Of a DNA stretch of 64,000 bases, positions 1 to 64,000 are shown one piece after another (position 1 is the stretch's first letter; the number at the start of each line of letters is the position of its first letter). Made by a program: the position numbers and the translations under genes. The DNA is from Pusillimonas sp. DMV24BSW_D. GTDB taxonomy: Bacteria > Pseudomonadota > Gammaproteobacteria > Burkholderiales > Burkholderiaceae_B. A model generated the notes under the pieces. It did no database searches and was not told the DNA's origin. It saw nothing but the letters and a program-made list of their open reading frames with translations. The stretch covers positions 1-64,000 of the forward strand of contig NZ_CP049990.1 of NCBI RefSeq assembly GCF_011388195.1. Direction: 5' to 3'.

Positions 1-740
1 CTCTCACCAACCGTCACAATAACCGTATCGCCGTCCTTAACGTCTCCGCCAACCGTACCGGTAAGAACAACACTCCCCCCAGACTCAACCGCACTAATAA
101 CGTTATCGCCTGTGACTGGATTAATTTCAACCGATGCACTAACACCAGTATCAACAACATAATTTTGCGATGAAGATGCGGTAGCCGCATTGCCTGCGGC
201 ATCCGTCGCGGTAACGCGGGCCGAAATCGATGAGTTGCCGGCCAAGACGGAACCGGGTACCGAAACGCTCCAGGAAACCCCGTTTGCAGCAACCGTTGCG
301 GTATACGTGGCGGAGCCAATGGTGATTGTGACAACATCCCCGGCACGCACGTCACCACCAACGCGCCCACTTAATGTGACTGCCTGACCTGACTCAAAAC
401 TATTGACGATATTATCGGCCGTAACCGGGTTAATTGTTACGCTTGCGGAAATGTCCGTATCAACCAGATACGGACGCGACGTAGTACCAGTAGCCGAAAG
501 GCCGGCAATATTGGTGGTGGTAAGGGAAGCACTAATCGAACCGGCGCTCAGCAGATCTGCGCCAGGGATCTCGATAGACCAAGTTGCACCATTGGCCCCA
601 ACCGAAGTGGTATATGTTTTGCCGCCAATCGACAAAGTAATCGTGTCACCCGGGTTAACCGTACCACCCACCGCGCCGAACACGCGCACCGTACCGCGCG
701 CTTCTGCCGCATTAATAATGTTGTCTGATGCAATATTGGC
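1..740 (-). repeat. Tandem Ig-like repeats of the adhesin
   Basis: Three successive units, the third cut by the edge, each about 100 codons long. They begin near 736, 421 and 117 with the related residues ASDNIIN, TADNIVN and TGDNVIS. Each contains a GxVGG(D/T)V...GDT/V(I/V)TxxIG segment and ends in VDT(D/G)(I/V)SASV. They are diverged at DNA level, so they are old protein repeats rather than fresh duplications. Confidence 0.75.
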
Positions 741-1370
741 GATCACAATATTGGCAATAGGGGGGCGCGCCGGTGGCCCAGCTGGTGGATCAAACGGGCG
801 ACCACGATCAGCCTCTTCACGCCCTGTGGCGCCACCCTGACCCTGCGTCGTCTGAAGCTCCGGCCCCGTTAATGTTTGAACCAGCGGATCCACTTCCCGT
901 GTTACCTGAGCATTCAAGGGCAGCGTTGCTTGCTGAATACCCAAAATACGCACAAGATTCTCAACCGAATCCACGTTGGCTACATCACTGGTTTCACTTT
1001 GATCAATGGAAAACGCACGCTCGTTGTTTTGGATAACGGCAGCGGTAGGTGCCAAGGCAGAAAATGGATCTTGTCCCGCCTCCAGGGCTTGAGCCAAACC
1101 GGCGACATCGGGATTCGAAGGCACACTGGCTTCACTTGGATCCACATCTGGAATATCAAGGCTGGGTTCAACCGCGAAAACCTGGTTCGACCCAACAACC
1201 ACCAACGGGTTGTTATCCATCGTCAGCTCAACGCTGCTCACATCACCCGTAACAATCTCCGCATCCAGCGGAATCTGATCGCCCAGTTTCACCGCAACAA
1301 GGGAGCCATCCGCAGAACGGACCCATGCCTCGCCGGTTACTTCAACAACGGTTGCAAATCCAGTAGCCAT
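1..1370 (-). CDS. LapA-like giant adhesin, N-terminal part (runs off the window)
   Basis: An open frame starts at ATG 1370 (GGAAAA upstream) and runs without a stop off the left edge, so only about 456 N-terminal residues are visible. Residues 1-70 (starts MATGFATVVEVTGEAWV) resemble the retention module of LapA-type adhesins, which holds the protein in the outer-membrane pore. A di-alanine segment, PTAAV at 108-112, lies where the periplasmic protease LapG cuts LapA. An acidic, Pro-rich linker follows. From about residue 210 there are Ig-like repeats of roughly 100 residues (motifs such as DNIVN, VGGDVRAGD, VDTDISASV). There is no Sec signal peptide, as expected for type I secretion. Family role: biofilm adhesion. 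The C-terminal RTX/secretion signal and the transporter genes would lie to the left and cannot be seen. The LapA-like assignment is inference from domain layout. Confidence 0.8.
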   Translation of the reverse strand, partial: MATGFATVVEVTGEAWVRSADGSLVAVKLGDQIPLDAEIVTGDVSSVELTMDNNPLVVVGSNQVFAVEPSLDIPDVDPSEASVPSNPDVAGLAQALEAGQDPFSALAPTAAVIQNNERAFSIDQSETSDVANVDSVENLVRILGIQQATLPLNAQVTREVDPLVQTLTGPELQTTQGQGGATGREEADRGRPFDPPAGPPARPPIANIVIANIASDNIINAAEARGTVRVFGAVGGTVNPGDTITLSIGGKTYTTSVGANGATWSIEIPGADLLSAGSISASLTTTNIAGLSATGTTSRPYLVDTDISASVTINPVTADNIVNSFESGQAVTLSGRVGGDVRAGDVVTITIGSATYTATVAANGVSWSVSVPGSVLAGNSSISARVTATDAAGNAATASSSQNYVVDTGVSASVEINPVTGDNVISAVESGGSVVLTGTVGGDVKDGDTVIVTVGE

Positions 1371-1494
1371 AATGTTTTCCAGTGTTCGATCGCGCGCAGA
1401 CTGCGCCTACGCTATTTGGGTTAGTACGATCGTAGGAAAACTGGGGTAAATTGCCTATTGGCGTCGACGACAGGTTAGCCGGCTTTTTTTATGA
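1371..1494. other. Gap upstream of the adhesin gene
   Basis: This 124-bp gap separates the glutamine-amidotransferase-like gene from the adhesin gene (same strand). I see no convincing rho-independent terminator. It holds a 13-nt perfect palindrome (GCGCAG-A-CTGCGC, 1394-1406) in the presumed adhesin leader and a 10-bp palindrome TACGATCGTA (1425-1434). Either could be a regulatory site. No promoter boxes are clear enough to call. Confidence 0.35.
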
Positions 1495-2217
1495 TTAATT
1501 CTTCAAACCCTGCACCCACCGCTGGTAGACGCGACGCAGAACATCAGTTAAACCCGCGGTTCTTTCTGAAATGTTACTAAACATTTCATTTTCTGAGCTA
1601 ACAGACGGATTGCCTGCCTCACGCTCACGTTTCAGGAATGCGCCATTTTTAGCCACATAAGCCTCAACCAATGCCGGTGTCATCTCAAAATGCGACTGCA
1701 TGCCAATATGCAAATCGTTCACCACGAAAGCCTGATTTTCACAAGTGCGGTTCGTCGCAATACGGACAGCGCCGGGCGGAAGCGAGAAGGTATCGCTATG
1801 CCATTGAAACGTAAGCAATTCTTCTCCGGGTTTACGCTGCCACCACGCATCAGAAAACAAATTATTTTCCGTTTGAATAGATTGCCAGCCAATCTCGGCG
1901 CGGTGATTTTTCTCAACTTTAGCACCTAAGGCCACCGCCAAAATCTGGCTGCCCAAACAGTGGCCCGCTACCGGCATGCCCAACTCGTTCGCCCGACGAA
2001 TCAGTTCAATTTCCTGATTAATCCATGGGAATGGGTCATAAACACCCATATATCCTCCCATAAGAACCAACCCGGAAAACACCTCGGGGTTTTCCGGAAC
2101 AGGCTCGCCCTGGTCGACACGGATCACTTGGGTTCGAACGCCCAGGTCGTCCAGAATGGGCACAACCGTGCCCGGCGTGCCAACTTCGGTATGCTGAAAA
2201 ACGGCAACAGGTTTCAT
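1495..2217 (-). CDS. Class I glutamine-amidotransferase-like hydrolase
   Basis: A 240-residue protein of the GMP-synthase-like type 1 GATase family. The nucleophile elbow GHCLGSQ puts the catalytic Cys at 87; the later SHFE motif gives His176 and Glu178, completing a C-H-E triad. No synthetase domain is fused to it. In aniline-degradation operons a stand-alone GATase-like protein (TdnT/AtdA2 type) hydrolyses gamma-glutamyl amides, and in polyamine pathways PuuD does the same, so a gamma-glutamyl hydrolase is likely here. It is the last gene of the operon; its ATG overlaps the amidase stop by 4 bp, implying translational coupling. The fold is clear; the substrate is inference. Confidence 0.82.
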   Translation of the reverse strand: MKPVAVFQHTEVGTPGTVVPILDDLGVRTQVIRVDQGEPVPENPEVFSGLVLMGGYMGVYDPFPWINQEIELIRRANELGMPVAGHCLGSQILAVALGAKVEKNHRAEIGWQSIQTENNLFSDAWWQRKPGEELLTFQWHSDTFSLPPGAVRIATNRTCENQAFVVNDLHIGMQSHFEMTPALVEAYVAKNGAFLKREREAGNPSVSSENEMFSNISERTAGLTDVLRRVYQRWVQGLKN

Positions 2218-3572
2218 GTAAACAAGTTCAATATTGGCTCTATCTCTGCCGAAAAGCTTAACACTTGTTGATCCGCATACTTGCGCCCAACGATCTGCAA
2301 TCCAATTGGCAGCCCTTCAGACGAAGTTCCAACCGGCATACTGATACCGGGTTGATGAGACATATTGAATGGGAAGGCAAAGCTGTTGCCTGCAAACCAA
2401 TTCAGGTCTGTTTGCGTGCAAGCCGACGCGTCAGGCAATTGGGGCGCCGGAGCTGACGTGGTGGGCGTTAACAAAATATCCACTTCCCCGAACACGGCAT
2501 TCAAACGATTATGAAAATCGCGTAGTGCAGTACGACCCGCCGAAACCGAAGCAGTATCAATCGCCGCCCCTTCATCGTAAACACAAAGAAGCGCTGCATC
2601 CAGCAACTGGCGCTTTTCATCGGGCCAAGATTGAAAAGACTCGAAAATCCGGGCCACCCAAACAGCCCAAATCGAGTGCGCAAACCCTTCCGTTTTCAAA
2701 TCTACGCGCTCAAGCCAATAGCCCTGCTTGCTTAGTTTTTCGCGCACTTCCTTAAACCGCTGATCGACGGAAGCATCGATGACATCATCGGCATCAATTC
2801 GATCGCACCAGCCTATTTTCAAATACTTGCCAGGCTGACTGTCAAAACTGCGCTGAAACAAGGAACAAGGGTCTGAATAGTGGCCCTTCGACAGGGATGC
2901 AAAAGCCACCTGCGCATCGGCAACCGTTCGGGTAATGACTCCCTGATGCGCAAAATCGGCAAAGGCGCTCAAGGGAGGAGACGGAATCGCGCCATACGTT
3001 GGCTTGAACCCAACCACGCCGCAAAGCGCGGCAGGAATCCGAACCGACCCTCCGGCATCGCTGCCCAGTGCCAACGGCCCCCACCCTTTTGCTACGTGGG
3101 CCGCCGCACCACTGCTGGAACCGCCGGCCGAATGACACGGGTTGACCGGATTACGCGTGACACCGGTATGAGGGTTACTAGACATAATGGTCCAACCAAA
3201 TTCGGTTGAGGTGGTTTTGCCGAAAATAACGGCGCCGGCAGCACGTAACGCCGCGACAGACGGTGCATCCCGAGCCGGAACCGGGTCATGCTCGGTGGTG
3301 CGGGATCCACGCCGGTTAGGCCAACCTCTAACCGCAATCATGTCTTTAACAGAGACAGGAATACCATCAAGCAGCCCGATCGGCGTGCCATTCGCAAAAC
3401 GCTGCTCAGACGTCCGAGCCTGCTCCAGCGCCACCTCGCGATCGATTAATACAAAAGCGTTAATGTCTTGCTTATCAGCCTCAATTTCATCAAGCAACGT
3501 TTCCAGCACCGTAACCGGCGACAGTTCCCGACGGGAAAACGCCTGATGCAACTGATCTATATTCATATCCAC
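2214..3572 (-). CDS. Amidase (amidase signature family)
   Basis: A 452-residue protein with the Ser-cisSer-Lys triad of the amidase signature family: Lys76 (SVKDM), cis-Ser in GGSSSG at 150-155, and nucleophile Ser176 in GSDAGGSVRIP. Length is normal for the family (about 450-500). It lacks the conserved partners that would mark it as GatA: no gatC or gatB is nearby, and it sits in a catabolic operon. It starts 10 bp after the glutamine-synthetase-like gene and overlaps the next gene by 4 bp. Probable role: hydrolysis of an amide in the cluster's pathway. Whether it acts on the parent substrate or on a gamma-glutamyl intermediate is unknown. Confidence 0.85.
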   Translation of the reverse strand: MDMNIDQLHQAFSRRELSPVTVLETLLDEIEADKQDINAFVLIDREVALEQARTSEQRFANGTPIGLLDGIPVSVKDMIAVRGWPNRRGSRTTEHDPVPARDAPSVAALRAAGAVIFGKTTSTEFGWTIMSSNPHTGVTRNPVNPCHSAGGSSSGAAAHVAKGWGPLALGSDAGGSVRIPAALCGVVGFKPTYGAIPSPPLSAFADFAHQGVITRTVADAQVAFASLSKGHYSDPCSLFQRSFDSQPGKYLKIGWCDRIDADDVIDASVDQRFKEVREKLSKQGYWLERVDLKTEGFAHSIWAVWVARIFESFQSWPDEKRQLLDAALLCVYDEGAAIDTASVSAGRTALRDFHNRLNAVFGEVDILLTPTTSAPAPQLPDASACTQTDLNWFAGNSFAFPFNMSHQPGISMPVGTSSEGLPIGLQIVGRKYADQQVLSFSAEIEPILNLFT

Positions 3573-3582
3573 GCCATTAAGA

Positions 3583-5019
3583 TTAAAAAAGATCGAAATA
3601 CTCGCGATGCTCCCATTCGGTCACATCCAAATTAAAACGGGCGATTTCAGCCTCTTTAATAAAGCAATAGTAATCAACAAAAACACGCCCCATTTTTTCA
3701 ACTAAATAGGCATCCTCGCGCAAGCTGTCGATTGCTTCCTGCAAAGAACGCGGCAAAGGTTCGGCCTGGGTTTCATAAGGTACGTCCACCGATGGCCCGG
3801 GGTCGATCTGGTTTTGCATACCGTGCAACCCGGCAAACAATTGAGACGCCATATATAAGTAAGGATTTGCAGTCGGCTCACCCATACGATTTTCAATGCG
3901 AGACGCAGCCAGCCCCTTTCCACCCAGAATTCGCAACATGGCAGCCCGGTTGTCGCGTGCCCAAACAGCACGGTCGGGTGCCAGGGAAAAGGGCCGATAC
4001 CGCCGATAGCCGTTAATGGTTGGGCAGGCAAAGGCCGCGCTGGCGCGGGCATGTTGCTTCAGGCCGCCCAAATAATGCATGCCCATATCACTAAGTTCCT
4101 GGCCATCTTCATGCGGCATGAAAAGATTTTGCCCGTCGCTGCGGCGACGCAGTGACTGGTGCAGATGCCAGCCACTGGACATCACATTGGGTACTTTGGG
4201 CCGACACATAAACGTGGCGTGATAACCGTTACGCCAGCATATTTGCTTGATCGCACTACGCAAAAACACCATTAAATCGGCCGGCGCCATTCCCACCGTG
4301 GGGCTGAAAGTTAATTCAAACTGACTCGGGCCAAACTCAATTTCCATTGACCGCAACGGCAAATCGGCCGCCTGAAGCTGAGATCTCAGCAACTCCATGA
4401 GGTCATCCACACGATCGTACCGAAGTTCAGTAAGGTATTGATATCCGTGCGTTAACAGCGACACGTCGGGCGGAGTTCCAGGTTGTCCGCCGTCGGCCAG
4501 ACCCAATCGTTGCCCCTCAAGTTTGAAAGCGTGAAACTCCACCTCAAGACCTGCAACAAAATCGCATCCAAAGCCATCCAACTCTTTTAGCGCCCGTTGC
4601 ATTAGTTGGCGCGAAGAGATAGGCATGACCTGACCATCGACGGTGTAGGCGTCACACAGAACCCAACCGGTTTTGTTTGCCCACGGCAACACGCGAAAAG
4701 TTTGCGGATCGGCCACAATGGTGAAATCGGATGCGCCCTTCAAACCTTCAATTTGAAAGCCCGTGCTATTAAAAACAGGGAAAACTGTTTTATGTGACGT
4801 GTCCTTCAACAACAGCGTAGAAGTTAAATTCACACCATCCCACAACGCCTGCTTGGCCTCTTCTGCAACCAACGTTTTGCCGCGCAAAATACCGTGCTGG
4901 TCGGGAAAGACAAAGCGCACCAGATTCAGGTTCTCTGCTTCGATACGCTTAACAACATCCTGAGCCCATTTGTGCTGGTCGGGCGACCATAAATCGTACC
5001 GCTCAACAAAGCTGGCCAT
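3583..5019 (-). CDS. Glutamine-synthetase-like gamma-glutamyl-amine ligase
   Basis: A 478-residue member of the glutamine synthetase superfamily. Catalytic signatures are present: LEVEF (Glu159, Glu161), EIEFGPSQFEL (Glu226-235 region), SGWHLHQSL (His285, His287), NGYRRYRP (336-343) and RIENR...NPYLYMAS (374-391). The adenylylation-site segment typical of housekeeping GlnA is not visible. Such GS-like proteins (PuuA, IpuC, and TdnQ/AtdA1 for anilines) couple glutamate to an amine other than ammonia using ATP. Operon context with a Rieske oxygenase and a GATase-like hydrolase favours that role. Its ATG overlaps the Rieske stop (TAATG). The amine substrate cannot be predicted. Confidence 0.82.
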   Translation of the reverse strand: MASFVERYDLWSPDQHKWAQDVVKRIEAENLNLVRFVFPDQHGILRGKTLVAEEAKQALWDGVNLTSTLLLKDTSHKTVFPVFNSTGFQIEGLKGASDFTIVADPQTFRVLPWANKTGWVLCDAYTVDGQVMPISSRQLMQRALKELDGFGCDFVAGLEVEFHAFKLEGQRLGLADGGQPGTPPDVSLLTHGYQYLTELRYDRVDDLMELLRSQLQAADLPLRSMEIEFGPSQFELTFSPTVGMAPADLMVFLRSAIKQICWRNGYHATFMCRPKVPNVMSSGWHLHQSLRRRSDGQNLFMPHEDGQELSDMGMHYLGGLKQHARASAAFACPTINGYRRYRPFSLAPDRAVWARDNRAAMLRILGGKGLAASRIENRMGEPTANPYLYMASQLFAGLHGMQNQIDPGPSVDVPYETQAEPLPRSLQEAIDSLREDAYLVEKMGRVFVDYYCFIKEAEIARFNLDVTEWEHREYFDLF

Positions 5020-6362
5020 TATGCATCCCCGCCAACGCGCTGTGGCAATCGCTCAGAAGCCCAATCTGAGCCCTGGCGCCGCTCGATATCGGCCTCTTTC
5101 CAATAGGTAACCGGGTCTACACCCGCTTTTTCAATGCCATCAATTGAGGGGGGGCCCGAGAATTCACCCGCCTGTGACGCGTCGATTAATAAAGGTGCAT
5201 CGCCACCTTTCAAGGTGCTCTCAATCGCCTTAACCAACATACGACGATAGGTCACGATGCCTTTATCACTGGTTCCCAAGTGCTCGCGTGTGCGATCTTG
5301 TATACGCCCTTGAGACTCAATCGCCCACTGGTCATGCACATTAATATCGTGCCCCATCCCCGTGTACGTTTCCGACAGCTGCTCGTTGACATCGTACCCA
5401 TAGTTGTTGCTGCGATTGCGACGCGATATGTAATCGGGCAGCTCATACAGCTCCAACCGCTGCTCTCGCATACGCTTTTTATCCACCGGACCGGTAAAAC
5501 TGGTAAAAATGGCGTACCAATAACAAGTTTCATCATCAACCGGCACATGCCATTGAGAGATGGTCATTTCCGCACTCATGGGAATAACAAACGCCTGCGG
5601 AAATACAAGATTCGTTACGCGAACATGCGTTTGGTTCTGCGGCAAGTGGCGCAATGCCGTTAAGCGCATGCCGTAATTGGTTGGCTCCACCTTAATATCG
5701 GGGCGACCATATTCACGCAAAACCTGGGTGATAGGCATCTCGGAATCGGCAGATGCACCCCGGAACTGCTTGCCATAGCTTTCCGAGGTGTCTTCGTCTT
5801 CAAAAAAACGGTGCAAATACGATGCATGCGCGGGGTCGATACCTACTTCCAGAGCCTGGAGCCAGTTGCACTCGATCAGACCTTTGAACGCGAACGTGTG
5901 CGTGTCCGGCGCAACAAAGCAATCGAACTCGGGAAACGCGGGCGGCTCGCCTTCACCCAAATACGCAAAAATAATGCCGCTACGCTCGACCACGGGATAC
6001 GAACTTTGCTGGATATGTTTGTACATGGTGCTGTTTTCGGGTTCCGCAGGCGTTTCCAGACAGGCTCCCTTTACGTTGAACAGCCAGCCGTGAAATGGGC
6101 AGCGCAAGCCGCCGTCTTCAACGCGACCAAATGCCAGGTCGGCACCGCGATGCGGGCAATCGCGATCCATCAGTCCCAGTTCGCCGTTCTCGTCGCGAAA
6201 CAAAACAAAATTCTGCCCCATTAAGCGCACCGGGCGCACTGGACGCTTGCCTTCAAGCTCATCGGTTAACGCAACAGGCTGCCAGTACCTGCGCAACAGC
6301 TTGCCGGCCGGCGCTTCGGACCCTACACGCGTCATGAAATCATTCTGTTCCACTGTCAACAT
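5019..6362 (-). CDS. Rieske non-heme iron oxygenase, phthalate 4,5-dioxygenase-type alpha subunit
   Basis: A 447-residue protein. I chose ATG 6362 because GGAAGGAA lies 7 nt upstream; a 16-residue upstream extension has no such site. The N-terminal Rieske domain has Cys69-x-His71 and Cys88-x2-His91. The catalytic domain has the bridging Asp and iron ligands in D176-x2-H179-x4-H184 (IDPAHASYLH), preceded by NWLQALEVG. The length and motifs match the phthalate/vanillate/carbazole class, whose oxygenases work without a small subunit but need a separate reductase. No reductase or ferredoxin gene is in the cluster. It is the first gene of the operon, behind a GntR-type operator. Probable role: hydroxylation of an aromatic ring or another C-H bond. 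Confidence 0.85.
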   Translation of the reverse strand: MLTVEQNDFMTRVGSEAPAGKLLRRYWQPVALTDELEGKRPVRPVRLMGQNFVLFRDENGELGLMDRDCPHRGADLAFGRVEDGGLRCPFHGWLFNVKGACLETPAEPENSTMYKHIQQSSYPVVERSGIIFAYLGEGEPPAFPEFDCFVAPDTHTFAFKGLIECNWLQALEVGIDPAHASYLHRFFEDEDTSESYGKQFRGASADSEMPITQVLREYGRPDIKVEPTNYGMRLTALRHLPQNQTHVRVTNLVFPQAFVIPMSAEMTISQWHVPVDDETCYWYAIFTSFTGPVDKKRMREQRLELYELPDYISRRNRSNNYGYDVNEQLSETYTGMGHDINVHDQWAIESQGRIQDRTREHLGTSDKGIVTYRRMLVKAIESTLKGGDAPLLIDASQAGEFSGPPSIDGIEKAGVDPVTYWKEADIERRQGSDWASERLPQRVGGDA

Positions 6363-6396
6363 TGCATTATTCCTTCCAACATAAAAAGTTATTCCT

Positions 6397-6410
6397 ATTG
6401 TATACAACAA
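6397..6410 (-). promoter_or_regulatory. GntR-type operator upstream of the Rieske gene
   Basis: The 14-mer ATTGTATACAACAA contains the perfect palindrome TTGTATACAA (6398-6407). The same 14-mer occurs inverted at 6534-6547 in front of the gntR gene. FCD-type GntR regulators commonly bind TNGTNNNACNA-like palindromes, which this fits. It lies 35 bp upstream of the Rieske start, where repression of that promoter is expected. Confidence 0.7.
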
Positions 6411-6533
6411 TATTCAATCAAGAAAAGTACGTTTTTTAAATTATCTATCAAAATAAAAATAAACTATTTATTTTCAATACTTTAAATAAAATCAAGCAAA
6501 ACCAAAAAACATTCAAATTTCATAAAATAGAAT

Positions 6534-6547
6534 TTGTTGTATACAAT
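6534..6547 (+). promoter_or_regulatory. GntR-type operator upstream of the gntR gene
   Basis: TTGTTGTATACAAT is the exact inverted copy of the site at 6397-6410. It ends 32 bp before the regulator's ATG at 6580, in a very AT-rich divergent promoter region. The pair suggests the regulator represses both its own gene and the catabolic operon. Confidence 0.7.
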
Positions 6548-6579
6548 GAAATCATCTTGATTTGAGCAGCTTAAACACC

Positions 6580-7392
6580 ATGAGTTCACAACAATCACGC
6601 GTTCTGGTCCAACTGCGCGGGCTAATCCTGAACGGCACGTTCGCCCCTGGCGAACGCCTGGCGGAAATCCCGCTTTCAGAGCGATTAAACACGTCGCGTA
6701 CGCCAATCAGGCAAGCACTGGTCACACTCGAGCACGAAGGTTTGATCGAACCCTCTTCGGGCGGCGGATATCAAATGCGGGCCTTCACCATGGAAGAAGT
6801 GGCCGACGCCATTCGCCTAAGAGGCGTGATGGAAGGATTTGCCGCGCGAACATTAGCTGAACGTGGCGCAAGCAAATCAATCACCAAGGAACTGAAAAAG
6901 TGCCTCGACGAAGGCGATGCCGTGGTCTACAAAACCAGTATGGATTTGGACGATTACGCTCTTTACGTACGCATGAACGACCGTTTCCACCAACTCCTCA
7001 TTCAAGGGTGCGGCAATAAAGCGCTCATGCGCGTAATGGATCAACTCAACAGCCAGGCATTCGGCGCGCCCAGTGCAACATTACCCATGCAATCGTCCAT
7101 GGAGGAAGGCCAGGAATGGATGAAAATCGCCCACCACACCCACCACGCAATCGTCCAGGCAATCGAGCTTGGGCAAGGTAGCCGAGCTCAGGCTTTAGGT
7201 GAAGAGCACGTGGAAATTGCGCGCCAGAACCTGCAGTTCGCCATGCAAGACCCTGAACTGGCGGTGCGCATTTTGCCGGGCATACAAATGGTAAGCGGTG
7301 TGGAATCTACGACAACGGCCGACCCGCTAAAAAAGCCAAGCCAACAATTGGGAAAGCGTATTTCGCGTAAAAACGAAAACACAAAAGCATGA
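6580..7392 (+). CDS. GntR family (FCD subfamily) transcriptional regulator
   Basis: 270 residues from ATG 6580 (a TTG at 6562 is a possible but poorer start). N-terminal winged helix: VLVQLRGLILNGTFAPGERL, SERLNTSRTPIRQAL and LEHEGLI are typical GntR segments. The C-terminal part (from about residue 75) is an FCD-type all-helical ligand domain with RLRGVMEG, a FH...L segment and a late HH...EHV His pair that would hold a metal. It is divergent from the Rieske/GS/amidase/GATase operon, with matching operators between them, so it is probably the operon's substrate-responsive repressor. A Lys/Arg-rich tail of about 20 residues is unusual. Confidence 0.85.
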   Translation: MSSQQSRVLVQLRGLILNGTFAPGERLAEIPLSERLNTSRTPIRQALVTLEHEGLIEPSSGGGYQMRAFTMEEVADAIRLRGVMEGFAARTLAERGASKSITKELKKCLDEGDAVVYKTSMDLDDYALYVRMNDRFHQLLIQGCGNKALMRVMDQLNSQAFGAPSATLPMQSSMEEGQEWMKIAHHTHHAIVQAIELGQGSRAQALGEEHVEIARQNLQFAMQDPELAVRILPGIQMVSGVESTTTADPLKKPSQQLGKRISRKNENTKA

Positions 7393-7404
7393 AGTGGGGG
7401 GAGA

Positions 7405-7479
7405 TGGCGCGCCCGACAGGAATCGAACCTGTATCGAGAGCTTCGGAAACTCTAATTCTATCCATTGAACTACGGGCGC
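7405..7479 (-). tRNA. tRNA-Arg (anticodon CCG)
   Basis: Reading the minus strand gives a 7-bp acceptor stem GCGCCCG/CGGGCGC, anticodon loop TTCCGAA (anticodon CCG, Arg), a T-loop GGTTCGATTCC, discriminator G and an encoded CCA at 7405-7407. It sits between the gntR gene and the cytochrome gene. On the minus strand TACAAT lies just upstream as a possible -10 box. Confidence 0.95.
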
Positions 7480-7659
7480 GCAGCAGCGACATTGTAGCGG
7501 TTTCACTGCTTCCCTGCATTTCCCCCATACAACCGGTATAATCGCAGTCTTAGTTAGTAGCAACTCAACCCAATAACTATGCCCGGAAACGGGTGCAAAT
7601 GAAACCGCCTCGAATTTAGGCCCAGTGCGCCTTGGTTCCCGTATACGCAGGACTCGAGA

Positions 7660-8625
7660 ATGAACAACACAGAAGACCATACCGAAGAAACCCACGAAGG
7701 CCCAATCAAAACGCCGAAACAACTTATTGTTACCGTCGTTTTGTCCTTTATTGTTCCCGTACTCATTATTTTCCTGCTTATTCGTTTGGTGGTGTCCAGC
7801 GACATTATTGGCGCCGGTTCCGATGCCCAAACGCCTGAAGCCATTGCCATGCGCATTCAGCCCGTTGCAGGTTTTGAATTGGTCGATGCCAACGCACCAA
7901 AAGTATTCAAAACAGGGCAGCAGGTTTATGAGTCCACCTGCGCCTCCTGTCATAACGCCGGCATCGCCGGAGCACCCAAATTCGGCGACAAAGACGCCTG
8001 GGCGCCGTTTATCGCCCAAGGCTACGAGCAATTGCTGCAAGTTGCACTGCAAGGCAAAGGTGCCATGCCGCCTAAAGGTGGCAACCCTAACCTCGACGAT
8101 TTCGAAGTAGCACGTGCCGTGGTGTATATGGCAAATGAAGCCGGCGCCTCGTTCGAGGAACCTAAAGAGCCCGCTGCCGAGGGCGACGCAGGCAAACAGG
8201 AAGATAGCAGCACCAATTCTCAGGCCGCAGCAGCGCAACAACAGGCCGAACCTGAAAATGCCCAGGCGGCGACACAAGCAAAACCTGCAGCGTCAGCAGG
8301 TAGCAACAACGATAACGCTGCTGCCGAAACCGAAAAGAATAACGAGTCACAGCAAACTGCAGCGGCCACGCCGGCTGAAATCGATCCGGCCGGTGAAAAG
8401 CTGTACAACACCGTTTGCCTGGCTTGTCATGCGGCCGGTGTAGCCGGCGCACCGAAACTGGGAGACAAAGCAGCTTGGGAGCCCAGAATTGCCCAAGGGC
8501 TCGACGCCATGGTCAACACGGTTATCTCGGGTAAAGGCGCCATGCCGCCCAAAGGTGGTGCAGTTCAAGCCTCCGACGCTGAAATCCGCGCCGCAGTGCA
8601 ATTCATGGTATCCAAGTCTCAGTAA
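7660..8625 (+). CDS. Membrane-anchored diheme cytochrome c (two fused c5-type domains)
   Basis: A 321-residue protein. One N-terminal membrane helix (about 22-45) anchors it with the bulk in the periplasm. There are two near-duplicate cytochrome c5 domains: heme sites CASCH (94-98) and CLACH (253-257), each followed by GAPK(F/L)GDK(D/A)AW and a GAMPPKGG segment carrying the likely Met ligand. An 80-residue linker rich in Ala, Gln, Asn and Glu (about 165-243) joins them. Likely role: electron transfer in the respiratory chain. A TATAAT at 7537-7542 may be its -10 box. An internal duplication of one domain is evident. The physiological partner is not shown by context. Confidence 0.88.
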   Translation: MNNTEDHTEETHEGPIKTPKQLIVTVVLSFIVPVLIIFLLIRLVVSSDIIGAGSDAQTPEAIAMRIQPVAGFELVDANAPKVFKTGQQVYESTCASCHNAGIAGAPKFGDKDAWAPFIAQGYEQLLQVALQGKGAMPPKGGNPNLDDFEVARAVVYMANEAGASFEEPKEPAAEGDAGKQEDSSTNSQAAAAQQQAEPENAQAATQAKPAASAGSNNDNAAAETEKNNESQQTAAATPAEIDPAGEKLYNTVCLACHAAGVAGAPKLGDKAAWEPRIAQGLDAMVNTVISGKGAMPPKGGAVQASDAEIRAAVQFMVSKSQ

Positions 8626-8676
8626 AACGATTACTTATTACTGAAACGAAAAGGCCGCCTCACCGGCCAACCCATT

Positions 8677-8706
8677 AAAAAAGGAAGCTTTTCAGCTTCC
8701 TTTTTT
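8677..8706. terminator. Bidirectional rho-independent terminator
   Basis: A 12-bp perfect stem AAAAAAGGAAGC / GCTTCCTTTTTT with a 6-nt loop lies between the convergent cytochrome c and 3-hydroxyacyl-CoA dehydrogenase genes. The A and T runs flank the GC core, so it can terminate transcripts from either side. Confidence 0.9.
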
Positions 8707-8720
8707 ATCGGCTACGACTT

Positions 8721-10256
8721 TTATGCGGTTCCGGTTTTCGCTTCCGCCGTCAAACTCATTCCCAACTGAACGCGACGTTGCAACCATAAACTGGAACGAT
8801 AACGCATATCGCCTGTCACCCTTTGCATATTGCGCAGAATTTCAACAATATGGGCGGCACCCAGGCTATCACCCATGCTAAGCGGCCCGCCTTTCGGGTA
8901 ACCCAACCCCAACGACACCGCCAAATCAATATCTTTCGGTGACGCAATCGTTTGCTGGGCAATATCGCTTGCCACATTCACAATGGTGGCCACTACTCGC
9001 TGGCCAATAAAGCCGGCAGAATCATTAATGACGGTGACAGGAGAGTCATCAGAGGCAAACAGCGCCGCAGCGGCATCGCGCCATTGCGGTAACGTCGCCG
9101 CAGAACACATCACCACGCGGCGCTTGCCCTGCTCCAAACCGAAGAACGTATCCAATGCAACCGCACGCTCGGCATCCAGTTGATATTCACTCACCACACT
9201 GGCGACATCCTCACCGTAGGGCGTGACAACAATCAGCGCGTCAGCAGGCGGTTTGTCACTGGAAACAACCGAAACATTCAAAGTTTTAAGCAACGACAAA
9301 GCCCGCTTATGGCCGACTGAATGATAGGGAGCCACCCACACTTTAAGATCCTGGGGAAGCGAAGCGGGAGCGGATGACTCCGGCAATTGCTTTTGACCGT
9401 CTTCATAACGATAGAAGCCTGCACCGGTTTTCCGGCCCAGCATGCCTCCCGCCAGGCGAACAGCGGTGATTGGCGAGGGACGAAAACGCGGTTCATCGTA
9501 GAATTGTTGATAAATGGATTCCATTACCGGATGCGAGACATCGAGCCCGGTTAAATCCATGAGTTCAAACGGGCCCATACGGAAACCGGCTTGCTCACGC
9601 ATGATGGCGTCAATTTGATCAAACTGCGCCACGCCTTCCTGGGCTGCACGCAACCCTTCAATATTCAGACCACGCCCCGCATGGTTCACAATAAATCCGG
9701 GCATATCCTTGGCACGAACAGGTGTGTGACCCATTTTCCGCGCCAGTTCCATTAAGGCATCGCCTACGGCTGGGTCGGAACGCAAGCCATCAATCACTTC
9801 CACCACTTTCATCAGTGGAACGGGATTGAAAAAGTGATACCCCACCACGCGCTCAGGGTGTTCGCAAGCCGATGCAATCGCGGTAATAGGCAGCGACGAC
9901 GTATTGGATGCCAAAACACATTGCGCAGAAACGATGCCTTCAAGCTGCTTGAATAGATCTTTCTTAACATCGAGCCGCTCGACAATTGCCTCTACAACCA
10001 GATCAGCGTCGGCCATGGTTTCCAAAGAATCACAAGCAACAACGTTAGCCATGGCGGCTTTAACCTGTTCCGGCGTGAACTTTCCTTTGGCACTGAGCTT
10101 ATCCCAGGTTTGCTGCAACGACGTGCACGCCGCTTCCACGGCTTGCGAACTTACATCGAACAACTTAACCGTTAGGCCTGCCTGTGCCGCAATTTGGACG
10201 ATACCCTTGCCCATTGCGCCGGCGCCCACAATACCAATTGTTTTAATATCCTTCAT
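8721..10256 (-). CDS. 3-hydroxyacyl-CoA dehydrogenase (PaaH type)
   Basis: 511 residues from ATG 10256 (MKDIKTIGIV); a longer upstream frame lacks a better site. It oxidises 3-hydroxyacyl-CoA to 3-ketoacyl-CoA with NAD in fatty-acid or phenylacetate/adipate-type beta-oxidation. Evidence: Rossmann motif GAGAMG (11-16), SNTSSLPIT, catalytic HFFNPVPLMKVVEV, a 3HCDH C-terminal domain with FRMGPFELMDLTGLD, and a second partial 3HCDH domain near the end (NDSAGFIGQR...GYPKGGPLSMGD). The about 510-residue two-domain form matches PaaH-like proteins rather than the 280-residue Hbd. No paa cluster is nearby. It ends next to the shared terminator; rep lies 78 bp upstream on the same strand. Confidence 0.88.
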   Translation of the reverse strand: MKDIKTIGIVGAGAMGKGIVQIAAQAGLTVKLFDVSSQAVEAACTSLQQTWDKLSAKGKFTPEQVKAAMANVVACDSLETMADADLVVEAIVERLDVKKDLFKQLEGIVSAQCVLASNTSSLPITAIASACEHPERVVGYHFFNPVPLMKVVEVIDGLRSDPAVGDALMELARKMGHTPVRAKDMPGFIVNHAGRGLNIEGLRAAQEGVAQFDQIDAIMREQAGFRMGPFELMDLTGLDVSHPVMESIYQQFYDEPRFRPSPITAVRLAGGMLGRKTGAGFYRYEDGQKQLPESSAPASLPQDLKVWVAPYHSVGHKRALSLLKTLNVSVVSSDKPPADALIVVTPYGEDVASVVSEYQLDAERAVALDTFFGLEQGKRRVVMCSAATLPQWRDAAAALFASDDSPVTVINDSAGFIGQRVVATIVNVASDIAQQTIASPKDIDLAVSLGLGYPKGGPLSMGDSLGAAHIVEILRNMQRVTGDMRYRSSLWLQRRVQLGMSLTAEAKTGTA

Positions 10257-10334
10257 GATTTCATGACTCCACAATAAATAAGCCTGCCCGGCACCACCCG
10301 GCAAGCACAAAATACTTTCCTTACCCAACGCGAA

Positions 10335-12386
10335 TCAGGTTTTCTGCAAAAGCGACTTTAAAGCGTTCAGCCTCTCTTTTGGCGAAGAGTTTGCCTGCGG
10401 ATCTGGAGAAGCGTCGACCGGCGATGCCAAACCCATTTCACTAATAAACCGCGAGGGCTCCCGAACCACATCTTCACGCGCCCGCCGCCGCCGTTTACAC
10501 CAGCTTAGCGTTAGGGTGCGCTGCGCCCGCGTAATACCCACATACATTAAACGGCGCTCTTCCTGAACCCGAGCAGCCAACATATTTGCATCGGCTGCTA
10601 AAACTTGCTCATCGTCCTCACGCCCCATGTGCGGCAACAAACCTTCTTCCACCCCCACTAAAAATACATGGGGATACTCCAACCCTTTTGAGGCGTGCAA
10701 GGTAGACAGTTTAACCGCATCGGGGTCGGCCTCATCGTGGCGCTCCAACATACTGACCAACGCAACATGTTGCACCAGATCAATGACGGTCAGACTATCT
10801 TCCTGCGCCTTGCGTTTCAGCCAGGCTAGTAAGTCCAGCACGTTTTGCCAACGTGCCTGGGCTTGCCGCTCATCAAGGGTGTCATACAGATGACGCTCAT
10901 AGCCGATCGCACTGATCAGTTCATCCAAAATTTCCGCGCTGGAGTCCGGTCCGTCTTTCTGGGCCCGTGCCTGAATACGGTTAATAAATGCACCGAATAT
11001 TTCCAATGGCTCCAACTGGCGCGGTGCCAGTTGCTCTGTCATCCCGATTTGGAAAACCGCCTCAAATAAAGAAATGCCATGCGTTGCCGCAAATTGCCCA
11101 AGGGTCTTCAAAGTCCCCTGCCCCACCCCCCGACGCGGCGTGGTCACCGCGCGAATAAACGAAGGGTCGTCGGCCTCGTTCACCAGAAGTCGCAAGTAAG
11201 CCAGTACATCGCGAATTTCTGCTTTGTCGAAAAAGCTCTGCCCGCCGGAAACGGTATAAGGAATGCGTAAATTGCGTAAGGCCTGCTCAAGCACCCGAGC
11301 CTGTTGGTTACTGCGGTACAACACAGCGAAGTCACGCCACTCGGCGCGACGATCGAAGCGTTGACCGGAGATACTTAACCCCACCCATTCCGCTTCCGCC
11401 TCGTCGGAGTCGATGGCTTTGACGCCTATCGATTCCCCTGCACCGTGTTCCGACCACAACCTTTTGTTGAACAGATTCGGATTATGGCTGATAACGCTAT
11501 TGGCCGCCGACAGTATCCTTTGGACCGACCGATAGTTTTGCTCAAGTTTGATGAGTTTTAAATTCGCGTAATCAGTGGTTAACTTCGCCAGGTTTTCAAC
11601 CGTTGCTCCGCGCCATGCATAAATGGCCTGATCGTCGTCGCCAACCGCGGTAAATTGAGCACGATCTCCGGTTAACAGTTGAACCAGCCGATATTGGCAT
11701 TCGTTGGTATCCTGATACTCATCAACCAACAAATACTGTACCCGCTGCTGCCAACGTTCCCGAACAGCGGTATTTTGTTCAAGTAGCCGAACCGGCAGTC
11801 TTACCAGATCATCAAAATCCACTGCCTGATACGCATTCAAGGTTGCCTCGTAACTACGGTAAACGCGCGCCGCCTCCTCATCACTGGGTGTCAATGCCCG
11901 CTGGGCCGCCTCATCCGGCCCCAACATGGCATTTTTCCACAAGGAAATAGTTTGTTGAACAGCGCGCAGCCGCGCCTTATCGGTGGTTGCCAGCAGTTCC
12001 TGAATAATGGCCAGGGCATCAGTTGCATCGAAGATGGAAAACTGCGGTTTTAAGTTTATTTGTTCAGCCTCTTCCCGAAGAAATCGCACCCCAAGAGAAT
12101 GAAAAGTACACACGGTGAGCCCGCGGGCGAGACGCGTATCGACCAAGCCACGAATACGCTCACTCATTTCTTTGGCCGCTTTATTTGTGAAAGTCAGGGC
12201 AACAATGTGACGCCCTGAATACCCACACTCGCGAAGCAAATAAGCTATTTTCTGTGTAATGACCCGGGTCTTGCCACTGCCCGCTCCGGCCAACACGAGG
12301 CACGGGCCATTCAAATACTTTACAGCCTCGCGCTGTGCAGGATTTAAATCAACCGGCAGTGTGTCACCCGGCATATTCAGCGACAT
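10335..12386 (-). CDS. rep: ATP-dependent DNA helicase Rep (UvrD/PcrA superfamily 1)
   Basis: A 683-residue 3'-5' SF1A helicase. Walker A AGAGSGKT, motif Ia ALTFTNKAAKEM, motif II LLVDEYQDTN, motif III VGDDDQAIYAWRGA, motif IV LEQNYRS, a TLHASKGLEYPHVFLVG motif V and a VGITRAQ motif VI are all present. Length (E. coli Rep 673) and overall similarity favour Rep over UvrD. It removes nucleoprotein roadblocks at replication forks. It lies 65 bp downstream of priA, another fork-restart gene, on the same strand. Confidence 0.92.
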   Translation of the reverse strand: MSLNMPGDTLPVDLNPAQREAVKYLNGPCLVLAGAGSGKTRVITQKIAYLLRECGYSGRHIVALTFTNKAAKEMSERIRGLVDTRLARGLTVCTFHSLGVRFLREEAEQINLKPQFSIFDATDALAIIQELLATTDKARLRAVQQTISLWKNAMLGPDEAAQRALTPSDEEAARVYRSYEATLNAYQAVDFDDLVRLPVRLLEQNTAVRERWQQRVQYLLVDEYQDTNECQYRLVQLLTGDRAQFTAVGDDDQAIYAWRGATVENLAKLTTDYANLKLIKLEQNYRSVQRILSAANSVISHNPNLFNKRLWSEHGAGESIGVKAIDSDEAEAEWVGLSISGQRFDRRAEWRDFAVLYRSNQQARVLEQALRNLRIPYTVSGGQSFFDKAEIRDVLAYLRLLVNEADDPSFIRAVTTPRRGVGQGTLKTLGQFAATHGISLFEAVFQIGMTEQLAPRQLEPLEIFGAFINRIQARAQKDGPDSSAEILDELISAIGYERHLYDTLDERQAQARWQNVLDLLAWLKRKAQEDSLTVIDLVQHVALVSMLERHDEADPDAVKLSTLHASKGLEYPHVFLVGVEEGLLPHMGREDDEQVLAADANMLAARVQEERRLMYVGITRAQRTLTLSWCKRRRRAREDVVREPSRFISEMGLASPVDASPDPQANSSPKERLNALKSLLQKT

Positions 12387-12451
12387 AAAACACCTTCAAG
12401 CAATAACAACATTCTTCCTTTTACTATTTTCACTTTTCCTGGAAACCACCC

Positions 12452-14584
12452 TTATATTTCCAGCGGATCAACCTCCAAAGTACAACGCACGCGCAACTGA
12501 TTGGCCAACGACCCCAACTGCGGATTCCACGCCGACAAAAACGCCTGCAGCACGGGACGACTTGTGCTTTCAATCAGCAACTGAGCGCGCTCGACATGCG
12601 CAACCCGCACAACGCGCAAGGGAACAGGATCATAAAACGTCACGGCCATATCCATATAGGCTGAAAATTGATTCTGGGCAAGCGCCTTTGCCTCTTCCAG
12701 AAAACTCAGGGCCTTGGCGATCGTTTTGGCTTCGGCAGTGAGAAGTGCCTGAAACGCAAACGGCGGCAGGTCGACTGACTCACGCTCCTGTAAACTATGG
12801 CGCGCGAAACCCGTGTAATCATGGCGAAGCAGCGCCTGATACACCGGCTGCTCAGGGTAATCGGTTTGTACAATCACTTCACCGCCTGCAACATGTCGCC
12901 CCGCCCGGCCGGCCACCTGCATCAGTTGCGCAAACAAACGTTCAGGTGCCCGAAAATCTTGCGCAAACAACATGGCGTCGGCATTTAACACCCCAACCAA
13001 GCCAAGGCGTGCAAAGTCGTGACCTTTTGCCACCATTTGCGTTCCCACCAGAATATCAACCTCTCCGGCATGCACTTTGGCGAAAAGCGTCTGAGCACTG
13101 CCTTTCAGGCGCGTACTGTCGGCATCAATTCGGGCGATACGCGCAGCGGGGAAGCATTCACCCAGATACTCCTCCAATCGCTGGGTACCCCGCCCCATGG
13201 GGCGCAAATCGGCATCGCCACAATCGGGACACTTTTCGGGCACGCGTGCATGGTAACCGCAATGGTGGCATTGCAAATGATGATGACGCGCCGCTGAGCC
13301 GCTGCGATGCAAAATGGTATACGCCGTGCACCGTGGACACTGACTGACCCAGCCACATGACGTGCAACTCAAAACAGGGGCATAACCACGGCGATTCAGA
13401 AATACCAGCACCTGCTCTTTGGCGGCCAAGCGCTTTTCCATCGCCTCAAGCAACTGGGGTGAAAAACCCTGCTGCAACTCAAGACGCCGTGTATCAACCA
13501 AACGAATATGCGGCAAGGTCACGTCGCGCGCACGTTGCCGCAGCGATAAACATGTATAACGTTGCTTCTGCGCGTGGTGCCAAGACTCCAGCGACGGAGT
13601 CGCAGAACCCAGCACGACCGGAATGTTGCGGTCATGCCCTCGCCAAACCGCGAGATCGCGCGCGGAATACCTTAGCCCGTCTTGCTGCTTGTACGACGCA
13701 TCGTGCTCTTCGTCGACAATAATCAACCCCAAGTGTGGCATGGGGGTAAAAATAGATAAACGTGTGCCAAGCAGTACACGCGCCTGCCCAGTACTCACAC
13801 GTAACCACTCCCGCAGCCGCTGCCCGTCCGACAAACCGCTATGCAACACGGCCAGGACGTCTTCACCTCCCTGATGCACCAGGCGCGCACGCAATACCTG
13901 CTCAAACTGCGGCGTTAGATTAATTTCGGGCACCATGAACAGCACCTGTTTACCGCCCGCCAAATAGTGCAACGCACTATGCAGATACACCTCGGTTTTA
14001 CCGCTGCCGGTGACACCATGTAGCAAAAACGTCTGATGCGAGTTGCACGCAACAATTTGGTCAACGGCACCTGATTGTTCAGTATTTAAGGTCGGGATTT
14101 GATCAGGCGTTAGGTCAGGTAACGGCGCCGGCGACCGCCGCTTCCTCATGCGCGCCACCGGCCCACCCCGAGAGGCCTTTCCCTGATAAGCACTAACCTT
14201 TCTGAGCGGCGCAGGCAAGCTCGGCAGCATAACCTCGCCCAGCGGACGCTGGTAGTAACCCGCGGCAAATTGGGCCATACGCAACCAATCAGCCGGTAGC
14301 GGTGCAATATCGGAAAGGACTTCCTCTATCTCCCGAACTTGTTCGGGGTCGATACGCGGCTTATCTTGTCGGCTTACCACCACCCCAATCATTTTGCGCC
14401 GGCCAAACGTCACAATCACGCGCACGCCAAGTTCGATCGGGTCGGGCGACTTATAGTCAAATACGCCATCCCCAAGCGGTACATCAAGCGCAACACCCAC
14501 CCAATGCACCTTGGGGTTGATTTGTGAGCCGGGCTGCTCTTGCTCAATACCACACGTGTCAGAGTTTTTTTGAAGAGCAGACAT
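12452..14584 (-). CDS. priA: Primosomal protein N' (PriA replication-restart helicase)
   Basis: About 710 residues if started at ATG 14584; a TTG at 14656 would add 24 residues with no similarity to the family start. Features: N-terminal 3'-DNA-binding domain (VALDVPLGDGVFDY), Walker A GVTGSGKTEVYL, DEEHD box in IIVDEEHDASYKQQDG, zinc-binding cysteines in CTSCGW..CPRC...CHHCGY...CPDCG, and GTQMVAKGHDF with AGRAGR in the helicase C domain. PriA reloads the replisome at stalled forks. It lies between rep and hemE on the same strand. Upstream Shine-Dalgarno signals are weak, so the start is uncertain. Confidence 0.9.
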   Translation of the reverse strand: MSALQKNSDTCGIEQEQPGSQINPKVHWVGVALDVPLGDGVFDYKSPDPIELGVRVIVTFGRRKMIGVVVSRQDKPRIDPEQVREIEEVLSDIAPLPADWLRMAQFAAGYYQRPLGEVMLPSLPAPLRKVSAYQGKASRGGPVARMRKRRSPAPLPDLTPDQIPTLNTEQSGAVDQIVACNSHQTFLLHGVTGSGKTEVYLHSALHYLAGGKQVLFMVPEINLTPQFEQVLRARLVHQGGEDVLAVLHSGLSDGQRLREWLRVSTGQARVLLGTRLSIFTPMPHLGLIIVDEEHDASYKQQDGLRYSARDLAVWRGHDRNIPVVLGSATPSLESWHHAQKQRYTCLSLRQRARDVTLPHIRLVDTRRLELQQGFSPQLLEAMEKRLAAKEQVLVFLNRRGYAPVLSCTSCGWVSQCPRCTAYTILHRSGSAARHHHLQCHHCGYHARVPEKCPDCGDADLRPMGRGTQRLEEYLGECFPAARIARIDADSTRLKGSAQTLFAKVHAGEVDILVGTQMVAKGHDFARLGLVGVLNADAMLFAQDFRAPERLFAQLMQVAGRAGRHVAGGEVIVQTDYPEQPVYQALLRHDYTGFARHSLQERESVDLPPFAFQALLTAEAKTIAKALSFLEEAKALAQNQFSAYMDMAVTFYDPVPLRVVRVAHVERAQLLIESTSRPVLQAFLSAWNPQLGSLANQLRVRCTLEVDPLEI

Positions 14585-14903
14585 GCCGAAAGTTAAAGTG
14601 GTTTCATAGGAGTTATCGCTAGACGGTGGATTCAAGCCGGGTTCAACTTTACGCAAGCACCCTGTGGATAACTTTGGGGAAAAAAAAGGATCACCTAATT
14701 TTTTGCTCTAAAAAATGGGATTAGTATTTTCCCTTAATAAGCGTCATTATTTTTAAAAATTCCTTTAAAAACAATTAATTGAGATGAATAACAAGAGTGT
14801 AACTTAACGACAGAAGCGGTTGATGCAATGCGGAATAAACTGTGTACAACTTGGCGGAAAATAGCTTCTTCAAAAAGTTAACCCCTTGTTTTATTGCATA
14901 AAA
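14585..14903. other. 319-bp AT-rich gap between hemE and priA with a DnaA box
   Basis: No gene is visible. It holds a perfect DnaA-box match, TGTGGATAA (14663-14671, complement of TTATCCACA), followed by a GGGGAAAA stretch, and a one-step variant TGTGTACAA (14841-14849). The interval 14696-14800 is very AT-rich. No clear terminator for hemE or promoter for priA could be called. Two sites are too few to call an origin. DnaA-linked regulation of priA, or a DnaA titration site, is possible. Confidence 0.4.
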
Positions 14904-15974
14904 TTAGCGCATGTTGCGGCTATATGAATGCACCTCATCAACCAAAACCGAAACCGATTCCGGCGGGGTGAACTGGGAAATACCATGCCCAAGATTAAAC
15001 ACATGGCCACCGTTGCCTACCGGACCAAAATCGTCAAGAACGCGACGTGCCTCGGCCCGAATCGCTGACTCGCTGCCGAACAAGGCCATGGGATCAAGGT
15101 TACCCTGCAACGCGACCCGATCACTCACCTGCTTGCGCACCCGTGCCAAACTGGTTGTCCAGTCGAGGCCAACCGCATCGCAACCGCTTTGCGCAATATC
15201 GTCAATCCATAACCCACCACCTTTGGTAAACACGATAACAGGGATCGCGTCGTCTCCTTCGCCCCGATTCAATTGCTGAATGACTTGACGAATATAAGCC
15301 AGCGAGAAAGTTTGAAACAGCGTATCGGCCAATACGCCGCCCCAGCTGTCGAAGATCATCAATGCTTGGGCACCCGCCTGAATTTGCCCGTTCAAGTAGT
15401 TCGCGGTGGCTTGCGCATTCACTTCGAGAATACGGTGCAAAAGGTCGGGACGACTGTACAACATACTTTTTATAAGACGGTAGTCTTTGGAACCCTGCCC
15501 TTCCACCATGTAACAGGCAACCGTCCATGGACTGCCGGCAAAGCCGATAAGTGGGACCTTCCCATCCAGTTCTTTGCGGATTAACGTAACAGCATCAAAC
15601 ACATACTGAAGTTCAGACATATCCGGCACGGCAAGTTTCGCCACTGCAGCCTCATCGCGAACTGGATGCGTAAACTTAGGCCCTTCCCCCGTAATGAAGT
15701 GCAACCCCAATCCCATTGCGTGGGGCACCGTTAAAATATCGGAAAACAGAATGGAAGCATCGAACGCATAGCGTTCGAGCGGCTGTAATGTGACCTCGCA
15801 AGCGTATTCAGGGTTTTGCGCCAGCCCCAGGAACGAACCCGCCTTGGCTCTTGTTTCGCGGTACTCGGGCAAATAACGACCTGCCTGACGCATAAGCCAA
15901 ATAGGGGTGTAGGGTACGGGCTGACGCTTTAACGCCCGAAGAAAAACATCATTCTTTAAAATTGGAAAAGACAC
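14904..15974 (-). CDS. hemE: Uroporphyrinogen decarboxylase
   Basis: A 356-residue cytosolic enzyme converting uroporphyrinogen III to coproporphyrinogen III in heme synthesis. It starts at GTG 15974, with AGAGGA 5 nt upstream. Family signatures are present: [16 protein letters not shown] (substrate-binding Arg residues), [28 protein letters not shown] and a final [15 protein letters not shown]. Length is normal (E. coli 354). Its closeness to priA and the atp operon fits Burkholderiales gene order, as far as I recall it. Confidence 0.95.
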
Positions 15975-16004
15975 AGCAATCCTCTGGAAATAATTCCCCC
16001 TATT

Positions 16005-16817
16005 TTACCCGTCTGGGGAGGGGTTAAAACCCGGCTCGCTTCGATAAGGGCCTGCATCAATATTATATTTGCGCATTAAAGCCCAATAAGCCCGGCGATG
16101 CTTTTTGGAACAACGTGCGGCCATGGCAATGTTGCCGCCATGCTGCATTAATGAAGCGTTAATGTACGCCTTCTCGAAGCGCTCGATAATTTTCGTTTTC
16201 GCGGCACGAAACGATTGTTTTGAAGTTGCATGCGCCGCCGCTGCTGCTACAGCAAATGCATCCAGCTCTGCTCCGCTTCGACCCAAAATACTATCAGACA
16301 ACACCTCTTCATTGACGCTATTGGGGGTCACCAGAACAGGTTCCACCCTAAAGCCCGGCTTCTCGGGTTCCGCCAAGACAGAATAAGTGGATGACTGAAC
16401 TCTGCGATGGACACGAAAGCGAAGCTCTTCCAAACAGACGGGAGCACGCAGAACGTCGGCCACACCCAACGCAAATAAATCATTCAAGGCGGTGGCTTTA
16501 AGATCTGAAACAATGGCGATAAGCGGCGTTGAAACATAGCCTTTACTAGCCGACAACAGTAGCCTTGACCAAGCCAGCGTAGCCGGACTGACACTAATTA
16601 GCACAGCATCATACCGGCGCAAAGACATAGCGTTTTCGGCCAAAACATCATGGGCAGGCAATGGCGCATTGGTAGCGGCCGCATTTGTATCAACAGTAAC
16701 CTGGAAATGGCTTAACGTAAGCCGGCCACCCAAATAGTCCCCAGGCGCAACCAACATCTTCTGTTGTTGTTCGTCTCCTGATGAGACCAGCCATGTGCAA
16801 TCAACTCTTTCTCTCAT
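16005..16817 (-). CDS. Degenerate receiver / Fis-type HTH regulator
   Basis: A 270-residue protein. Residues about 65-140 align by eye with the second half of a response-regulator receiver (YDAVLISVSPA ... TPLIAIVSD ... GVADVLRAPVCLEELRFRV). The phospho-acceptor Asp is replaced by Ser75, and the conserved Lys of the usual KP motif is Ala125, so phosphorylation is unlikely. The C-terminus (about 200-258) is a Fis-type helix-turn-helix (FEKAYINASLMQHGGNIAMAAR, then RRAYWALMRKYNI), like those ending sigma-54 activators, but no AAA+ domain exists. An Ala-rich linker joins them. It lies 116 bp downstream of tpsA on the same strand and may regulate that locus. The target is unknown. Confidence 0.7.
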   Translation of the reverse strand: MRERVDCTWLVSSGDEQQQKMLVAPGDYLGGRLTLSHFQVTVDTNAAATNAPLPAHDVLAENAMSLRRYDAVLISVSPATLAWSRLLLSASKGYVSTPLIAIVSDLKATALNDLFALGVADVLRAPVCLEELRFRVHRRVQSSTYSVLAEPEKPGFRVEPVLVTPNSVNEEVLSDSILGRSGAELDAFAVAAAAAHATSKQSFRAAKTKIIERFEKAYINASLMQHGGNIAMAARCSKKHRRAYWALMRKYNIDAGPYRSEPGFNPSPDG

Positions 16818-16891
16818 AATGCCCTCTTGGGTAAGCGGGTCAACGAAATGTCGTACCCCCGAGAGAAATGATAATTAAGCCTATCAGCCTA

Positions 16892-16911
16892 GGCTATTCG
16901 TAGAAATAGCC
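16892..16911. other. Inverted repeat between tpsA and the regulator gene
   Basis: Perfect 7-bp arms GGCTATT / AATAGCC around 6 nt, overlapping a neighbouring 10-bp palindrome AGCCTAGGCT (16886-16895). It lies after the tpsA stop and before the regulator ATG. It lacks a T-tract, so an operator is as likely as a terminator. Confidence 0.35.
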
Positions 16912-16933
16912 CATCGGAAACTACGTAAGGAGA

Positions 16934-19900
16934 CTAGTCTTCATTGCCTGTGTTGCCGGCCGAGTTGGTTGTATCCGACTCAATTGGAATAAAGCCGGGG
17001 GCCATACTAAGAAAAGGGATACCCGCCCCTCCCGGTTCGGAAGAGTTTGCATTCTGCGGAATAAGGGTCGGTGGTGTACCCGGCTGATCCAATATTTGCT
17101 GTTCATTGGTTACCAATTCACCGGATGACGGAGCATCAGTTTGAGGCGCTGGGGACGGCGTCGCAGGTTTAATTCGCAAACTACCGTCAACAAATGAAAT
17201 AAAATAATTCTGCCCTACGAGACCCGACGGGGTAATCAGATAATCACCGACATCAACGGCTCCCTGGCTATTGCCCCCATAAGCAAGCTCACCTGTTAAA
17301 ACTGCGGCATTTTCGTTGGCAACAAAACCACTATACGTTACGCCATTACCACCACTCCATGGCGCTCCGCTAAAAGTGGTCGTCGCATCGTTGGCAGTTA
17401 CCGTTAATGCAGCGGGAGTAATCGTCGCCTCATGCCCTGCAGTTTGCGCCAACGTATAGTTGGACGCCAGTCCGCCACCCGCGCCATCAGCCAAGGTATA
17501 CGTGGCGGTCGCTGTTCTTGTACCCACATTCTTGCTATCGAACAAACCCGTTGCTGAGGCCACCTGGACAGTTTCACTGCCTACAAAGCCCGACAAAGTA
17601 CCCGGATTGATGGTCGCCACTGCTGTGCCATCGTAAGTCTTGTTGTCGGCTGTTGTTCCAGAGATGGTCAGCGTTTTCGGTGTGATGGTCAAGCTTCCAT
17701 CTTCATAAGTAATCGTGTAGTTATCTGCATTGAAAGTGCCGCCACTCGCGTTAGTTGCCAATACAGCGTAGGGTGTACCGCCATTGACTGCTGCGGTGGC
17801 CGTCGCGCCGGCACTGCTGATATCAACTGAGCCAATCGTTTCACTGTTTTTTAGCCCGGTAATAGTTACATCCCCGGAGTCAAATACATACGTTTCACCG
17901 TAGGTTTTTGACAAATCCCTTTTTGCGGCAACCGTCAACGCGGCAGGGGTCACCGTTAACTCCCCTTCTTGATAGGTGATATTGTAATTACCGGTATCGA
18001 ACGCGCTACCACTGGCATTGCTTACATTAACGCTGTACGGGCGTCCCAATGCACTCGCCGTGGCCACCGATCCGTCGCTACTGATATCAACTGAATCAAT
18101 GCCGTCGTTGTTCTTTAATCCTGTGATAAGTAAATCGTCGGCACCGAAAGTATACGTATCACCGTAAACTTTCGTTAAATCACTTTTGCCCGCCACCGTT
18201 AAGGCGGCAGGAGTCACTGTTAATGCCCCGTCGTTATACGTAATTGTGTAATTAGCGGCATCGAAAGTCCCGCCGCGCGCATTGCTGATATCAACGCTAT
18301 ACGGCGTACCGCTATTCACCGCCGCTGTGGCCACCGCACCGTCGCTACTAAGATCGGCTAAACCAATACTTTCATCGTTCTTCAATCCAGTTACATTCAC
18401 ATCATCAAAACTGAATGTGTAGGTATCACCGTAAGTTTTAGTTAGATCACTTTTGCCCGTCACGGTTAAGGCAGCCGGCGTCACGGTTAGGGCGCCATCC
18501 TCGTAGGTAATGGCGTAGTTGGCCACATCAAAAGTGCCACCGCTCGCGTTACTTACCGCAACGTCGTATGACGAACCCCCATTCACCGCCGCCGTGGCAG
18601 CCGCCCCTGTACTACTAATGTCGGCGGTACCAATCGTTTCACTATTCTTTAAGCCGGTAATCACCAGATCACCTGCGCTAAACGCATAGGTATCCCCATA
18701 CGTCTTGGTCAGGTCGCTCTTGCCTGCAATCGTTAAAGATGCCGGAGTGACCGTTAAAGCACCGTTCTCATACGTAATACTGTAATTGCTTGAGTTAAAG
18801 GAGCCTCCGCCCGCATTACTTACCACGACAGTATATGCTGAACCACCATTCACAGCTGCTGTGGCAGCAGCGCCGGCGCTGCTGATATCCGCAGTGCCGA
18901 TCGTTTCACTATTTTTTAAGCCTGTAACGATCAGATCGTTCGCGCTAAAGGTATAAGTATCACCGTAGGTCTTGGTCAAACCACTCTTGCCCGCAACGGT
19001 TAAAGATGCCGGCGTAACAGCTAAAGCACCGTCGTCATAGGTAATATCGTAGTTCGCGGCGTCGAATGTGCCCCCACGCGCGTTACTGACATCAACGACA
19101 TAAGGCGTACCGCCGTTTACCGCCGCTGTCGCCACCGTTCCAGCACTGCTCAAATCAACCAGCCCGATACTTTCGCTATTCTTCAAGCCACTAATGATCA
19201 GATCATCCGCGCTAAGGTTATAGGTGTCACCGTACGTTTTACTTAAATCAGCTTTAGCTGCGACAGTAAGTGCAGCGGGGGTAACCTCTAGAGCCCCACT
19301 TTCATAGGTAATCGTGTAGTTGTTGGCATCAAAAGTGCCACCCGCCGCATTGCTAACCGCTACGCTATACGGCGCCCCCCCATTCACCGATGCAGTCGCT
19401 ACCGCCCCGGCGCTGGTGATATCCGCCGATCCAATAGTTTCACTGTTTTGCAGACCCGTAATCGTTAAATCAGTGCCATCAAAAGTATAGATATCCCCAT
19501 ATACCTTTGTCAGATCACTTTTCGCCGCAACCGTTAATGCCGCGGGTGTAATCGTGGCACTGTGTCCAGTGGTTTGCGCCAAAGTGTAATTCGAGGCAAG
19601 CCCACCATTAGTGCCATCGGCCAGGGTATAGGTGGCCGTTGCGACTCTTTCCCCTACATTCTTACTGTCGAACACGCCGCCAACGGAAGCAATCTGTACG
19701 GTTTGATCATCAACAAAGCCTGACAAGCTACCAGGCGTAATCGTTGCTGTAGTCGTACCATCGTAAACCTTTCCTGCAGCTGTCGTTCCCGTAATTGTTA
19801 ATACTTTTGGGGTAATCGTTAAACCGCTGTCATCTGCAAGATAAGTATAAATATTACCACCGGGCACCGACAACACATTCGCCGCGCTCCATAAATACGT

Positions 19901-22483
19901 ACCAACGTTACTTGTAGTGGTAATGGCCGAACCCCAATCTACCGCACCAACCGTTCCCGCCGTGGTTATCACGCCATCAAGTGACGGGTTGCTACCCGCC
20001 CCGTATTCACGACTCAAATCACCCGCAACACCCAAGTAGCCATCGTAGAAACTGGCCGACTGTATGCCGGCCAGCATCATATAACCCCCATTTTCATTAC
20101 TGTTTGATTTAGCCCAAGTACTGGAAAAATCCCAACCACTTGAAATGAACGTAAAAGGGTTTTGCATTTCGACTGTTGTTTTGCCGATCCCGCCATCACT
20201 ACTAGACTTACCTGATGTTTGTACGTCCCAGAAAGAATTCGTGACGTAAGCGTCGGGGCTTTCATTAACACCGATCAGCCCTGACCCCGTCCCGTTTATA
20301 TAACCCGTTGCATAACTACGGTTTACTTGTCCGCCGCCGTAGTTTCTGCCAATCAAGCCGCCAATTGCATAAGTGGTACCTTGCACTTGCCCGGTTGCAT
20401 AGCTGTCTTCAATTCTACCGTTTGCGTTGCTATTTCCTACCAAGCCACCAATCGCAAAGTTACCCACCACGTTACCGGTTGCATATGAGCGCTTGATCTC
20501 ACCGCCGTTCGCCCCAACTAACCCACCCACGTCATTCCAATAACCAGATGTGCCACTCCACCCTTCGTGAGCGGTAACATTCGCAGAAGACCAGCTATCG
20601 AGAATCGCACCGGAACTGCTACCTACCAGCCCACCCGATCCTCCACCCGTATCAACTGTTCCACTGGCCCAGGCGTTCATTACAGTACCTTCCAGCCCAC
20701 CAACCAGAATGCCCGAGCTTGTTTGACCCTCCAGCACAGCATTACTGACACCGATATCGCGTATCGTGACCTCTGGATCTGCATAGCCAATCAACCCACT
20801 GTAGTCTGATGTCCGTCGCTTTATAGTGAGATTACTGATACTGTGCCCCATGCCGTGTAACTGGCCGGTAAATCGCGTATCACGATCACCAATCGGCGCA
20901 AAACCGTAGTAGCCACCACTGCCATCGGCATTCCAGGTTGCGGTGGACGACGCGTCAATATCTGCACCCAGCACGTAATTACCGGCCAAGTCGCCTGCCA
21001 TACCCTGCAAACTGCCGTCGTTTAAGCTGCCCTCATTACCCAATTCAGTAATGACCGTATAGTTAACCGTGCCGCCGTCGCTACCCAATTTGGTGGAAAA
21101 GGTCGCGTCAGCTTCAAAGTTAACTGGGGCGTTCACCGTATAACCGGCTGTATTTCCCGCAGCAACCGCACCCTGGCCGAACTCAAGCGCCAAACCGCCG
21201 TTTCCAAGTACATCAAGCTCCGCATTCAAACTGATGTTGTTGTCAGCACGCAATGTCAGCGTATTGATGATCCACTCGATCGACGCGTTAACATAAATAT
21301 TGCCAGGGTCGGTCCCCACACCGTTATCAGGCTCGCCCCAACTGGAATTGCTGGCGCCATCCGCTGTTGAAACCGTGACATCACCGTTATATAAAGCGCC
21401 TTGAATAGCCATCGCCTTATTCTCATCGATAGTAATATCGATTGGGTCGATCAGCCATTCGCCCCCGTGGGTATTCACCGCCAGATCGGCACTGATATTC
21501 ACTGTTGCAGCCGAAGTCTCGACAAAACTAGCTTCCAAACTACCTGAAGCATGAACCTGCCCGTGCTTCATGTCGGCTAACAGTAATATCCGGCCATCTT
21601 TTTCAGCTAATGTTCTGGCTTGTACCGTACCGGAGTTTGAGACAACACTGGCGACCATCTCATTGGCTGCCCTACCCGTCATAATGGCCTGACCGCCATC
21701 CGCCAGAATCAATTGGCGGTTTTCCACCAGCGTGTTCACAGTTGCAGGGTCTACCGCCACCTTCAACATGCCGTTGGCACCAACGTCGAGCGTTACGCGG
21801 TCACCGGCAGCCATAACAACATTACCCATACTGGCTTTGATAATGCCGTCGTTCACTACAGTGGGCGCCAGCAATGCAACGGTGCCGCCGTCGGCAGCCG
21901 TGATTTGCCCTTTATTGGTCACACTGCCCGTTCCCCCGTTACGGTTGAACAGACCCTTGCCTTCCATAAAATCTTGATTGGTAATGTCCATGGTTGAGGC
22001 AACCAGGCCTCCTACATTCACAACGCTACCCGCACCAAACATTACCCCGTTAGGATTCACCAACCATACTTGCCCATTGGCAGTCAGCTGCCCATGTATT
22101 TCCGTTGCGCCGCCTGCAACAACCCGGTTAAGGGCAACTGAACTGGCACCAGGCTGGTTAAAGTTCACCGCCGCATTCGTACCAATATTCATGCTTTGCC
22201 AATTAATAATGGCACGGTCGGTTTGTTGGTTAATTTGCATGTGGCCGGCGTTTTGACTAATACTGGCCTGTCCGCCTACAACCTGACCGCCCGACGGTAG
22301 CATGTCAGACGCTACTGTTTGGCCCAGGGCGGGGCTTGCCATTGCCGCAACCAGCGCCATCAGTAAACCACTGGCCTTCAAGTGCCACCCATAGTTTCGT
22401 TTCCCGGTTCGACTTACATTTTCCGGCGCCGGAACATAGCTTTGGGTATGGTCGTTATATACAAGACTGTAAACGTGGTTCAT
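16934..22483 (-). CDS. Two-partner secretion exoprotein (TpsA, filamentous-hemagglutinin-like)
   Basis: 1849 residues from ATG 22483 (GGAG 6 nt upstream). An extended ESPR-like signal peptide (MNHVYSLVYN..., hydrophobic 37-52, likely cut after ALG) precedes the TPS domain (about 55-310) with its NPNGVMFG motif, needed for recognition by TpsB. Then come a beta-helix part, GLUG-like repeats (about 590-760, ...GGLVG... and YATG units), a YDG domain, seven MBG repeats of 88-89 residues, a second YDG domain, a last divergent MBG unit and an acidic Pro/Ser-rich tail. Secreted to or beyond the cell surface, probably for adhesion or aggregation. No toxin domain or autotransporter barrel is visible. 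tpsB is 74 bp upstream on the same strand. Confidence 0.88.
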   Translation of the reverse strand: MNHVYSLVYNDHTQSYVPAPENVSRTGKRNYGWHLKASGLLMALVAAMASPALGQTVASDMLPSGGQVVGGQASISQNAGHMQINQQTDRAIINWQSMNIGTNAAVNFNQPGASSVALNRVVAGGATEIHGQLTANGQVWLVNPNGVMFGAGSVVNVGGLVASTMDITNQDFMEGKGLFNRNGGTGSVTNKGQITAADGGTVALLAPTVVNDGIIKASMGNVVMAAGDRVTLDVGANGMLKVAVDPATVNTLVENRQLILADGGQAIMTGRAANEMVASVVSNSGTVQARTLAEKDGRILLLADMKHGQVHASGSLEASFVETSAATVNISADLAVNTHGGEWLIDPIDITIDENKAMAIQGALYNGDVTVSTADGASNSSWGEPDNGVGTDPGNIYVNASIEWIINTLTLRADNNISLNAELDVLGNGGLALEFGQGAVAAGNTAGYTVNAPVNFEADATFSTKLGSDGGTVNYTVITELGNEGSLNDGSLQGMAGDLAGNYVLGADIDASSTATWNADGSGGYYGFAPIGDRDTRFTGQLHGMGHSISNLTIKRRTSDYSGLIGYADPEVTIRDIGVSNAVLEGQTSSGILVGGLEGTVMNAWASGTVDTGGGSGGLVGSSSGAILDSWSSANVTAHEGWSGTSGYWNDVGGLVGANGGEIKRSYATGNVVGNFAIGGLVGNSNANGRIEDSYATGQVQGTTYAIGGLIGRNYGGGQVNRSYATGYINGTGSGLIGVNESPDAYVTNSFWDVQTSGKSSSDGGIGKTTVEMQNPFTFISSGWDFSSTWAKSNSNENGGYMMLAGIQSASFYDGYLGVAGDLSREYGAGSNPSLDGVITTAGTVGAVDWGSAITTTSNVGTYLWSAANVLSVPGGNIYTYLADDSGLTITPKVLTITGTTAAGKVYDGTTTATITPGSLSGFVDDQTVQIASVGGVFDSKNVGERVATATYTLADGTNGGLASNYTLAQTTGHSATITPAALTVAAKSDLTKVYGDIYTFDGTDLTITGLQNSETIGSADITSAGAVATASVNGGAPYSVAVSNAAGGTFDANNYTITYESGALEVTPAALTVAAKADLSKTYGDTYNLSADDLIISGLKNSESIGLVDLSSAGTVATAAVNGGTPYVVDVSNARGGTFDAANYDITYDDGALAVTPASLTVAGKSGLTKTYGDTYTFSANDLIVTGLKNSETIGTADISSAGAAATAAVNGGSAYTVVVSNAGGGSFNSSNYSITYENGALTVTPASLTIAGKSDLTKTYGDTYAFSAGDLVITGLKNSETIGTADISSTGAAATAAVNGGSSYDVAVSNASGGTFDVANYAITYEDGALTVTPAALTVTGKSDLTKTYGDTYTFSFDDVNVTGLKNDESIGLADLSSDGAVATAAVNSGTPYSVDISNARGGTFDAANYTITYNDGALTVTPAALTVAGKSDLTKVYGDTYTFGADDLLITGLKNNDGIDSVDISSDGSVATASALGRPYSVNVSNASGSAFDTGNYNITYQEGELTVTPAALTVAAKRDLSKTYGETYVFDSGDVTITGLKNSETIGSVDISSAGATATAAVNGGTPYAVLATNASGGTFNADNYTITYEDGSLTITPKTLTISGTTADNKTYDGTAVATINPGTLSGFVGSETVQVASATGLFDSKNVGTRTATATYTLADGAGGGLASNYTLAQTAGHEATITPAALTVTANDATTTFSGAPWSGGNGVTYSGFVANENAAVLTGELAYGGNSQGAVDVGDYLITPSGLVGQNYFISFVDGSLRIKPATPSPAPQTDAPSSGELVTNEQQILDQPGTPPTLIPQNANSSEPGGAGIPFLSMAPGFIPIESDTTNSAGNTGNED
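17678..19543 (-). repeat. Seven tandem MBG-type repeats in TpsA
   Basis: Seven consecutive units of 88-89 codons (1866 bp in all), each reading roughly (A/S)LT(V/I)x(A/G)K.DL(T/S)K(T/V)YGD.Y.F ... ITGLKN.E.IG ... NASGGTFD..NY.ITYE.GALTVTP. Conserved positions change little between units while third-codon bases differ. The block is flanked on both sides by YDG domains (KVYDGTT and KTYDGTA) of nearly matching sequence, giving a symmetric YDG-(MBG)7-YDG stalk. Confidence 0.85.
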
Positions 22484-22557
22484 AGTGATCTCCGTTTCCC
22501 ACCCAGTAACGATGGGAACTGGTTCGAGCCTTTCCACGCAGTCGCGTTGTGTGGCCC

Positions 22558-24282
22558 TTAAAAGCTCTTACTCAGGTTGACCCAGAAACGAGTAGACGAA
22601 GCACTACTTCCATCGTTGTTCTCATTCTGTGCATTAGCTACCGGATTACTACCCAACGGCGTTGCGACGCTTGCCTTTAAAACCCAACCCGAAGCTGCGC
22701 CGGTGCCATACCAATTAATGCCCGCACCAATACCAGACAAATGAAATGAATTCGGCTGATTCGTACCGCCATCCCAACCCGACCATATGTCTTTGTGCTG
22801 GCGGATATACCCCAGATCATAAAAAACTGCCGCCTGCCAGCCATGCCCGAGACTGCGTTGCACTTCAAACTTGAAAATCACGCCCTCATCGCCCATGCCC
22901 TCGTTAATGGGGTAGGCTCGGACGCCGAACGGACCGCCGAGTGACAGACGCTCGGAACTGCCTAAATTGCGATCTGCCACTTGTCCCGAAAGACCTAACA
23001 GCACTTGCCAGCCGGAGCCCGCACCCAATGCTTGCAAACGGTTAAGCTGAAAAGCCAGTTTGGTATAGTCTCCCTGTGTTCTGGGGCCGGCACTATCTGT
23101 AGCGGCATCGGCCGGGACACGGTCGAGGTTAAGATTGCCCCGCACAAGCTGCACAGCGCCCCAGTTAATAGCCCCACCTAATATCTCATCGCGCAGATCT
23201 CCCGAAAACTGGAGTGAGAGCGCGTTGACACGTTGCCTACGCAGCGCGGCGCCAAGGGCATCATCATCGTATCGGCGATATTCATACCCGGCACCGATAG
23301 TTAAATTGCGATCGCTTTGACGGATGAGCGGATACGATAAAGTAAGACCGGCCGTATATGCCTTGCCTTTTGCATCCAGCGATGCATAACGCCCACCCAA
23401 ACGGTAGCCCAACGTAGAGCCGTGTGTGATAAGACGCCAACCATCAGCACCAACTGGCAACACATATTGCAATCGGGCCGAATAAATGTCTTTCGCTACC
23501 AAAGCGCGCAAAGAAACCTGATCTCCGCGACCGGTAAGATTATTCAGAGCCAAACCTCCGACCATCTGCTCTGTGCCGGTATACTTATTGCCGAAATTAT
23601 TCGCGCCGATATCGCCCGTGACGAAAGGCGTATCTTCAACGTGGATATCCAGACGCGTTTCGCCTGACTCTTGCCCTGGCACAAGCCGGCCTGTCGCCTG
23701 GATACCAGAAAGGTCATTTGCAATAAGCAACCCGCGCTCCAGATTCGCGGCTGACAGAGGCTCACCTTCTTTCAAGCGATGCGTAATGACACTGCTAACG
23801 TACTTGCCGTTCGCGCGGGCGCCGTCTTGCTGAATAGACGCCCCACCGTAATACCCCTCAATGATCTGAATATGAATGATTCCATTTGTAACGTCTTGCC
23901 GGGGAAGAAAAACGCGAACAAACCAGCCATATTTTCTGTAGTGTTCCGAAATTCGCTGCGCTACATGTTCCAGTTCGGGGAAAGTAAGAGTCTTACCTAT
24001 GCTGTCGGCTATAACACCTTGCAATTCTTCAACTGGAATTAAATTGGCGCCATCGATAACAAACTGCTTTACCGTCACAGCGCCTTGTTGTGTTTCTGCG
24101 AGGGGCTGGGCATCACCCCGTTTTGTCGGCACGGGCTCTGAAAGGCGGGGCGGCTGGAGGCTGCGCTCAGAATCGCGCTGCAAAACGCCTGCATCAGGAA
24201 TAGTTTGGGCGGTAGCAATGGAAAATGCACAAGCGGCGTACCCCAAAAGCGCCAGGCGAAGAGACCACCATACGATTGGCAT
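22558..24282 (-). CDS. Two-partner secretion outer-membrane transporter (TpsB, ShlB/FhaC family)
   Basis: A 574-residue Omp85-superfamily protein. Signal peptide 1-25 (cleavage near ATAQT), a proline-rich linker, POTRA domains at about 68-220 (VKQFVIDGANLIPVEELQ; RRISEHYRKYGWFVRVFLPRQ-like), then a 16-strand barrel with the family signature GPFGVRAYPINEGMGDEG and a terminal Phe (WVNLSKSF) for BAM insertion. It exports the adjacent TpsA across the outer membrane. Gene order is tpsB then tpsA. The promoter should lie in 24283-24420, where I see AT-rich sequence but no decisive boxes. Confidence 0.92.
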   Translation of the reverse strand: MPIVWWSLRLALLGYAACAFSIATAQTIPDAGVLQRDSERSLQPPRLSEPVPTKRGDAQPLAETQQGAVTVKQFVIDGANLIPVEELQGVIADSIGKTLTFPELEHVAQRISEHYRKYGWFVRVFLPRQDVTNGIIHIQIIEGYYGGASIQQDGARANGKYVSSVITHRLKEGEPLSAANLERGLLIANDLSGIQATGRLVPGQESGETRLDIHVEDTPFVTGDIGANNFGNKYTGTEQMVGGLALNNLTGRGDQVSLRALVAKDIYSARLQYVLPVGADGWRLITHGSTLGYRLGGRYASLDAKGKAYTAGLTLSYPLIRQSDRNLTIGAGYEYRRYDDDALGAALRRQRVNALSLQFSGDLRDEILGGAINWGAVQLVRGNLNLDRVPADAATDSAGPRTQGDYTKLAFQLNRLQALGAGSGWQVLLGLSGQVADRNLGSSERLSLGGPFGVRAYPINEGMGDEGVIFKFEVQRSLGHGWQAAVFYDLGYIRQHKDIWSGWDGGTNQPNSFHLSGIGAGINWYGTGAASGWVLKASVATPLGSNPVANAQNENNDGSSASSTRFWVNLSKSF

Positions 24283-24421
24283 ATCGAAAGTCCGGTTTTT
24301 ATGCGCCGATTAAATCCCCGTCGGCACTTTGTTATGAGTTACAGGACGTTTTACGATGAATAAATAATGTAACCAATCCGTACAAACCCTCGAAATTACC
24401 TCTCTTGAAATAAACCAGAAT

Positions 24422-24450
24422 AAAAAAAGCGACTCCATCGGAGCCGCTTT
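24422..24450 (-). terminator. Rho-independent terminator of the atp operon
   Basis: On the minus strand, AAAGCGGCTCC / GGAGTCGCTTT forms a GC-rich stem with one mismatch, followed by a run of T residues. It sits 36 bp after the atpC stop and ends the ATP synthase transcript before tpsB. Confidence 0.9.
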
Positions 24451-24485
24451 CGAACTTACTCAACTAGTATTTCTAATGGTCAGAC

Positions 24486-24917
24486 TTAGTGGCGCGAATT
24501 CCGTATGCGAGCCAACTTTTGTGCAGCAGCATGTTGTGCCGCCAACATAGCCAATTCAGCCTCAACCACTGCAATATCTTCTTTGTCTTTGGCATTGCGC
24601 AAGGCTTCTTCAGCACGCTTGCGTGCTTCCAATGCTTTCGCTTCGTCGAGATCTTCAGCACGAATAGCCGTATCGGACAGAACCGTTACGCCACCCGGCT
24701 GAACTTCAAGAATGCCACCGGCAACAAACACGTTGGTTTCGCCGCTGCCATCGGCAAGGACAATTTTGACTGTACCCGGACGAATACGGGAGATCAGGGG
24801 CGTGTGCCCCGGAAGAATCCCCAGCTCACCGGCTTCGCCAGGCAGCGCCACGAACTTCGCCTCACCGGAAAAGATCGATTCTTCTGCACTGACAACGTCA
24901 ACATGTAGTGTGGACAT
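24486..24917 (-). CDS. atpC: F1Fo ATP synthase subunit epsilon
   Basis: 143 residues from ATG 24917 (AAGGGG just upstream; a GTG two codons earlier is less likely). An N-terminal beta-sandwich ([35 protein letters not shown]) and a C-terminal two-helix regulatory domain rich in Ala and Arg are evident. Part of the F1 central stalk; it inhibits ATP hydrolysis. Last gene of the operon, 12 bp after atpD. Confidence 0.97.
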
Positions 24918-24929
24918 AACCACCCCTTA

Positions 24930-26360
<1,431 letters not shown>

Positions 26361-26393
26361 CTAAATATCTTTGACGGGATGCCCTTCTGTTTA

Positions 26394-27305
26394 TTAAACA
26401 GCGGCAGCGCCCCCGACGATTTCAGAAATTTCTTTAGTAATAGCGGCCTGACGGGTTTTGTTGTAAACCAGTTCAAGTTCGCCGATGATTTTCTTGGCGT
26501 TATCCGACGCTGCTTTCATCGCCACCATTCGAGCAGACTGCTCGGAGGCCATGTTTTCGGCAACCGCCTGATACACCAAACCTTCTACATAACGCTGAAG
26601 CAGATCATCAATGACCGACTTGGAGTCGGGTTCATAGATGTAGTCCCAACCGTACTTAGACTTCAGCACCGCATCCTCTTCTTTGGAAAACGTATTTTCC
26701 GTTTGGAAAGGATCAGCCAAACCGCTGGGCAGCGGTAACAGCCGGATAAAGCTGGGCTCTTGCTTCATCGTGTTAACAAAGCGGTTTGTCGCTACATAAA
26801 CCGCATCGATTTTGCCGTCGATAAAGTCATCGACCTGTACCTTGATTGCACCGATAAGACGCTCAAGGTTGGGGGCATCGCCAAGCTGAACTTCCTGCGA
26901 AACCAGATTGGCTCCGATTCGGGTAAGGAATGACAGCCCTTTGTTACCCAGCGCAGTCGTTTGAACCTTGATACCTTGTTGATCGAACTCTTTAATGCGA
27001 GACAAAACCAAACGCGTAATATTGGTGTTCAAACCACCGCACAAACCCTTGTCGGTGGTTACCAATACGACACCGACGCCTTTGACGTCGTTGCGCTCGA
27101 TCATAAACGGGTGAGTGTAATCGGGGTGCGCCTGCATAAGATGCGCAGCGATTTCACGTACCTTTGTCGCATAGGGACGGCCGGCACGCATCCTGTCTTG
27201 CGCTTTGCGCATTTTGGATGCCGCCACCATCTCCATGGCTTTGGTGATCTTTCGCGTGTTTTGCACGCTTTTGATCTTGGTTCGAATTTCCTTAATTCCG
27301 GCCAT
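26394..27305 (-). CDS. atpG: F1Fo ATP synthase subunit gamma
   Basis: A 303-residue central-stalk subunit. N-terminal [22 protein letters not shown] and C-terminal [34 protein letters not shown] are the hallmark coiled-coil ends. It couples c-ring rotation to catalysis. Length is slightly longer than the E. coli protein (287). Confidence 0.98.
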
Positions 27306-27403
27306 CGCAAATCCTGTCAGGGCGTTGGTTGGGGTAACAACAAACTTGCGTTACCCCGGTATTGCGCAAGCAGCGGCCTTTCAACCGTTGCCGCCGCCAG
27401 TCA

Positions 27404-28945
27404 TTAATAAGCGCCGTGCTTCTTGAACTCGTCAATTGCAGCAGCAAGTGCCTCGTCGTCTTCCTTGGACAATTCTTTCTTGTCTTCGATCCGCTGAACC
27501 AAATCGGCATGCTTGGATTTCAGCGTTTCTTTCAAGGCTTTCTCGAAAGGCAGAACCTGGTCGACTTCAACGTCGTCGAGGTAACCGCGATTCACTGTGA
27601 ACAGCGACACGGCAAGTTCCCAAACCTGTAAAGGCTGATACTGCGGCTGCTTAAGCAACTCAACAACGCGCTTACCGCGCTCGAGCTGACGACGGGTTGC
27701 GTCGTCGAGGTCGGAAGCGAACTGAGCAAATGCGGCCAATTCACGATACTGCGCCAAGTCGGTACGAATACCACCGGCCAGTTTCTTGACCACTTTGGTT
27801 TGAGCCGAACCACCCACACGGGAGACCGAGATACCCGCGTTAATAGCAGGACGAATACCCGCGTTGAACAAGTCGGTTTCCAGGAAGATCTGACCGTCGG
27901 TAATGGAAATAACGTTGGTGGGAACGAAGGCGGAAACGTCGCCGGCCTGCGTCTCAATAATTGGCAACGCGGTTAACGAACCCGTTTTACCTTTTACTTC
28001 ACCATTCGTGAACTTCTCGACGTACTCGGCATTGACGCGAGCGGCACGCTCGAGCAAGCGGGAGTGCAAATAGAATACGTCACCGGGGTAGGCTTCACGA
28101 CCGGGAGGACGGCGCAGCAACAACGAAACCTGGCGATAAGCCCAAGCCTGCTTGGTAAGATCGTCGTATACGATCAGGGCGTCTTCGCCGCGATCGCGGA
28201 AGTATTCGCCCATCGTGCAACCGGAGTAAGCGGCCAGATACTGCATGGCGGCGGAATCGGAAGCGGCAGCGGCAACAACAATGGTGTATTCCATTGCGCC
28301 GTGCTCTTCGAGCTTGCGAACTACGTTGTTAATGGTAGAGGCTTTCTGACCAATAGCGACATACACGCAGGTAACATTCTTACCTTTCTGGCTGATGATG
28401 GTGTCGACAGCCACGGCAGTTTTACCGGTTTGGCGGTCACCAATAATCAGTTCGCGCTGACCACGGCCAATAGGTACCATAGAGTCAATCGCCTTAACAC
28501 CTGTTTGCAGGGGTTGGTCGACCGACTGACGCGCGATAACGCCGGGAGCCACTTTTTCGATAATATCGGTGGCTTTGGCGTTAATGGGGCCTTTGCCATC
28601 GATAGGGGTACCCAGTGCGTCGACCACACGGCCGCACAACTCGGGGCCGACAGGCACTTCAAGAATACGACCGGTTGTTTTTACCGGATCACCTTCGGAA
28701 ACGCCGGTGTAATCGCCCAGAATAACGGCACCGACCGAATCGCGCTCAAGGTTAAGCGCCAGGCCGAATACATTATTGGGAAATTCAAGCATTTCACCCT
28801 GCATCACATCGGACAAACCGTGAATGCGGGTAATACCGTCGGTCACGGATACGACCGTGCCCTGCGTACGTACGTCAGTCGACGCGCCCAAGCCTTCGAT
28901 ACGGCTTTTGAGCAGCTCGCTGATCTCTGACGGGTTAAGTTGCAT
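27404..28945 (-). CDS. atpA: F1Fo ATP synthase subunit alpha
   Basis: A 513-residue non-catalytic nucleotide-binding F1 subunit. N-terminal [16 protein letters not shown], Walker [22 protein letters not shown] and VSRVGGSAQ are family signatures. It has the normal length (E. coli 513) and sits between atpH and atpG. Confidence 0.98.
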
Positions 28946-28979
28946 GTTCAGACTCCTGGAATCCTGTTAGTTGATGCTT

Positions 28980-29519
28980 TTAAGCAGCCAACGTATCGCG
29001 CATACGGGCCAGTTGGGCCTGCACGGAAGTGTCGAGTACCTGATCACCGACAACCACCCGGACACCACCGATCAGGGAAGAGTCTATGGTGACGGACGGC
29101 TTAAGTTTCAGGCCAAATTTTTTCTCGAGGCCTGCAAGCAGCTCGGTGACCTGTGCATCGGATAATTCGTATGCACTGGTAATCTGGGCTACCGCACTCC
29201 CTTCGAATTGATTTTTAAGCAGGTCGAACTGTTCGGCAATTTGCGGCAGCAGCAAAATGCGACCATTCTGGACGAGCAGTTCGATGAAATTGCGTGCCTG
29301 ATCTGACAACGCCGACTTCACCAGCCCGCAGAACAACTCGAAACGTTGCTCATTGCTAAGGCGCGGATCGGTAAGCGCGTCGCGCACGTCTTCCAAACTT
29401 GCCACTGCTGCAAGCTCGTTCACCAAATCCGACCAAGATGCCAGAGAAGCCTGGTCACCTTTGGCCGAAGCAAACAGCGCTTCGGCGTATGGTCGGGCAA
29501 TTGTCGATAATTCAGCCAT
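28980..29519 (-). CDS. atpH: F1Fo ATP synthase subunit delta
   Basis: A 179-residue peripheral-stalk subunit linking F1 to subunit b. The N-terminal [13 protein letters not shown] and C-terminal [16 protein letters not shown] segments are typical of OSCP/delta. It starts 15 bp after atpF. Confidence 0.97.
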
Positions 29520-29534
29520 GGCTTTGCCCTGAGA

Positions 29535-30005
29535 TTAGAGTTGTGCCTTAAGCTGGTTCAACAGCTCGGCGTGTGCCTGTGCATCGACCTCGCGCTTGAG
29601 AATCTGTTCTGCACCCTTGACCGCCAACACAGCAACGTCGTCACGCAACCCGTCGCGGGCACGCTGGACTTCCTGTTCGGCGTCTTGTTTGGCTTGGGCG
29701 ATAATCCGGGCTTTTTCAGCCTCGGCTTCGCGCCGTGCCTCATCGATGAGGGCGGCAGCCTGTTTCTCAGCTTCGAGCATGCGAGCGTGATTTTCAGACT
29801 TCGCTGATGCTTCGATCAGGCTGATACGGGCCTGAGCCTGCGCCAGATCGGCCTTGCCTTTATCGGCAGCAGCCAGACCATCTGCAATTTTCTGGCGGCG
29901 ATCTTCGATTGCTTTTGTCAGGGGTGGCCATACGAATTTCATCGTAAACCACGCCAGGACAAAAAACACGATCATCTGAAAAAAGAGAGTCGCGTTTAAG
30001 TTCAC
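29535..30005 (-). CDS. atpF: F1Fo ATP synthase subunit b
   Basis: 156 residues from GTG 30005 (AAGGGA 8 nt upstream). One N-terminal membrane helix (about 5-25, [22 protein letters not shown]) and a long charged Ala/Glu/Lys coiled coil form the dimeric peripheral stalk. Length equals E. coli AtpF (156). Confidence 0.97.
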
Positions 30006-30139
30006 GGTCGTTTCCCTTTATTACCACTGGCACCTTACAGATTAACTGCACGATGCCCAATGTCCACGTCGCAGGCAGCACTTTAACGTACCACCAACGA
30101 CGACGTTAGCCTGCCCGAAGGCAGGCGCGTTGCTCAAGC

Positions 30140-30427
<288 letters not shown>

Positions 30428-30507
30428 TTAAAAACTGCTTTGCAAGAAAACCTTGCTATCCAGCAGGCCGACCCCGTTGAAATAAGGGCCCGCCCGCTAG
30501 GAATTCA

Positions 30508-31389
30508 TTAATGGTCTTCGTGAGCCAAGCCAACGTAAACGAGGGTTAGCATCATGAAGATGTAGGCCTGCAACACCACGATTAACACGTGGAAAATCGC
30601 CCAGGCGGAGCCGGCCAGAATATGACCGATACCCAAACCCACACTCGTACCATTAAAGCCTGCCGCAGCACCACCCAATAGGGCGATGAGCATGAAGAGC
30701 AATTCGCCGGCAAACATATTGCCGAACAACCGCATACCCAACGACACTGTTTTGGCGGCATATTCCATAAGGTTCAACAATATGTTGAACGGAATAAGAA
30801 GCACACCCACAACACCGTGACCGTGGAAGGGAGCCGTAAACAAGCCTTTCGTGAAGCCCAGACCACCCTTGACTTTAATGCCATAGTAAAGAGTGAGCAG
30901 CAACACGCCCAACGACATACCCATTGGCACGTTCAGGTCGGCTGTTGGCAAAATACGGTGGTAATAAAGTGGGTCGCCGTGCTCGGCACCCAAGCCTGTC
31001 ATTTTGAAAATCCATGCCATGAGATCGACCGGAACCAGGTCGAGCGTGTTCATGAGGATAATCCACAGAAATACGGTAAGTGCCAGCGGCGCAACAAAAC
31101 GACGACTCTCTTCGTTCGGAATAATGCTTTTGGCTTCGTTCTGCACCATTTCAACAAGCATTTCAACGGCCGACTGGAATCGGCCCGGAACACCGCTTGT
31201 TGCTTTATTGGCCGCACGCCACAAGAAGAAAATAACAATAAGCCCCATGAACAGGGACCAAAACATCGAGTCGTAATTCAGAACGCTGAAGTCGGCAATT
31301 GCAGTTTGCTTTTCCCCCAGACCATTCAAATGCACTAAGTGATGCTGAATGTAATAGGATTGTGGCGAAATATCACTTGGAGCAGCCAT
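30508..31389 (-). CDS. atpB: F1Fo ATP synthase subunit a
   Basis: A 293-residue polytopic membrane subunit forming the proton half-channels. The essential Arg lies in [15 protein letters not shown], and the last helices ([21 protein letters not shown]) match the family. The long N-terminal extension before the first helix is common in betaproteobacteria. Confidence 0.97.
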
Positions 31390-31470
31390 TTGAACCCTTA
31401 CCTGTTAACTTTTTAAACAGAGCCTGACACAGAACTGTGTCAGGCCCATGAAATTGGAATTCGCACCACG

Positions 31471-31938
31471 TTACGGCAGCCGCCCAAACATAAGCAGTAA
31501 CACGTAACCTTTCAACACCATGAGCAAGCCGAACAACAGTGCCGGCCACACAAGCCAGGCCTGCGCTACATAAACTACCAGCACCAGCAAAGCAACTGAT
31601 GCAAGTAATTTCACGAGCTCGCCAACCAGAAACCGGCCAGGACTGGCGGGCCGACCGGCAACCATGCCCAACAGCAGGCGCGCAGCAAAAAGCGCATTAG
31701 GAACAAAACAGGACAACGCGCCCAAAAGCGCCGATGCTCCGGCTTCAACCCCAGCGACCCCCCAGGAAACCACAACGGCAACAAGCATCATGCCCGCCTG
31801 AGCGGCCAGCACATGAACAAGCCCCTTAACGGCACTTGCCTGCACTTTTCTGCGCTCGGCCTCAGTTAGCTTTATTGGTTCCAGCCTTACCGGCTCGGTT
31901 TCCCCAGGCTTCACAAGCCCCTGCTTCTTTGGTGTCAA
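31471..31938 (-). CDS. atpI: ATP synthase accessory protein I
   Basis: About 155 residues with four hydrophobic segments (about 40-60, 65-90, 107-127, 130-150). The family aids c-ring assembly or Mg2+ handling. First gene of the operon. The longest frame begins with TTG 31938, but a good promoter (31947-31976) would start the RNA only a few bases before it, so translation may be leaderless or may begin downstream, for example at GTG in the ninth codon. Confidence 0.85.
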   Translation of the reverse strand: MTPKKQGLVKPGETEPVRLEPIKLTEAERRKVQASAVKGLVHVLAAQAGMMLVAVVVSWGVAGVEAGASALLGALSCFVPNALFAARLLLGMVAGRPASPGRFLVGELVKLLASVALLVLVVYVAQAWLVWPALLFGLLMVLKGYVLLLMFGRLP

Positions 31939-31946
31939 ACCCAGAG

Positions 31947-31976
31947 AGTATAACTGGTTTTTTAAGCCTTAAGCAA
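31947..31976 (-). promoter_or_regulatory. Probable sigma-70 promoter of the atp operon
   Basis: On the minus strand TTGCTT (31971-31976), an 18-nt spacer, and TATACT (31947-31952). The predicted start near 31940 almost coincides with the TTG codon at 31936-31938. The only other upstream gene on this strand is the enoyl-CoA hydratase, 78 bp away. Confidence 0.5.
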
Positions 31977-32016
31977 ATCGTAAGGCCGCTTTTTTGTGCA
32001 ACGCACACCCGGCCCT

Positions 32017-32793
32017 TTATTCATGCCGAAACTTGGCCTCACGCTTTTCGACGAACGCATTCATGCCCTCTTTTTGATCATGCGTCGAGAACAAGGCGTG
32101 GAAGTTGCGGCGCTCAAACAACAAGCCTTCATTTAACGGTGATTCGTATGCGCGATTAATGCTTTCTTTGGCCATCATGACCGCCGGTAAAGGCATAGAG
32201 GCGATGACCGCTGCAGCCGCCATGGCTTCTTCCAGCACTTTTTCAGTGGGTACAACCCGTGCAACCAGGCCGGCCTGCTCGGCCTCTTGCGCACCAATCA
32301 TACGGGCCGTCAGAATCATATCCATGGCTTTGGCCTTGCCCATGGCACGCGGCAAGCGCTGGGTGCCACCATAGCCGGGAATAATGCCCAGCTTGATTTC
32401 AGGCTGCCCAAACTTGGCGTTTTCACCCGCAATAATGAAATCGCATTGCATGGCCAACTCACAGCCGCCGCCCAGTGCAAAGCCGGACACCGCAGCAATA
32501 ACGGGTTTACGAATACGGCGCAGCGATTCCCAGTTATGCCCCAGGTAATCCTGTTTGTAAACATCGGCGTACGACCAATCTTTCATCGCCGCAATATCCG
32601 CGCCGGCAGCAAAAGCTTTCTCATTCCCTGTTAACACGATGGCGCCAATGTCATCGTTAGCATCGAATTCGCGCATGGCCTGTGCCACTTCATCGATTAA
32701 TTCATTGCTGAGCGCATTCAACACTTTTGCCCGATTCAGGGTAACCAGCCCCACACGCCCTTGAATGTCGGTTTTGATCATTGGCTCGCTCAT
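32017..32793 (-). CDS. Enoyl-CoA hydratase
   Basis: A 258-residue crotonase-fold enzyme hydrating trans-2-enoyl-CoA to 3-hydroxyacyl-CoA in beta-oxidation. The oxyanion-hole segments AFAAGADIAAM and FALGGGCELAM, and both catalytic glutamates (Glu112 in GGCELA and Glu132 in GQPEIKLGIIPG), are present, so it is a hydratase rather than an isomerase. Length is normal. It would feed the 3-hydroxyacyl-CoA dehydrogenase encoded near 9 kb, though the two genes are far apart. Confidence 0.9.
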   Translation of the reverse strand: MSEPMIKTDIQGRVGLVTLNRAKVLNALSNELIDEVAQAMREFDANDDIGAIVLTGNEKAFAAGADIAAMKDWSYADVYKQDYLGHNWESLRRIRKPVIAAVSGFALGGGCELAMQCDFIIAGENAKFGQPEIKLGIIPGYGGTQRLPRAMGKAKAMDMILTARMIGAQEAEQAGLVARVVPTEKVLEEAMAAAAVIASMPLPAVMMAKESINRAYESPLNEGLLFERRNFHALFSTHDQKEGMNAFVEKREAKFRHE

Positions 32794-32823
32794 GAACTCT
32801 CCTTTGCAAAGTAAACTAAATGC

Positions 32824-34614
32824 ATGAATACAAAACCGATACTTTACCGCTTAACGCCCGCCGATCCGGCCGGGCACTGTTTTTCAGTTCAAGTAACCAT
32901 TGCGCAACCGGATACAGAAGGGCAAATACTCAGCTTACCTGCCTGGATTCCAGGCAGTTACCTGCTACGCGATTTTTCCCGACAAATCCAGGATATTCGT
33001 GCCCACGACGCACAAAACGCGCCCGTCGTCATCACCAAAACCGGTTCCCATAGTTGGCAATGCGCCCCTTGCCACGGGGCTTTGCACATTGAATACCGTG
33101 TCTATGCCTGGGATCTTTCAGTGCGCGGCGCCCACTTCGACGAAACCCATGCTTTTTTCAACGGCACCAGTGTTTTTCTATTTCCGCACGGCCAAACCAA
33201 CCAGCCCTGCTTGCTGGATATCTCGCCACCGCCACACACAAACAAATGGAAAGTCTTCACCAGCCTGCCCGAAGCCAACCCTCAGCAGTACTCAACGGCG
33301 GCCAAACGCCATGGTTTCGGATTGTATGAAGCACCCAATTACGATGCTCTGATCGATCATCCTGTTGAAATGGGTACGCCGCAAGTAGTGTCGTTTGAAG
33401 CGCATGGCGCCGAGCATGAAATGGTGTTTACAGGCGAGATACCGGGCCTGGATCTGAAACGTATCGCCGCAGACACACAGAAAATCTGTGAGGGGCAAAT
33501 TGCACTGTTCGAACCGCAAACCAAGGCGGCACCTTTCCTGGATAGCGCCTCGCGCTATGTATTCATGACGATGGTAACCGGCAATGCGTACGGCGGCCTG
33601 GAGCACCGGGCCTCAACCGCACTGATGATCAGCCGCAACGATTTACCTGTTGTCGCGCAGCAAAAAGCACCAGACGGCTACACCACCTTTTTAGGCCTGG
33701 TCAGCCATGAGTACTTCCATACGTGGAACATCAAACGGATCAAGCCTGAAGCATTCACTCCCTACAACCTCTTGCAGGAAAATCACACGCGCTTGCTATG
33801 GGTGGCCGAAGGCTTTACTTCGTATTACGACGACCTGATGTTATTGCGTTCCGGCGTTATCAACGAAACCCAGTACTTTTCACTGCTGGAAAAAACGATT
33901 GGACTCGTCATGCGCTCACCAGGACGCCACCGGCAATCGATTGCCGACAGCAGTTACGATGCCTGGACCCGTTTCTACAAGCAAGATGAAGAGTCGCCCA
34001 ATGCCATAGTGAGCTACTACAGCAAAGGTGCGTTAGCCGCGTGGGGACTCGATCTTACCCTTCGAAGCGCCACCAACGGAACCCGCTCGCTCGACGATGT
34101 CATGCTTCTGTTGTGGCAACGCTACGGCAAAACTTTCTACACGGGCGTGCAAAAAGGAATTGAGGAAAATGCCATGGCGGGCCTGATTCAGGAAGCCACC
34201 GGCGTGAATGTCGATGACTATCTGTTGCGTTATGTCTATGGTTGCGAAGACGTACCGCTAACCAAACTGCTGGCAGACCAGGGGGTCACGCTGGCGTGCG
34301 AAACAAGCAATGCGCTGCCGTCGCTCGATGTTCGAACCAAAACCGGCAGCGGCCAATTGGAACTGGCGACGGTATACAAAGGGGGGGCGGGGCACCGGGC
34401 CGGGCTATCGGCCGGCGACTTACTGGTGGCGGTAAACGGGTTACGTATTACCGACGCCGCCTCGCTAGACCAAGCCATGCGCCTGTGCCGACCTCATCAG
34501 AGCGTGCCGGTTCATGTTTTCCGCCGCGACGAGTTACGCGTGTTCAAAGTGAAAACCGCCTCGCCGCCAAACGATAAATGGACACTGAAACGAGTTCAAA
34601 CCGCCGCTACTTAG
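32824..34614 (+). CDS. M61 family glycyl-aminopeptidase-like metallopeptidase with PDZ domain
   Basis: A 596-residue protein. Zinc motif HEYFH (His295, Glu296, His299) with third ligand Glu329 in WVAEGFTSYYDD, plus the GGLEH segment before it, define family M61. An N-terminal beta domain (1-190) and a C-terminal PDZ domain (about 490-575, YKGGAGHRAGLSAGDLLVAVNG) complete the usual layout. No clear signal peptide, so probably cytoplasmic. It is divergent from enoyl-CoA hydratase across only 30 bp, and its 3' end overlaps the convergent oxidoreductase gene by 8 bp. Confidence 0.9.
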   Translation: MNTKPILYRLTPADPAGHCFSVQVTIAQPDTEGQILSLPAWIPGSYLLRDFSRQIQDIRAHDAQNAPVVITKTGSHSWQCAPCHGALHIEYRVYAWDLSVRGAHFDETHAFFNGTSVFLFPHGQTNQPCLLDISPPPHTNKWKVFTSLPEANPQQYSTAAKRHGFGLYEAPNYDALIDHPVEMGTPQVVSFEAHGAEHEMVFTGEIPGLDLKRIAADTQKICEGQIALFEPQTKAAPFLDSASRYVFMTMVTGNAYGGLEHRASTALMISRNDLPVVAQQKAPDGYTTFLGLVSHEYFHTWNIKRIKPEAFTPYNLLQENHTRLLWVAEGFTSYYDDLMLLRSGVINETQYFSLLEKTIGLVMRSPGRHRQSIADSSYDAWTRFYKQDEESPNAIVSYYSKGALAAWGLDLTLRSATNGTRSLDDVMLLLWQRYGKTFYTGVQKGIEENAMAGLIQEATGVNVDDYLLRYVYGCEDVPLTKLLADQGVTLACETSNALPSLDVRTKTGSGQLELATVYKGGAGHRAGLSAGDLLVAVNGLRITDAASLDQAMRLCRPHQSVPVHVFRRDELRVFKVKTASPPNDKWTLKRVQTAAT

Positions 34615-35509
34615 CGTTCGCTTCCAATCTTGCTTGAATCGCCTTGGCCGCGGTTACCCCATCGGCCAGGGCGGTAACCACGCAAGGGTGCTGACGCGAT
34701 GCCACCTCGCCAATGGCATAGACCCCATCAGAACTGGTTTGGGCCGTCTCAAAGTCACTTGAAATAAAGCCGCGCGCAGTGCACGCCAAGCCCAAGTCGT
34801 TCGCAAAATCGGCGTTGGGCGCCCACCCATACATCACTAACAGAACATCATATGCGACACCGTTCACCGTGCGCTGTTCAGGGTCAACGGTATACGCCCC
34901 AACCGTTAGGGAACCAACCGGTAACTGCTGAACAAATTGCTGTTGCGCACGGACCGTACGCGCATAAACCTGCACGCTGTGCGCCCCCTTTTCGAATGCG
35001 AACAAGGCATTTTCAAATGCATTGTCACCGCCGCCCAGAACCGCAACCCGCTTATTGGTGAAATCAAAGCCGGCAACATGTTGCCCCGGCCCAACCAAAA
35101 TCTGGGGATCAGGCGGCGCTTGATTCAACCCTCGCGCTTTAACTCCCGTGGCCAACACCAAAAAACGACCTGTGATTGTTTCATTGTGTGGGCCCGATAT
35201 CTGAAAGCCCGGCGCGCAAACCCGCACCGATTGAACCGGCCACTCCAGACGCAACGCCACTTTCGACTGCACCACGCTTTGGGCCAGATTCTGCGCAACC
35301 TGCAAACCATTCACACCTGGCAAACTGGCATTCCAATCGTCCATGAACGGGTTAATTCGACACAACCCTCCCACTGCATCGGCGGCGTCGACCAATAACG
35401 GCTTAAAGCCCAGGCGCGACAACCACACCGCGCACGACACGCCCGCCGGACCCGCACCCACAATCACTGCGTCGTAAAAAGAAGGTGCACTGTTTGCTTG
35501 AAGACTCAT
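34607..35509 (-). CDS. FAD/NAD(P)-dependent oxidoreductase (thioredoxin-reductase-like fold)
   Basis: 300 residues from ATG 35509 (AGGG upstream). FAD-binding GAGPAGVSCAVWLSRLG, NAD(P)-binding VLGGGDNAFENALFAF and a C-terminal GVYAIGEV FAD segment are clear. The redox-active CxxC of thioredoxin reductase is absent at its usual place, so it resembles ferredoxin-NADP reductase-type or other TrxR-fold proteins. It is a possible electron donor to oxygenases such as the Rieske protein, but nothing in the context proves that. Confidence 0.8.
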   Translation of the reverse strand: MSLQANSAPSFYDAVIVGAGPAGVSCAVWLSRLGFKPLLVDAADAVGGLCRINPFMDDWNASLPGVNGLQVAQNLAQSVVQSKVALRLEWPVQSVRVCAPGFQISGPHNETITGRFLVLATGVKARGLNQAPPDPQILVGPGQHVAGFDFTNKRVAVLGGGDNAFENALFAFEKGAHSVQVYARTVRAQQQFVQQLPVGSLTVGAYTVDPEQRTVNGVAYDVLLVMYGWAPNADFANDLGLACTARGFISSDFETAQTSSDGVYAIGEVASRQHPCVVTALADGVTAAKAIQARLEANAK

Positions 35510-35602
35510 TGACCCTGCCAGTAAATAACCCAATACGCAAAGTGTATCGGAAGCGATGCCCTATTCGCACTACAATTGCGTCTCACTCATCAGGTTAAAC
35601 GT

Positions 35603-35968
35603 ATGCTTACCCGCCGTATTTATTTTTCACAGTTGGCGCTTGACGCCCGTATTGGTATCCTTGAACACGAACTGCGTGCCACGCAACCTTTGCATATTGA
35701 TGTTGAAGTGGACATTGATATTTCGCAACCGGTAAATGATCACAATATTCAAACCGTGCTCGATTACCGCCTGCTGCGCAGCGCCATTGTGGAAGAATGT
35801 ACGCAGGCCCACGTAAACCTCATCGAAACACTGGTCGAACAAGTGGCCGACCGTCTGTTTCGCGAGTTTGCAGAAGTGCGCCACCTGAAACTACGTATCA
35901 GCAAACCCAATGCCTTTTCCGACTGCGCCGCAGTCGGCGTTGAAATTCAACGCAGCCGCAACGATTAA
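35603..35968 (+). CDS. folB: Dihydroneopterin aldolase
   Basis: 121 residues from ATG 35603. FolB converts dihydroneopterin to 6-hydroxymethyl-dihydropterin in folate synthesis. Family signatures: [44 protein letters not shown] and a final [15 protein letters not shown]. It lies 5 bp before ttcA, forming a two-gene unit. Confidence 0.92.
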
Positions 35969-35973
35969 TAGTT

Positions 35974-36987
35974 ATGACACACGCCAGCAACGACCCCTCC
36001 GTTATTCGATCCGATCGCAAATTAAGCGTGAACGAGAACAAACTGGTGAAACGCCTGGTGCGCGAAAGCGGCCGCGCCATCAGTGACTTCAACATGATTG
36101 AGGCAGGCGATAAGGTTATGGTGTGCCTGTCCGGTGGAAAAGACTCATACGGCCTGCTCGACCTGTTACGCATTCACCAGTCGCGCGCGCCCTTCCATTT
36201 CGACATCGTCGCTGTAAACCTGGACCAGAAACAGCCCGGGTTTCCCGAGCATGTGTTGCCTGAATACCTTGAAAGTATCGGCGTGCCCTACCACATTGAA
36301 AACCAGGACACGTACTCAGTAGTCACGCGCGTGATTCCCGAAGGTAAAACCATGTGTTCGCTGTGCTCACGCCTGCGCCGGGGTATTTTGTACCGGGTTG
36401 CCACTGAGCTGGGCGCCACGAAAGTTGCGCTGGGACACCATCGCGACGACATTCTGGCCACCTTTTTTCTGAATTTGTTCTATGGCGGCCGCATGAAAGG
36501 TATGCCGCCCAAGCTCAAGTCCAGCGACGGTAAACACATTGTGATTCGCCCACTGGCTTACTTGCCGGAAAAAGATTTAATTGCCTACGCCAAGCTGAAG
36601 GAATTCCCCATTATTCCTTGCTCGCTGTGCGGCTCTCAAGAGAATCTGAAGCGCCAGGAGATCAACCGCATGATCGGCGAATGGGAGCGCAAATTTCCGG
36701 GTCGCGCCATGAGTGTTTTCGGGGCACTTACGCGGGTGGTGCCGTCGCACCTCATGGACCCAAGCCTGTTCGACTTCACGAATCTTGAAGTGGATCCGAC
36801 AAGCTTTGAAGGGGATATGGCATTCGACGAAGAAACCTTTCCCGACCTGCCCGATGCCTTGGGCTCAGATGATGGCGGCGATTCCAACCATGAACCCGTG
36901 ACGGGGCAAGCGCGTGCTGAAACGTCGCCTACCGGTCAGAAAATCATTCCGCTCAGTGTCGTGGGGAATTTACAAAAACTGGGCTGA
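35974..36987 (+). CDS. ttcA: tRNA 2-thiocytidine(32) synthetase
   Basis: 337 residues. The PP-loop SGGKDS (53-58) activates C32 of tRNA with ATP; Cys128 and Cys131 ([11 protein letters not shown]) with a further Cys in IPCSLCGSQ coordinate the [4Fe-4S] cluster. GHHRDD is also typical. The C-terminal 40 residues are variable and acidic. Its stop is 9 bp from the convergent ubiX stop. Confidence 0.95.
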
Positions 36988-36996
36988 AAAAGCGTA

Positions 36997-37566
36997 TTAC
37001 GTGCCTTCCCACTGCGGGCCGTTCACATCAATGTCGAACAGTTCCAGCACGCGCGCCACAGTGTGGTCGACCATTTCGTCGATAGATTTTGGATGGTGGT
37101 AAAACGCGGGCAAGGGCGGGAAAATTACACCCCCCATTTCCGTTACCGCTGTCATATTGCGCAAATGCGCCAAATTCAAAGGCGTTTCGCGCACCATTAA
37201 CACCAGGCGGCGACGTTCTTTCAGGGTAACGTCGGCCGCACGCGTAATCAGGTTATCGGAAAAACCATGCGCCACCGCCGCCAGCGTGCGCATGGAGCAC
37301 GGCACCACCACCATACCGGCCGTGGCAAACCCGCCACTGGCCAAGGTTGCGCCGACATCGCGAAAACCGTAAACGCAGTCGGCCAGGCCATGTACCGCCT
37401 GACGTGTTATTTCAAGCTCGTACTTGATATTCAGCACACCCGACGGCGACACCACCACATGCGTTTCAATATCCGGCACATCGCGCAGCGTTTCCAGCAT
37501 CCGCACGGCATAAACCGACCCGGTTGCGCCGGTAATGCCGATAACCAGACGGCGTTTATTCGCCAC
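36997..37566 (-). CDS. ubiX: Flavin prenyltransferase UbiX
   Basis: 189 residues from GTG 37566, which lies inside the end of grxD (11-bp overlap). UbiX makes prenylated FMN for UbiD decarboxylases in ubiquinone synthesis. [49 protein letters not shown] and [11 protein letters not shown] are family signatures. The overlap suggests translational coupling to grxD. Confidence 0.94.
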
Positions 37567-37888
37567 CGAGTGCGCCCGATTCCTTCAGAACCGTCACCAA
37601 CTCGCCCGACTCATGCATCTCGGCAAGAATATCGGAACCGCCAATAAACTCACCCCCCACATACAGCTGGGGAATCGTGGGCCAACTGGAATAGTCTTTC
37701 ACGCCCTGACGCACTTCTTCGTCTTCCAGTACGTTAACCGTAACCAGCTTCGTGACGCCTGATGCTTTCAAAATTTGAATCGCGCGCCCGGAGAAACCGC
37801 ATTGCGGAAACTGGGCCGTACCCTTCATAAACAAAACAACGGGGTTACCGGTAACGGTTTCTTTAATGAAATCTTGAACTTCGCTCAT
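37556..37888 (-). CDS. grxD: Monothiol glutaredoxin (Grx4 type)
   Basis: 110 residues from ATG 37888 (MSEVQDF). The CGFS active site (Cys30), the preceding MKGTAQFPQ and the later [22 protein letters not shown] are typical. It binds and delivers [2Fe-2S] clusters. It sits between prmC and ubiX on one strand. Confidence 0.94.
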
Positions 37889-37930
37889 GGTGCTCTCTAA
37901 AGAAATAGGAAGAATGTATGAATTATAAAG

Positions 37931-37953
37931 GCCGTTCATTCAGAATGAACGGC
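37931..37953. other. Perfect 11-bp inverted repeat between prmC and grxD
   Basis: GCCGTTCATTC-A-GAATGAACGGC, arms identical over 11 bp with a single central base. It starts 14 nt after the prmC stop and ends 43 nt before the grxD start. No T-tract follows on the minus strand, so it may be an RNA stem, a weak terminator or a protein-binding palindrome. Confidence 0.5.
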
Positions 37954-37967
37954 GTTAAAGGCAGGCG

Positions 37968-38786
37968 CTATAAATGCCCACCGGAAATACGTTCGATTTG
38001 GGACAAATCTTTCCTGCTTTCGACGCCTTTAAAGCCGGCTTGTTCCAAAATGGAGCGCACAGCCGTCGCCTGATCCCAACCATGCTCCAGCCATAACGTG
38101 CCGCCCGGTTTAAGCCACCTATGCGCGTCTTGCACAATGTGGCGAATCGCCTGAAGCCCATCGGACTCGTCGGTTAGCGCCTGGCGCGGCTCAAACCGCA
38201 AATCCCCTTCGACCATATGGGAATCATCCGGCGCGATATACGGTGGATTCGACACGATCACATCGAATTGCTGCGAACCCAACAGCGCATGGTACCAATT
38301 ACCGGCATAAAATTCGACCCGCGCGCCCAAACGCGCTGCGTTTTCTTGCGCCACGCGCAACGCGGCTGGACTGTCATCGGTTGCCACCACTTTAGCTTTC
38401 GGACAGGCTAACGCCACGGAAACAGCAATGGCGCCACTGCCCGTTCCCAGATCCAGCAAAGTTTTGTTTTCATTCTGCAGACGCTGCAAAGCGCTAATTG
38501 CCGTCTCAACCAGCACTTCCGTGTCGGGGCGGGGAATCAACACATCTGGAGACACTTTGAAAACGTGCCCCATAAATTCGCGCTCGCCAACGATATACGC
38601 CACGGGCTCACCCGCTATACGGCGTTGAAAACAGGCCTCAATGAAGCGCACTTGGTCTGTCGAAAGCGGGTCGGTATCGTGGGCAATCAGCCAACTGCGC
38701 GAGACGCCAAGCGCATGCTGCAACAAAACCTGCGCATCCACCCGCGCCAGGCCGCTTTGCATCAGGAAATCTCGCACACAACGCAT
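37968..38786 (-). CDS. prmC: Release factor glutamine methyltransferase
   Basis: A 272-residue protein that N5-methylates the GGQ glutamine of release factors. SAM motif DLGTGSGAIAV (112-122) and catalytic NPPY (180-183) are present, with N-terminal helical domain motifs (YIVGEREFMGHVFKVSPDVLIPRPDTE). It lies 12 bp after prfA, its substrate's gene, in the same operon. Confidence 0.95.
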   Translation of the reverse strand: MRCVRDFLMQSGLARVDAQVLLQHALGVSRSWLIAHDTDPLSTDQVRFIEACFQRRIAGEPVAYIVGEREFMGHVFKVSPDVLIPRPDTEVLVETAISALQRLQNENKTLLDLGTGSGAIAVSVALACPKAKVVATDDSPAALRVAQENAARLGARVEFYAGNWYHALLGSQQFDVIVSNPPYIAPDDSHMVEGDLRFEPRQALTDESDGLQAIRHIVQDAHRWLKPGGTLWLEHGWDQATAVRSILEQAGFKGVESRKDLSQIERISGGHL

Positions 38787-38798
38787 GATCCGGCCTGC

Positions 38799-39881
38799 TT
38801 AAACCTGTTCCGCCATGGCAGCCAACATTTCGGCACGCTGCTCGGCTCTTAAGGCGTCGGTTAATTCGTCCAGATCGCCCTGCATAATCGTGGGTAACTT
38901 GTGCAGTGTTAAGTTAATGCGGTGATCTGTTACCCGCCCTTGCGGGTAGTTATAGGTGCGAATACGCTCGGAACGATCGCCCGACCCCACCAGACTTTTG
39001 CGCTGGGCCGCCTCCTTGCTTTGCTGCTCTTGCATTTGCTTGTCTTTCAAGCGGGCCGCCAAAACCTGCATGGCCTTTTCCCGATTGCGATGCTGCGACC
39101 GGTCTTCCTGACACTCCACCACCAAACCGGTGGGTAAATGCGTTAACCGAATCGCTGAATCGGTTTTGTTCACGTGCTGGCCGCCGGCGCCACTGGCGCG
39201 GAACGTGTCCACGCGCAAGTCAGAGGGGTTAATCACAATATCGCTAAGTTCATCGGCCTCGGGCAATATGGCCACTGTGCACGCCGAGGTATGAATACGC
39301 CCTTGCGTTTCCGTGGCAGGTACCCGCTGAACGCGATGCGCACCCGACTCAAACTTCAAGCGCCCGTACACCCCATCGCCGTCGATACGGGCAATCACTT
39401 CTTTATAGCCCCCCACTTCGGAAGGGCTTTCCGACATAATCTCCACACGCCAGCCTTTGGTTTCGGCGTAGCGGCTGTACATGCGCAGTAAATCACCCGC
39501 GAACAAGGCACTTTCATCGCCGCCCGTACCGGCTCGAATTTCGAGAAAGACACTGCGGCCGTCATCTGGATCGCGGGGCAACAACAAGACTTGTAATTCA
39601 TCTTCCAGCACCTCAAGGCGCTCGCGGCCGATCTTCAACTCGTCTTCAGCCATTTCACGCATATCCGGATCGGACTGCATTTCCTTGGCTGCCTGAATAT
39701 CGCCTTCAGTCGCTTCATACTGTTGAAACTGCATCACCACAGGTTCGATTTCCGACCGCTCACGCGACAGCTTGCGGAAACGATCCATATCCGAAGCAAT
39801 ATCCGGTTCAGCCAACAAAGCATCAATTTCAATCAACCGACGAGCAAGTTGCTCCAGCCGGCCACGCATGGAATCTTTCAT
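38799..39881 (-). CDS. prfA: Peptide chain release factor 1
   Basis: A 360-residue RF1 recognising UAA/UAG. The codon-reading PAT motif is at 188-190 and the hydrolysis motif GGQ at 233-235 ([13 protein letters not shown]). Length matches E. coli RF1 (360). hemA is upstream with a 53-bp gap on the same strand, a classic arrangement. Confidence 0.97.
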
Positions 39882-39934
39882 AGATAAAATGGGATAAAAA
39901 GTGAAAGGCGCGCCGTTTAAGAATAGCGGCAGCG

Positions 39935-41209
39935 CTAACGACGGCGCTCGGAACCCGGCAACAGGCGTGGCAAAAGATCGAGCAATTGCTCGCGTTGTTC
40001 AGCATCACTGCGATTCAACGTTGCCAAAGAGCCGTGGATGTACTTCTGCGTGAGGCTGTGCGCCAGTATCTCCATAACCTCTTCGGGCGCGGTGCCCTTG
40101 GCCAGCAAACGACGCGCACGTTCAAGTTCGCGCTGCTTAAGCAGATCAGCCTGTTCATGGATATTTACAATAGCGGGCACAATATCGCGATTTTGCAGCC
40201 AATGCATGAAATGCTGAACCCGCGTTTCGATAATGGCTTCTGCTTGTACAACCGCTGCCCGGCGGGCGTCGGTACCAGTTTGCACCATGCGACCCAGGTC
40301 GTCGACGGTATATAAATACACGTCGTCAAGCCGGCCTACTTCGGTTTCAATGTCGCGCGGCACGGCCAAGTCGACCATGACGATAGGCCGATGGCGGCGG
40401 GCACGCGTAACGCGTTCCACCATGCCCAAGCCCAATATAGGCAGGGAACTGGCCGTACAGGACACCACAATATCGAACTGTTCGAGCGATTGCGGTAACT
40501 CGCTCAGCTTCAAGGTGCGCGCCATAAAACGCGAAGCCAGCGTTTCGGCGCGCTCAGTCGTGCGATTAGCCACTGTCATTTGAGCGGGGTTCAGTGCCGC
40601 AAAGTGCGTGGCACAGAGCTCAATCATTTCACCTGCGCCAATAAACAGCACACGGGTTTCGGAAATATCGCCGAACACACGTTCGGCCAACCGCACTGCC
40701 GCTGCCGCCATTGAAACTGAGTGCGCGCCAATGGCCGTTTGCGAACGCACCTCTTTCGCCACCGAAAATGTGCGCTGGAAAAGCTGATGCAAAAGCGTGC
40801 CCAAGCCACCGGCTTGTTCGGCCGCCCGCACCGCCTCTTTCATTTGACCCAGAATTTGTGGCTCGCCCAACACCATGGAGTCGAGCCCACTGGCCACCCT
40901 GAATGCATGACGCACGGCCTCATTGTGATGATGCTGATACAGATGCGGCTGCAAATGGTGGGCATCCAACTGGTTGAAATCAGCCAACCAACGCGGCAAA
41001 TGCAAAGACACCTCCGGGTCGGCCGCGCAATACAATTCCGTGCGATTACAGGTGGAAAGAATCGCGGCTTCTTTCACCCGTTCGCCGAATGTCGAACGCA
41101 AACCATCCAGCGCCGGCTTGATCACTTCAAGCGGCATTGCAACACGCTCACGCACCGAAACCGGCGCGGAAACGTGATTCAGACCGAAGGTATAAACGTC
41201 GACAGACAT
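39935..41209 (-). CDS. hemA: Glutamyl-tRNA reductase
   Basis: A 424-residue NADPH-dependent enzyme making glutamate-1-semialdehyde, the first committed step of heme synthesis. Catalytic Cys54 in [28 protein letters not shown], and nucleotide-binding GAGEM(I)ELCATH are present. It heads the hemA-prfA-prmC-grxD-ubiX series. A TATAAT box lies at 41255-41260 upstream. Confidence 0.96.
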
Positions 41210-41254
41210 TTGAAAAGCGCTTGTAAAAGCCTAGGCAATTGATTCGAACCCCTC

Positions 41255-41283
41255 ATTATACCGGCACTAGGGTTAATACTGTA
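41255..41283 (-). promoter_or_regulatory. Possible hemA promoter
   Basis: Minus-strand TATAAT (41255-41260), 46 bp before the hemA ATG, with a weak -35 match (TACAGT, 41278-41283) 17 nt further up. The -10 box is perfect; the -35 is not convincing. Confidence 0.4.
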
Positions 41284-41381
41284 TTTTGTGACAACACCAT
41301 TAAAATGCAAGACCGGAAAAACCCATGCCGCAACATCAGCAAAGAACAAAAAATTAGTGTATGATTCTGCCTTTACCGAAT

Positions 41382-41457
41382 GGCCTGGTAGCTCAGTTGG
41401 TAGAGCAGCGGATTGAAAATCCGCGTGTCGGTGGTTCGATTCCGCCCCAGGCCACCA
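41382..41457 (+). tRNA. tRNA-Phe (anticodon GAA)
   Basis: A 76-nt cloverleaf: acceptor stem GGCCTGG/CCAGGCC, D-arm GCTCAGTTGGTAGAGC, anticodon loop TTGAAAA (GAA), T-arm GGTTCGATTCC and an encoded CCA. TATGAT at 41360-41365 is a plausible -10 box. It is followed by a rho-independent terminator. Confidence 0.97.
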
Positions 41458-41477
41458 TTCGGCCCCAGTTATAATGA

Positions 41478-41503
41478 AAAGCCGGTTACACAACCGGCTT
41501 TTT
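41478..41503 (+). terminator. Rho-independent terminator after tRNA-Phe
   Basis: AAAGCCGGTT / AACCGGCTTT with a 4-nt loop, then a T run. It follows tRNA-Phe by 20 nt and precedes the small membrane-protein gene. Confidence 0.9.
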
Positions 41504-41554
41504 GTGTATGAAGAATCAGATTTTTTATACACATCACCTATAACAGGTATAAAA

Positions 41555-41749
41555 ATGCGTTTTTTGATTGCGTTACTTTTGCCCTTTCTAACGTTTTTTA
41601 CCATCGGGCGACCTGTTGCCGGCATTATTTGTCTGATACTGCAAATCACCCTTATTGGATGGCTACCAGCTGCATTGTGGGCTATTTACGCCCTAAGCCA
41701 GTACAACACAGACAAAAAAATCGAAAACGCACTCAAACAAAAACCATAG
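41555..41749 (+). CDS. Small YqaE/Pmp3-family membrane protein
   Basis: 64 residues from ATG 41555, with AGGT upstream; a longer reading would run through the tRNA terminator. Two hydrophobic helices (about 2-22 and 24-50) and the segments LLLPFLTFFTIGRP and GWLPAALWAIYAL fit the Pmp3/UPF0057 family of stress-linked membrane proteins. A charged tail (DKKIENALKQK) follows. Function in bacteria is poorly known. Confidence 0.75.
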   Translation: MRFLIALLLPFLTFFTIGRPVAGIICLILQITLIGWLPAALWAIYALSQYNTDKKIENALKQKP

Positions 41750-41788
41750 GGGTAGTTAGCCGGCGAACGCCGGCCATCTGTTTGCTAC

Positions 41789-41926
41789 TTACTCCGGCAA
41801 TCGAACCGTTACCTCTATCTCAATCAACAACCCCGGCACAGCCAAACCCGTTACACCAATAATTGTTTGGGCGGGGTGCTCCCGGCTACCCTGTACCGCC
41901 TCAATTGCCGCAGTAATCACTTCATA
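41789..41926 (-). pseudogene. RidA-family remnant (C-terminal fragment)
   Basis: The minus-strand frame ending at TAA 41789-41791 encodes EVITAAIEAVQG, HPAQTIIGVTGLA and PGLLIEIEVTV, which match the C-terminal third of RidA/YjgF imine deaminases. The Arg that binds the substrate carboxylate, and all upstream domains, are missing. An in-frame TGA precedes the fragment and the yaeQ stop is only 7 nt away, so the 5' part was deleted. No start site is visible. Confidence 0.7.
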
Positions 41927-41933
41927 TCAAGGG

Positions 41934-42473
41934 CTATGCCAACCGCGAAACTATCACACTGGCCTCGCCCTGATCCGACGACACCCACGCCGTGTCATCA
42001 GTAATATTAATGTTCAAAACCATTTTTCGGGCGGCCAATGCCGCCAGCGCCTGAGTGCCCTCAACATCGACACAAAAAACCTGCAGGTTCTGCGCGCGGC
42101 TCAATTTGTTTTTTACACCGTCCCACCACAGCTGCGCGTTGCGCCCGTAGGCAATCACCACCACCTCGTTGGCACGCCCGCACGCCTTCAGAATCCGCCG
42201 CTCATCCGGCAAACCTGTTTCGATCCATTGCGTTATCGCACCGGTTAGATCCAAACGCCACAAGTCGGGCTCATCGGTTTCCGACAGGCCTTTGGTGAAG
42301 ACCAGATTTTCCGAGTCGCCGGCATGCAAAGCAAAAGCCAACAGACGCACCATCATGCGCTCGTCGGTTTCCGACGGATGTCGCGCAACCGTAACGGAAT
42401 GGCTGGCGTAATAGGCGCGATCGTTATCGGCAATATGAAGGTCGGCTTTGTAAATAGTGGCACGCAGGGCCAT
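41934..42473 (-). CDS. yaeQ: YaeQ family protein
   Basis: 179 residues, the usual family length. MALRATIYKADLHIAD, RHPSETDERMMVRLLAFALHA, DEPDLWRLDLTG and WW.GVKNKLSR are family signatures. YaeQ has a PD-(D/E)xK nuclease-like fold; E. coli YaeQ was linked to suppression of RfaH loss, but its molecular job is unsettled. It is followed directly by the RidA remnant. Confidence 0.88.
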   Translation of the reverse strand: MALRATIYKADLHIADNDRAYYASHSVTVARHPSETDERMMVRLLAFALHAGDSENLVFTKGLSETDEPDLWRLDLTGAITQWIETGLPDERRILKACGRANEVVVIAYGRNAQLWWDGVKNKLSRAQNLQVFCVDVEGTQALAALAARKMVLNINITDDTAWVSSDQGEASVIVSRLA

Positions 42474-42666
42474 AACATCACTTTAAGAAAAAACACAACG
42501 GGCTACAGTGTAAAGCGAAACTTTCTGCATTTTTCAGATAATCCCTGCACTAATCCGATAGCCGCAACCCCACGCCACACTTTACTGTTCGATGAACGTC
42601 GGCGGTACACGCACTCATTGCCCCGCCGTCCATCACCACAACAATTCAAAGTATTACGGAGACACC

Positions 42667-43767
42667 ATGCAAACCAATCAATTCCTCAAAAGGGATCATT
42701 TTCTGTTGGGTACTTTTTCCACCAACTGCTCGGGCGGAATGACAGTTTCAAAACTGCCCGACCGCTGGAAGGCCGACTGGGAGAGCAACCTGAAAATAGG
42801 CAAGCTACTGGATGAGGCAGGCATCGACTTCATGTTGCCCATTGCACGCTGGATTGGTTACGGCGGCGAAACTGACTTTCATGGTTACGTGCTTGAAACA
42901 GTCACCTGGGCTACCGCGCTGCTGGCCAACACAAAACAGCTCACTGTCTTTGCCACGATTCACACGGCGGCGAATCACCCGGTGGTGGTCGCCAAACAAA
43001 TCGCCACCATGGCGCAAATGAGCGATGAGCGCGTGGGGCTGAATATTGTGGCGGGCTGGAATAAGCCGGAATATGAAGCGCTGGGCCTAACGTTACCCGA
43101 CGACCATGAGACCCGTTACGGCTACGCACAGGAATGGTTCGATATTGTTAAAAAGCTCTGGACACACGATGGCCCTTTCGACTGGGACGGTACCTACTTC
43201 AAGCTCAAACACACCTACGGCAACCCCAAGCCACACACCATGCCGCCCATCTACAACGCGGCCGGTTCCGGATTAGGCCGCGAATTTGCCGCCCATAACG
43301 CCGACTTCCTGTTTACGCCGGCCATCGACCTTGCACGCTCCAAACAGGAAGTAGCGGAACTAAAGCAGCAGGCGCTGGAACAAGAGGGTCGTAAAGTGGG
43401 TGTCCTGACATTTGCCCATGTCATTTGCCGCCCCACCGAGGCCGAAGCGCAAAAAGTGTGGCAATCGCTACAAGACAATGCCGACTGGGAAGCCACCGAC
43501 AACCTGATCCGCCTGCAGTTTGCTCACGCGCAATCGTTTCCGCATGACCTTTTGCAGTTAATCCGCGAGCGGTTCGCGGCCGGCCATGGCGGATTCCCCT
43601 TAGTAGGAACGCCCGAACAAGTGGCCGACGGCATTACACAATTGCATGAAGCCGGTTTCAGTGGCACCACCCTTTCATTCTTTGATTACGCAGAAGAATT
43701 TCCCTATTTCCGCGATAATGTATTGCCTATCCTTGAATCACGCGGTATCCGCAGGAAGTTTGTATGA
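42667..43767 (+). CDS. LLM-class flavin-dependent monooxygenase (two-component)
   Basis: 366 residues from ATG 42667 (GGAG 5 nt upstream). A TIM-barrel luciferase/SsuD-like oxygenase using reduced FMN: GIDFMLPIARWIGYGGETDFHG, LNIVAGWNKPEYEALG, DHETRYGYAQEW and GTPEQVADGI are family-type segments. It shows similarity to RutA/SfnG-like enzymes, but I cannot place it in either. Its stop overlaps the flavin reductase ATG by 4 bp, so oxygenase and reductase are made together. No rut operon is present, so the substrate (an alkanesulfonate, sulfone, heterocycle or other compound) is open. Confidence 0.85.
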   Translation: MQTNQFLKRDHFLLGTFSTNCSGGMTVSKLPDRWKADWESNLKIGKLLDEAGIDFMLPIARWIGYGGETDFHGYVLETVTWATALLANTKQLTVFATIHTAANHPVVVAKQIATMAQMSDERVGLNIVAGWNKPEYEALGLTLPDDHETRYGYAQEWFDIVKKLWTHDGPFDWDGTYFKLKHTYGNPKPHTMPPIYNAAGSGLGREFAAHNADFLFTPAIDLARSKQEVAELKQQALEQEGRKVGVLTFAHVICRPTEAEAQKVWQSLQDNADWEATDNLIRLQFAHAQSFPHDLLQLIRERFAAGHGGFPLVGTPEQVADGITQLHEAGFSGTTLSFFDYAEEFPYFRDNVLPILESRGIRRKFV

Positions 43768-44267
43768 GTGACAGCAATAACACGCTAAATCAGGAATTCC
43801 GTACCGCCATGCGTCAGCTGGCGGGCGGCGTTTCAGTCATTACCGCTGCCCACGGCGACAATCGAACCGGTCTTACGGCCACGTCGGTGGTGTCCATTTC
43901 CATGGACCCACCCGAGCTGTTCATTTCGGTTAACCGGTCGTCCTCGTCATGGCCCGTCATTGAAAAATCGGGAAAGTTCGGTATTAATGTGCTACAACAA
44001 GGCCAACAGGTTGTAGCCGAGCATTTCTCGGGAAAAGGCGGGCGCAAAGGCGCCGACCGTTACGCCGACGACGACTGGTATCAAACACCCGACGGTGTCT
44101 GGTTATCCCGACGCGCCTTGGTTGGCTTCGCCTGCGACGTTGAAAAGGTCTGGATGCACCGTGAACACGCCTTAATTGCGGGCAAAGTCACGCTTATTAA
44201 TGTGCACGCCGGGCCACAACCTCTTACTTATTGGCACGGCAACTACGGTTCATTCATTCAAAACTAA
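43764..44267 (+). CDS. Flavin reductase (FMN reductase partner)
   Basis: A 167-residue protein of the flavin-reductase-like split-barrel family: FRTAMRQLAGGVSVITA, GLTATSVVSISMDPPELFISVN and FGINVLQQGQQ are diagnostic. It supplies reduced FMN to the preceding monooxygenase, to which it is translationally coupled (ATGA overlap). Confidence 0.92.
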   Translation: MSDSNNTLNQEFRTAMRQLAGGVSVITAAHGDNRTGLTATSVVSISMDPPELFISVNRSSSSWPVIEKSGKFGINVLQQGQQVVAEHFSGKGGRKGADRYADDDWYQTPDGVWLSRRALVGFACDVEKVWMHREHALIAGKVTLINVHAGPQPLTYWHGNYGSFIQN

Positions 44268-44300
44268 CGGGGCCGGCCACTCTATTTTGAGGAACTGGGT

Positions 44301-45296
44301 ATGCAAGCGGCACCCAACTCGCAAATGCATCGCCATCTGTTTAGCAGATTCCCAAAATTCACCTCGCACGACGCCGAGGAAGTGCGGCATCAGGTTAGCC
44401 GCATTTTTTGCGACCACGACCTGAGAGTGGTGGGAAAGTCGCAAGCACTTAATACGCAAATTCACTTTCGCCAGGGCAAGCGAGTTAGCTATGGGCGTAT
44501 GTTGTACGGTGCAACAGTTGATATTGAACCCGGCAATCTGGATGACTTCTATTTAATACAAATTCCCGTTGCCGGCCAGGAAGCCATTCAGTACAACCGA
44601 CACGCCATTCTGTCTAACACCCGCGTCGCCACCATTATCAGCCCCGACCTGGAATTTCGCATGCGCCACGAGCGCAATGCCGAAAAACTGTTTATTCGAG
44701 TCGAGCGAAGCGCATTTGAACAGCAATGCGCGCAATATTACGGGCATCTGGCACACGGCGCACTGCACTTCAATCCGGCCATTCATCTGCAACATCCTTC
44801 TTTGCAGTCGCTGAAACGCTTGCTCGACTGGCAGTTATATGAAGCTTCCGAGGGCGACCTGTTCGATCAACCCCTTGTTGCTGCGCGCTTTGAAGAAGTA
44901 CTGATGATGTCATTACTGGGTAGTTTGCAGCATAACCAACCCAGCCACTTCGACACAGGCCACATAGCACCGGGATTTATAAAGCGGGCGGAAGATTACA
45001 TTAAACACCACGCCCACTTGCCGCTAACGGCAGGCGACATTGCCGACCAGGTAGGGGTCAGCATCCGCACTTTGTTCGCTGGCTTCCGCAAATATCGGAA
45101 TACGTCACCCATGCGTTTTCTAAAGCAGATTCGATTAGAGCAGGTACGCCATGAATTATTGCACCCCAAATCGGATACTGCGGTCACACATGTCGCATTA
45201 AGTTGGGGGTTCACGCACTTGGGACAGTTTTCCGCCGACTATCAGCAGCAGTTTGGCGAACTTCCGTCGGAAACGTTGAAACGCTCGGGAGGCTGA
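44301..45296 (+). CDS. AraC family regulator (AraC_binding_2 type)
   Basis: 331 residues. The N-terminal sensor domain (GATVDIEPGNLDDFYLIQIPVAG) matches regulators of aromatic-acid catabolism, and the C-terminal double HTH (HLPLTAGDIADQVGVSIRTLFAGFRKYRNTSP; VTHVALSWGFTHLGQFSADYQQQFGELPSETL) is complete. It follows the monooxygenase/reductase pair by 33 bp, so it is probably their activator. GAGGA lies upstream of its ATG. Confidence 0.9.
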   Translation: MQAAPNSQMHRHLFSRFPKFTSHDAEEVRHQVSRIFCDHDLRVVGKSQALNTQIHFRQGKRVSYGRMLYGATVDIEPGNLDDFYLIQIPVAGQEAIQYNRHAILSNTRVATIISPDLEFRMRHERNAEKLFIRVERSAFEQQCAQYYGHLAHGALHFNPAIHLQHPSLQSLKRLLDWQLYEASEGDLFDQPLVAARFEEVLMMSLLGSLQHNQPSHFDTGHIAPGFIKRAEDYIKHHAHLPLTAGDIADQVGVSIRTLFAGFRKYRNTSPMRFLKQIRLEQVRHELLHPKSDTAVTHVALSWGFTHLGQFSADYQQQFGELPSETLKRSGG

Positions 45297-45299
45297 AAC

Positions 45300-46217
45300 T
45301 TACCCCGGCTTTACAACGGCGCGACTATCGTTACTAATAGCCCGCTTAATCCAGGTTTCCAGCTTTTGTGCCACAGGCGTTAGCGGTACACCGCGAACCC
45401 GGAACAAACCCAGAGTCGCATTCGGCGGTTTCGGCTCTACCGCGAAAGTCTCCACACCACAGCTGAACAAAGGATCAGTAAACAAACGGTCAGGCCCAAA
45501 CCCCACCAAGTCAGTGCGGCGCATCATTTCAATCATGAGCGCGGGAGAAGTGCATTGAACAATCTGTTGAGGTTGCGGCAAGCCGACACGATCCAGCCAA
45601 TGCAACAAATGGTGGCCGGTACTCCCGTTGGTTAAATTCAAGATCCACCTTGCTTTAGACACCGCGCCCCAGTCTTGTGCCTGAGTTAGCGGATGCCCTT
45701 TACGCCCGGCAATTAACAACGGCGTGGGGCACAAAGGAATAAACACAATTTCCGGCGGCAATTCATCGCGGGAGGCGATCGCAACGCCAAAGTCCAGCGC
45801 CCCTTCCAGCAAGCCTGGAATAATTTCAGTCATGAAACCTTCTTTCAAAGTCATAACTGCCTCGGGGAATGCCGCCACAAATTGCCGATAGACATTCGGA
45901 AAAATGGTAATGGCCACCACCGGTGTAATACCAATGGAAACGCGTGCGCCGGCGCCGCCGTTGATCTGCTGAACCTCGTTACGGGCACGCTCCATCGTCG
46001 ACAGAATCATACGCGCCCGACCCAACAACGCTTTCCCCGCATCAGTGAACGAAACACCCCGATAACTGCGATTAAGCAGCTCGGCCCCCATATCTTCTTC
46101 CAGCTCTTTCATTGCGCGTGTCAGCGCACTTTGGCTGATACGCAAGGCGCGGGCGGCCGCGCGAATTGAGCCGCTATCGGCTACTTGCACAAACGCTTTA
46201 ACGTGCTGATATTTCAT
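45300..46217 (-). CDS. LysR family regulator
   Basis: 305 residues. N-terminal winged HTH (VKAFVQVADSGSIRAAARALRISQSALTRAMKELEEDMGAELLNRS) and a PBP-like effector domain (VSIGITPVVAITIFPNVY...). Divergent from the M20 amidohydrolase/TRAP operon with 135 bp between, the standard arrangement for a LysR regulator and its target. The 3' end nearly touches the convergent AraC gene (3 bp). Confidence 0.92.
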   Translation of the reverse strand: MKYQHVKAFVQVADSGSIRAAARALRISQSALTRAMKELEEDMGAELLNRSYRGVSFTDAGKALLGRARMILSTMERARNEVQQINGGAGARVSIGITPVVAITIFPNVYRQFVAAFPEAVMTLKEGFMTEIIPGLLEGALDFGVAIASRDELPPEIVFIPLCPTPLLIAGRKGHPLTQAQDWGAVSKARWILNLTNGSTGHHLLHWLDRVGLPQPQQIVQCTSPALMIEMMRRTDLVGFGPDRLFTDPLFSCGVETFAVEPKPPNATLGLFRVRGVPLTPVAQKLETWIKRAISNDSRAVVKPG

Positions 46218-46231
46218 TTTCCAAGCCTAAA

Positions 46232-46284
46232 AAGGTGAGTCGATTTCAGCTATGGCCAAGATGACATCAAAAAGTGTTCACCTT
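46232..46284. promoter_or_regulatory. Inverted AAGGTGA/TCACCTT pair in the lysR-M20 divergent region
   Basis: AAGGTGA (46232-46238) and its complement TCACCTT (46278-46284) face each other across 39 nt. They lie between the LysR start (46217) and the M20 start (46353), where LysR proteins bind as tetramers on spaced sites. Two 7-mers could arise by chance. Confidence 0.35.
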
Positions 46285-46352
46285 GCCAAAAATAGAGTCT
46301 TTTAATTATCACCCAATCCGGCAAGAATAAAAAAAAGAAACAAGGAGAGACA

Positions 46353-47582
46353 ATGGCACATCCAGAACTGGATCTGCAATCAATGAAAGAATGGCGCCAC
46401 GCCATGCACCAATTTCCGGAACTTGGGTTCGAAGAAGAGCGCACCAGCGCCTTAGTGTCACGTTCGCTAACTGAGTGGGGCTACGACGTTCACACTGGCT
46501 TGGCCGGCACAGGTGTAGTTGGAAAATTAGTTATTGGCACGGGCAAAGGGCCGAAGTTGGGCTTACGCGCCGAGATGGATGCCCTGCCGATTCAGGAAGC
46601 TACCGGCTTACCCTGGCAAAGCCGGGTAAGCGGCAAAATGCATGCTTGCGGCCACGACGGCCACACCGCCATTATGATGGGAGCCGCCAAAGCACTGGCC
46701 AAAATGAACGCCGCTGGACAACTACCGGGCAACGGCATTCTGCACATAATTTTTCAACCCGCCGAAGAAATTGGCGGTGGCGGCGGCGCACAACGCATGA
46801 TAGAGGAAGGTTTGTTCGACCATTTCCCTTGCGATGCCATTTTTGCGCTGCATAATTTCCCCGGTACACCGGTGGGTCATTGCTTTTTCCGCCCGGGTCC
46901 TTTCATGTGTTCGTCTGACAAGGTTCGGGTGCGTTTTCAGGGTAAAGGCGGGCATGGCGCCATGCCTGAACTATCACAAGACCCCACTCTTCCTATGGCC
47001 GCTACGTTAATGGGGCTGCAAACCATTATCAGCCGTAACCTCAGCCCCTTTGAATCGGGTGTGATTAGTGTGGGACGGGTTGCCGCTGGGGCAAGCTACA
47101 ACATTATTCCCGACCAGGCCGAGCTGGAACTCAGTGTCAGAGCGCTGCAACCCGACGTTCGTGAAAAACTTCGCGAGCGAATCGAAGGCATGGCGCTGCA
47201 TCAGGCCAAGGCATACAACTGCACCGTAAGTACAACATACGAGCTGGGTTATCCCGTGCTGGTCAATGACCCTAAGCTCTCGCAACTGATGGAGCGTGCT
47301 GCCAAACAGACTTTTGGCAATGAGCGCGTTGAGACTCAAGCCTCTCCACTGGCGGCCAGTGAGGATTTTGCGTACATGCTGCAAAAAGTGCCTGGAGGCT
47401 ATCTGATTATCGGCAATGGCGACAACGGTCACGAACATGGAAAACGACTGGGGCCGTGCAGTGTGCACAACCCGCACTATGACTTCAACGATGATTGCTT
47501 GCCTTATGGGGCCGCCTATTGGCTCAATCTAGTCCAACTTTTTTTTCAACAGAGGAATAACGACAATGAGACAACCTTTTGA
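46353..47582 (+). CDS. M20 family amidohydrolase (hippurate/N-acyl-amino-acid hydrolase type)
   Basis: 409 residues from ATG 46353 (AAGGAGA upstream). Metal-binding motifs MHQFPELGFEEERT, GLRAEMDALPIQEATGLPW, HACGHDGHTAIMMGAAK and FQPAEEIGGGG, with ASPLAASEDFAYMLQ near the end, mark the aminoacylase/carboxypeptidase group. It releases an acid and an amino acid from an N-acyl conjugate in the cytosol. Its 3' end overlaps the dctP start by 17 bp, so it probably processes what the TRAP system imports. No signal peptide. Confidence 0.9.
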   Translation: MAHPELDLQSMKEWRHAMHQFPELGFEEERTSALVSRSLTEWGYDVHTGLAGTGVVGKLVIGTGKGPKLGLRAEMDALPIQEATGLPWQSRVSGKMHACGHDGHTAIMMGAAKALAKMNAAGQLPGNGILHIIFQPAEEIGGGGGAQRMIEEGLFDHFPCDAIFALHNFPGTPVGHCFFRPGPFMCSSDKVRVRFQGKGGHGAMPELSQDPTLPMAATLMGLQTIISRNLSPFESGVISVGRVAAGASYNIIPDQAELELSVRALQPDVREKLRERIEGMALHQAKAYNCTVSTTYELGYPVLVNDPKLSQLMERAAKQTFGNERVETQASPLAASEDFAYMLQKVPGGYLIIGNGDNGHEHGKRLGPCSVHNPHYDFNDDCLPYGAAYWLNLVQLFFQQRNNDNETTF

Positions 47583-48597
47583 ATCCCTCAAATTGCTCAC
47601 CGCCGCAGCCTTGGTTACCTGTGCGGCGGGCGTACAAGCCACTACTCTTACGCTTTCCAATTGGGTGCCACCCACACACTTCGTTACCAGCGATATTCTC
47701 CAAGTGTGGGCGAAAAACGTCGAGCAAGCCACAGAAGGCCGCGTCAAGATTCGCATGCTGCCCAAACCCGTTGGAAGCCCGCCTCAGCATTGGGAACTGG
47801 CGCGCAAAGGCATTGCCGACATTACATGGGGTAACTTCACTTATGAACCCGACCGCTTCAAAGCCATCTGGTTTGCCGAATTTCCATTCAATGGCGACAA
47901 CTCTGAAGCACAATCCGTCGCCTTGTGGGACACCTACGAGAAATACTTAAAAGGCACACCCACCTTCCAAGGCGTGAAACTACTAGGAACCGGCATGTTC
48001 GGGGGCGGCGCCATTCATCACAGCTCAAAGAATATTGTTACCCCGGAAGACTTGGCTAACCAGAAGATTCGGATGGGCGGCCCCATTCAAAAACGCTTGC
48101 TTGAAGAAATGGGGGCTGTACCCATTGCAGCACCTGCCCCACAAGTATACGAATTAGTCGAAAATGGTGTCGTTGATGGCTCGTTAAACCCCATTGAGTC
48201 CGTCATCAACTTCCGCGCAGCCGATATGTTGAAACACCATACTCTTGTGCCCGGCGGCTTCTACGACGCCACCTTCTTCCTGGCCATGAATGAAGGTACA
48301 TGGAACAAGCTTTCTGAAGCCGACAAAAAGGCGATTATGAGTGTATCGGGTGAACATTTTTCCCGTCTTTGGGGTAGCGAATACGACCGTCAAACCCAAA
48401 TGGCCATGAAAGCATTGAAAGAACAAAATCACGAGTTCAACGCACCCTCTCCCGAACTCATGACCAAGATCGAAGAGGTAAACAAAAAAGTGGTAGCCGA
48501 ATGGGCGGCCGATGGTGCGTCGTTCAACGTTGACGACCCCATGGAGATGGTAGAGTTCTATCGCGCCCGATACAACGAACTGAAAAACACAAACTAA
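47566..48597 (+). CDS. dctP: TRAP transporter periplasmic solute-binding protein
   Basis: A 343-residue DctP-family protein. Signal peptide 1-25 (ending AGVQA-T), then TLTLSNWVPPTHFV, LARKGIADITWG, the Arg-containing QKIRMGGPIQKRLLEEMGA that normally clamps a carboxylate, and PQVYELVENGVVDGSLNP. It captures an organic acid or acyl-amino acid for DctQM. Start ATG 47566 has AGAGGA 9 nt upstream. Confidence 0.92.
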   Translation: MRQPFESLKLLTAAALVTCAAGVQATTLTLSNWVPPTHFVTSDILQVWAKNVEQATEGRVKIRMLPKPVGSPPQHWELARKGIADITWGNFTYEPDRFKAIWFAEFPFNGDNSEAQSVALWDTYEKYLKGTPTFQGVKLLGTGMFGGGAIHHSSKNIVTPEDLANQKIRMGGPIQKRLLEEMGAVPIAAPAPQVYELVENGVVDGSLNPIESVINFRAADMLKHHTLVPGGFYDATFFLAMNEGTWNKLSEADKKAIMSVSGEHFSRLWGSEYDRQTQMAMKALKEQNHEFNAPSPELMTKIEEVNKKVVAEWAADGASFNVDDPMEMVEFYRARYNELKNTN

Positions 48598-48641
48598 ACG
48601 CCCGGGGTTACGCCTGCCTGCAGTTGACTGATCGGCCACAA

Positions 48642-48664
48642 GCGCGGGTATAACCTGCCCGCGC
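48642..48664 (+). other. Stem-loop between dctP and dctQ
   Basis: GCGCGGG / CCCGCGC, 7-bp GC-only arms with a 9-nt loop, 45 nt after the dctP stop. Such intercistronic stems often protect the binding-protein message and let it outnumber the membrane subunits. No T-tract follows. Confidence 0.5.
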
Positions 48665-48702
48665 CTGCGCGCGCCTTGCCGACACTCTCCACGGAAAGCC
48701 TT

Positions 48703-49185
48703 ATGCATTCTTTCCTGCAAAAAACCCGAAAAGCCATCGAGCGATTTTTGATTGGTGCTTTGCTTGCAATGGTGTTTCTAACGTTTGCCGACGTCATTGG
48801 GCGCCGCTTTTTCGGCGCCCCCATCTACGGTGCGCACGACCTCACAGAACATTTGATGGCACTCATTGTTTTCTCCGGCCTGCCTTTGCTCACGTCGGCC
48901 CGTGGCCATCTGGTTGTTGACCTTTTCGACCGTTTCGTCATGACCAACGCCATGCGCTGGTGGCGCGGGCTTACGACACTGCTTGTCGCCGTCATTCTGG
49001 CTTTGATTGGATATCAATTTATTTTCGCCACCATTGATGCCAACCAAATCAAGGAAGTAAGCCAGGAGCTACTGATTCCCCGCAGCTACTTCTATGCCTT
49101 AATCAGCCTCAGTTGCTTCGCCAGCGCCATTGCAGCGCTGCTACCACCGAGCGCACCGCTTAATGCCCCCGAGGAAAACACATGA
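48703..49185 (+). CDS. dctQ: TRAP transporter small permease subunit
   Basis: 160 residues from ATG 48703 (GGAAAG 4 nt upstream; a TTG at 48676 is a weaker option). Four membrane helices, with FADVIGRRFFGAPIYGAHDLTEHLM between the first two, are typical of DctQ. It overlaps dctM by 4 bp. Confidence 0.92.
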   Translation: MHSFLQKTRKAIERFLIGALLAMVFLTFADVIGRRFFGAPIYGAHDLTEHLMALIVFSGLPLLTSARGHLVVDLFDRFVMTNAMRWWRGLTTLLVAVILALIGYQFIFATIDANQIKEVSQELLIPRSYFYALISLSCFASAIAALLPPSAPLNAPEENT

Positions 49186-50471
49186 TTGTCGGTTCCGCCG
49201 CCCTTTTTGCAGTCTTACTCCTTACTTTTCTAAGAGTCCCACTGGCATTTTCATTATTCGCGGTTTCTATTACAGCCTTGTCGGTTGATATGGGTTTGCA
49301 AACCGCTCTCACGATGACCTCCATGACGATTGAAGAGGCAGTGTTTTCCTATGAGCTTGCCGTCGTCCCGTTGTTCATTCTTATGGGCAATATTTTATCG
49401 CGCTCGGGCATTTCAGCCGATTTGTTTCGCGCCGCCAACGCCTACTTCGGCCACATTAAAGGCGGGTTAGCGCTATCAACCATCGTAACTTGCGCCGGTT
49501 TTAGCGCCGTGTGCGGTTCCAGCCTTGCAACCGCCGCCACCATGTCGAAAGTGGCCTACCCCAGTATGAAGAAATACGGTTATTCAGATAGCTTGTCGGC
49601 GGCCACCATCGCGGCCGGCGGCACACTGGGCATTCTGATTCCCCCTTCCATCATCCTGATGATTTACGGCATTCTCACGCAAACCAATATCGGGCACTTG
49701 TTCATTGCCGGCGTTATCCCCGGCATGCTGGGGTTGTTACTGTATATGGGTGCCGTTTACATTGTTGCGCTATTGCGACCGGGTAACGCGCCACGCGGCG
49801 AAAAAACCAGCCGACATGAAAAGGTCGCCTCACTTAAAGGCGTTTGGCCGTTTGTCTTGCTGTTCATGCTCATTATCGGGGGCATTTATGTCAAGATTTT
49901 CACCGCCACCGAAGCCGCCGGGATGGGTGCAGGCTTTGCTTTAATTATTGCCATTTGGCAAAAGCGTATCAGCAGAGCAAGCTTTCGCGCCATTTTTCTG
50001 GAATCGGCATTTGTTTCAGTCATGCTTTACACCGTTTTATTCGGTGCCATGCTGTTCGCCAAACTTATCTCCTTTTCGGGCCTGGGCGAAGGCCTGTTGG
50101 GCTGGGTGGAAGACGCCGGGCTTTCCTCCTACCAACTCATCTTCGCTATCCTGGCCGTTTTTCTGATTCTGGGATGCGTGCTGGACTCACTGGCCATTAT
50201 CTTAATTTGCGTTCCCTTGTTCGTTCCCATTGTGGTGGCCAATGGATTCGACCTGGTCTGGTTTGGCATTCTTGTGGTTGTCGCCACCGAGATTGCCCTG
50301 ATTACCCCCCCTATCGGCATGAATGTCTTTGTCATTAAAGCCACACTGCCCAACGTTTCGTTCCAGGATATTTTCCGGGGCCTCATTCCTTTTATCGGCG
50401 CAGATATCATTCGATTAATGCTATTGGTGTTCTTCCCCGCGCTATCGCTGGCGTTGGTAAAGCTTATGTGA
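49182..50471 (+). CDS. dctM: TRAP transporter large permease subunit
   Basis: A 429-residue, about 12-helix protein. VPLFILMGNILSRSG, CAGFSAVCGSSLATAATMSKVAYPSM, GGTLGILIPPSIILMIYG and ALITPPIGMNVFVIKA are DctM signatures. It carries the Na+-coupled transport path. Its stop is only 3 bp from the convergent gcvP stop, with no terminator visible between. Confidence 0.94.
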   Translation: MIVGSAALFAVLLLTFLRVPLAFSLFAVSITALSVDMGLQTALTMTSMTIEEAVFSYELAVVPLFILMGNILSRSGISADLFRAANAYFGHIKGGLALSTIVTCAGFSAVCGSSLATAATMSKVAYPSMKKYGYSDSLSAATIAAGGTLGILIPPSIILMIYGILTQTNIGHLFIAGVIPGMLGLLLYMGAVYIVALLRPGNAPRGEKTSRHEKVASLKGVWPFVLLFMLIIGGIYVKIFTATEAAGMGAGFALIIAIWQKRISRASFRAIFLESAFVSVMLYTVLFGAMLFAKLISFSGLGEGLLGWVEDAGLSSYQLIFAILAVFLILGCVLDSLAIILICVPLFVPIVVANGFDLVWFGILVVVATEIALITPPIGMNVFVIKATLPNVSFQDIFRGLIPFIGADIIRLMLLVFFPALSLALVKLM

Positions 50472-50474
50472 AAA

Positions 50475-53384
50475 TCACGACGCTTCGGCAAACGCCTCCA
50501 CGCTGGGGCAAGAGCACACAAAATTCCGGTCGCCATACACGTTATCCACGCGATTAACCGCCGGCCAGAACTTGGCTTCTTTTGTAAATGCAGTGGGAAA
50601 AACAGCTGTTTCCCGCGTATACGGGCGCTCCCATTGCACATCGACCAAATCAGCAGCAGTATGGGGTGCCAACCGCAGCGGGCTTTGTTCCAACGCATAA
50701 TGACCCGACGCAACTGCATCGATTTCGGTGCGAATCCCGATCATCGCCTCAATAAAACGGTCCAGCTCCGATTTCGATTCTGACTCGGTCGGTTCAATCA
50801 TGAGCGTACCTGCAACCGGGAAAGACATGGTTGGCGCGTGAAAGCCATAGTCCATCAAACGTTTGGCGATATCCTCTTCGGTTACGCCGGTTCGCTCTTT
50901 AAGCGGGCGAATATCAAGAATACATTCGTGCGCTACTCGCCCTTGCGCCCCACGATAAAGAACGGGGTAATGGGGGGCCAGTTTCTCGGCAATATAGTTA
51001 GCAGCCAAAATCGCGTTTTGTGTTGATTTCAGTAGCCCGTTTCGGCCCAACAAGCGAATGTACATCCAACTGATGGGCAGAATACATCCAGAACCATAGG
51101 GCGACGCTGATACCGCTCCATTCTCAGGATTAGCTCCGGCCACCGGCACCACTTTATGGCTAGGCAGAAACGGCGCCAAATGCTTTTTCACGCCAATAGG
51201 ACCCATGCCCGGACCGCCCCCACCGTGAGGAATCGCGAACGTTTTATGTAAATTCAAATGCGAAACATCGGCACCAATTGAACCCGGCTTGCTCAGGCCC
51301 ACCTGAGCATTCATATTGGCACCGTCCAGATAAACCTGGCCACCATGGCGATGCACGATATCGCAGACTTCTACAATACGTGCCTCGAACACGCCATGCG
51401 TGGAAGGATACGTAATCATCAATGAAGACAAGTCGTTCGCATATTGCTTCGCTTTCGCGGCCAAATCATCAACATCAACATTACCCCTATCGTCGCAAGC
51501 GACCATGACAATCCGCATACCCATCATGGCGGCGGAAGCGGGATTTGTCCCATGCGCAGAAGATGGAATCAGGCAAACATCACGATGGCCCTGGCCAATG
51601 GATTCATGATATTTGCGAATCGCCAGCAGGCCTGCATATTCGCCTTGCGCTCCGGAATTAGGCTGAAGCGACACGGCATCGTATCCGGTGATTTCGGCCA
51701 ATTGATGCTCAAGGTCGGCCAAAAGCAAGCGGTATCCCCGGGTTTGATCTGCCGGCGCAAAGGGGTGAATCTGCGCGAACTCAGGCCAGCTCACCGGCAT
51801 CATTTCAGCAACGGCATTCAACTTCATAGTGCATGAACCCAATGGGATCATGCCATGCACCAAAGAGTAATCTTTATTTTCAAGGCGCTTTAAATAGCGC
51901 AACATCTCGGTTTCGGAATGATAGCGGTTGAACACCGGGTGGCTCAGAAACGCATCCGTACGGCGCCATGGCGCCTTAATGCCGGTTTCATCGCTCCGGG
52001 CCACTTGCTGATCCAGCGCTTTGAAATCCACGTTACAGGCTTTACCGGTAAAAGCGCATAACAAATCGGCCACATCACTTAGGGTCGTGGTTTCGTCCAG
52101 ACTAATCCCCAAACCGTCGGCGCCGACCCGGCGCAAATTCATGCCGTGATCCAGCGCGCGTTGATAGATTCCGGCCTGTTGATCGCCAACCGTAACGCAC
52201 AGGGTATCGAAATAAGATGCGTTCGTCGAAAAACCATTCTGTGCCAACGCGGCCGCTAACAACTGCGTTAAACGGTGGATGCGCTCGGCAATTTTCTTCA
52301 AGCCTGCGGGGCCATGATAAACCGCATATAAACCCGCCATATTGGCAAGCAAAGCCTGAGCGGTACAAATATTCGAGGTGGCCTTCTCTCGCCGGATATG
52401 TTGTTCGCGTGTTTGCATAGCCATACGCAAGGCCGTTTTTCCGCGCTGATCGACCGACACGCCAATCACACGCCCGGGCACCATTCTGCGCAAGGCGTCG
52501 GTTGTGGCAAAGAAGGCGGCATGCGGGCCACCAAAACCCATGGGCACGCCAAACCGCTGAGACGAACCAAACACAATATCCGCCCCCATGGCACCGGGGG
52601 GACGCAGCAAGACCAAAGCCATAAGATCAGTGGCTACAGAAACGAGCGCCTGCTGTGATTTTGCCGCTGCGATGAACGGCTCCAGCTCAGGCACATCGCC
52701 GTATGTACCGGGGTATTGCAACAACACGCCAAATACATCGTATTGAGCAATATTGGCGGCATGATCCACCACCAAGTCGAAGCCGTAATAGCGCGCACGT
52801 GTTTGCAGAACATCGACCGTTTGGGGGTGAACATCGGCCGCGACGAAATACGTTTGCGTTGTCTTACGACCGGCTCGCCGACTGAGTGCCATTGCCTCTG
52901 CGGCGGCCGTTGCCTCATCGAGCAGCGACGCATTGGCCAGGGGTAATCCGGTTAGATCCATGGTCATTTGCTGAAAGTTCAGCAAAGCCTCCAGGCGACC
53001 CTGGGAAATTTCAGGCTGATAAGGCGTGTAAGCGGTATACCAACCGGGGTTTTCCAATACGTTACGTAGAATCACCGGGGGCACATGGGTGTTGTAATAC
53101 CCCATTCCAATATACGAGCGACTCACTCGGTTTTGCTGCGCATAACTACGTAATAGCGCCAGGGCGTCTGGTTCACTCAAGGCGTCGTCAAGGTCAAGCA
53201 GCCCGGTCAACCGGATATCGGCGGGCACGGTTTGCTTGATTAGCGCCTCCAGCGACAGCCCCCCCATTGCAGCCAGCATCGCCTCGCGATCGTGCTCATT
53301 GATACCAACGTGCCGATCCGCAAAGTCGTTGTCCGCTAATAAATGATGTAAAGCGCTGAAGTGCAATGACGTCGAGCCCGACAT
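50475..53384 (-). CDS. gcvP: Glycine dehydrogenase (decarboxylating), P protein
   Basis: A 969-residue PLP enzyme of the glycine cleavage system; it decarboxylates glycine and passes the aminomethyl group to GcvH. Homodimeric type: two fused halves, with the PLP-lysine motif [22 protein letters not shown] in the second half and HERTH-like [12 protein letters not shown] at the N-terminus. AAGGGAGAGG precedes ATG 53384. It lies 36 bp after gcvH. Confidence 0.96.
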
Positions 53385-53420
53385 TCCCCTCTCCCTTGAA
53401 ATTATCCTAAAAATGTCTGC

Positions 53421-53807
53421 TCAGTCGCCCAGCGTGGCGGCATAGCCCTGCGCGTCAAGCAACGATACGAGCTCTGCGGAATCGCTTATACGCAACTTTA
53501 CGACCCAGCCGTCGCTGTAGGGCGCGTTATTCACTGTTTCAGGCGCCCCTTCCAAAACCTCATTCACTGCGACCACCTCGCCTGAAACGGGCGCATAAAG
53601 ATCAGATGCCGCTTTCACCGATTCCACGACGGCAAACTCCTTGCCACGCTCAACCTGGCTTCCCATTTCAGGCAGTTCTACATAGACCACGTCACCCAAC
53701 AAGGTCTGAGCGTGATCAGTGATACCCACGGTCACAGTGCCATCACCGTTATCAAGAACCCATTCGTGGGACGCGGTATATTTCAAATTCGACGGTAGTT
53801 CACTCAT
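53421..53807 (-). CDS. gcvH: Glycine cleavage system H protein
   Basis: A 128-residue lipoyl carrier. The lipoylated lysine is Lys65 in [20 protein letters not shown]. The N-terminal TASHEWV and [21 protein letters not shown] are family signatures. It is transcribed with gcvP and lies divergent from the XRE-cupin regulator. Confidence 0.96.
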
Positions 53808-53862
53808 ATTTAATCCCCCGGAAACGCTTGATTGCGGGTCAGAACCCGAAAAAATTGATACG

Positions 53863-53878
53863 CTAGAAATAATTCTAG
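53863..53878. promoter_or_regulatory. Palindrome CTAGAA-ATAA-TTCTAG in the gcvH/regulator divergent region
   Basis: Perfect 6-bp arms around 4 nt. The inner arms TAGAA/TTCTA recur at 54585-54597 in front of gcvT. It lies 55 bp before the gcvH ATG and 61 bp before the regulator ATG, a position fit for controlling both. It is a candidate operator of the XRE-cupin protein. Confidence 0.55.
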
Positions 53879-53885
53879 TCGAACT

Positions 53886-53916
53886 AACAAAAAATTTCCT
53901 ATAAGAAATTTTTGTT
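53886..53916. promoter_or_regulatory. AT-rich inverted repeat upstream of the XRE-cupin gene
   Basis: AACAAAAAATTTC and GAAATTTTTGTT form near-perfect 12-bp arms (one extra A) around a 6-nt centre, 23 nt before the regulator start. It could be an operator or part of the regulator's promoter; its AT richness makes chance palindromy more likely than for the neighbouring site. Confidence 0.45.
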
Positions 53917-53939
53917 CAAACAGCTTAGGAACCGATGCG

Positions 53940-54587
53940 ATGTCCGATCAAACTGATTTTCTTCCAAAAGATGATGAGAAATCCAGGCTCACACATACAC
54001 GTTCCGATGAAGTGGTTGAACCATTGCAATTAGGCAAACGCTTGCGCGAAATTCGCCTGAGTCAAAACCTGACACTTGAAGAGGCGGCAAAACTGACGGG
54101 GCTTGCACGCTCCACGCTTTCAAAAATTGAAAACGAACAGATCTCGCCCACCTTCATGGCCGTCACGAAACTGGCACGCGGGCTGAATATCGATATGCCG
54201 CAACTATTCACGCGCCCGAAGCAACCGCGGCAAATGGGCGGGCGACGCGATATCACCCTGAAAGGGCACGGCAAGCTGCATCCCACACCCACTTACGAGC
54301 ATGAGCTGCTGGCTACCCAACTTACCACCAAGCGCATGATTCCGTACAAAACAACGGTTCGTGCTCGGTCGTTCAATGATTACAACGACTGGGTGCGGCA
54401 CGACGGCGAGGAGCTGCTTTACGTCCTGTCGGGCAAGGTTATGCTGTACACCGAGTTTTACGAACCCATTGAGCTTCAGGAAGGCGACAGCGCTTATTAC
54501 GACTGTGAAATGGGACATGCATTGATTTCAACCAGCAAGGACGATGCGGTCGTTTTATGGGTGACAGCATGGCAAAAAAACACGTAG
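53940..54587 (+). CDS. XRE-cupin transcriptional regulator
   Basis: 215 residues. The N-terminal XRE helix-turn-helix (about 30-86: LGKRLREIRLSQNLTLEEAAKLTGLARSTLSKIENEQISPT) and C-terminal cupin domain (about 125-210: HDGEELLYVLSGKV..., LQEGDSAYYDCEMGHALIS) match the PuuR/SutR-like class. These proteins usually sense a small metabolite in the cupin. Lying between gcvHP (divergent) and gcvT (downstream, 31 bp), it probably controls glycine cleavage, a job usually done by other regulators or riboswitches. Confidence 0.88.
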   Translation: MSDQTDFLPKDDEKSRLTHTRSDEVVEPLQLGKRLREIRLSQNLTLEEAAKLTGLARSTLSKIENEQISPTFMAVTKLARGLNIDMPQLFTRPKQPRQMGGRRDITLKGHGKLHPTPTYEHELLATQLTTKRMIPYKTTVRARSFNDYNDWVRHDGEELLYVLSGKVMLYTEFYEPIELQEGDSAYYDCEMGHALISTSKDDAVVLWVTAWQKNT

Positions 54588-54597
54588 AATATTTCTA
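54585..54597. promoter_or_regulatory. Palindrome TAGAA-TAT-TTCTA before gcvT
   Basis: Perfect 5-bp arms around 3 nt, overlapping the regulator's stop codon and 21 nt before the gcvT ATG. The arms equal those of the palindrome at 53863-53878 (spacer 3 versus 4). A further half-site-like TTATTCTCTA follows. Confidence 0.5.
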
Positions 54598-54618
54598 TTA
54601 TTGGAAACTTATTCTCTA

Positions 54619-55749
54619 ATGAAAAACATCCCCTCAAGCCCTGCTGTCAAACACCTTCCTCTTCACAACCTGCATGTTGCCGCAGGCGCACGCATGGTGG
54701 AATTCGCCGGATGGCACATGCCGGTGCAATACCCGGCGGGTATCAAGCAAGAGCACCTGCATTGCCGCACCCAGGCCGCTTTATTTGATGTGTCTCATAT
54801 GGGTCAACTGCGATTGAATGGCAAGCGCGTCGACCGCGCCCTTGAGCACCTTACCCCGGCCGACATCGTTGACCTTCCGTTAAACCAGCAACGTTATGCG
54901 CTGCTCACTAGCGCCGAAGGCGGCATTCTTGATGATTGCATGGTAAGCCGCTACACCGATTATCTTTACATGGTAGTGAACGCCGCACGCCGCGAACACG
55001 ACATTGCTTATTTAAAAGCCAACCTGGGAGAGGATATCGCCGTTGAAGAAATTCATGATCGGGCTCTGTTGGCGCTTCAAGGCCCCCTGGCCGCCACCGT
55101 GTTGGCACGACTCCAGCCCGAAGTACAACACATGCGTTTCATGGCATCGCACGCAATAGAGATAAATGGGGCGCAATGCTATGTCAGTCGTTCAGGGTAC
55201 ACCGGTGAAGATGGTTTTGAAATTTCCATACCCATTGCTGCCGCCACACAGTTCGCCGAACAACTATTGGTGCAAGAAGAAGTTGCGTGGGCCGGGTTAG
55301 GCGCACGCGATGCTTTACGATTAGAGGCCGGCTTATGCTTGTACGGCCACGATATCGACACACACACCACCCCTGTCGAAGCTGGGTTGAGTTGGTCAAT
55401 TGGTAAAGCACGTCGACCTGGCGCAGCCCGTGAAGGCGGCTTTCCCGGCGAGCAACATATTTTGGGCGAACTCGTTAACAAAAGTGCAGCACGAAAGCGG
55501 GTTGGGCTTGTAGTACAAGGCCGCGCGCCCGTGCGCGAAGGCGCCGCCTTATACGATCAAAACAACAACCGTGTCGGCCATGTCACTTCAGGTCTGTTCA
55601 GCCCCACGCTGGAACACCCTATTGCGATGGCTTACGTTCAAACGCATGTAGCCAAAGCACAAACATATTTACTGGCAGAGGTACGTGGCAAACAATTACC
55701 TGTTACGGTTGTTTCTTTGCCCTTTGTTCCTCACCACTACCACCGATAG
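54619..55749 (+). CDS. gcvT: Glycine cleavage system T protein (aminomethyltransferase)
   Basis: 376 residues from ATG 54619; GGAAA is 11 nt upstream, so initiation may be weak (TTG 54601 is an alternative). It moves the methylene group from lipoyl-GcvH to tetrahydrofolate. MVEFAGWHMPVQY, FDVSHMGQL, catalytic Asp in GGILDDCMVSR (105-106), SRSGYTGEDGFEIS and GLGARDALRLEAGLCLYGHD are family signatures. It is encoded apart from gcvHP, on the opposite strand. Confidence 0.95.
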   Translation: MKNIPSSPAVKHLPLHNLHVAAGARMVEFAGWHMPVQYPAGIKQEHLHCRTQAALFDVSHMGQLRLNGKRVDRALEHLTPADIVDLPLNQQRYALLTSAEGGILDDCMVSRYTDYLYMVVNAARREHDIAYLKANLGEDIAVEEIHDRALLALQGPLAATVLARLQPEVQHMRFMASHAIEINGAQCYVSRSGYTGEDGFEISIPIAAATQFAEQLLVQEEVAWAGLGARDALRLEAGLCLYGHDIDTHTTPVEAGLSWSIGKARRPGAAREGGFPGEQHILGELVNKSAARKRVGLVVQGRAPVREGAALYDQNNNRVGHVTSGLFSPTLEHPIAMAYVQTHVAKAQTYLLAEVRGKQLPVTVVSLPFVPHHYHR

Positions 55750-55787
55750 TTAAGACTTTTCAGTGAGATGACGCGCAACCAGCAACA

Positions 55788-55845
55788 TGCCAAAAGGTTG
55801 CAATATTTTTGGCATTAGTATTTGATACAGTCTTCGTAGGTATCA
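55788..55845. promoter_or_regulatory. Two inverted repeats upstream of the malic enzyme gene
   Basis: TGCCAAAA / TTTTGGCA (55788-55814, 8-bp arms, 11-nt loop) and TGATAC / GTATCA (55823-55845, 6-bp arms). They lie between gcvT and maeA. The first may act as a weak gcvT terminator, the second as an operator close to the maeA start; neither is decisive. Confidence 0.35.
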
Positions 55846-55870
55846 TTCACATCGCGTTAAAAGGAAAGTC

Positions 55871-57514
55871 ATGAAAGCCAACGGCGCCACACCCTCTAGC
55901 CAAAGCCTGCTAGGCGATGCCAGCCTGAACCGTGCCACCGCCTTTTCAATCGACGAGCGAAAACAATATGGTCTGCTAGGCCTGCTTCCCGAAAAAGTCG
56001 AAACTGAAGACGAACGACTCGCTCGCGTATTACGCCAGCTCGAAGAGCAAGACAACGACCTGGCATGCTACGAGTACCTTTCATCGCTGCACGACATGGA
56101 CGAAACTCTGTACTTCAAAACGCTCATGTCCGATCCAGCACGTTTCATCCCTTTGGTTTACACCCCCACTGTGGGTGAGGCGTGCCAGAAATTCGATCAT
56201 ATTTTCCGCCGCCCCCGTGGTTTATATCTTCCCATCAACCGTCAAGACGCGCTTGATGAAATGTTAGGTAACTGGGTTGAACACGACGTTCGCTTTATCG
56301 TGGTCACCGACGGCGAACGTATTCTGGGTCTGGGCGACCAGGGTATTGGAGGTATGGGCATTCCTATTGGAAAGCTCTCGCTATATACCGCATGCGCCGG
56401 TGTTCCACCAAAATATACGTTACCCATTACGCTTGATGTCGGCACAAACAACCAGGCTTTGCTTGATGACCCTTTGTACCTTGGCCTCAAACATCCCCGT
56501 ATTACGGGCCAAGCCTACGACGATTTCATTGAAGCGTTCGTACAGGCGGTACAACGCAAATTTCCGAAGGCATGCATTCAGTTCGAAGACTTTGCCTTTC
56601 CACACGCAGCACCCATTTTGGCCCGTTATCGCGACAAGGTTTGCTGCTTTAATGACGACATTCAAGGTACCGCGGCAGTGGCACTGGCCGGCATCAGTAC
56701 TGCACTGCGCATCACCGGTAAAACGCTGAAAGAACAACGCGTGCTGTTTTTCGGTGCAGGAACGGCAGGCGCCGGTATTGCAGGCCTTATCAAGAAAGCA
56801 CTCGTTATGGAGGGGCTGTCGGAAGATGAAGCCGGAAAAGCGTGCTGGCTGTTTGATATTAACGGTTTGTTGCAATCGAAACGAACCGATCTGGCCGATT
56901 TCCAGCAACCCTTTGCCCACGATCACGAACCTGTCAACGACTTTGTGGAAGCCATCAAGCAAATACGCCCAACGGCCATTGTCGGCGTTTCGACCGTTGG
57001 CAAAGCATTTAATCGTGCCGTCATTGAAGCTATGGCGCAAATCAATGAGCGGCCAATTATTTTCCCGTACTCGAATCCCACCAGCCACTCCGAATGTTCG
57101 GCCGAAGACGCTTATCAGTGGTCCGAGGGACGAGCTGTTTTTGCCAGCGGCAGCCCCTACCCGCCGGTGCATTACGGCGGCCGCACGTTTGTGCCCGGCC
57201 AAGGCAACAACGTTTATATTTTCCCCGCTATGGGCATGGCCATATACGCCACCAGCGCCACGCGCGTAACCGACGAAATGTTCATTGTCGCAGCCCGCGC
57301 CTTGTCGGAACAGATCACCCAAGGCTATCTTGATTCCGGCTTAATCTACCCGCCCCAAAAAGAAATTCTACCTGCGTCGCTTAAAGTGGCGGCAAAAATT
57401 GCAGAATACATTTTTGACCACGGCATGGCCCGGGTTGAGCGCCCGTCCGACATCAACGCCTACATTGAGCAGATGTCGTACAAGCCCGACTATCTGCCAC
57501 TACACAGCGCGTAA
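55871..57514 (+). CDS. maeA: NAD-dependent malic enzyme
   Basis: A 547-residue enzyme that oxidatively decarboxylates malate to pyruvate. Catalytic Tyr97 in FIPLVYTPTVGEAC, Lys in GIGGMGIPIGKLSLY, metal ligands in CFNDDIQGTAAV, NAD motif FFGAGTAGAGIAGL and SNPTSHSECSAEDAY are present. This large-type SfcA family is distinct from MaeB. AAGGA is 6 nt before ATG 55871. The AEC carrier follows. Confidence 0.94.
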   Translation: MKANGATPSSQSLLGDASLNRATAFSIDERKQYGLLGLLPEKVETEDERLARVLRQLEEQDNDLACYEYLSSLHDMDETLYFKTLMSDPARFIPLVYTPTVGEACQKFDHIFRRPRGLYLPINRQDALDEMLGNWVEHDVRFIVVTDGERILGLGDQGIGGMGIPIGKLSLYTACAGVPPKYTLPITLDVGTNNQALLDDPLYLGLKHPRITGQAYDDFIEAFVQAVQRKFPKACIQFEDFAFPHAAPILARYRDKVCCFNDDIQGTAAVALAGISTALRITGKTLKEQRVLFFGAGTAGAGIAGLIKKALVMEGLSEDEAGKACWLFDINGLLQSKRTDLADFQQPFAHDHEPVNDFVEAIKQIRPTAIVGVSTVGKAFNRAVIEAMAQINERPIIFPYSNPTSHSECSAEDAYQWSEGRAVFASGSPYPPVHYGGRTFVPGQGNNVYIFPAMGMAIYATSATRVTDEMFIVAARALSEQITQGYLDSGLIYPPQKEILPASLKVAAKIAEYIFDHGMARVERPSDINAYIEQMSYKPDYLPLHSA

Positions 57515-57540
57515 CTGCAGCAAATAACTTTCCACTTTCA

Positions 57541-57570
57541 GCACTTGGCCTGCATTTATCGGCCAAGTGC
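57541..57570 (+). other. Perfect 10-bp stem-loop between maeA and the AEC carrier
   Basis: GCACTTGGCC / GGCCAAGTGC with a 10-nt loop. It lies 26 nt after the maeA stop and 24 nt before the carrier's ATG. It lacks a T-run, so it may be a processing or partial-termination element tuning the two messages. Confidence 0.55.
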
Positions 57571-57594
57571 ATTCTCCATTTCCAAGGACGTCTG

Positions 57595-58515
57595 ATGCTA
57601 CACGTTATCTATGCCGCGCTCGGGCCGATTATTTTTGGGCTTATTGTTGGTTGGATTTGCGGTTTCTACAATATTTTCAAACAAGACACCACACAAGTAT
57701 TTGCAGATTTCGTTGTAAAAATTGCGTTGCCTATTGCGCTTTTCCTGGCCGCTATTAATACGTCTTCCAGTGTGATCCTGAACGTCGACTTTATGTTGGC
57801 GCTGGCCGTTGGTTTAATTGTCACTTTCGTCATCGGTTTGGTGGCCGGTAAATTCCTTTTCCGGCACAACCGCAAAGACACCACGCTCCAAGCCCTTACC
57901 GTGTCTTTCCCGGATATGGCTTACTGCGGCCCACCCGTCCTACTGGCTACGGTTGGCTCATCAGGCCTAATCGCCATGGTCATTGGCAACCTTATTTATG
58001 CCGTGATCATTTTGCCGATCGCCATCATTTTGCTCAGCGGCCATAACCAGAAAGGCGGTGCTGCACAGCAAATAAAAAATGCAGTCAAACAGCCTTTGGT
58101 CATCCTGCCGATTCTGGGCGCCGTTCTGGCTTTACTGGGCGTGAAACTACCTACGGTTGTTGCCGCCTCGATTAACGAAATCGGTGAAACCGCCGGCGGC
58201 GTGGCGCTGTTTTTCCTGGGTTTACTGTTGTCGCACACCCGTTTTTCCATTAATTTCGAAATTGCTTTCAACGTCATTATCAAGAACGTTTTGCAAGCTG
58301 CGCTCATTCTGACCACAGGGATCATCATCGGCCTGGAGGGTGATCTGCTGAAGGCCGCTTTCCTCATAGGGGTGCTTCCCACAGCAACAGCCGTTCCAGC
58401 GCTGGCCACAGGCCACCAGGCATACGAAAGCCAAGCTGCTGCAACTGTGTTCATTAGCACGATCGCCTCACTTATTTCCATTATTGCCGGCATTGCTATT
58501 GTTGAGTCGCTTTAA
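57595..58515 (+). CDS. AEC family transporter (auxin efflux carrier / malonate transporter type)
   Basis: 306 residues, about 10 membrane helices in two similar halves. IFGLIVGWICGFYN near the N-terminus, SFPDMAYCGPPVLLATVG with its conserved Asn/Pro-type crossover region, and a final TAVPALATGHQAYESQAA are family features. Bacterial AEC proteins such as MdcF or MleP move malonate or malate; the malic enzyme gene next door supports a dicarboxylate. AAGGA is 6 nt before ATG 57595. The 3' end overlaps the convergent FUSC gene by 20 bp. Confidence 0.85.
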   Translation: MLHVIYAALGPIIFGLIVGWICGFYNIFKQDTTQVFADFVVKIALPIALFLAAINTSSSVILNVDFMLALAVGLIVTFVIGLVAGKFLFRHNRKDTTLQALTVSFPDMAYCGPPVLLATVGSSGLIAMVIGNLIYAVIILPIAIILLSGHNQKGGAAQQIKNAVKQPLVILPILGAVLALLGVKLPTVVAASINEIGETAGGVALFFLGLLLSHTRFSINFEIAFNVIIKNVLQAALILTTGIIIGLEGDLLKAAFLIGVLPTATAVPALATGHQAYESQAAATVFISTIASLISIIAGIAIVESL

Positions 58516-60757
58516 CTACCCCCGGTAGCGCGTTTGCTTGTGGTGATTGCACACGCGCCATGTCCTGGCTAATCGCCTCAGCCGCATCGGCGAGTTGTTG
58601 CAAAGCCATAGAAGGCACAACGCGGCCTGACACTGAATGCGGCTCGTTCATCGAATACCGCTCGTTATTTGTGTCAACCACTACGTCTTGCACCTCAAGC
58701 AACTTTTTCGCATCTAACAAAGCACGCTTGATTTCCTTCGTAGCAGTTGGCTTTGACTCGGCCGTTGCGACAACATGCATTACCTGCATGGCCAGAACAT
58801 GATTCTGAATCATGACATGATTAAAGATCACTGCCTGTTGTTGATGACGCATCGGCTCATTCATCATGCGATAAAACGAGGCCGAAAAACGGCTTAAGGC
58901 AGCGTACACAGCGCGCTCCGCCATACTCCAGCTTTTACGCGCCTGATCTGCAGTATCGTGTTGCGCCTCTATTACGACGATTGCTGCTTTTAGCAATCGA
59001 ATATTTGCCGCTGTCAATTCATTTGCAAGCCCAGGTAAAAATCGCACCTCCCAGGTCGGCAAAATATAGCTGCATAAAAGTGCCACTGCACACCCGAGCA
59101 CCGTATCAACAAACCGCGCGCCGACAACAACATCGCCACCCGGACTCAGAAGATGGAACGCCGCGAGCACCAACACCGTATTGCATAAAGCCGACACAAG
59201 ATAGTTAACCTGGATGAAGGCATAACCTAAAACACCAAACAAGAACAACACGGCAAGATACAACGCGGTATCCTGAATTAAATGAAACAACACCAAGGCA
59301 ACGCCACATCCAATCAGCGTCCCTGCCAGGCGCCAGCCATTACGCTGATGCGTAAGGGCAAAGCCGGGTTTCATCACCACAATAACCGTCAGTACGACCC
59401 AATACCCATGTGTGCCGATCGCCTTCAGGGCGTCATCTTGAAACGTCTGAGCCATGGCATACGACACGGACATTGCCAACAGAACAGCCACTGTCACGCG
59501 CAAAGCATGACGGAAACTGGGCGCACTTAAACGCAAACTGCCCAAATAAAGCCCTAAACGCCAACGCTCTTGCGCAATAGGCGGCCTCGAATAAGCCGAT
59601 GTCGGACTGACGGGCACCACGGTATTCGAAGATGAGTCGCGATTGGCAGTGTGTTGGGCAAGTTCATTCAACATTACCTGTGCGCGGCAAAAGCGCTCAT
59701 ATACTTGCTGCAAGACTACGGAAGCATTGCTTTTTTCCGGGCTGTATTGTTCGTTTGAGCTTTCTTTAAGCGCACGCCGAATCATTTCCATTGAGGCGGG
59801 CGCCAGGGGCTCGGCATAGGTTGCACGATTTCGGGCAATGTTTAGGGCAAGTCGCGCCATTCGATCAGCCATCTTCATCAACGTATCGTGCATGGCATTC
59901 AACACAACAGGCTCATGCAGGTCGTTTCGTATAGAGGAGAAGTCAGTTCTGGTGTCAACGAAGTTGGTTAATAATCGTTGTAAGGTATTGACTAAAATCG
60001 CTGGACAACGATCATGATCAAGCGTTTGCACCGCATCCACGACAGCCGATTGCGCCCGGATCAAGCCACGGTAGGCCACATCGAGATCTTGTCGGTTATC
60101 ATAGAGCGCAGCCCGCGACCGCAAATAATCAGCCATCGAAAAAAAGGCGGCCGCCAGGGTCTCTCTTACTTCACGCGCCCGAAAGAATCGCCTTACGACA
60201 AGGCTATAGAAAAAATAAAAACCACCCCCTCCCAGTAAATAGCCTGAATAGGCAAAAACTTCGGAAAGGGTCATCGGCGCTCGCATTGTAAGCGTCATAA
60301 TCAACAAACTCACAAACCCCAATAAACCGCCGCGCACCCCATACACTGCCAACATGGAAAACAAAAATGTCAGTACGGGAACGACCATCCACATTAGCAG
60401 GGAATGCGCTGACACCAGGCCGGTGATAAATGCTGAAACCACGCTAAAGCTCATCGCAAGCAGCATGGCGTTTCGCGTTTGTGGCTGCCCACCAGCTGCT
60501 TGATCGACAATCGCAACACACAAGGCGCCAATCGACATCGTCAACCCAGCCGAATATGAGTGCCCTGACGCCACAATAACGACTGCAGGCGTCAGAGCCC
60601 CAACGGCTTGACGCACCCCTGTCAATAAATAATGGCTGTAGAGAAACCGCTGAATATCACGCCAGTGAATCAAACCTGCACCATCCTTTGTTAAGGCTCT
60701 GTGTTGCTCTGACGGCGATGATAACTGATCGTATTCAATATGTTTGATATCGCACAC
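58496..60757 (-). CDS. FUSC family membrane protein (YccS/aromatic-acid-exporter-like)
   Basis: Up to 753 residues. Two membrane blocks (about 45-190 and 415-570), each followed by a helical cytosolic part, match the FUSC fold; LRVTVAVLLAMSVSYAM, GYWVVLTVIVVMKPGFALTHQRNGWRLAGTLIGCG is the hallmark of the second block. Probable exporter of organic acids or other small molecules. The start is uncertain: the longest frame begins at GTG 60757, touching the preceding terminator, with no ribosome site. TTG 60673, about 10 nt after AAGGA, would give 725 residues and still keep the first helix. Confidence 0.82.
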   Translation of the reverse strand: MCDIKHIEYDQLSSPSEQHRALTKDGAGLIHWRDIQRFLYSHYLLTGVRQAVGALTPAVVIVASGHSYSAGLTMSIGALCVAIVDQAAGGQPQTRNAMLLAMSFSVVSAFITGLVSAHSLLMWMVVPVLTFLFSMLAVYGVRGGLLGFVSLLIMTLTMRAPMTLSEVFAYSGYLLGGGGFYFFYSLVVRRFFRAREVRETLAAAFFSMADYLRSRAALYDNRQDLDVAYRGLIRAQSAVVDAVQTLDHDRCPAILVNTLQRLLTNFVDTRTDFSSIRNDLHEPVVLNAMHDTLMKMADRMARLALNIARNRATYAEPLAPASMEMIRRALKESSNEQYSPEKSNASVVLQQVYERFCRAQVMLNELAQHTANRDSSSNTVVPVSPTSAYSRPPIAQERWRLGLYLGSLRLSAPSFRHALRVTVAVLLAMSVSYAMAQTFQDDALKAIGTHGYWVVLTVIVVMKPGFALTHQRNGWRLAGTLIGCGVALVLFHLIQDTALYLAVLFLFGVLGYAFIQVNYLVSALCNTVLVLAAFHLLSPGGDVVVGARFVDTVLGCAVALLCSYILPTWEVRFLPGLANELTAANIRLLKAAIVVIEAQHDTADQARKSWSMAERAVYAALSRFSASFYRMMNEPMRHQQQAVIFNHVMIQNHVLAMQVMHVVATAESKPTATKEIKRALLDAKKLLEVQDVVVDTNNERYSMNEPHSVSGRVVPSMALQQLADAAEAISQDMARVQSPQANALPGVVKATQQ

Positions 60758-60759
60758 GC

Positions 60760-60801
60760 AAAAAAACCTGGCCCCGGCAATATGCGCCGAAACCAGGTTT
60801 T
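60760..60801 (-). terminator. Rho-independent terminator after the molybdenum hydroxylase genes
   Basis: On the minus strand AAAACCTGG ... CCAGGTTTT closes a stem that contains an inner GGCGC/GCCGG-like GC pairing, followed by seven T residues. It sits 25 bp after the large-subunit stop and ends directly at the longest possible FUSC start. Confidence 0.82.
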
Positions 60802-60825
60802 AACAGTGCGATCAAGCTGCGCTAT

Positions 60826-62997
60826 TTAAATTTCTTTGGGAAACGGCAGCGTGCGCACTCGCTTGCCAGTTAATTTCGCCACTGCATTAGCGACGGCCGG
60901 AGCAACCGGCGGCAGGCCTGCCTCCCCAATTCCCCCCGGAGCGTTGTCAGTTGGAATGACCTTGACATCAACCAATGGCGTTTGGTTCGCACGCAGCAAA
61001 TTATATTGATGGAAATTGGTTTGCTGTGCCTGCCCACCTTTGTACACCAATTTTTCATCTAGCAAGGCCGACAACCCAAACAACGCAGACCCTTCAATTT
61101 GGCTGGCAATATTACGCGGCGAAACAGCATGCCCGCAATCAACAGCCGCCCAAATATGATGTACCACCGGCTTGCCCTCGCTCATGGAGACCTCAACCAC
61201 CATGGCGACGAAAGAAGTCCAGGTGTCGGAGAATGCCAGGCCCAATGCACGGCCTTCCGGGCGCGGCTTTTTCCACTCGGCCATGGCAGCCACTTCCTCT
61301 AGTACTTTTTGAGCACGGGGTTGCTCTTTTGTCAGGGCAAGACGCAATGCCAGCGGATCCTGATTCGTTTGCCCGGCAATTTCGTCAATAAAGGCCTCGA
61401 TTGCAAATTTGGTGTAGCCGGCCCCGACTCCACGCCAAAATGATACATCCAACCCACGCTGTTCCAGACCATGCTCGAACAGTTGACCGGGAATGGCGTA
61501 AATGGTGTCAGCCCCTTCCATAACGGGCGCATCTTTATTACCTGACGCTTTATACGCCTTAGGATTGAAACGGGCGTAAATCCCTTCCGAAATCACACGT
61601 TGATGCCAGCCAACGATATTTCCTTTGTCATCAAGACCGGCCACAATATGCTGAGCAGTGAGTGGACGGGGGCGAGAACGCAGAAAATCGTCTTCGCGTG
61701 TCCATAACACATGCACTGGAATACCGGGCATGGCTTTTGCCAGAAACACTGCATCGGCGGCATAATCGGCTTCAACCCGGCGCCCGTAACCACCCCCCAG
61801 GTAAGTAATATTCACCTGAATGTTCTCCGGTTTAAAGCCCCCCACAGCGGCGGCCGTACCGGTAACAATACTGGCTGATTGGGAAGGCACCCAAAAGGTA
61901 ATCTTGTCGCCGTTGACCATCGCTATGCAGTTCATCGGTTCCATGGTGCATTGGGCTACGTGCTGTGAGGTGAATGTGGCGGACACGGTACGAGCAGCGC
62001 CTTTCAGCTCAGCCGCAACGTCCCCCTCTTTGTGCCAAACATCGCCGGCTTCATCGACTTTCTCAGCACGGGCAACAAACTCTTGCAATGCAACATCACT
62101 GTCGTAAGAGCGGGTTTTTGATGTTTTCGTCCAAGTAACCTGCAGCAGGTCCCGCGCTTTCTTTGCCGTGGCAAACGTATCGGCCACAACCGCAACCCCA
62201 TACGGCAACGTCACAACCTTTTGCACCCCTTTTACTGCTTTGGCTTTAGTGTCATCAACCTTTTCAGGTTTCTCGCCCTGCACAGGCGTGCGCATCACGG
62301 CGGCCCAGACCATACCCGGTACTTTGGCATCGATACCAAAATCGGCTTTCCCGCTGGATTTGGCGGGCACATCAACGCGAGGCTGGTTTTTACCAATAAT
62401 GCGGAACTCCGACATGGGTTTGAGCATGTTTTTGTCGACTGCCGGCACTTGCACTGAATCGCCGGCTTGAGCGGCCGCCTCACCGTAAGTCATTTGACGT
62501 TTGCTCGCTCCATGCTTCAACACACTGTTTTCAGCCACAACTTCATTAGCGGGGACAGACCACGCCTTCGCCGCAACGTTAATTAAAGCCAATTTGGCCT
62601 GTAAACCCGCCAAACGCATCACGTCGTAATAACCAACCACCGTGCGCGAGGAGCCCGTAACCAGACCACCGCCAAAGCGCGGATTGCCAAAAAGCTTGGC
62701 ATTACTGGGCGATTTTTCGACGCTGACGGTCGACCAATCCAGCTCCATATCTTCTGCCAAAATGGCGGGAAGCGATGTCATGGTGCCCTGCCCCATTTCA
62801 GAAGCGGGCGAGTAGATAAGTGTTTTGTTGTCTGGTGAGATAACAACCCATGCAATCGGGCTAAACGTGTCGCCGTTTTTAGAGTCTTGGGCAGCCTGAA
62901 CGACATTGAGCAAACCGTGACTGCCTAGCATGACACCCACCATCGTGGCGCCACTGCCAACCAGGAAAGACCGACGAGAAACAGATTTCAATTCCAT
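60826..62997 (-). CDS. Molybdopterin-binding large subunit, isoquinoline 1-oxidoreductase beta-like
   Basis: A 723-residue protein of the xanthine dehydrogenase family. A twin-arginine signal (SRRSFLVGSG, residues 8-17) sends it to the periplasm already folded. MGQGTMTSLPAILAEDMELDW, VTGSSRTVVGYYDV, GGGYGRRVEADYA, WRGVGAGYTKFAIEAFIDE and a late GGIGEAGLPPVAPAV contain the cofactor-binding segments and catalytic Glu. With the 2Fe-2S subunit it forms the two-subunit IorAB type that lacks a FAD subunit and hydroxylates N-heterocycles or oxidises aldehydes. No dedicated cytochrome gene lies alongside. Confidence 0.88.
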   Translation of the reverse strand: MELKSVSRRSFLVGSGATMVGVMLGSHGLLNVVQAAQDSKNGDTFSPIAWVVISPDNKTLIYSPASEMGQGTMTSLPAILAEDMELDWSTVSVEKSPSNAKLFGNPRFGGGLVTGSSRTVVGYYDVMRLAGLQAKLALINVAAKAWSVPANEVVAENSVLKHGASKRQMTYGEAAAQAGDSVQVPAVDKNMLKPMSEFRIIGKNQPRVDVPAKSSGKADFGIDAKVPGMVWAAVMRTPVQGEKPEKVDDTKAKAVKGVQKVVTLPYGVAVVADTFATAKKARDLLQVTWTKTSKTRSYDSDVALQEFVARAEKVDEAGDVWHKEGDVAAELKGAARTVSATFTSQHVAQCTMEPMNCIAMVNGDKITFWVPSQSASIVTGTAAAVGGFKPENIQVNITYLGGGYGRRVEADYAADAVFLAKAMPGIPVHVLWTREDDFLRSRPRPLTAQHIVAGLDDKGNIVGWHQRVISEGIYARFNPKAYKASGNKDAPVMEGADTIYAIPGQLFEHGLEQRGLDVSFWRGVGAGYTKFAIEAFIDEIAGQTNQDPLALRLALTKEQPRAQKVLEEVAAMAEWKKPRPEGRALGLAFSDTWTSFVAMVVEVSMSEGKPVVHHIWAAVDCGHAVSPRNIASQIEGSALFGLSALLDEKLVYKGGQAQQTNFHQYNLLRANQTPLVDVKVIPTDNAPGGIGEAGLPPVAPAVANAVAKLTGKRVRTLPFPKEI

Positions 62998-63006
62998 GGT
63001 GCCCCC

Positions 63007-63468
63007 TTATGACAACGCTTTTTGCGCGTTAACAACGGCCGACGCGATTTGGTTATAGGTGCCACAACGACAAAGGTTACCCGACATACCGTCGAGCACT
63101 TCCTCACGTGTTAATGGGCCTTTTGCATTTTTAATAACGCCGGCGGCCGACATAATTTGCCCTGACTGACAATAACCACATTGCGCCACCTGGGCCTCTA
63201 CCCAAGCCTGCTCGATGGCTTTGCCCTGTTCAGTTTCCATAAAGCCCTCTATAGTCGTAACGGCCTTACCTTTAGCGGCTGAAACCGGCATGACACAAGA
63301 CCGCATAGGCTGACCATCGATATGCACGGTACAGGCACCGCATTGCGCCATGCCGCAACCAAATTTCGTGCCGGTCAGGTCGAACTGCTCGCGCAGGACC
63401 CACAACAAAGGGGTATCTTCGGCAACGTCGGCTGAAACCGACTTGCCATTCAAATTGAAGTTCACCAT
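63007..63468 (-). CDS. 2Fe-2S iron-sulfur subunit, isoquinoline 1-oxidoreductase alpha-like
   Basis: 153 residues. The plant-ferredoxin-type cluster is bound by Cys38, Cys43, Cys46 and Cys58 (FGCGMAQCGACTVHIDGQ); the second cluster by Cys97, Cys100, Cys133 and Cys135 (CGYCQSGQIM, NLCRCGTY). It passes electrons from the molybdenum site. It lies 9 bp before the large subunit, and lacks its own signal, so it is expected to travel with the large subunit through the Tat system. Confidence 0.92.
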   Translation of the reverse strand: MVNFNLNGKSVSADVAEDTPLLWVLREQFDLTGTKFGCGMAQCGACTVHIDGQPMRSCVMPVSAAKGKAVTTIEGFMETEQGKAIEQAWVEAQVAQCGYCQSGQIMSAAGVIKNAKGPLTREEVLDGMSGNLCRCGTYNQIASAVVNAQKALS

Positions 63469-63681
63469 GAATGTTTTCTCCGTTGCTTTATGTTTATTTT
63501 TATGCGTGTTGATATTGATGCGACCCGTATCACTGTAAAACCGATGATTGTAAAAATCATAAATATACGGAATCCTGACATTACCGATTTATTCAACTTT
63601 TCGCAAGCGGGAATCATCCGGATGAACCGATAATCCCGTAAACTGTTTCGCGTGTCGCAAACTACTGATACAAGGACATAG

Positions 63682-64000
63682 ATGATGGCCATTACCATTG
63701 CAGACTATCTTGCCCAAACACTCACCAATGCAGGAGTTAGCCGGATATGGGGCGTGACAGGCGACAGCCTGAATGGCTTTTCCGACAGCATGCGCAAACT
63801 GGGCACGTTGCAATGGATGCACACCCGACACGAAGAGGTGGCCGCGTTCGCAGCCGGTGCTGAAGCTGCGGAAACAGGGCAACTGGCGGTATGCGCCGGC
63901 AGTTGCGGGCCGGGTAACTTGCACCTGATTAACGGTTTATACGATTGCCATCGCAATCGTGTGCCCGTTCTTGCCATTGCGGCTCATATCCCCTCAACGG
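63682..64000 (+). CDS. poxB: Pyruvate dehydrogenase (quinone) / pyruvate oxidase, N-terminal part
   Basis: The first 106 codons; the gene runs off the right edge. AAGGA lies 5 nt before ATG 63682 (a second ATG follows at once at 63685). [47 protein letters not shown] with the catalytic Glu, and [22 protein letters not shown] closely follow E. coli PoxB. The enzyme uses ThDP and FAD to turn pyruvate into acetate and CO2, passing electrons to ubiquinone. It is divergent from the molybdenum hydroxylase genes across 213 bp. Confidence 0.92.

Follow-up and report, generated by a model that had tools for sequence, protein, structure and literature searches.

A SadAB-type operon of Pusillimonas sp. 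DMV24BSW_D with a probable role in gamma-glutamylation-dependent oxygenation of an acid-bearing arylamine

Gene organization of the locus

The window, i.e., the whole 64,000-nucleotide stretch of DNA that was analyzed, carries an operon of four genes and a divergent regulator gene, with two short palindromes between them:

1495..2217, minus strand: class I GATase-like hydrolase (240 aa; ORF and Pfam GATase)
2214..3572, minus strand: amidase-signature hydrolase (452 aa; ORF and Pfam Amidase)
3583..5019, minus strand: predicted GS-like gamma-glutamyl-arylamine ligase, SadB-like, GoaS class (478 aa; Pfam Gln-synt_C)
5019..6362, minus strand: single-subunit Rieske oxygenase of the LigXa_C/phthalate-dioxygenase type, SadA-like (447 aa; Pfam Rieske and LigXa_C)
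6398..6407, no strand: candidate operator for GntR, the palindrome TTGTATACAA close to the start of the oxygenase gene
6537..6546, no strand: candidate operator, a further copy of the palindrome TTGTATACAA close to the start of the GntR gene
6562..7392, plus strand: divergent GntR/FCD regulator (Pfam GntR and FCD)

All five ORFs are intact and all of their Pfam matches exceed the curated cut-offs, in agreement with a preliminary description that had placed a four-gene operon and a divergent GntR gene here. The order of transcription is oxygenase, GS-like ligase, amidase, GATase, and the coordinates reproduce the junctions described earlier: a 1-bp overlap between oxygenase and GS-like genes, a 10-bp gap between GS-like and amidase genes, and a 4-bp overlap between amidase and GATase genes. 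The ATG at the 6362 end of the oxygenase gene fits the family alignment, while the longest ORF begins with TTG at 6410. For the GntR gene, an ATG at 6580 matches relatives better than the start at 6562. A third match within the window, to a looser form of the TTGTATACAA pattern, lies at 28164. A conserved GntR operator was considered and rejected, since TTGTATACAA was found in only 3 of 49 GntR-oxygenase intergenic stretches, those of the window and of two loci of its genus.

As the preliminary description had noted for the small subunit and reductase, no gene for a small oxygenase subunit, a ferredoxin or a reductase is present among the seven genes scanned (1495-10256). Genomic homologs of the ferredoxin and reductase of relatives all lie outside the 64-kb window. 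There are four ferredoxin homologs elsewhere in the genome, and two genomic ferredoxin genes are each located <1 kb from reductase genes, away from the operon; one ferredoxin/reductase pair of the genome lies near 426.3-427.8 kb. In the sister loci L032 and L033, genes for a ferredoxin and a binding protein separate the GS and amidase genes, which in the window are 10 bp apart; the operon described here is a variant lacking both. This difference is what would be expected of a decayed relic, with the ferredoxin and binding-protein genes deleted and the remainder unused. We regard decay as improbable, because the ORFs are all intact, with overlaps or a very short gap between them, a near-identical genome (G019, locus L030) retains the same genes, and ferredoxin genes close to reductase genes are available elsewhere in the genome.

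Conservation of the oxygenase-ligase pair

A search for the same neighborhood in other genomes revealed a fixed oxygenase-ligase core accompanied by variable hydrolases. The comparison used 90 loci, 80 of which are the best 80 of at least 583 by GS similarity, and the pairing rates therefore describe near homologs of the window ligase. From the first fetched set, 11 of 20 loci were left out of the 90: a near-copy of the window (L030), an aniline-type locus (L048), and duplicates among the 80 (L032, L035, L037, L039, L040, L041, L043, L045 and L046). The near-copies L072 and L073 were both retained. Genes in fetched loci were called with a codon-scored caller, such that their borders are approximate.

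The oxygenase gene lies directly upstream of the GS-like gene in 90/90 loci of this set (the best 80 of at least 583 included), and oxygenase and ligase distances across the same set are correlated with a Mantel r of 0.94. An oxygenase-first search of 200 family genomes served as a reverse test of the pairing; it yielded the same 26 of 200 genomes as the ligase-first search. Given the adjacency in every locus, the pairing is not due to chance. The pair is also present in other alpha- and betaproteobacteria, and those plasmid records that are annotated label its members no more precisely than “aromatic ring-hydroxylating dioxygenase subunit alpha” and “glutamine synthetase family protein”. A GntR homolog of >50% identity is found within 11 kb in 53 of the 90 loci, and a ferredoxin gene over the same distance in 38 of the 90, again counting the best 80 of at least 583.

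The ligase groups with arylamine-glutamylating enzymes

The preliminary description proposed gamma-glutamylation as the likely first step and named grouping with, and acting as, ordinary glutamine synthetase as one result that would count against it. The best PDB match of the GS-like protein is 8wwu (NpaA1; E 1e-124), with an ordinary GS next at 2e-54. PDB 8WWU is NpaA1, for which 1-naphthylamine glutamylation is described in the available part of PMC11335346. In a tree of 34 rows, 27 of them SadAB-type, the protein and the aniline-type ligases share a branch (95/98 support) that includes neither GlnA nor PuuA; whether the SadAB-type rows form a single clade separate from the aniline rows is not settled by this tree. 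The protein scores below the GlnA equivalog cut-off (TIGR00653; 235 bits, cut-off 429) and below that for PuuA (231 bits, cut-off 650). An aliphatic-amine, PuuA-like reading was rejected on the distance of PuuA by both score and tree.

In an alignment, the columns of GlnA D50, S53 and E327 are occupied by T66, L69 and L346, while GlnA E226 and E228 are retained and the metal-site Glu/His motifs are present. GoaS enzymes are distinguished, in the part of PMC11335346 that describes them, by loss of GlnA Asp50 and by an extra N-terminal loop (the “15th motif”). In the window protein, T66 stands in place of Asp50, and an inserted loop lines up with V68'-M81' of NpaA1. The same part of PMC11335346 names the flap glutamate lost in GoaS as Glu357. 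That column is Glu in the window protein, NpaA1 and GlnA alike. Glu327, which we take to be the flap glutamate of GlnA, corresponds to Leu in both the window protein and NpaA1.

Membership in Pfam Gln-synt_C would fit an ordinary ammonia-using GS encoded beside an unrelated oxygenase. This reading is barely credible given the missed TIGR00653 cut-off, the loss of ammonia-site residues, the fixed pairing with the oxygenase, and another gene in the genome that is far stronger for Gln-synt_C (460 bits vs 266). Its sequence places the GS-like protein outside the true glutamine synthetases. Its position near NpaA1 and the aniline-type ligases, at a distance from both GlnA and PuuA, is not the grouping that would have counted against the earlier proposal and supports gamma-glutamylation as the predicted first step.

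The amine pocket of the ligase sits between subunits. K72 of the GS-like protein occupies the position of NpaA1 F75'; Lys is found there in 90/90 loci (the best 80 of at least 583 included) and in 9/9 further clade members aligned, and Phe in 3/3 aniline/naphthylamine-type ligases.

The oxygenase and its conserved arginine

The oxygenase has Rieske CxH/CxxH and DPxHxxxLH motifs. Its R248 aligns with the carboxylate-binding residues R244 of PDO and R234 of IPDO, and is kept in the oxygenases of 90/90 loci, among them the best 80 of at least 583. The PDO and IPDO of C. testosteroni KF1 (7fjl and 9ina) are likewise of the single-subunit type with a conserved carboxylate-binding Arg, while being distant from the window oxygenase (209-216 bits). 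We take 7fjl to be PDO. The structure 9ina is IPDO, and the available part of its account mentions no GS-like partner, in which it differs from the window oxygenase (PMC12445078).

The hydrolases are variable

The amidase retains K76, S152 and S176, and the GATase C87, H176 and E178, as motif residues. The GATase is 26-30% identical to three aniline/naphthylamine-type GATases and shares a superfamily with NpaA2. Homologs of GATase, amidase, C26 and Amidohydro_3 are absent within 11 kb in 53 of the 90 loci (including the best 80 of at least 583), an upper bound because some loci end at contig borders, amidase matches of ~29-30% went uncounted, and four hydrolase families were sought. The amidase and GATase thus look accessory to the pair. 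A solute-binding protein gene directly precedes the amidase gene in 7/8 loci with an amidase, the window being the exception, which suggests that the amidase acts in precursor processing rather than in a release step. The earlier proposal of release by one or both hydrolases is doubtful as a general rule, given the 53 loci in which no homolog of the four types lies within 11 kb.

The hydrolases would have a defined place in a route that retains the nitrogen. A glutamylated acidic arylamine would be hydroxylated beside N, GATase or amidase would remove the glutamate, and the resulting o-aminophenol acid (e.g., 4-amino-3-hydroxybenzoate) would be cleaved by a 3-HAO-like enzyme, with deamination by a RidA-type protein. 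Enzymes of these kinds serve in the 4-amino-3-hydroxybenzoate and 2-aminomuconate pathways. Such a route would need hydrolases dedicated to it. In L080, a 3-HAO-family gene (PF06052, 70 bits with the cut-off at 25; short of the NCBIfam equivalog thresholds) and a RidA gene lie between GS and SBP-GAT; the order in L070 is similar by gene length and a RidA match only. However, such ring-cleavage genes were noticed in these 2 loci only and not in the window, the four hydrolases are missing within 11 kb in 53 of the 90 loci, and sad is reported to catalyze a deamination that yields 4-sulfocatechol (PMC5632844). Retention of the nitrogen is therefore unlikely.

Evidence on the substrate

The preliminary description left the substrate as aromatic or aliphatic. 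Lys in place of Phe, the carboxylate Arg, and co-occurrence with protocatechuate genes together point to an arylamine with an acid group on it, conversion of 4-aminobenzoate to protocatechuate being the simplest case; the aromatic half of the earlier proposal is favored, in anionic form, and the aliphatic half disfavored. Alternatively, K72 and R248 could contact the carboxylate of the glutamyl group or have a structural role.

PcaH and PcaG are encoded in the genome itself, above cut-off in a profile search. PcaH or a strong LigA is present in 25/26 pair-positive vs 43/174 pair-negative genomes, a comparison that ignores kinship and catabolic breadth; the control HmgA is present in 22/26 vs 91/174. 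On a Palleronia plasmid, the oxygenase and ligase genes lie beside pcaBDGHC. A PcaR/PcaU/PobR-type IclR regulator is encoded beside the pair in Bradyrhizobium (L096), and an aromatic-acid symporter near the pairs of relatives. A search of the 90 loci (the best 80 of at least 583 included) with pcaB, H, G, I, J and pobA of this genome gave no locus with a homolog at >=30% identity across 60% (0/90). Linked pca genes were thus set aside as proof of the product, with the single Palleronia plasmid in support. Other neighbors hint at other products: L080 has its 3-HAO-family and RidA genes, 3 loci have homologs of maleylacetate reductase and intradiol dioxygenase, 8 have CHMI-like genes and 11 have boxB homologs.

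A neutral aromatic amine of the aniline type, or an aliphatic amine, would suit the position of the GS-like clade, which is closest to aniline/naphthylamine ligases, and the broad substrate range given for NpaA1 in the available part of PMC11335346. The same text describes the tunnel Phe of NpaA1 as important for aniline, whereas the window clade has an invariant Lys there. The phthalate-type oxygenase keeps its carboxylate Arg, the PcaR/PobR-type regulator and the symporter accompany relatives, and a congener (G104) has its own aniline-type operon, with a GS 46% identical. A neutral or aliphatic substrate is, on balance, quite unlikely.

Proposed pathway

The favored explanation, with a probability of roughly 0.6, is that the operon is of SadAB type and carries out gamma-glutamylation-dependent oxygenation of an acid-bearing arylamine, with 4-aminobenzoate as the leading candidate and sulfanilate as a xenobiotic analogue. 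To the observed gene anatomy, family placement, pairing, residue changes and presence of pcaHG, we add reactions and a substrate that we infer throughout. The ligase would use ATP to link glutamate, through its gamma-carboxyl, to the amine on the ring. The oxygenase, supplied with electrons by a ferredoxin and a reductase from other sites of the genome, would then dioxygenate the ring carbon that bears the amide together with the adjacent one, expelling the nitrogen (as glutamine, by analogy). A catechol-type acid would remain, i.e., protocatechuate from 4-aminobenzoate or 4-sulfocatechol from sulfanilate, and protocatechuate would enter the genome's own beta-ketoadipate pathway. The GATase would probably hydrolyze excess gamma-glutamyl amide, a role given to the aniline GATase in the available part of PMC11335346, the amidase would more likely release substrate from an amide precursor, and GntR probably represses in both directions.

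A broader proposal is more tentative, at somewhat less than even odds: SadAB-type pairs may be a widespread natural aerobic route from 4-aminobenzoate to protocatechuate via gamma-glutamyl-4-aminobenzoate, with the ligase Lys reading the acid group and sulfanilate turnover a recruited side activity. Alcaligenes aquatilis QD168 has been reported to grow on 4-aminobenzoate, with the genes not identified (PMC6460240), and no study giving genes for the 4-aminobenzoate to protocatechuate step was found in the open-licence PMC literature. If the proposal is true, the pair is a candidate for these genes in environmental bacteria. A general acidic-arylamine path would also answer the question of the natural sad substrate and correct many annotations, and the Lys/Phe difference would be a simple rule for telling acid-arylamine from aniline ligases.

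Comparison with known systems

The sad operon of Hydrogenophaga sp. PBC was found by transposon mutagenesis for 4-aminobenzenesulfonate; it encodes a single-subunit Rieske oxygenase, a GS-like protein and a ferredoxin, acting as a 4-aminobenzenesulfonate 3,4-dioxygenase, and the authors of that work did not settle what its natural substrate is (PMC5632844). The window shares the gene for a single-subunit oxygenase directly followed by the GS-like gene, and the two systems would be alike in an acidic arylamine substrate and, as in sad, a deaminating first step. The sad operon (sadC/sadD) has a ferredoxin, whereas the window operon lacks one and adds an amidase and a GATase, and we therefore call it SadAB-type rather than a sad operon. 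The link to SadA WP_009515254.1 and SadB WP_009515256.1 of H. intermedia PBC is made by way of the SA1 clade and gene order. Since the sad operon is published and SA1 carries the clade, the earlier label “undescribed” is only partly right: the core pair resembles sad, while no functional study of the four-gene arrangement was found in the open-licence PMC literature.

The pSA3 pair of the sulfanilate degrader Novosphingobium resinovorum SA1 is 63.8% (oxygenase) and 57.5% (GS) identical to that of the window, and the SA1 ligase is among the clade rows of the tree with the same Lys. The pSA3 pair adjoins a maleylacetate reductase gene, a CHMI-like gene and IS elements, with neither GATase nor amidase in the annotated 50 kb.

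The aniline and 1-naphthylamine operons (AtdA1-A5, TdnQTA1A2B and NpaA1-A5) also combine a GS-like ligase, a GATase and a Rieske oxygenase. They differ, as the preliminary description had argued, in having a two-subunit oxygenase (large and small) plus a reductase, whereas the window has a single-subunit oxygenase, no reductase and an added amidase; L153 and, by inspection of its sequence, L048 show the same contrast to the window. Their ligases have Phe in the tunnel where the window clade has Lys, and their GATases are only distantly similar to that of the window.

Operon structure and gene content

The window covers the first 64 kb of one contig, 3.19 Mb long. As the preliminary description had it, four enzyme genes form an operon with a divergent GntR gene, and all five are intact (Pfam domains in brackets):

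1495-2217, minus strand, GATase-like hydrolase (GATase)
2214-3572, minus strand, amidase (Amidase)
3583-5019, minus strand, glutamine synthetase (GS)-like ligase (Gln-synt_C)
5019-6362, minus strand, Rieske oxygenase (Rieske, LigXa_C)
6562-7392, plus strand, divergent regulator (GntR, FCD)
7405-7479, tRNA-Arg, beyond the GntR gene

The successive junctions, from oxygenase to GATase, are a 1-bp overlap, a 10-bp gap and a 4-bp overlap. The GntR gene is also followed by one encoding two cytochrome c domains, and a long minus-strand open frame with apparent internal repeats (1-1370) runs off the start of the contig. Among the matches listed, none of the four enzymes reached an NCBIfam curated cut-off; they are members of known superfamilies, of no curated exact function. 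The operon's likely function is a prediction from genes and sequences.

A conserved oxygenase-ligase pair

Genomic context was compared across 90 loci, comprising the best 80 of 583 by ligase similarity, the window and nine further loci. The oxygenase gene is directly upstream of the ligase gene in all 90, indicating that the arrangement reflects more than chance, and pairwise distances of the two proteins are strongly correlated (r = 0.94; best of 500 permutations, 0.13). Among 200 family genomes, the ligase was found at 58% identity or more in 26, with a 46% aniline-type ligase in one other; a reverse search with the oxygenase recovered the same 26 at 68% or more, the next match being 43%. 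Likewise, the 13 plasmid records with an oxygenase match of at least 52% are the same 13 that carry a SadAB-type ligase. The plasmid genes are adjacent by coordinates in 10 of the 13, and split or rearranged in Nitratireductor, Pseudooceanicola and Palleronia. Hosts include Variovorax, Bradyrhizobium, Paraburkholderia, Cupriavidus, Methylobacterium and Novosphingobium.

A ligase distinct from glutamine synthetase

The best PDB match of the window ligase is 8WWU (E 1e-124), which is NpaA1, described as glutamylating 1-naphthylamine (PMC11335346); the runner-up is an ordinary GS (2e-54). In an alignment with NpaA1, the ligase of Novosphingobium resinovorum SA1, two aniline-type ligases, PuuA and GlnA, the window ligase retains the metal-site Glu and His columns and has a loop insertion aligning to NpaA1 V68'-M81'. 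GlnA Asp50, Ser53 and Glu327 are replaced by T66, L69 and L346. The flap residue Glu357 is named as lost in the NpaA1 account (PMC11335346); in our alignment this column is Glu in the window ligase, NpaA1 and GlnA alike. A 34-row maximum-likelihood tree places SadAB-type and aniline rows on one branch (95/98), the order of the two types within it being unsettled, with GlnA and PuuA (a very long row) apart on long branches. The window's genome encodes a stronger Gln-synt_C match elsewhere, presumably GlnA. On these sequence comparisons the window ligase is no glutamine synthetase.

Accessory genes and the proposed release step

The preliminary description envisaged glutamylation of an amine, oxidation, and release by one or both hydrolases. 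The first two steps are likely from the sequences. Within 11 kb of the pair, hydrolase genes vary: GATase in 21, amidase in 8, C26 peptidase in 6 and Amidohydro_3 in 8 of the 90 loci (best 80 of 583 included), with none of these four types in 53. Because they are variable and often unlinked to the pair, an obligatory release step is disfavored. Amidohydro_3-family enzymes in or beside the operon (L107:12795-14426 and L072:17916-19523, both scanned; L124, by clustering) may be a further stand-in for the amide hydrolase.

In the same loci and distance, ferredoxin is found in 38, ferredoxin reductase in 29, the binding protein of a branched-chain-type ABC transporter in 43, GntR in 53 and IclR in 28. 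The amidase is followed by the GATase in six of the eight amidase loci and preceded by a solute-binding protein in seven, the exception being the window, where 10 bp separate ligase and amidase. Since the sister loci L032 and L033 still carry ferredoxin and binding-protein genes between ligase and amidase, we read the window lineage as having lost both. Ferredoxin homologs occur at 426, 917, 955 and 2063 kb in the window's genome, and two of these have a reductase gene no more than 1 kb away.

Other neighbors recur. An FAD amino-acid-oxidase-like gene is near the pair in nine of the 90 loci (L036, L047, L053, L056, L064, L074, L090, L093, L094), often accompanied by genes for hydantoinase/oxoprolinase-like proteins and tripartite-transporter receptors; such genes also flank the pair in Pseudooceanicola. 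A CHMI-like tautomerase-family protein (~112-121 aa) adjoins the pair in several distant hosts (L134:12955-13296, L133, L159, L072, L107 and others), totaling eight of the 90 loci plus three plasmids.

Candidate substrates

The preliminary description allowed an aromatic or an aliphatic amine. Sequence features favor an acidic arylamine. In NpaA1, F75', F86' and W235 gate the amine tunnel, and F75A is reported to nearly abolish aniline use (PMC11335346). The F75' position is lysine in all 90 loci (best 80 of 583 included) and in nine of nine further clade members (SA1, Polaromonas, two Methylobacterium, Cupriavidus, Nitratireductor, Pseudooceanicola, Palleronia, Novosphingobium RL4); it is Phe in NpaA1, a Streptomyces row and the pLME1 and L048 ligases, classed as aniline-type by gene order, and Met in PuuA. 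Oxygenase R248, also kept in all 90, aligns with isophthalate dioxygenase R234 and phthalate dioxygenase R244, which bind substrate carboxylates. The lysine or R248 could instead contact the glutamyl carboxylate. Aromatic-acid genes near the pair agree with an acidic arylamine: boxB homologs in 11 of the 90 loci, among other box genes; a PcaR/PcaU/PobR-family regulator at L096 (287.6 bits; cut-off, 284.75); and, in Cupriavidus, an aromatic acid/H+ symporter with a gamma-Glu-GABA hydrolase-family gene.

The substrate is perhaps 4-aminobenzoate, which by analogy with the aniline systems would yield protocatechuate, parallel to sulfanilate yielding 4-sulfocatechol. The window's genome encodes PcaH and PcaG above cut-off, beside pcaB, pcaC, pcaIJ and pobA (read by eye), and in Palleronia the oxygenase, ligase and CHMI-like genes adjoin pcaBDGHC. 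Either PcaH or a LigA match counted as strong (E < 1e-25; LigA also takes in other dioxygenases) occurs in 25 of 26 pair-positive vs 43 of 174 pair-negative genomes. The control HmgA (homogentisate dioxygenase), marking general aromatic catabolism, gave 22 of 26 vs 91 of 174, and within HmgA-positive genomes PcaH/LigA gave 22 of 22 vs 39 of 91; all these counts ignore kinship. Growth on 4-aminobenzoate is reported for Alcaligenes aquatilis QD168, with no genes identified for it (PMC6460240), and for Cupriavidus metallidurans CH34 (PMC8879955). Three observations count against 4-aminobenzoate and protocatechuate. Homologs of the window genome's own pca/pob enzymes, sought at 30% identity or more across 60% of the query, were found in none of the 90 loci (best 80 of 583 included); maleylacetate reductase and intradiol dioxygenase homologs are near the pair in three; and L080:11656-12908 (scanned) has a 3-hydroxyanthranilate-dioxygenase-family gene and RidA between ligase and binding protein. 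L070 is arranged similarly, judging from gene length and the RidA match, and both loci hint at a nitrogen-retaining route.

Comparison with known systems

An aniline-type operon in the window's own genus (L048, G104:C27:1-7092) contains GS-like, GATase, oxygenase large- and small-subunit and reductase genes (read by eye; GS and GATase aligned), flanked by two LysR-like genes. SA1, which degrades sulfanilate (PMC5632844; PMC6167471), carries the window's clade on pSA3 (oxygenase 63.8%, ligase 57.5% identity), amid IS elements and beside maleylacetate reductase, CHMI-like, ferredoxin, reductase and IclR-regulator genes. In SA1, a folP (dihydropteroate synthase) gene (L140:45768-46598) and the oxygenase gene are ~8.4 kb apart; 4-aminobenzoate is the usual substrate of dihydropteroate synthase, and the closeness may be coincidental. 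Transposon mutagenesis of Hydrogenophaga intermedia PBC revealed the sad operon, which is described as encoding 4-aminobenzenesulfonate 3,4-dioxygenase (sadA), a glutamine synthetase (sadB) and a ferredoxin (sadC), with SadD also named; its product is 4-sulfocatechol, and the authors think that a structurally similar natural compound is probably the original substrate (PMC5632844). The preliminary description proposed a possibly undescribed pathway, and the system is only partly so: likened to the sad operon through gene order and the SA1 clade, it is a SadAB-type pair, in a version that lacks a ferredoxin gene and adds an amidase and a GATase.
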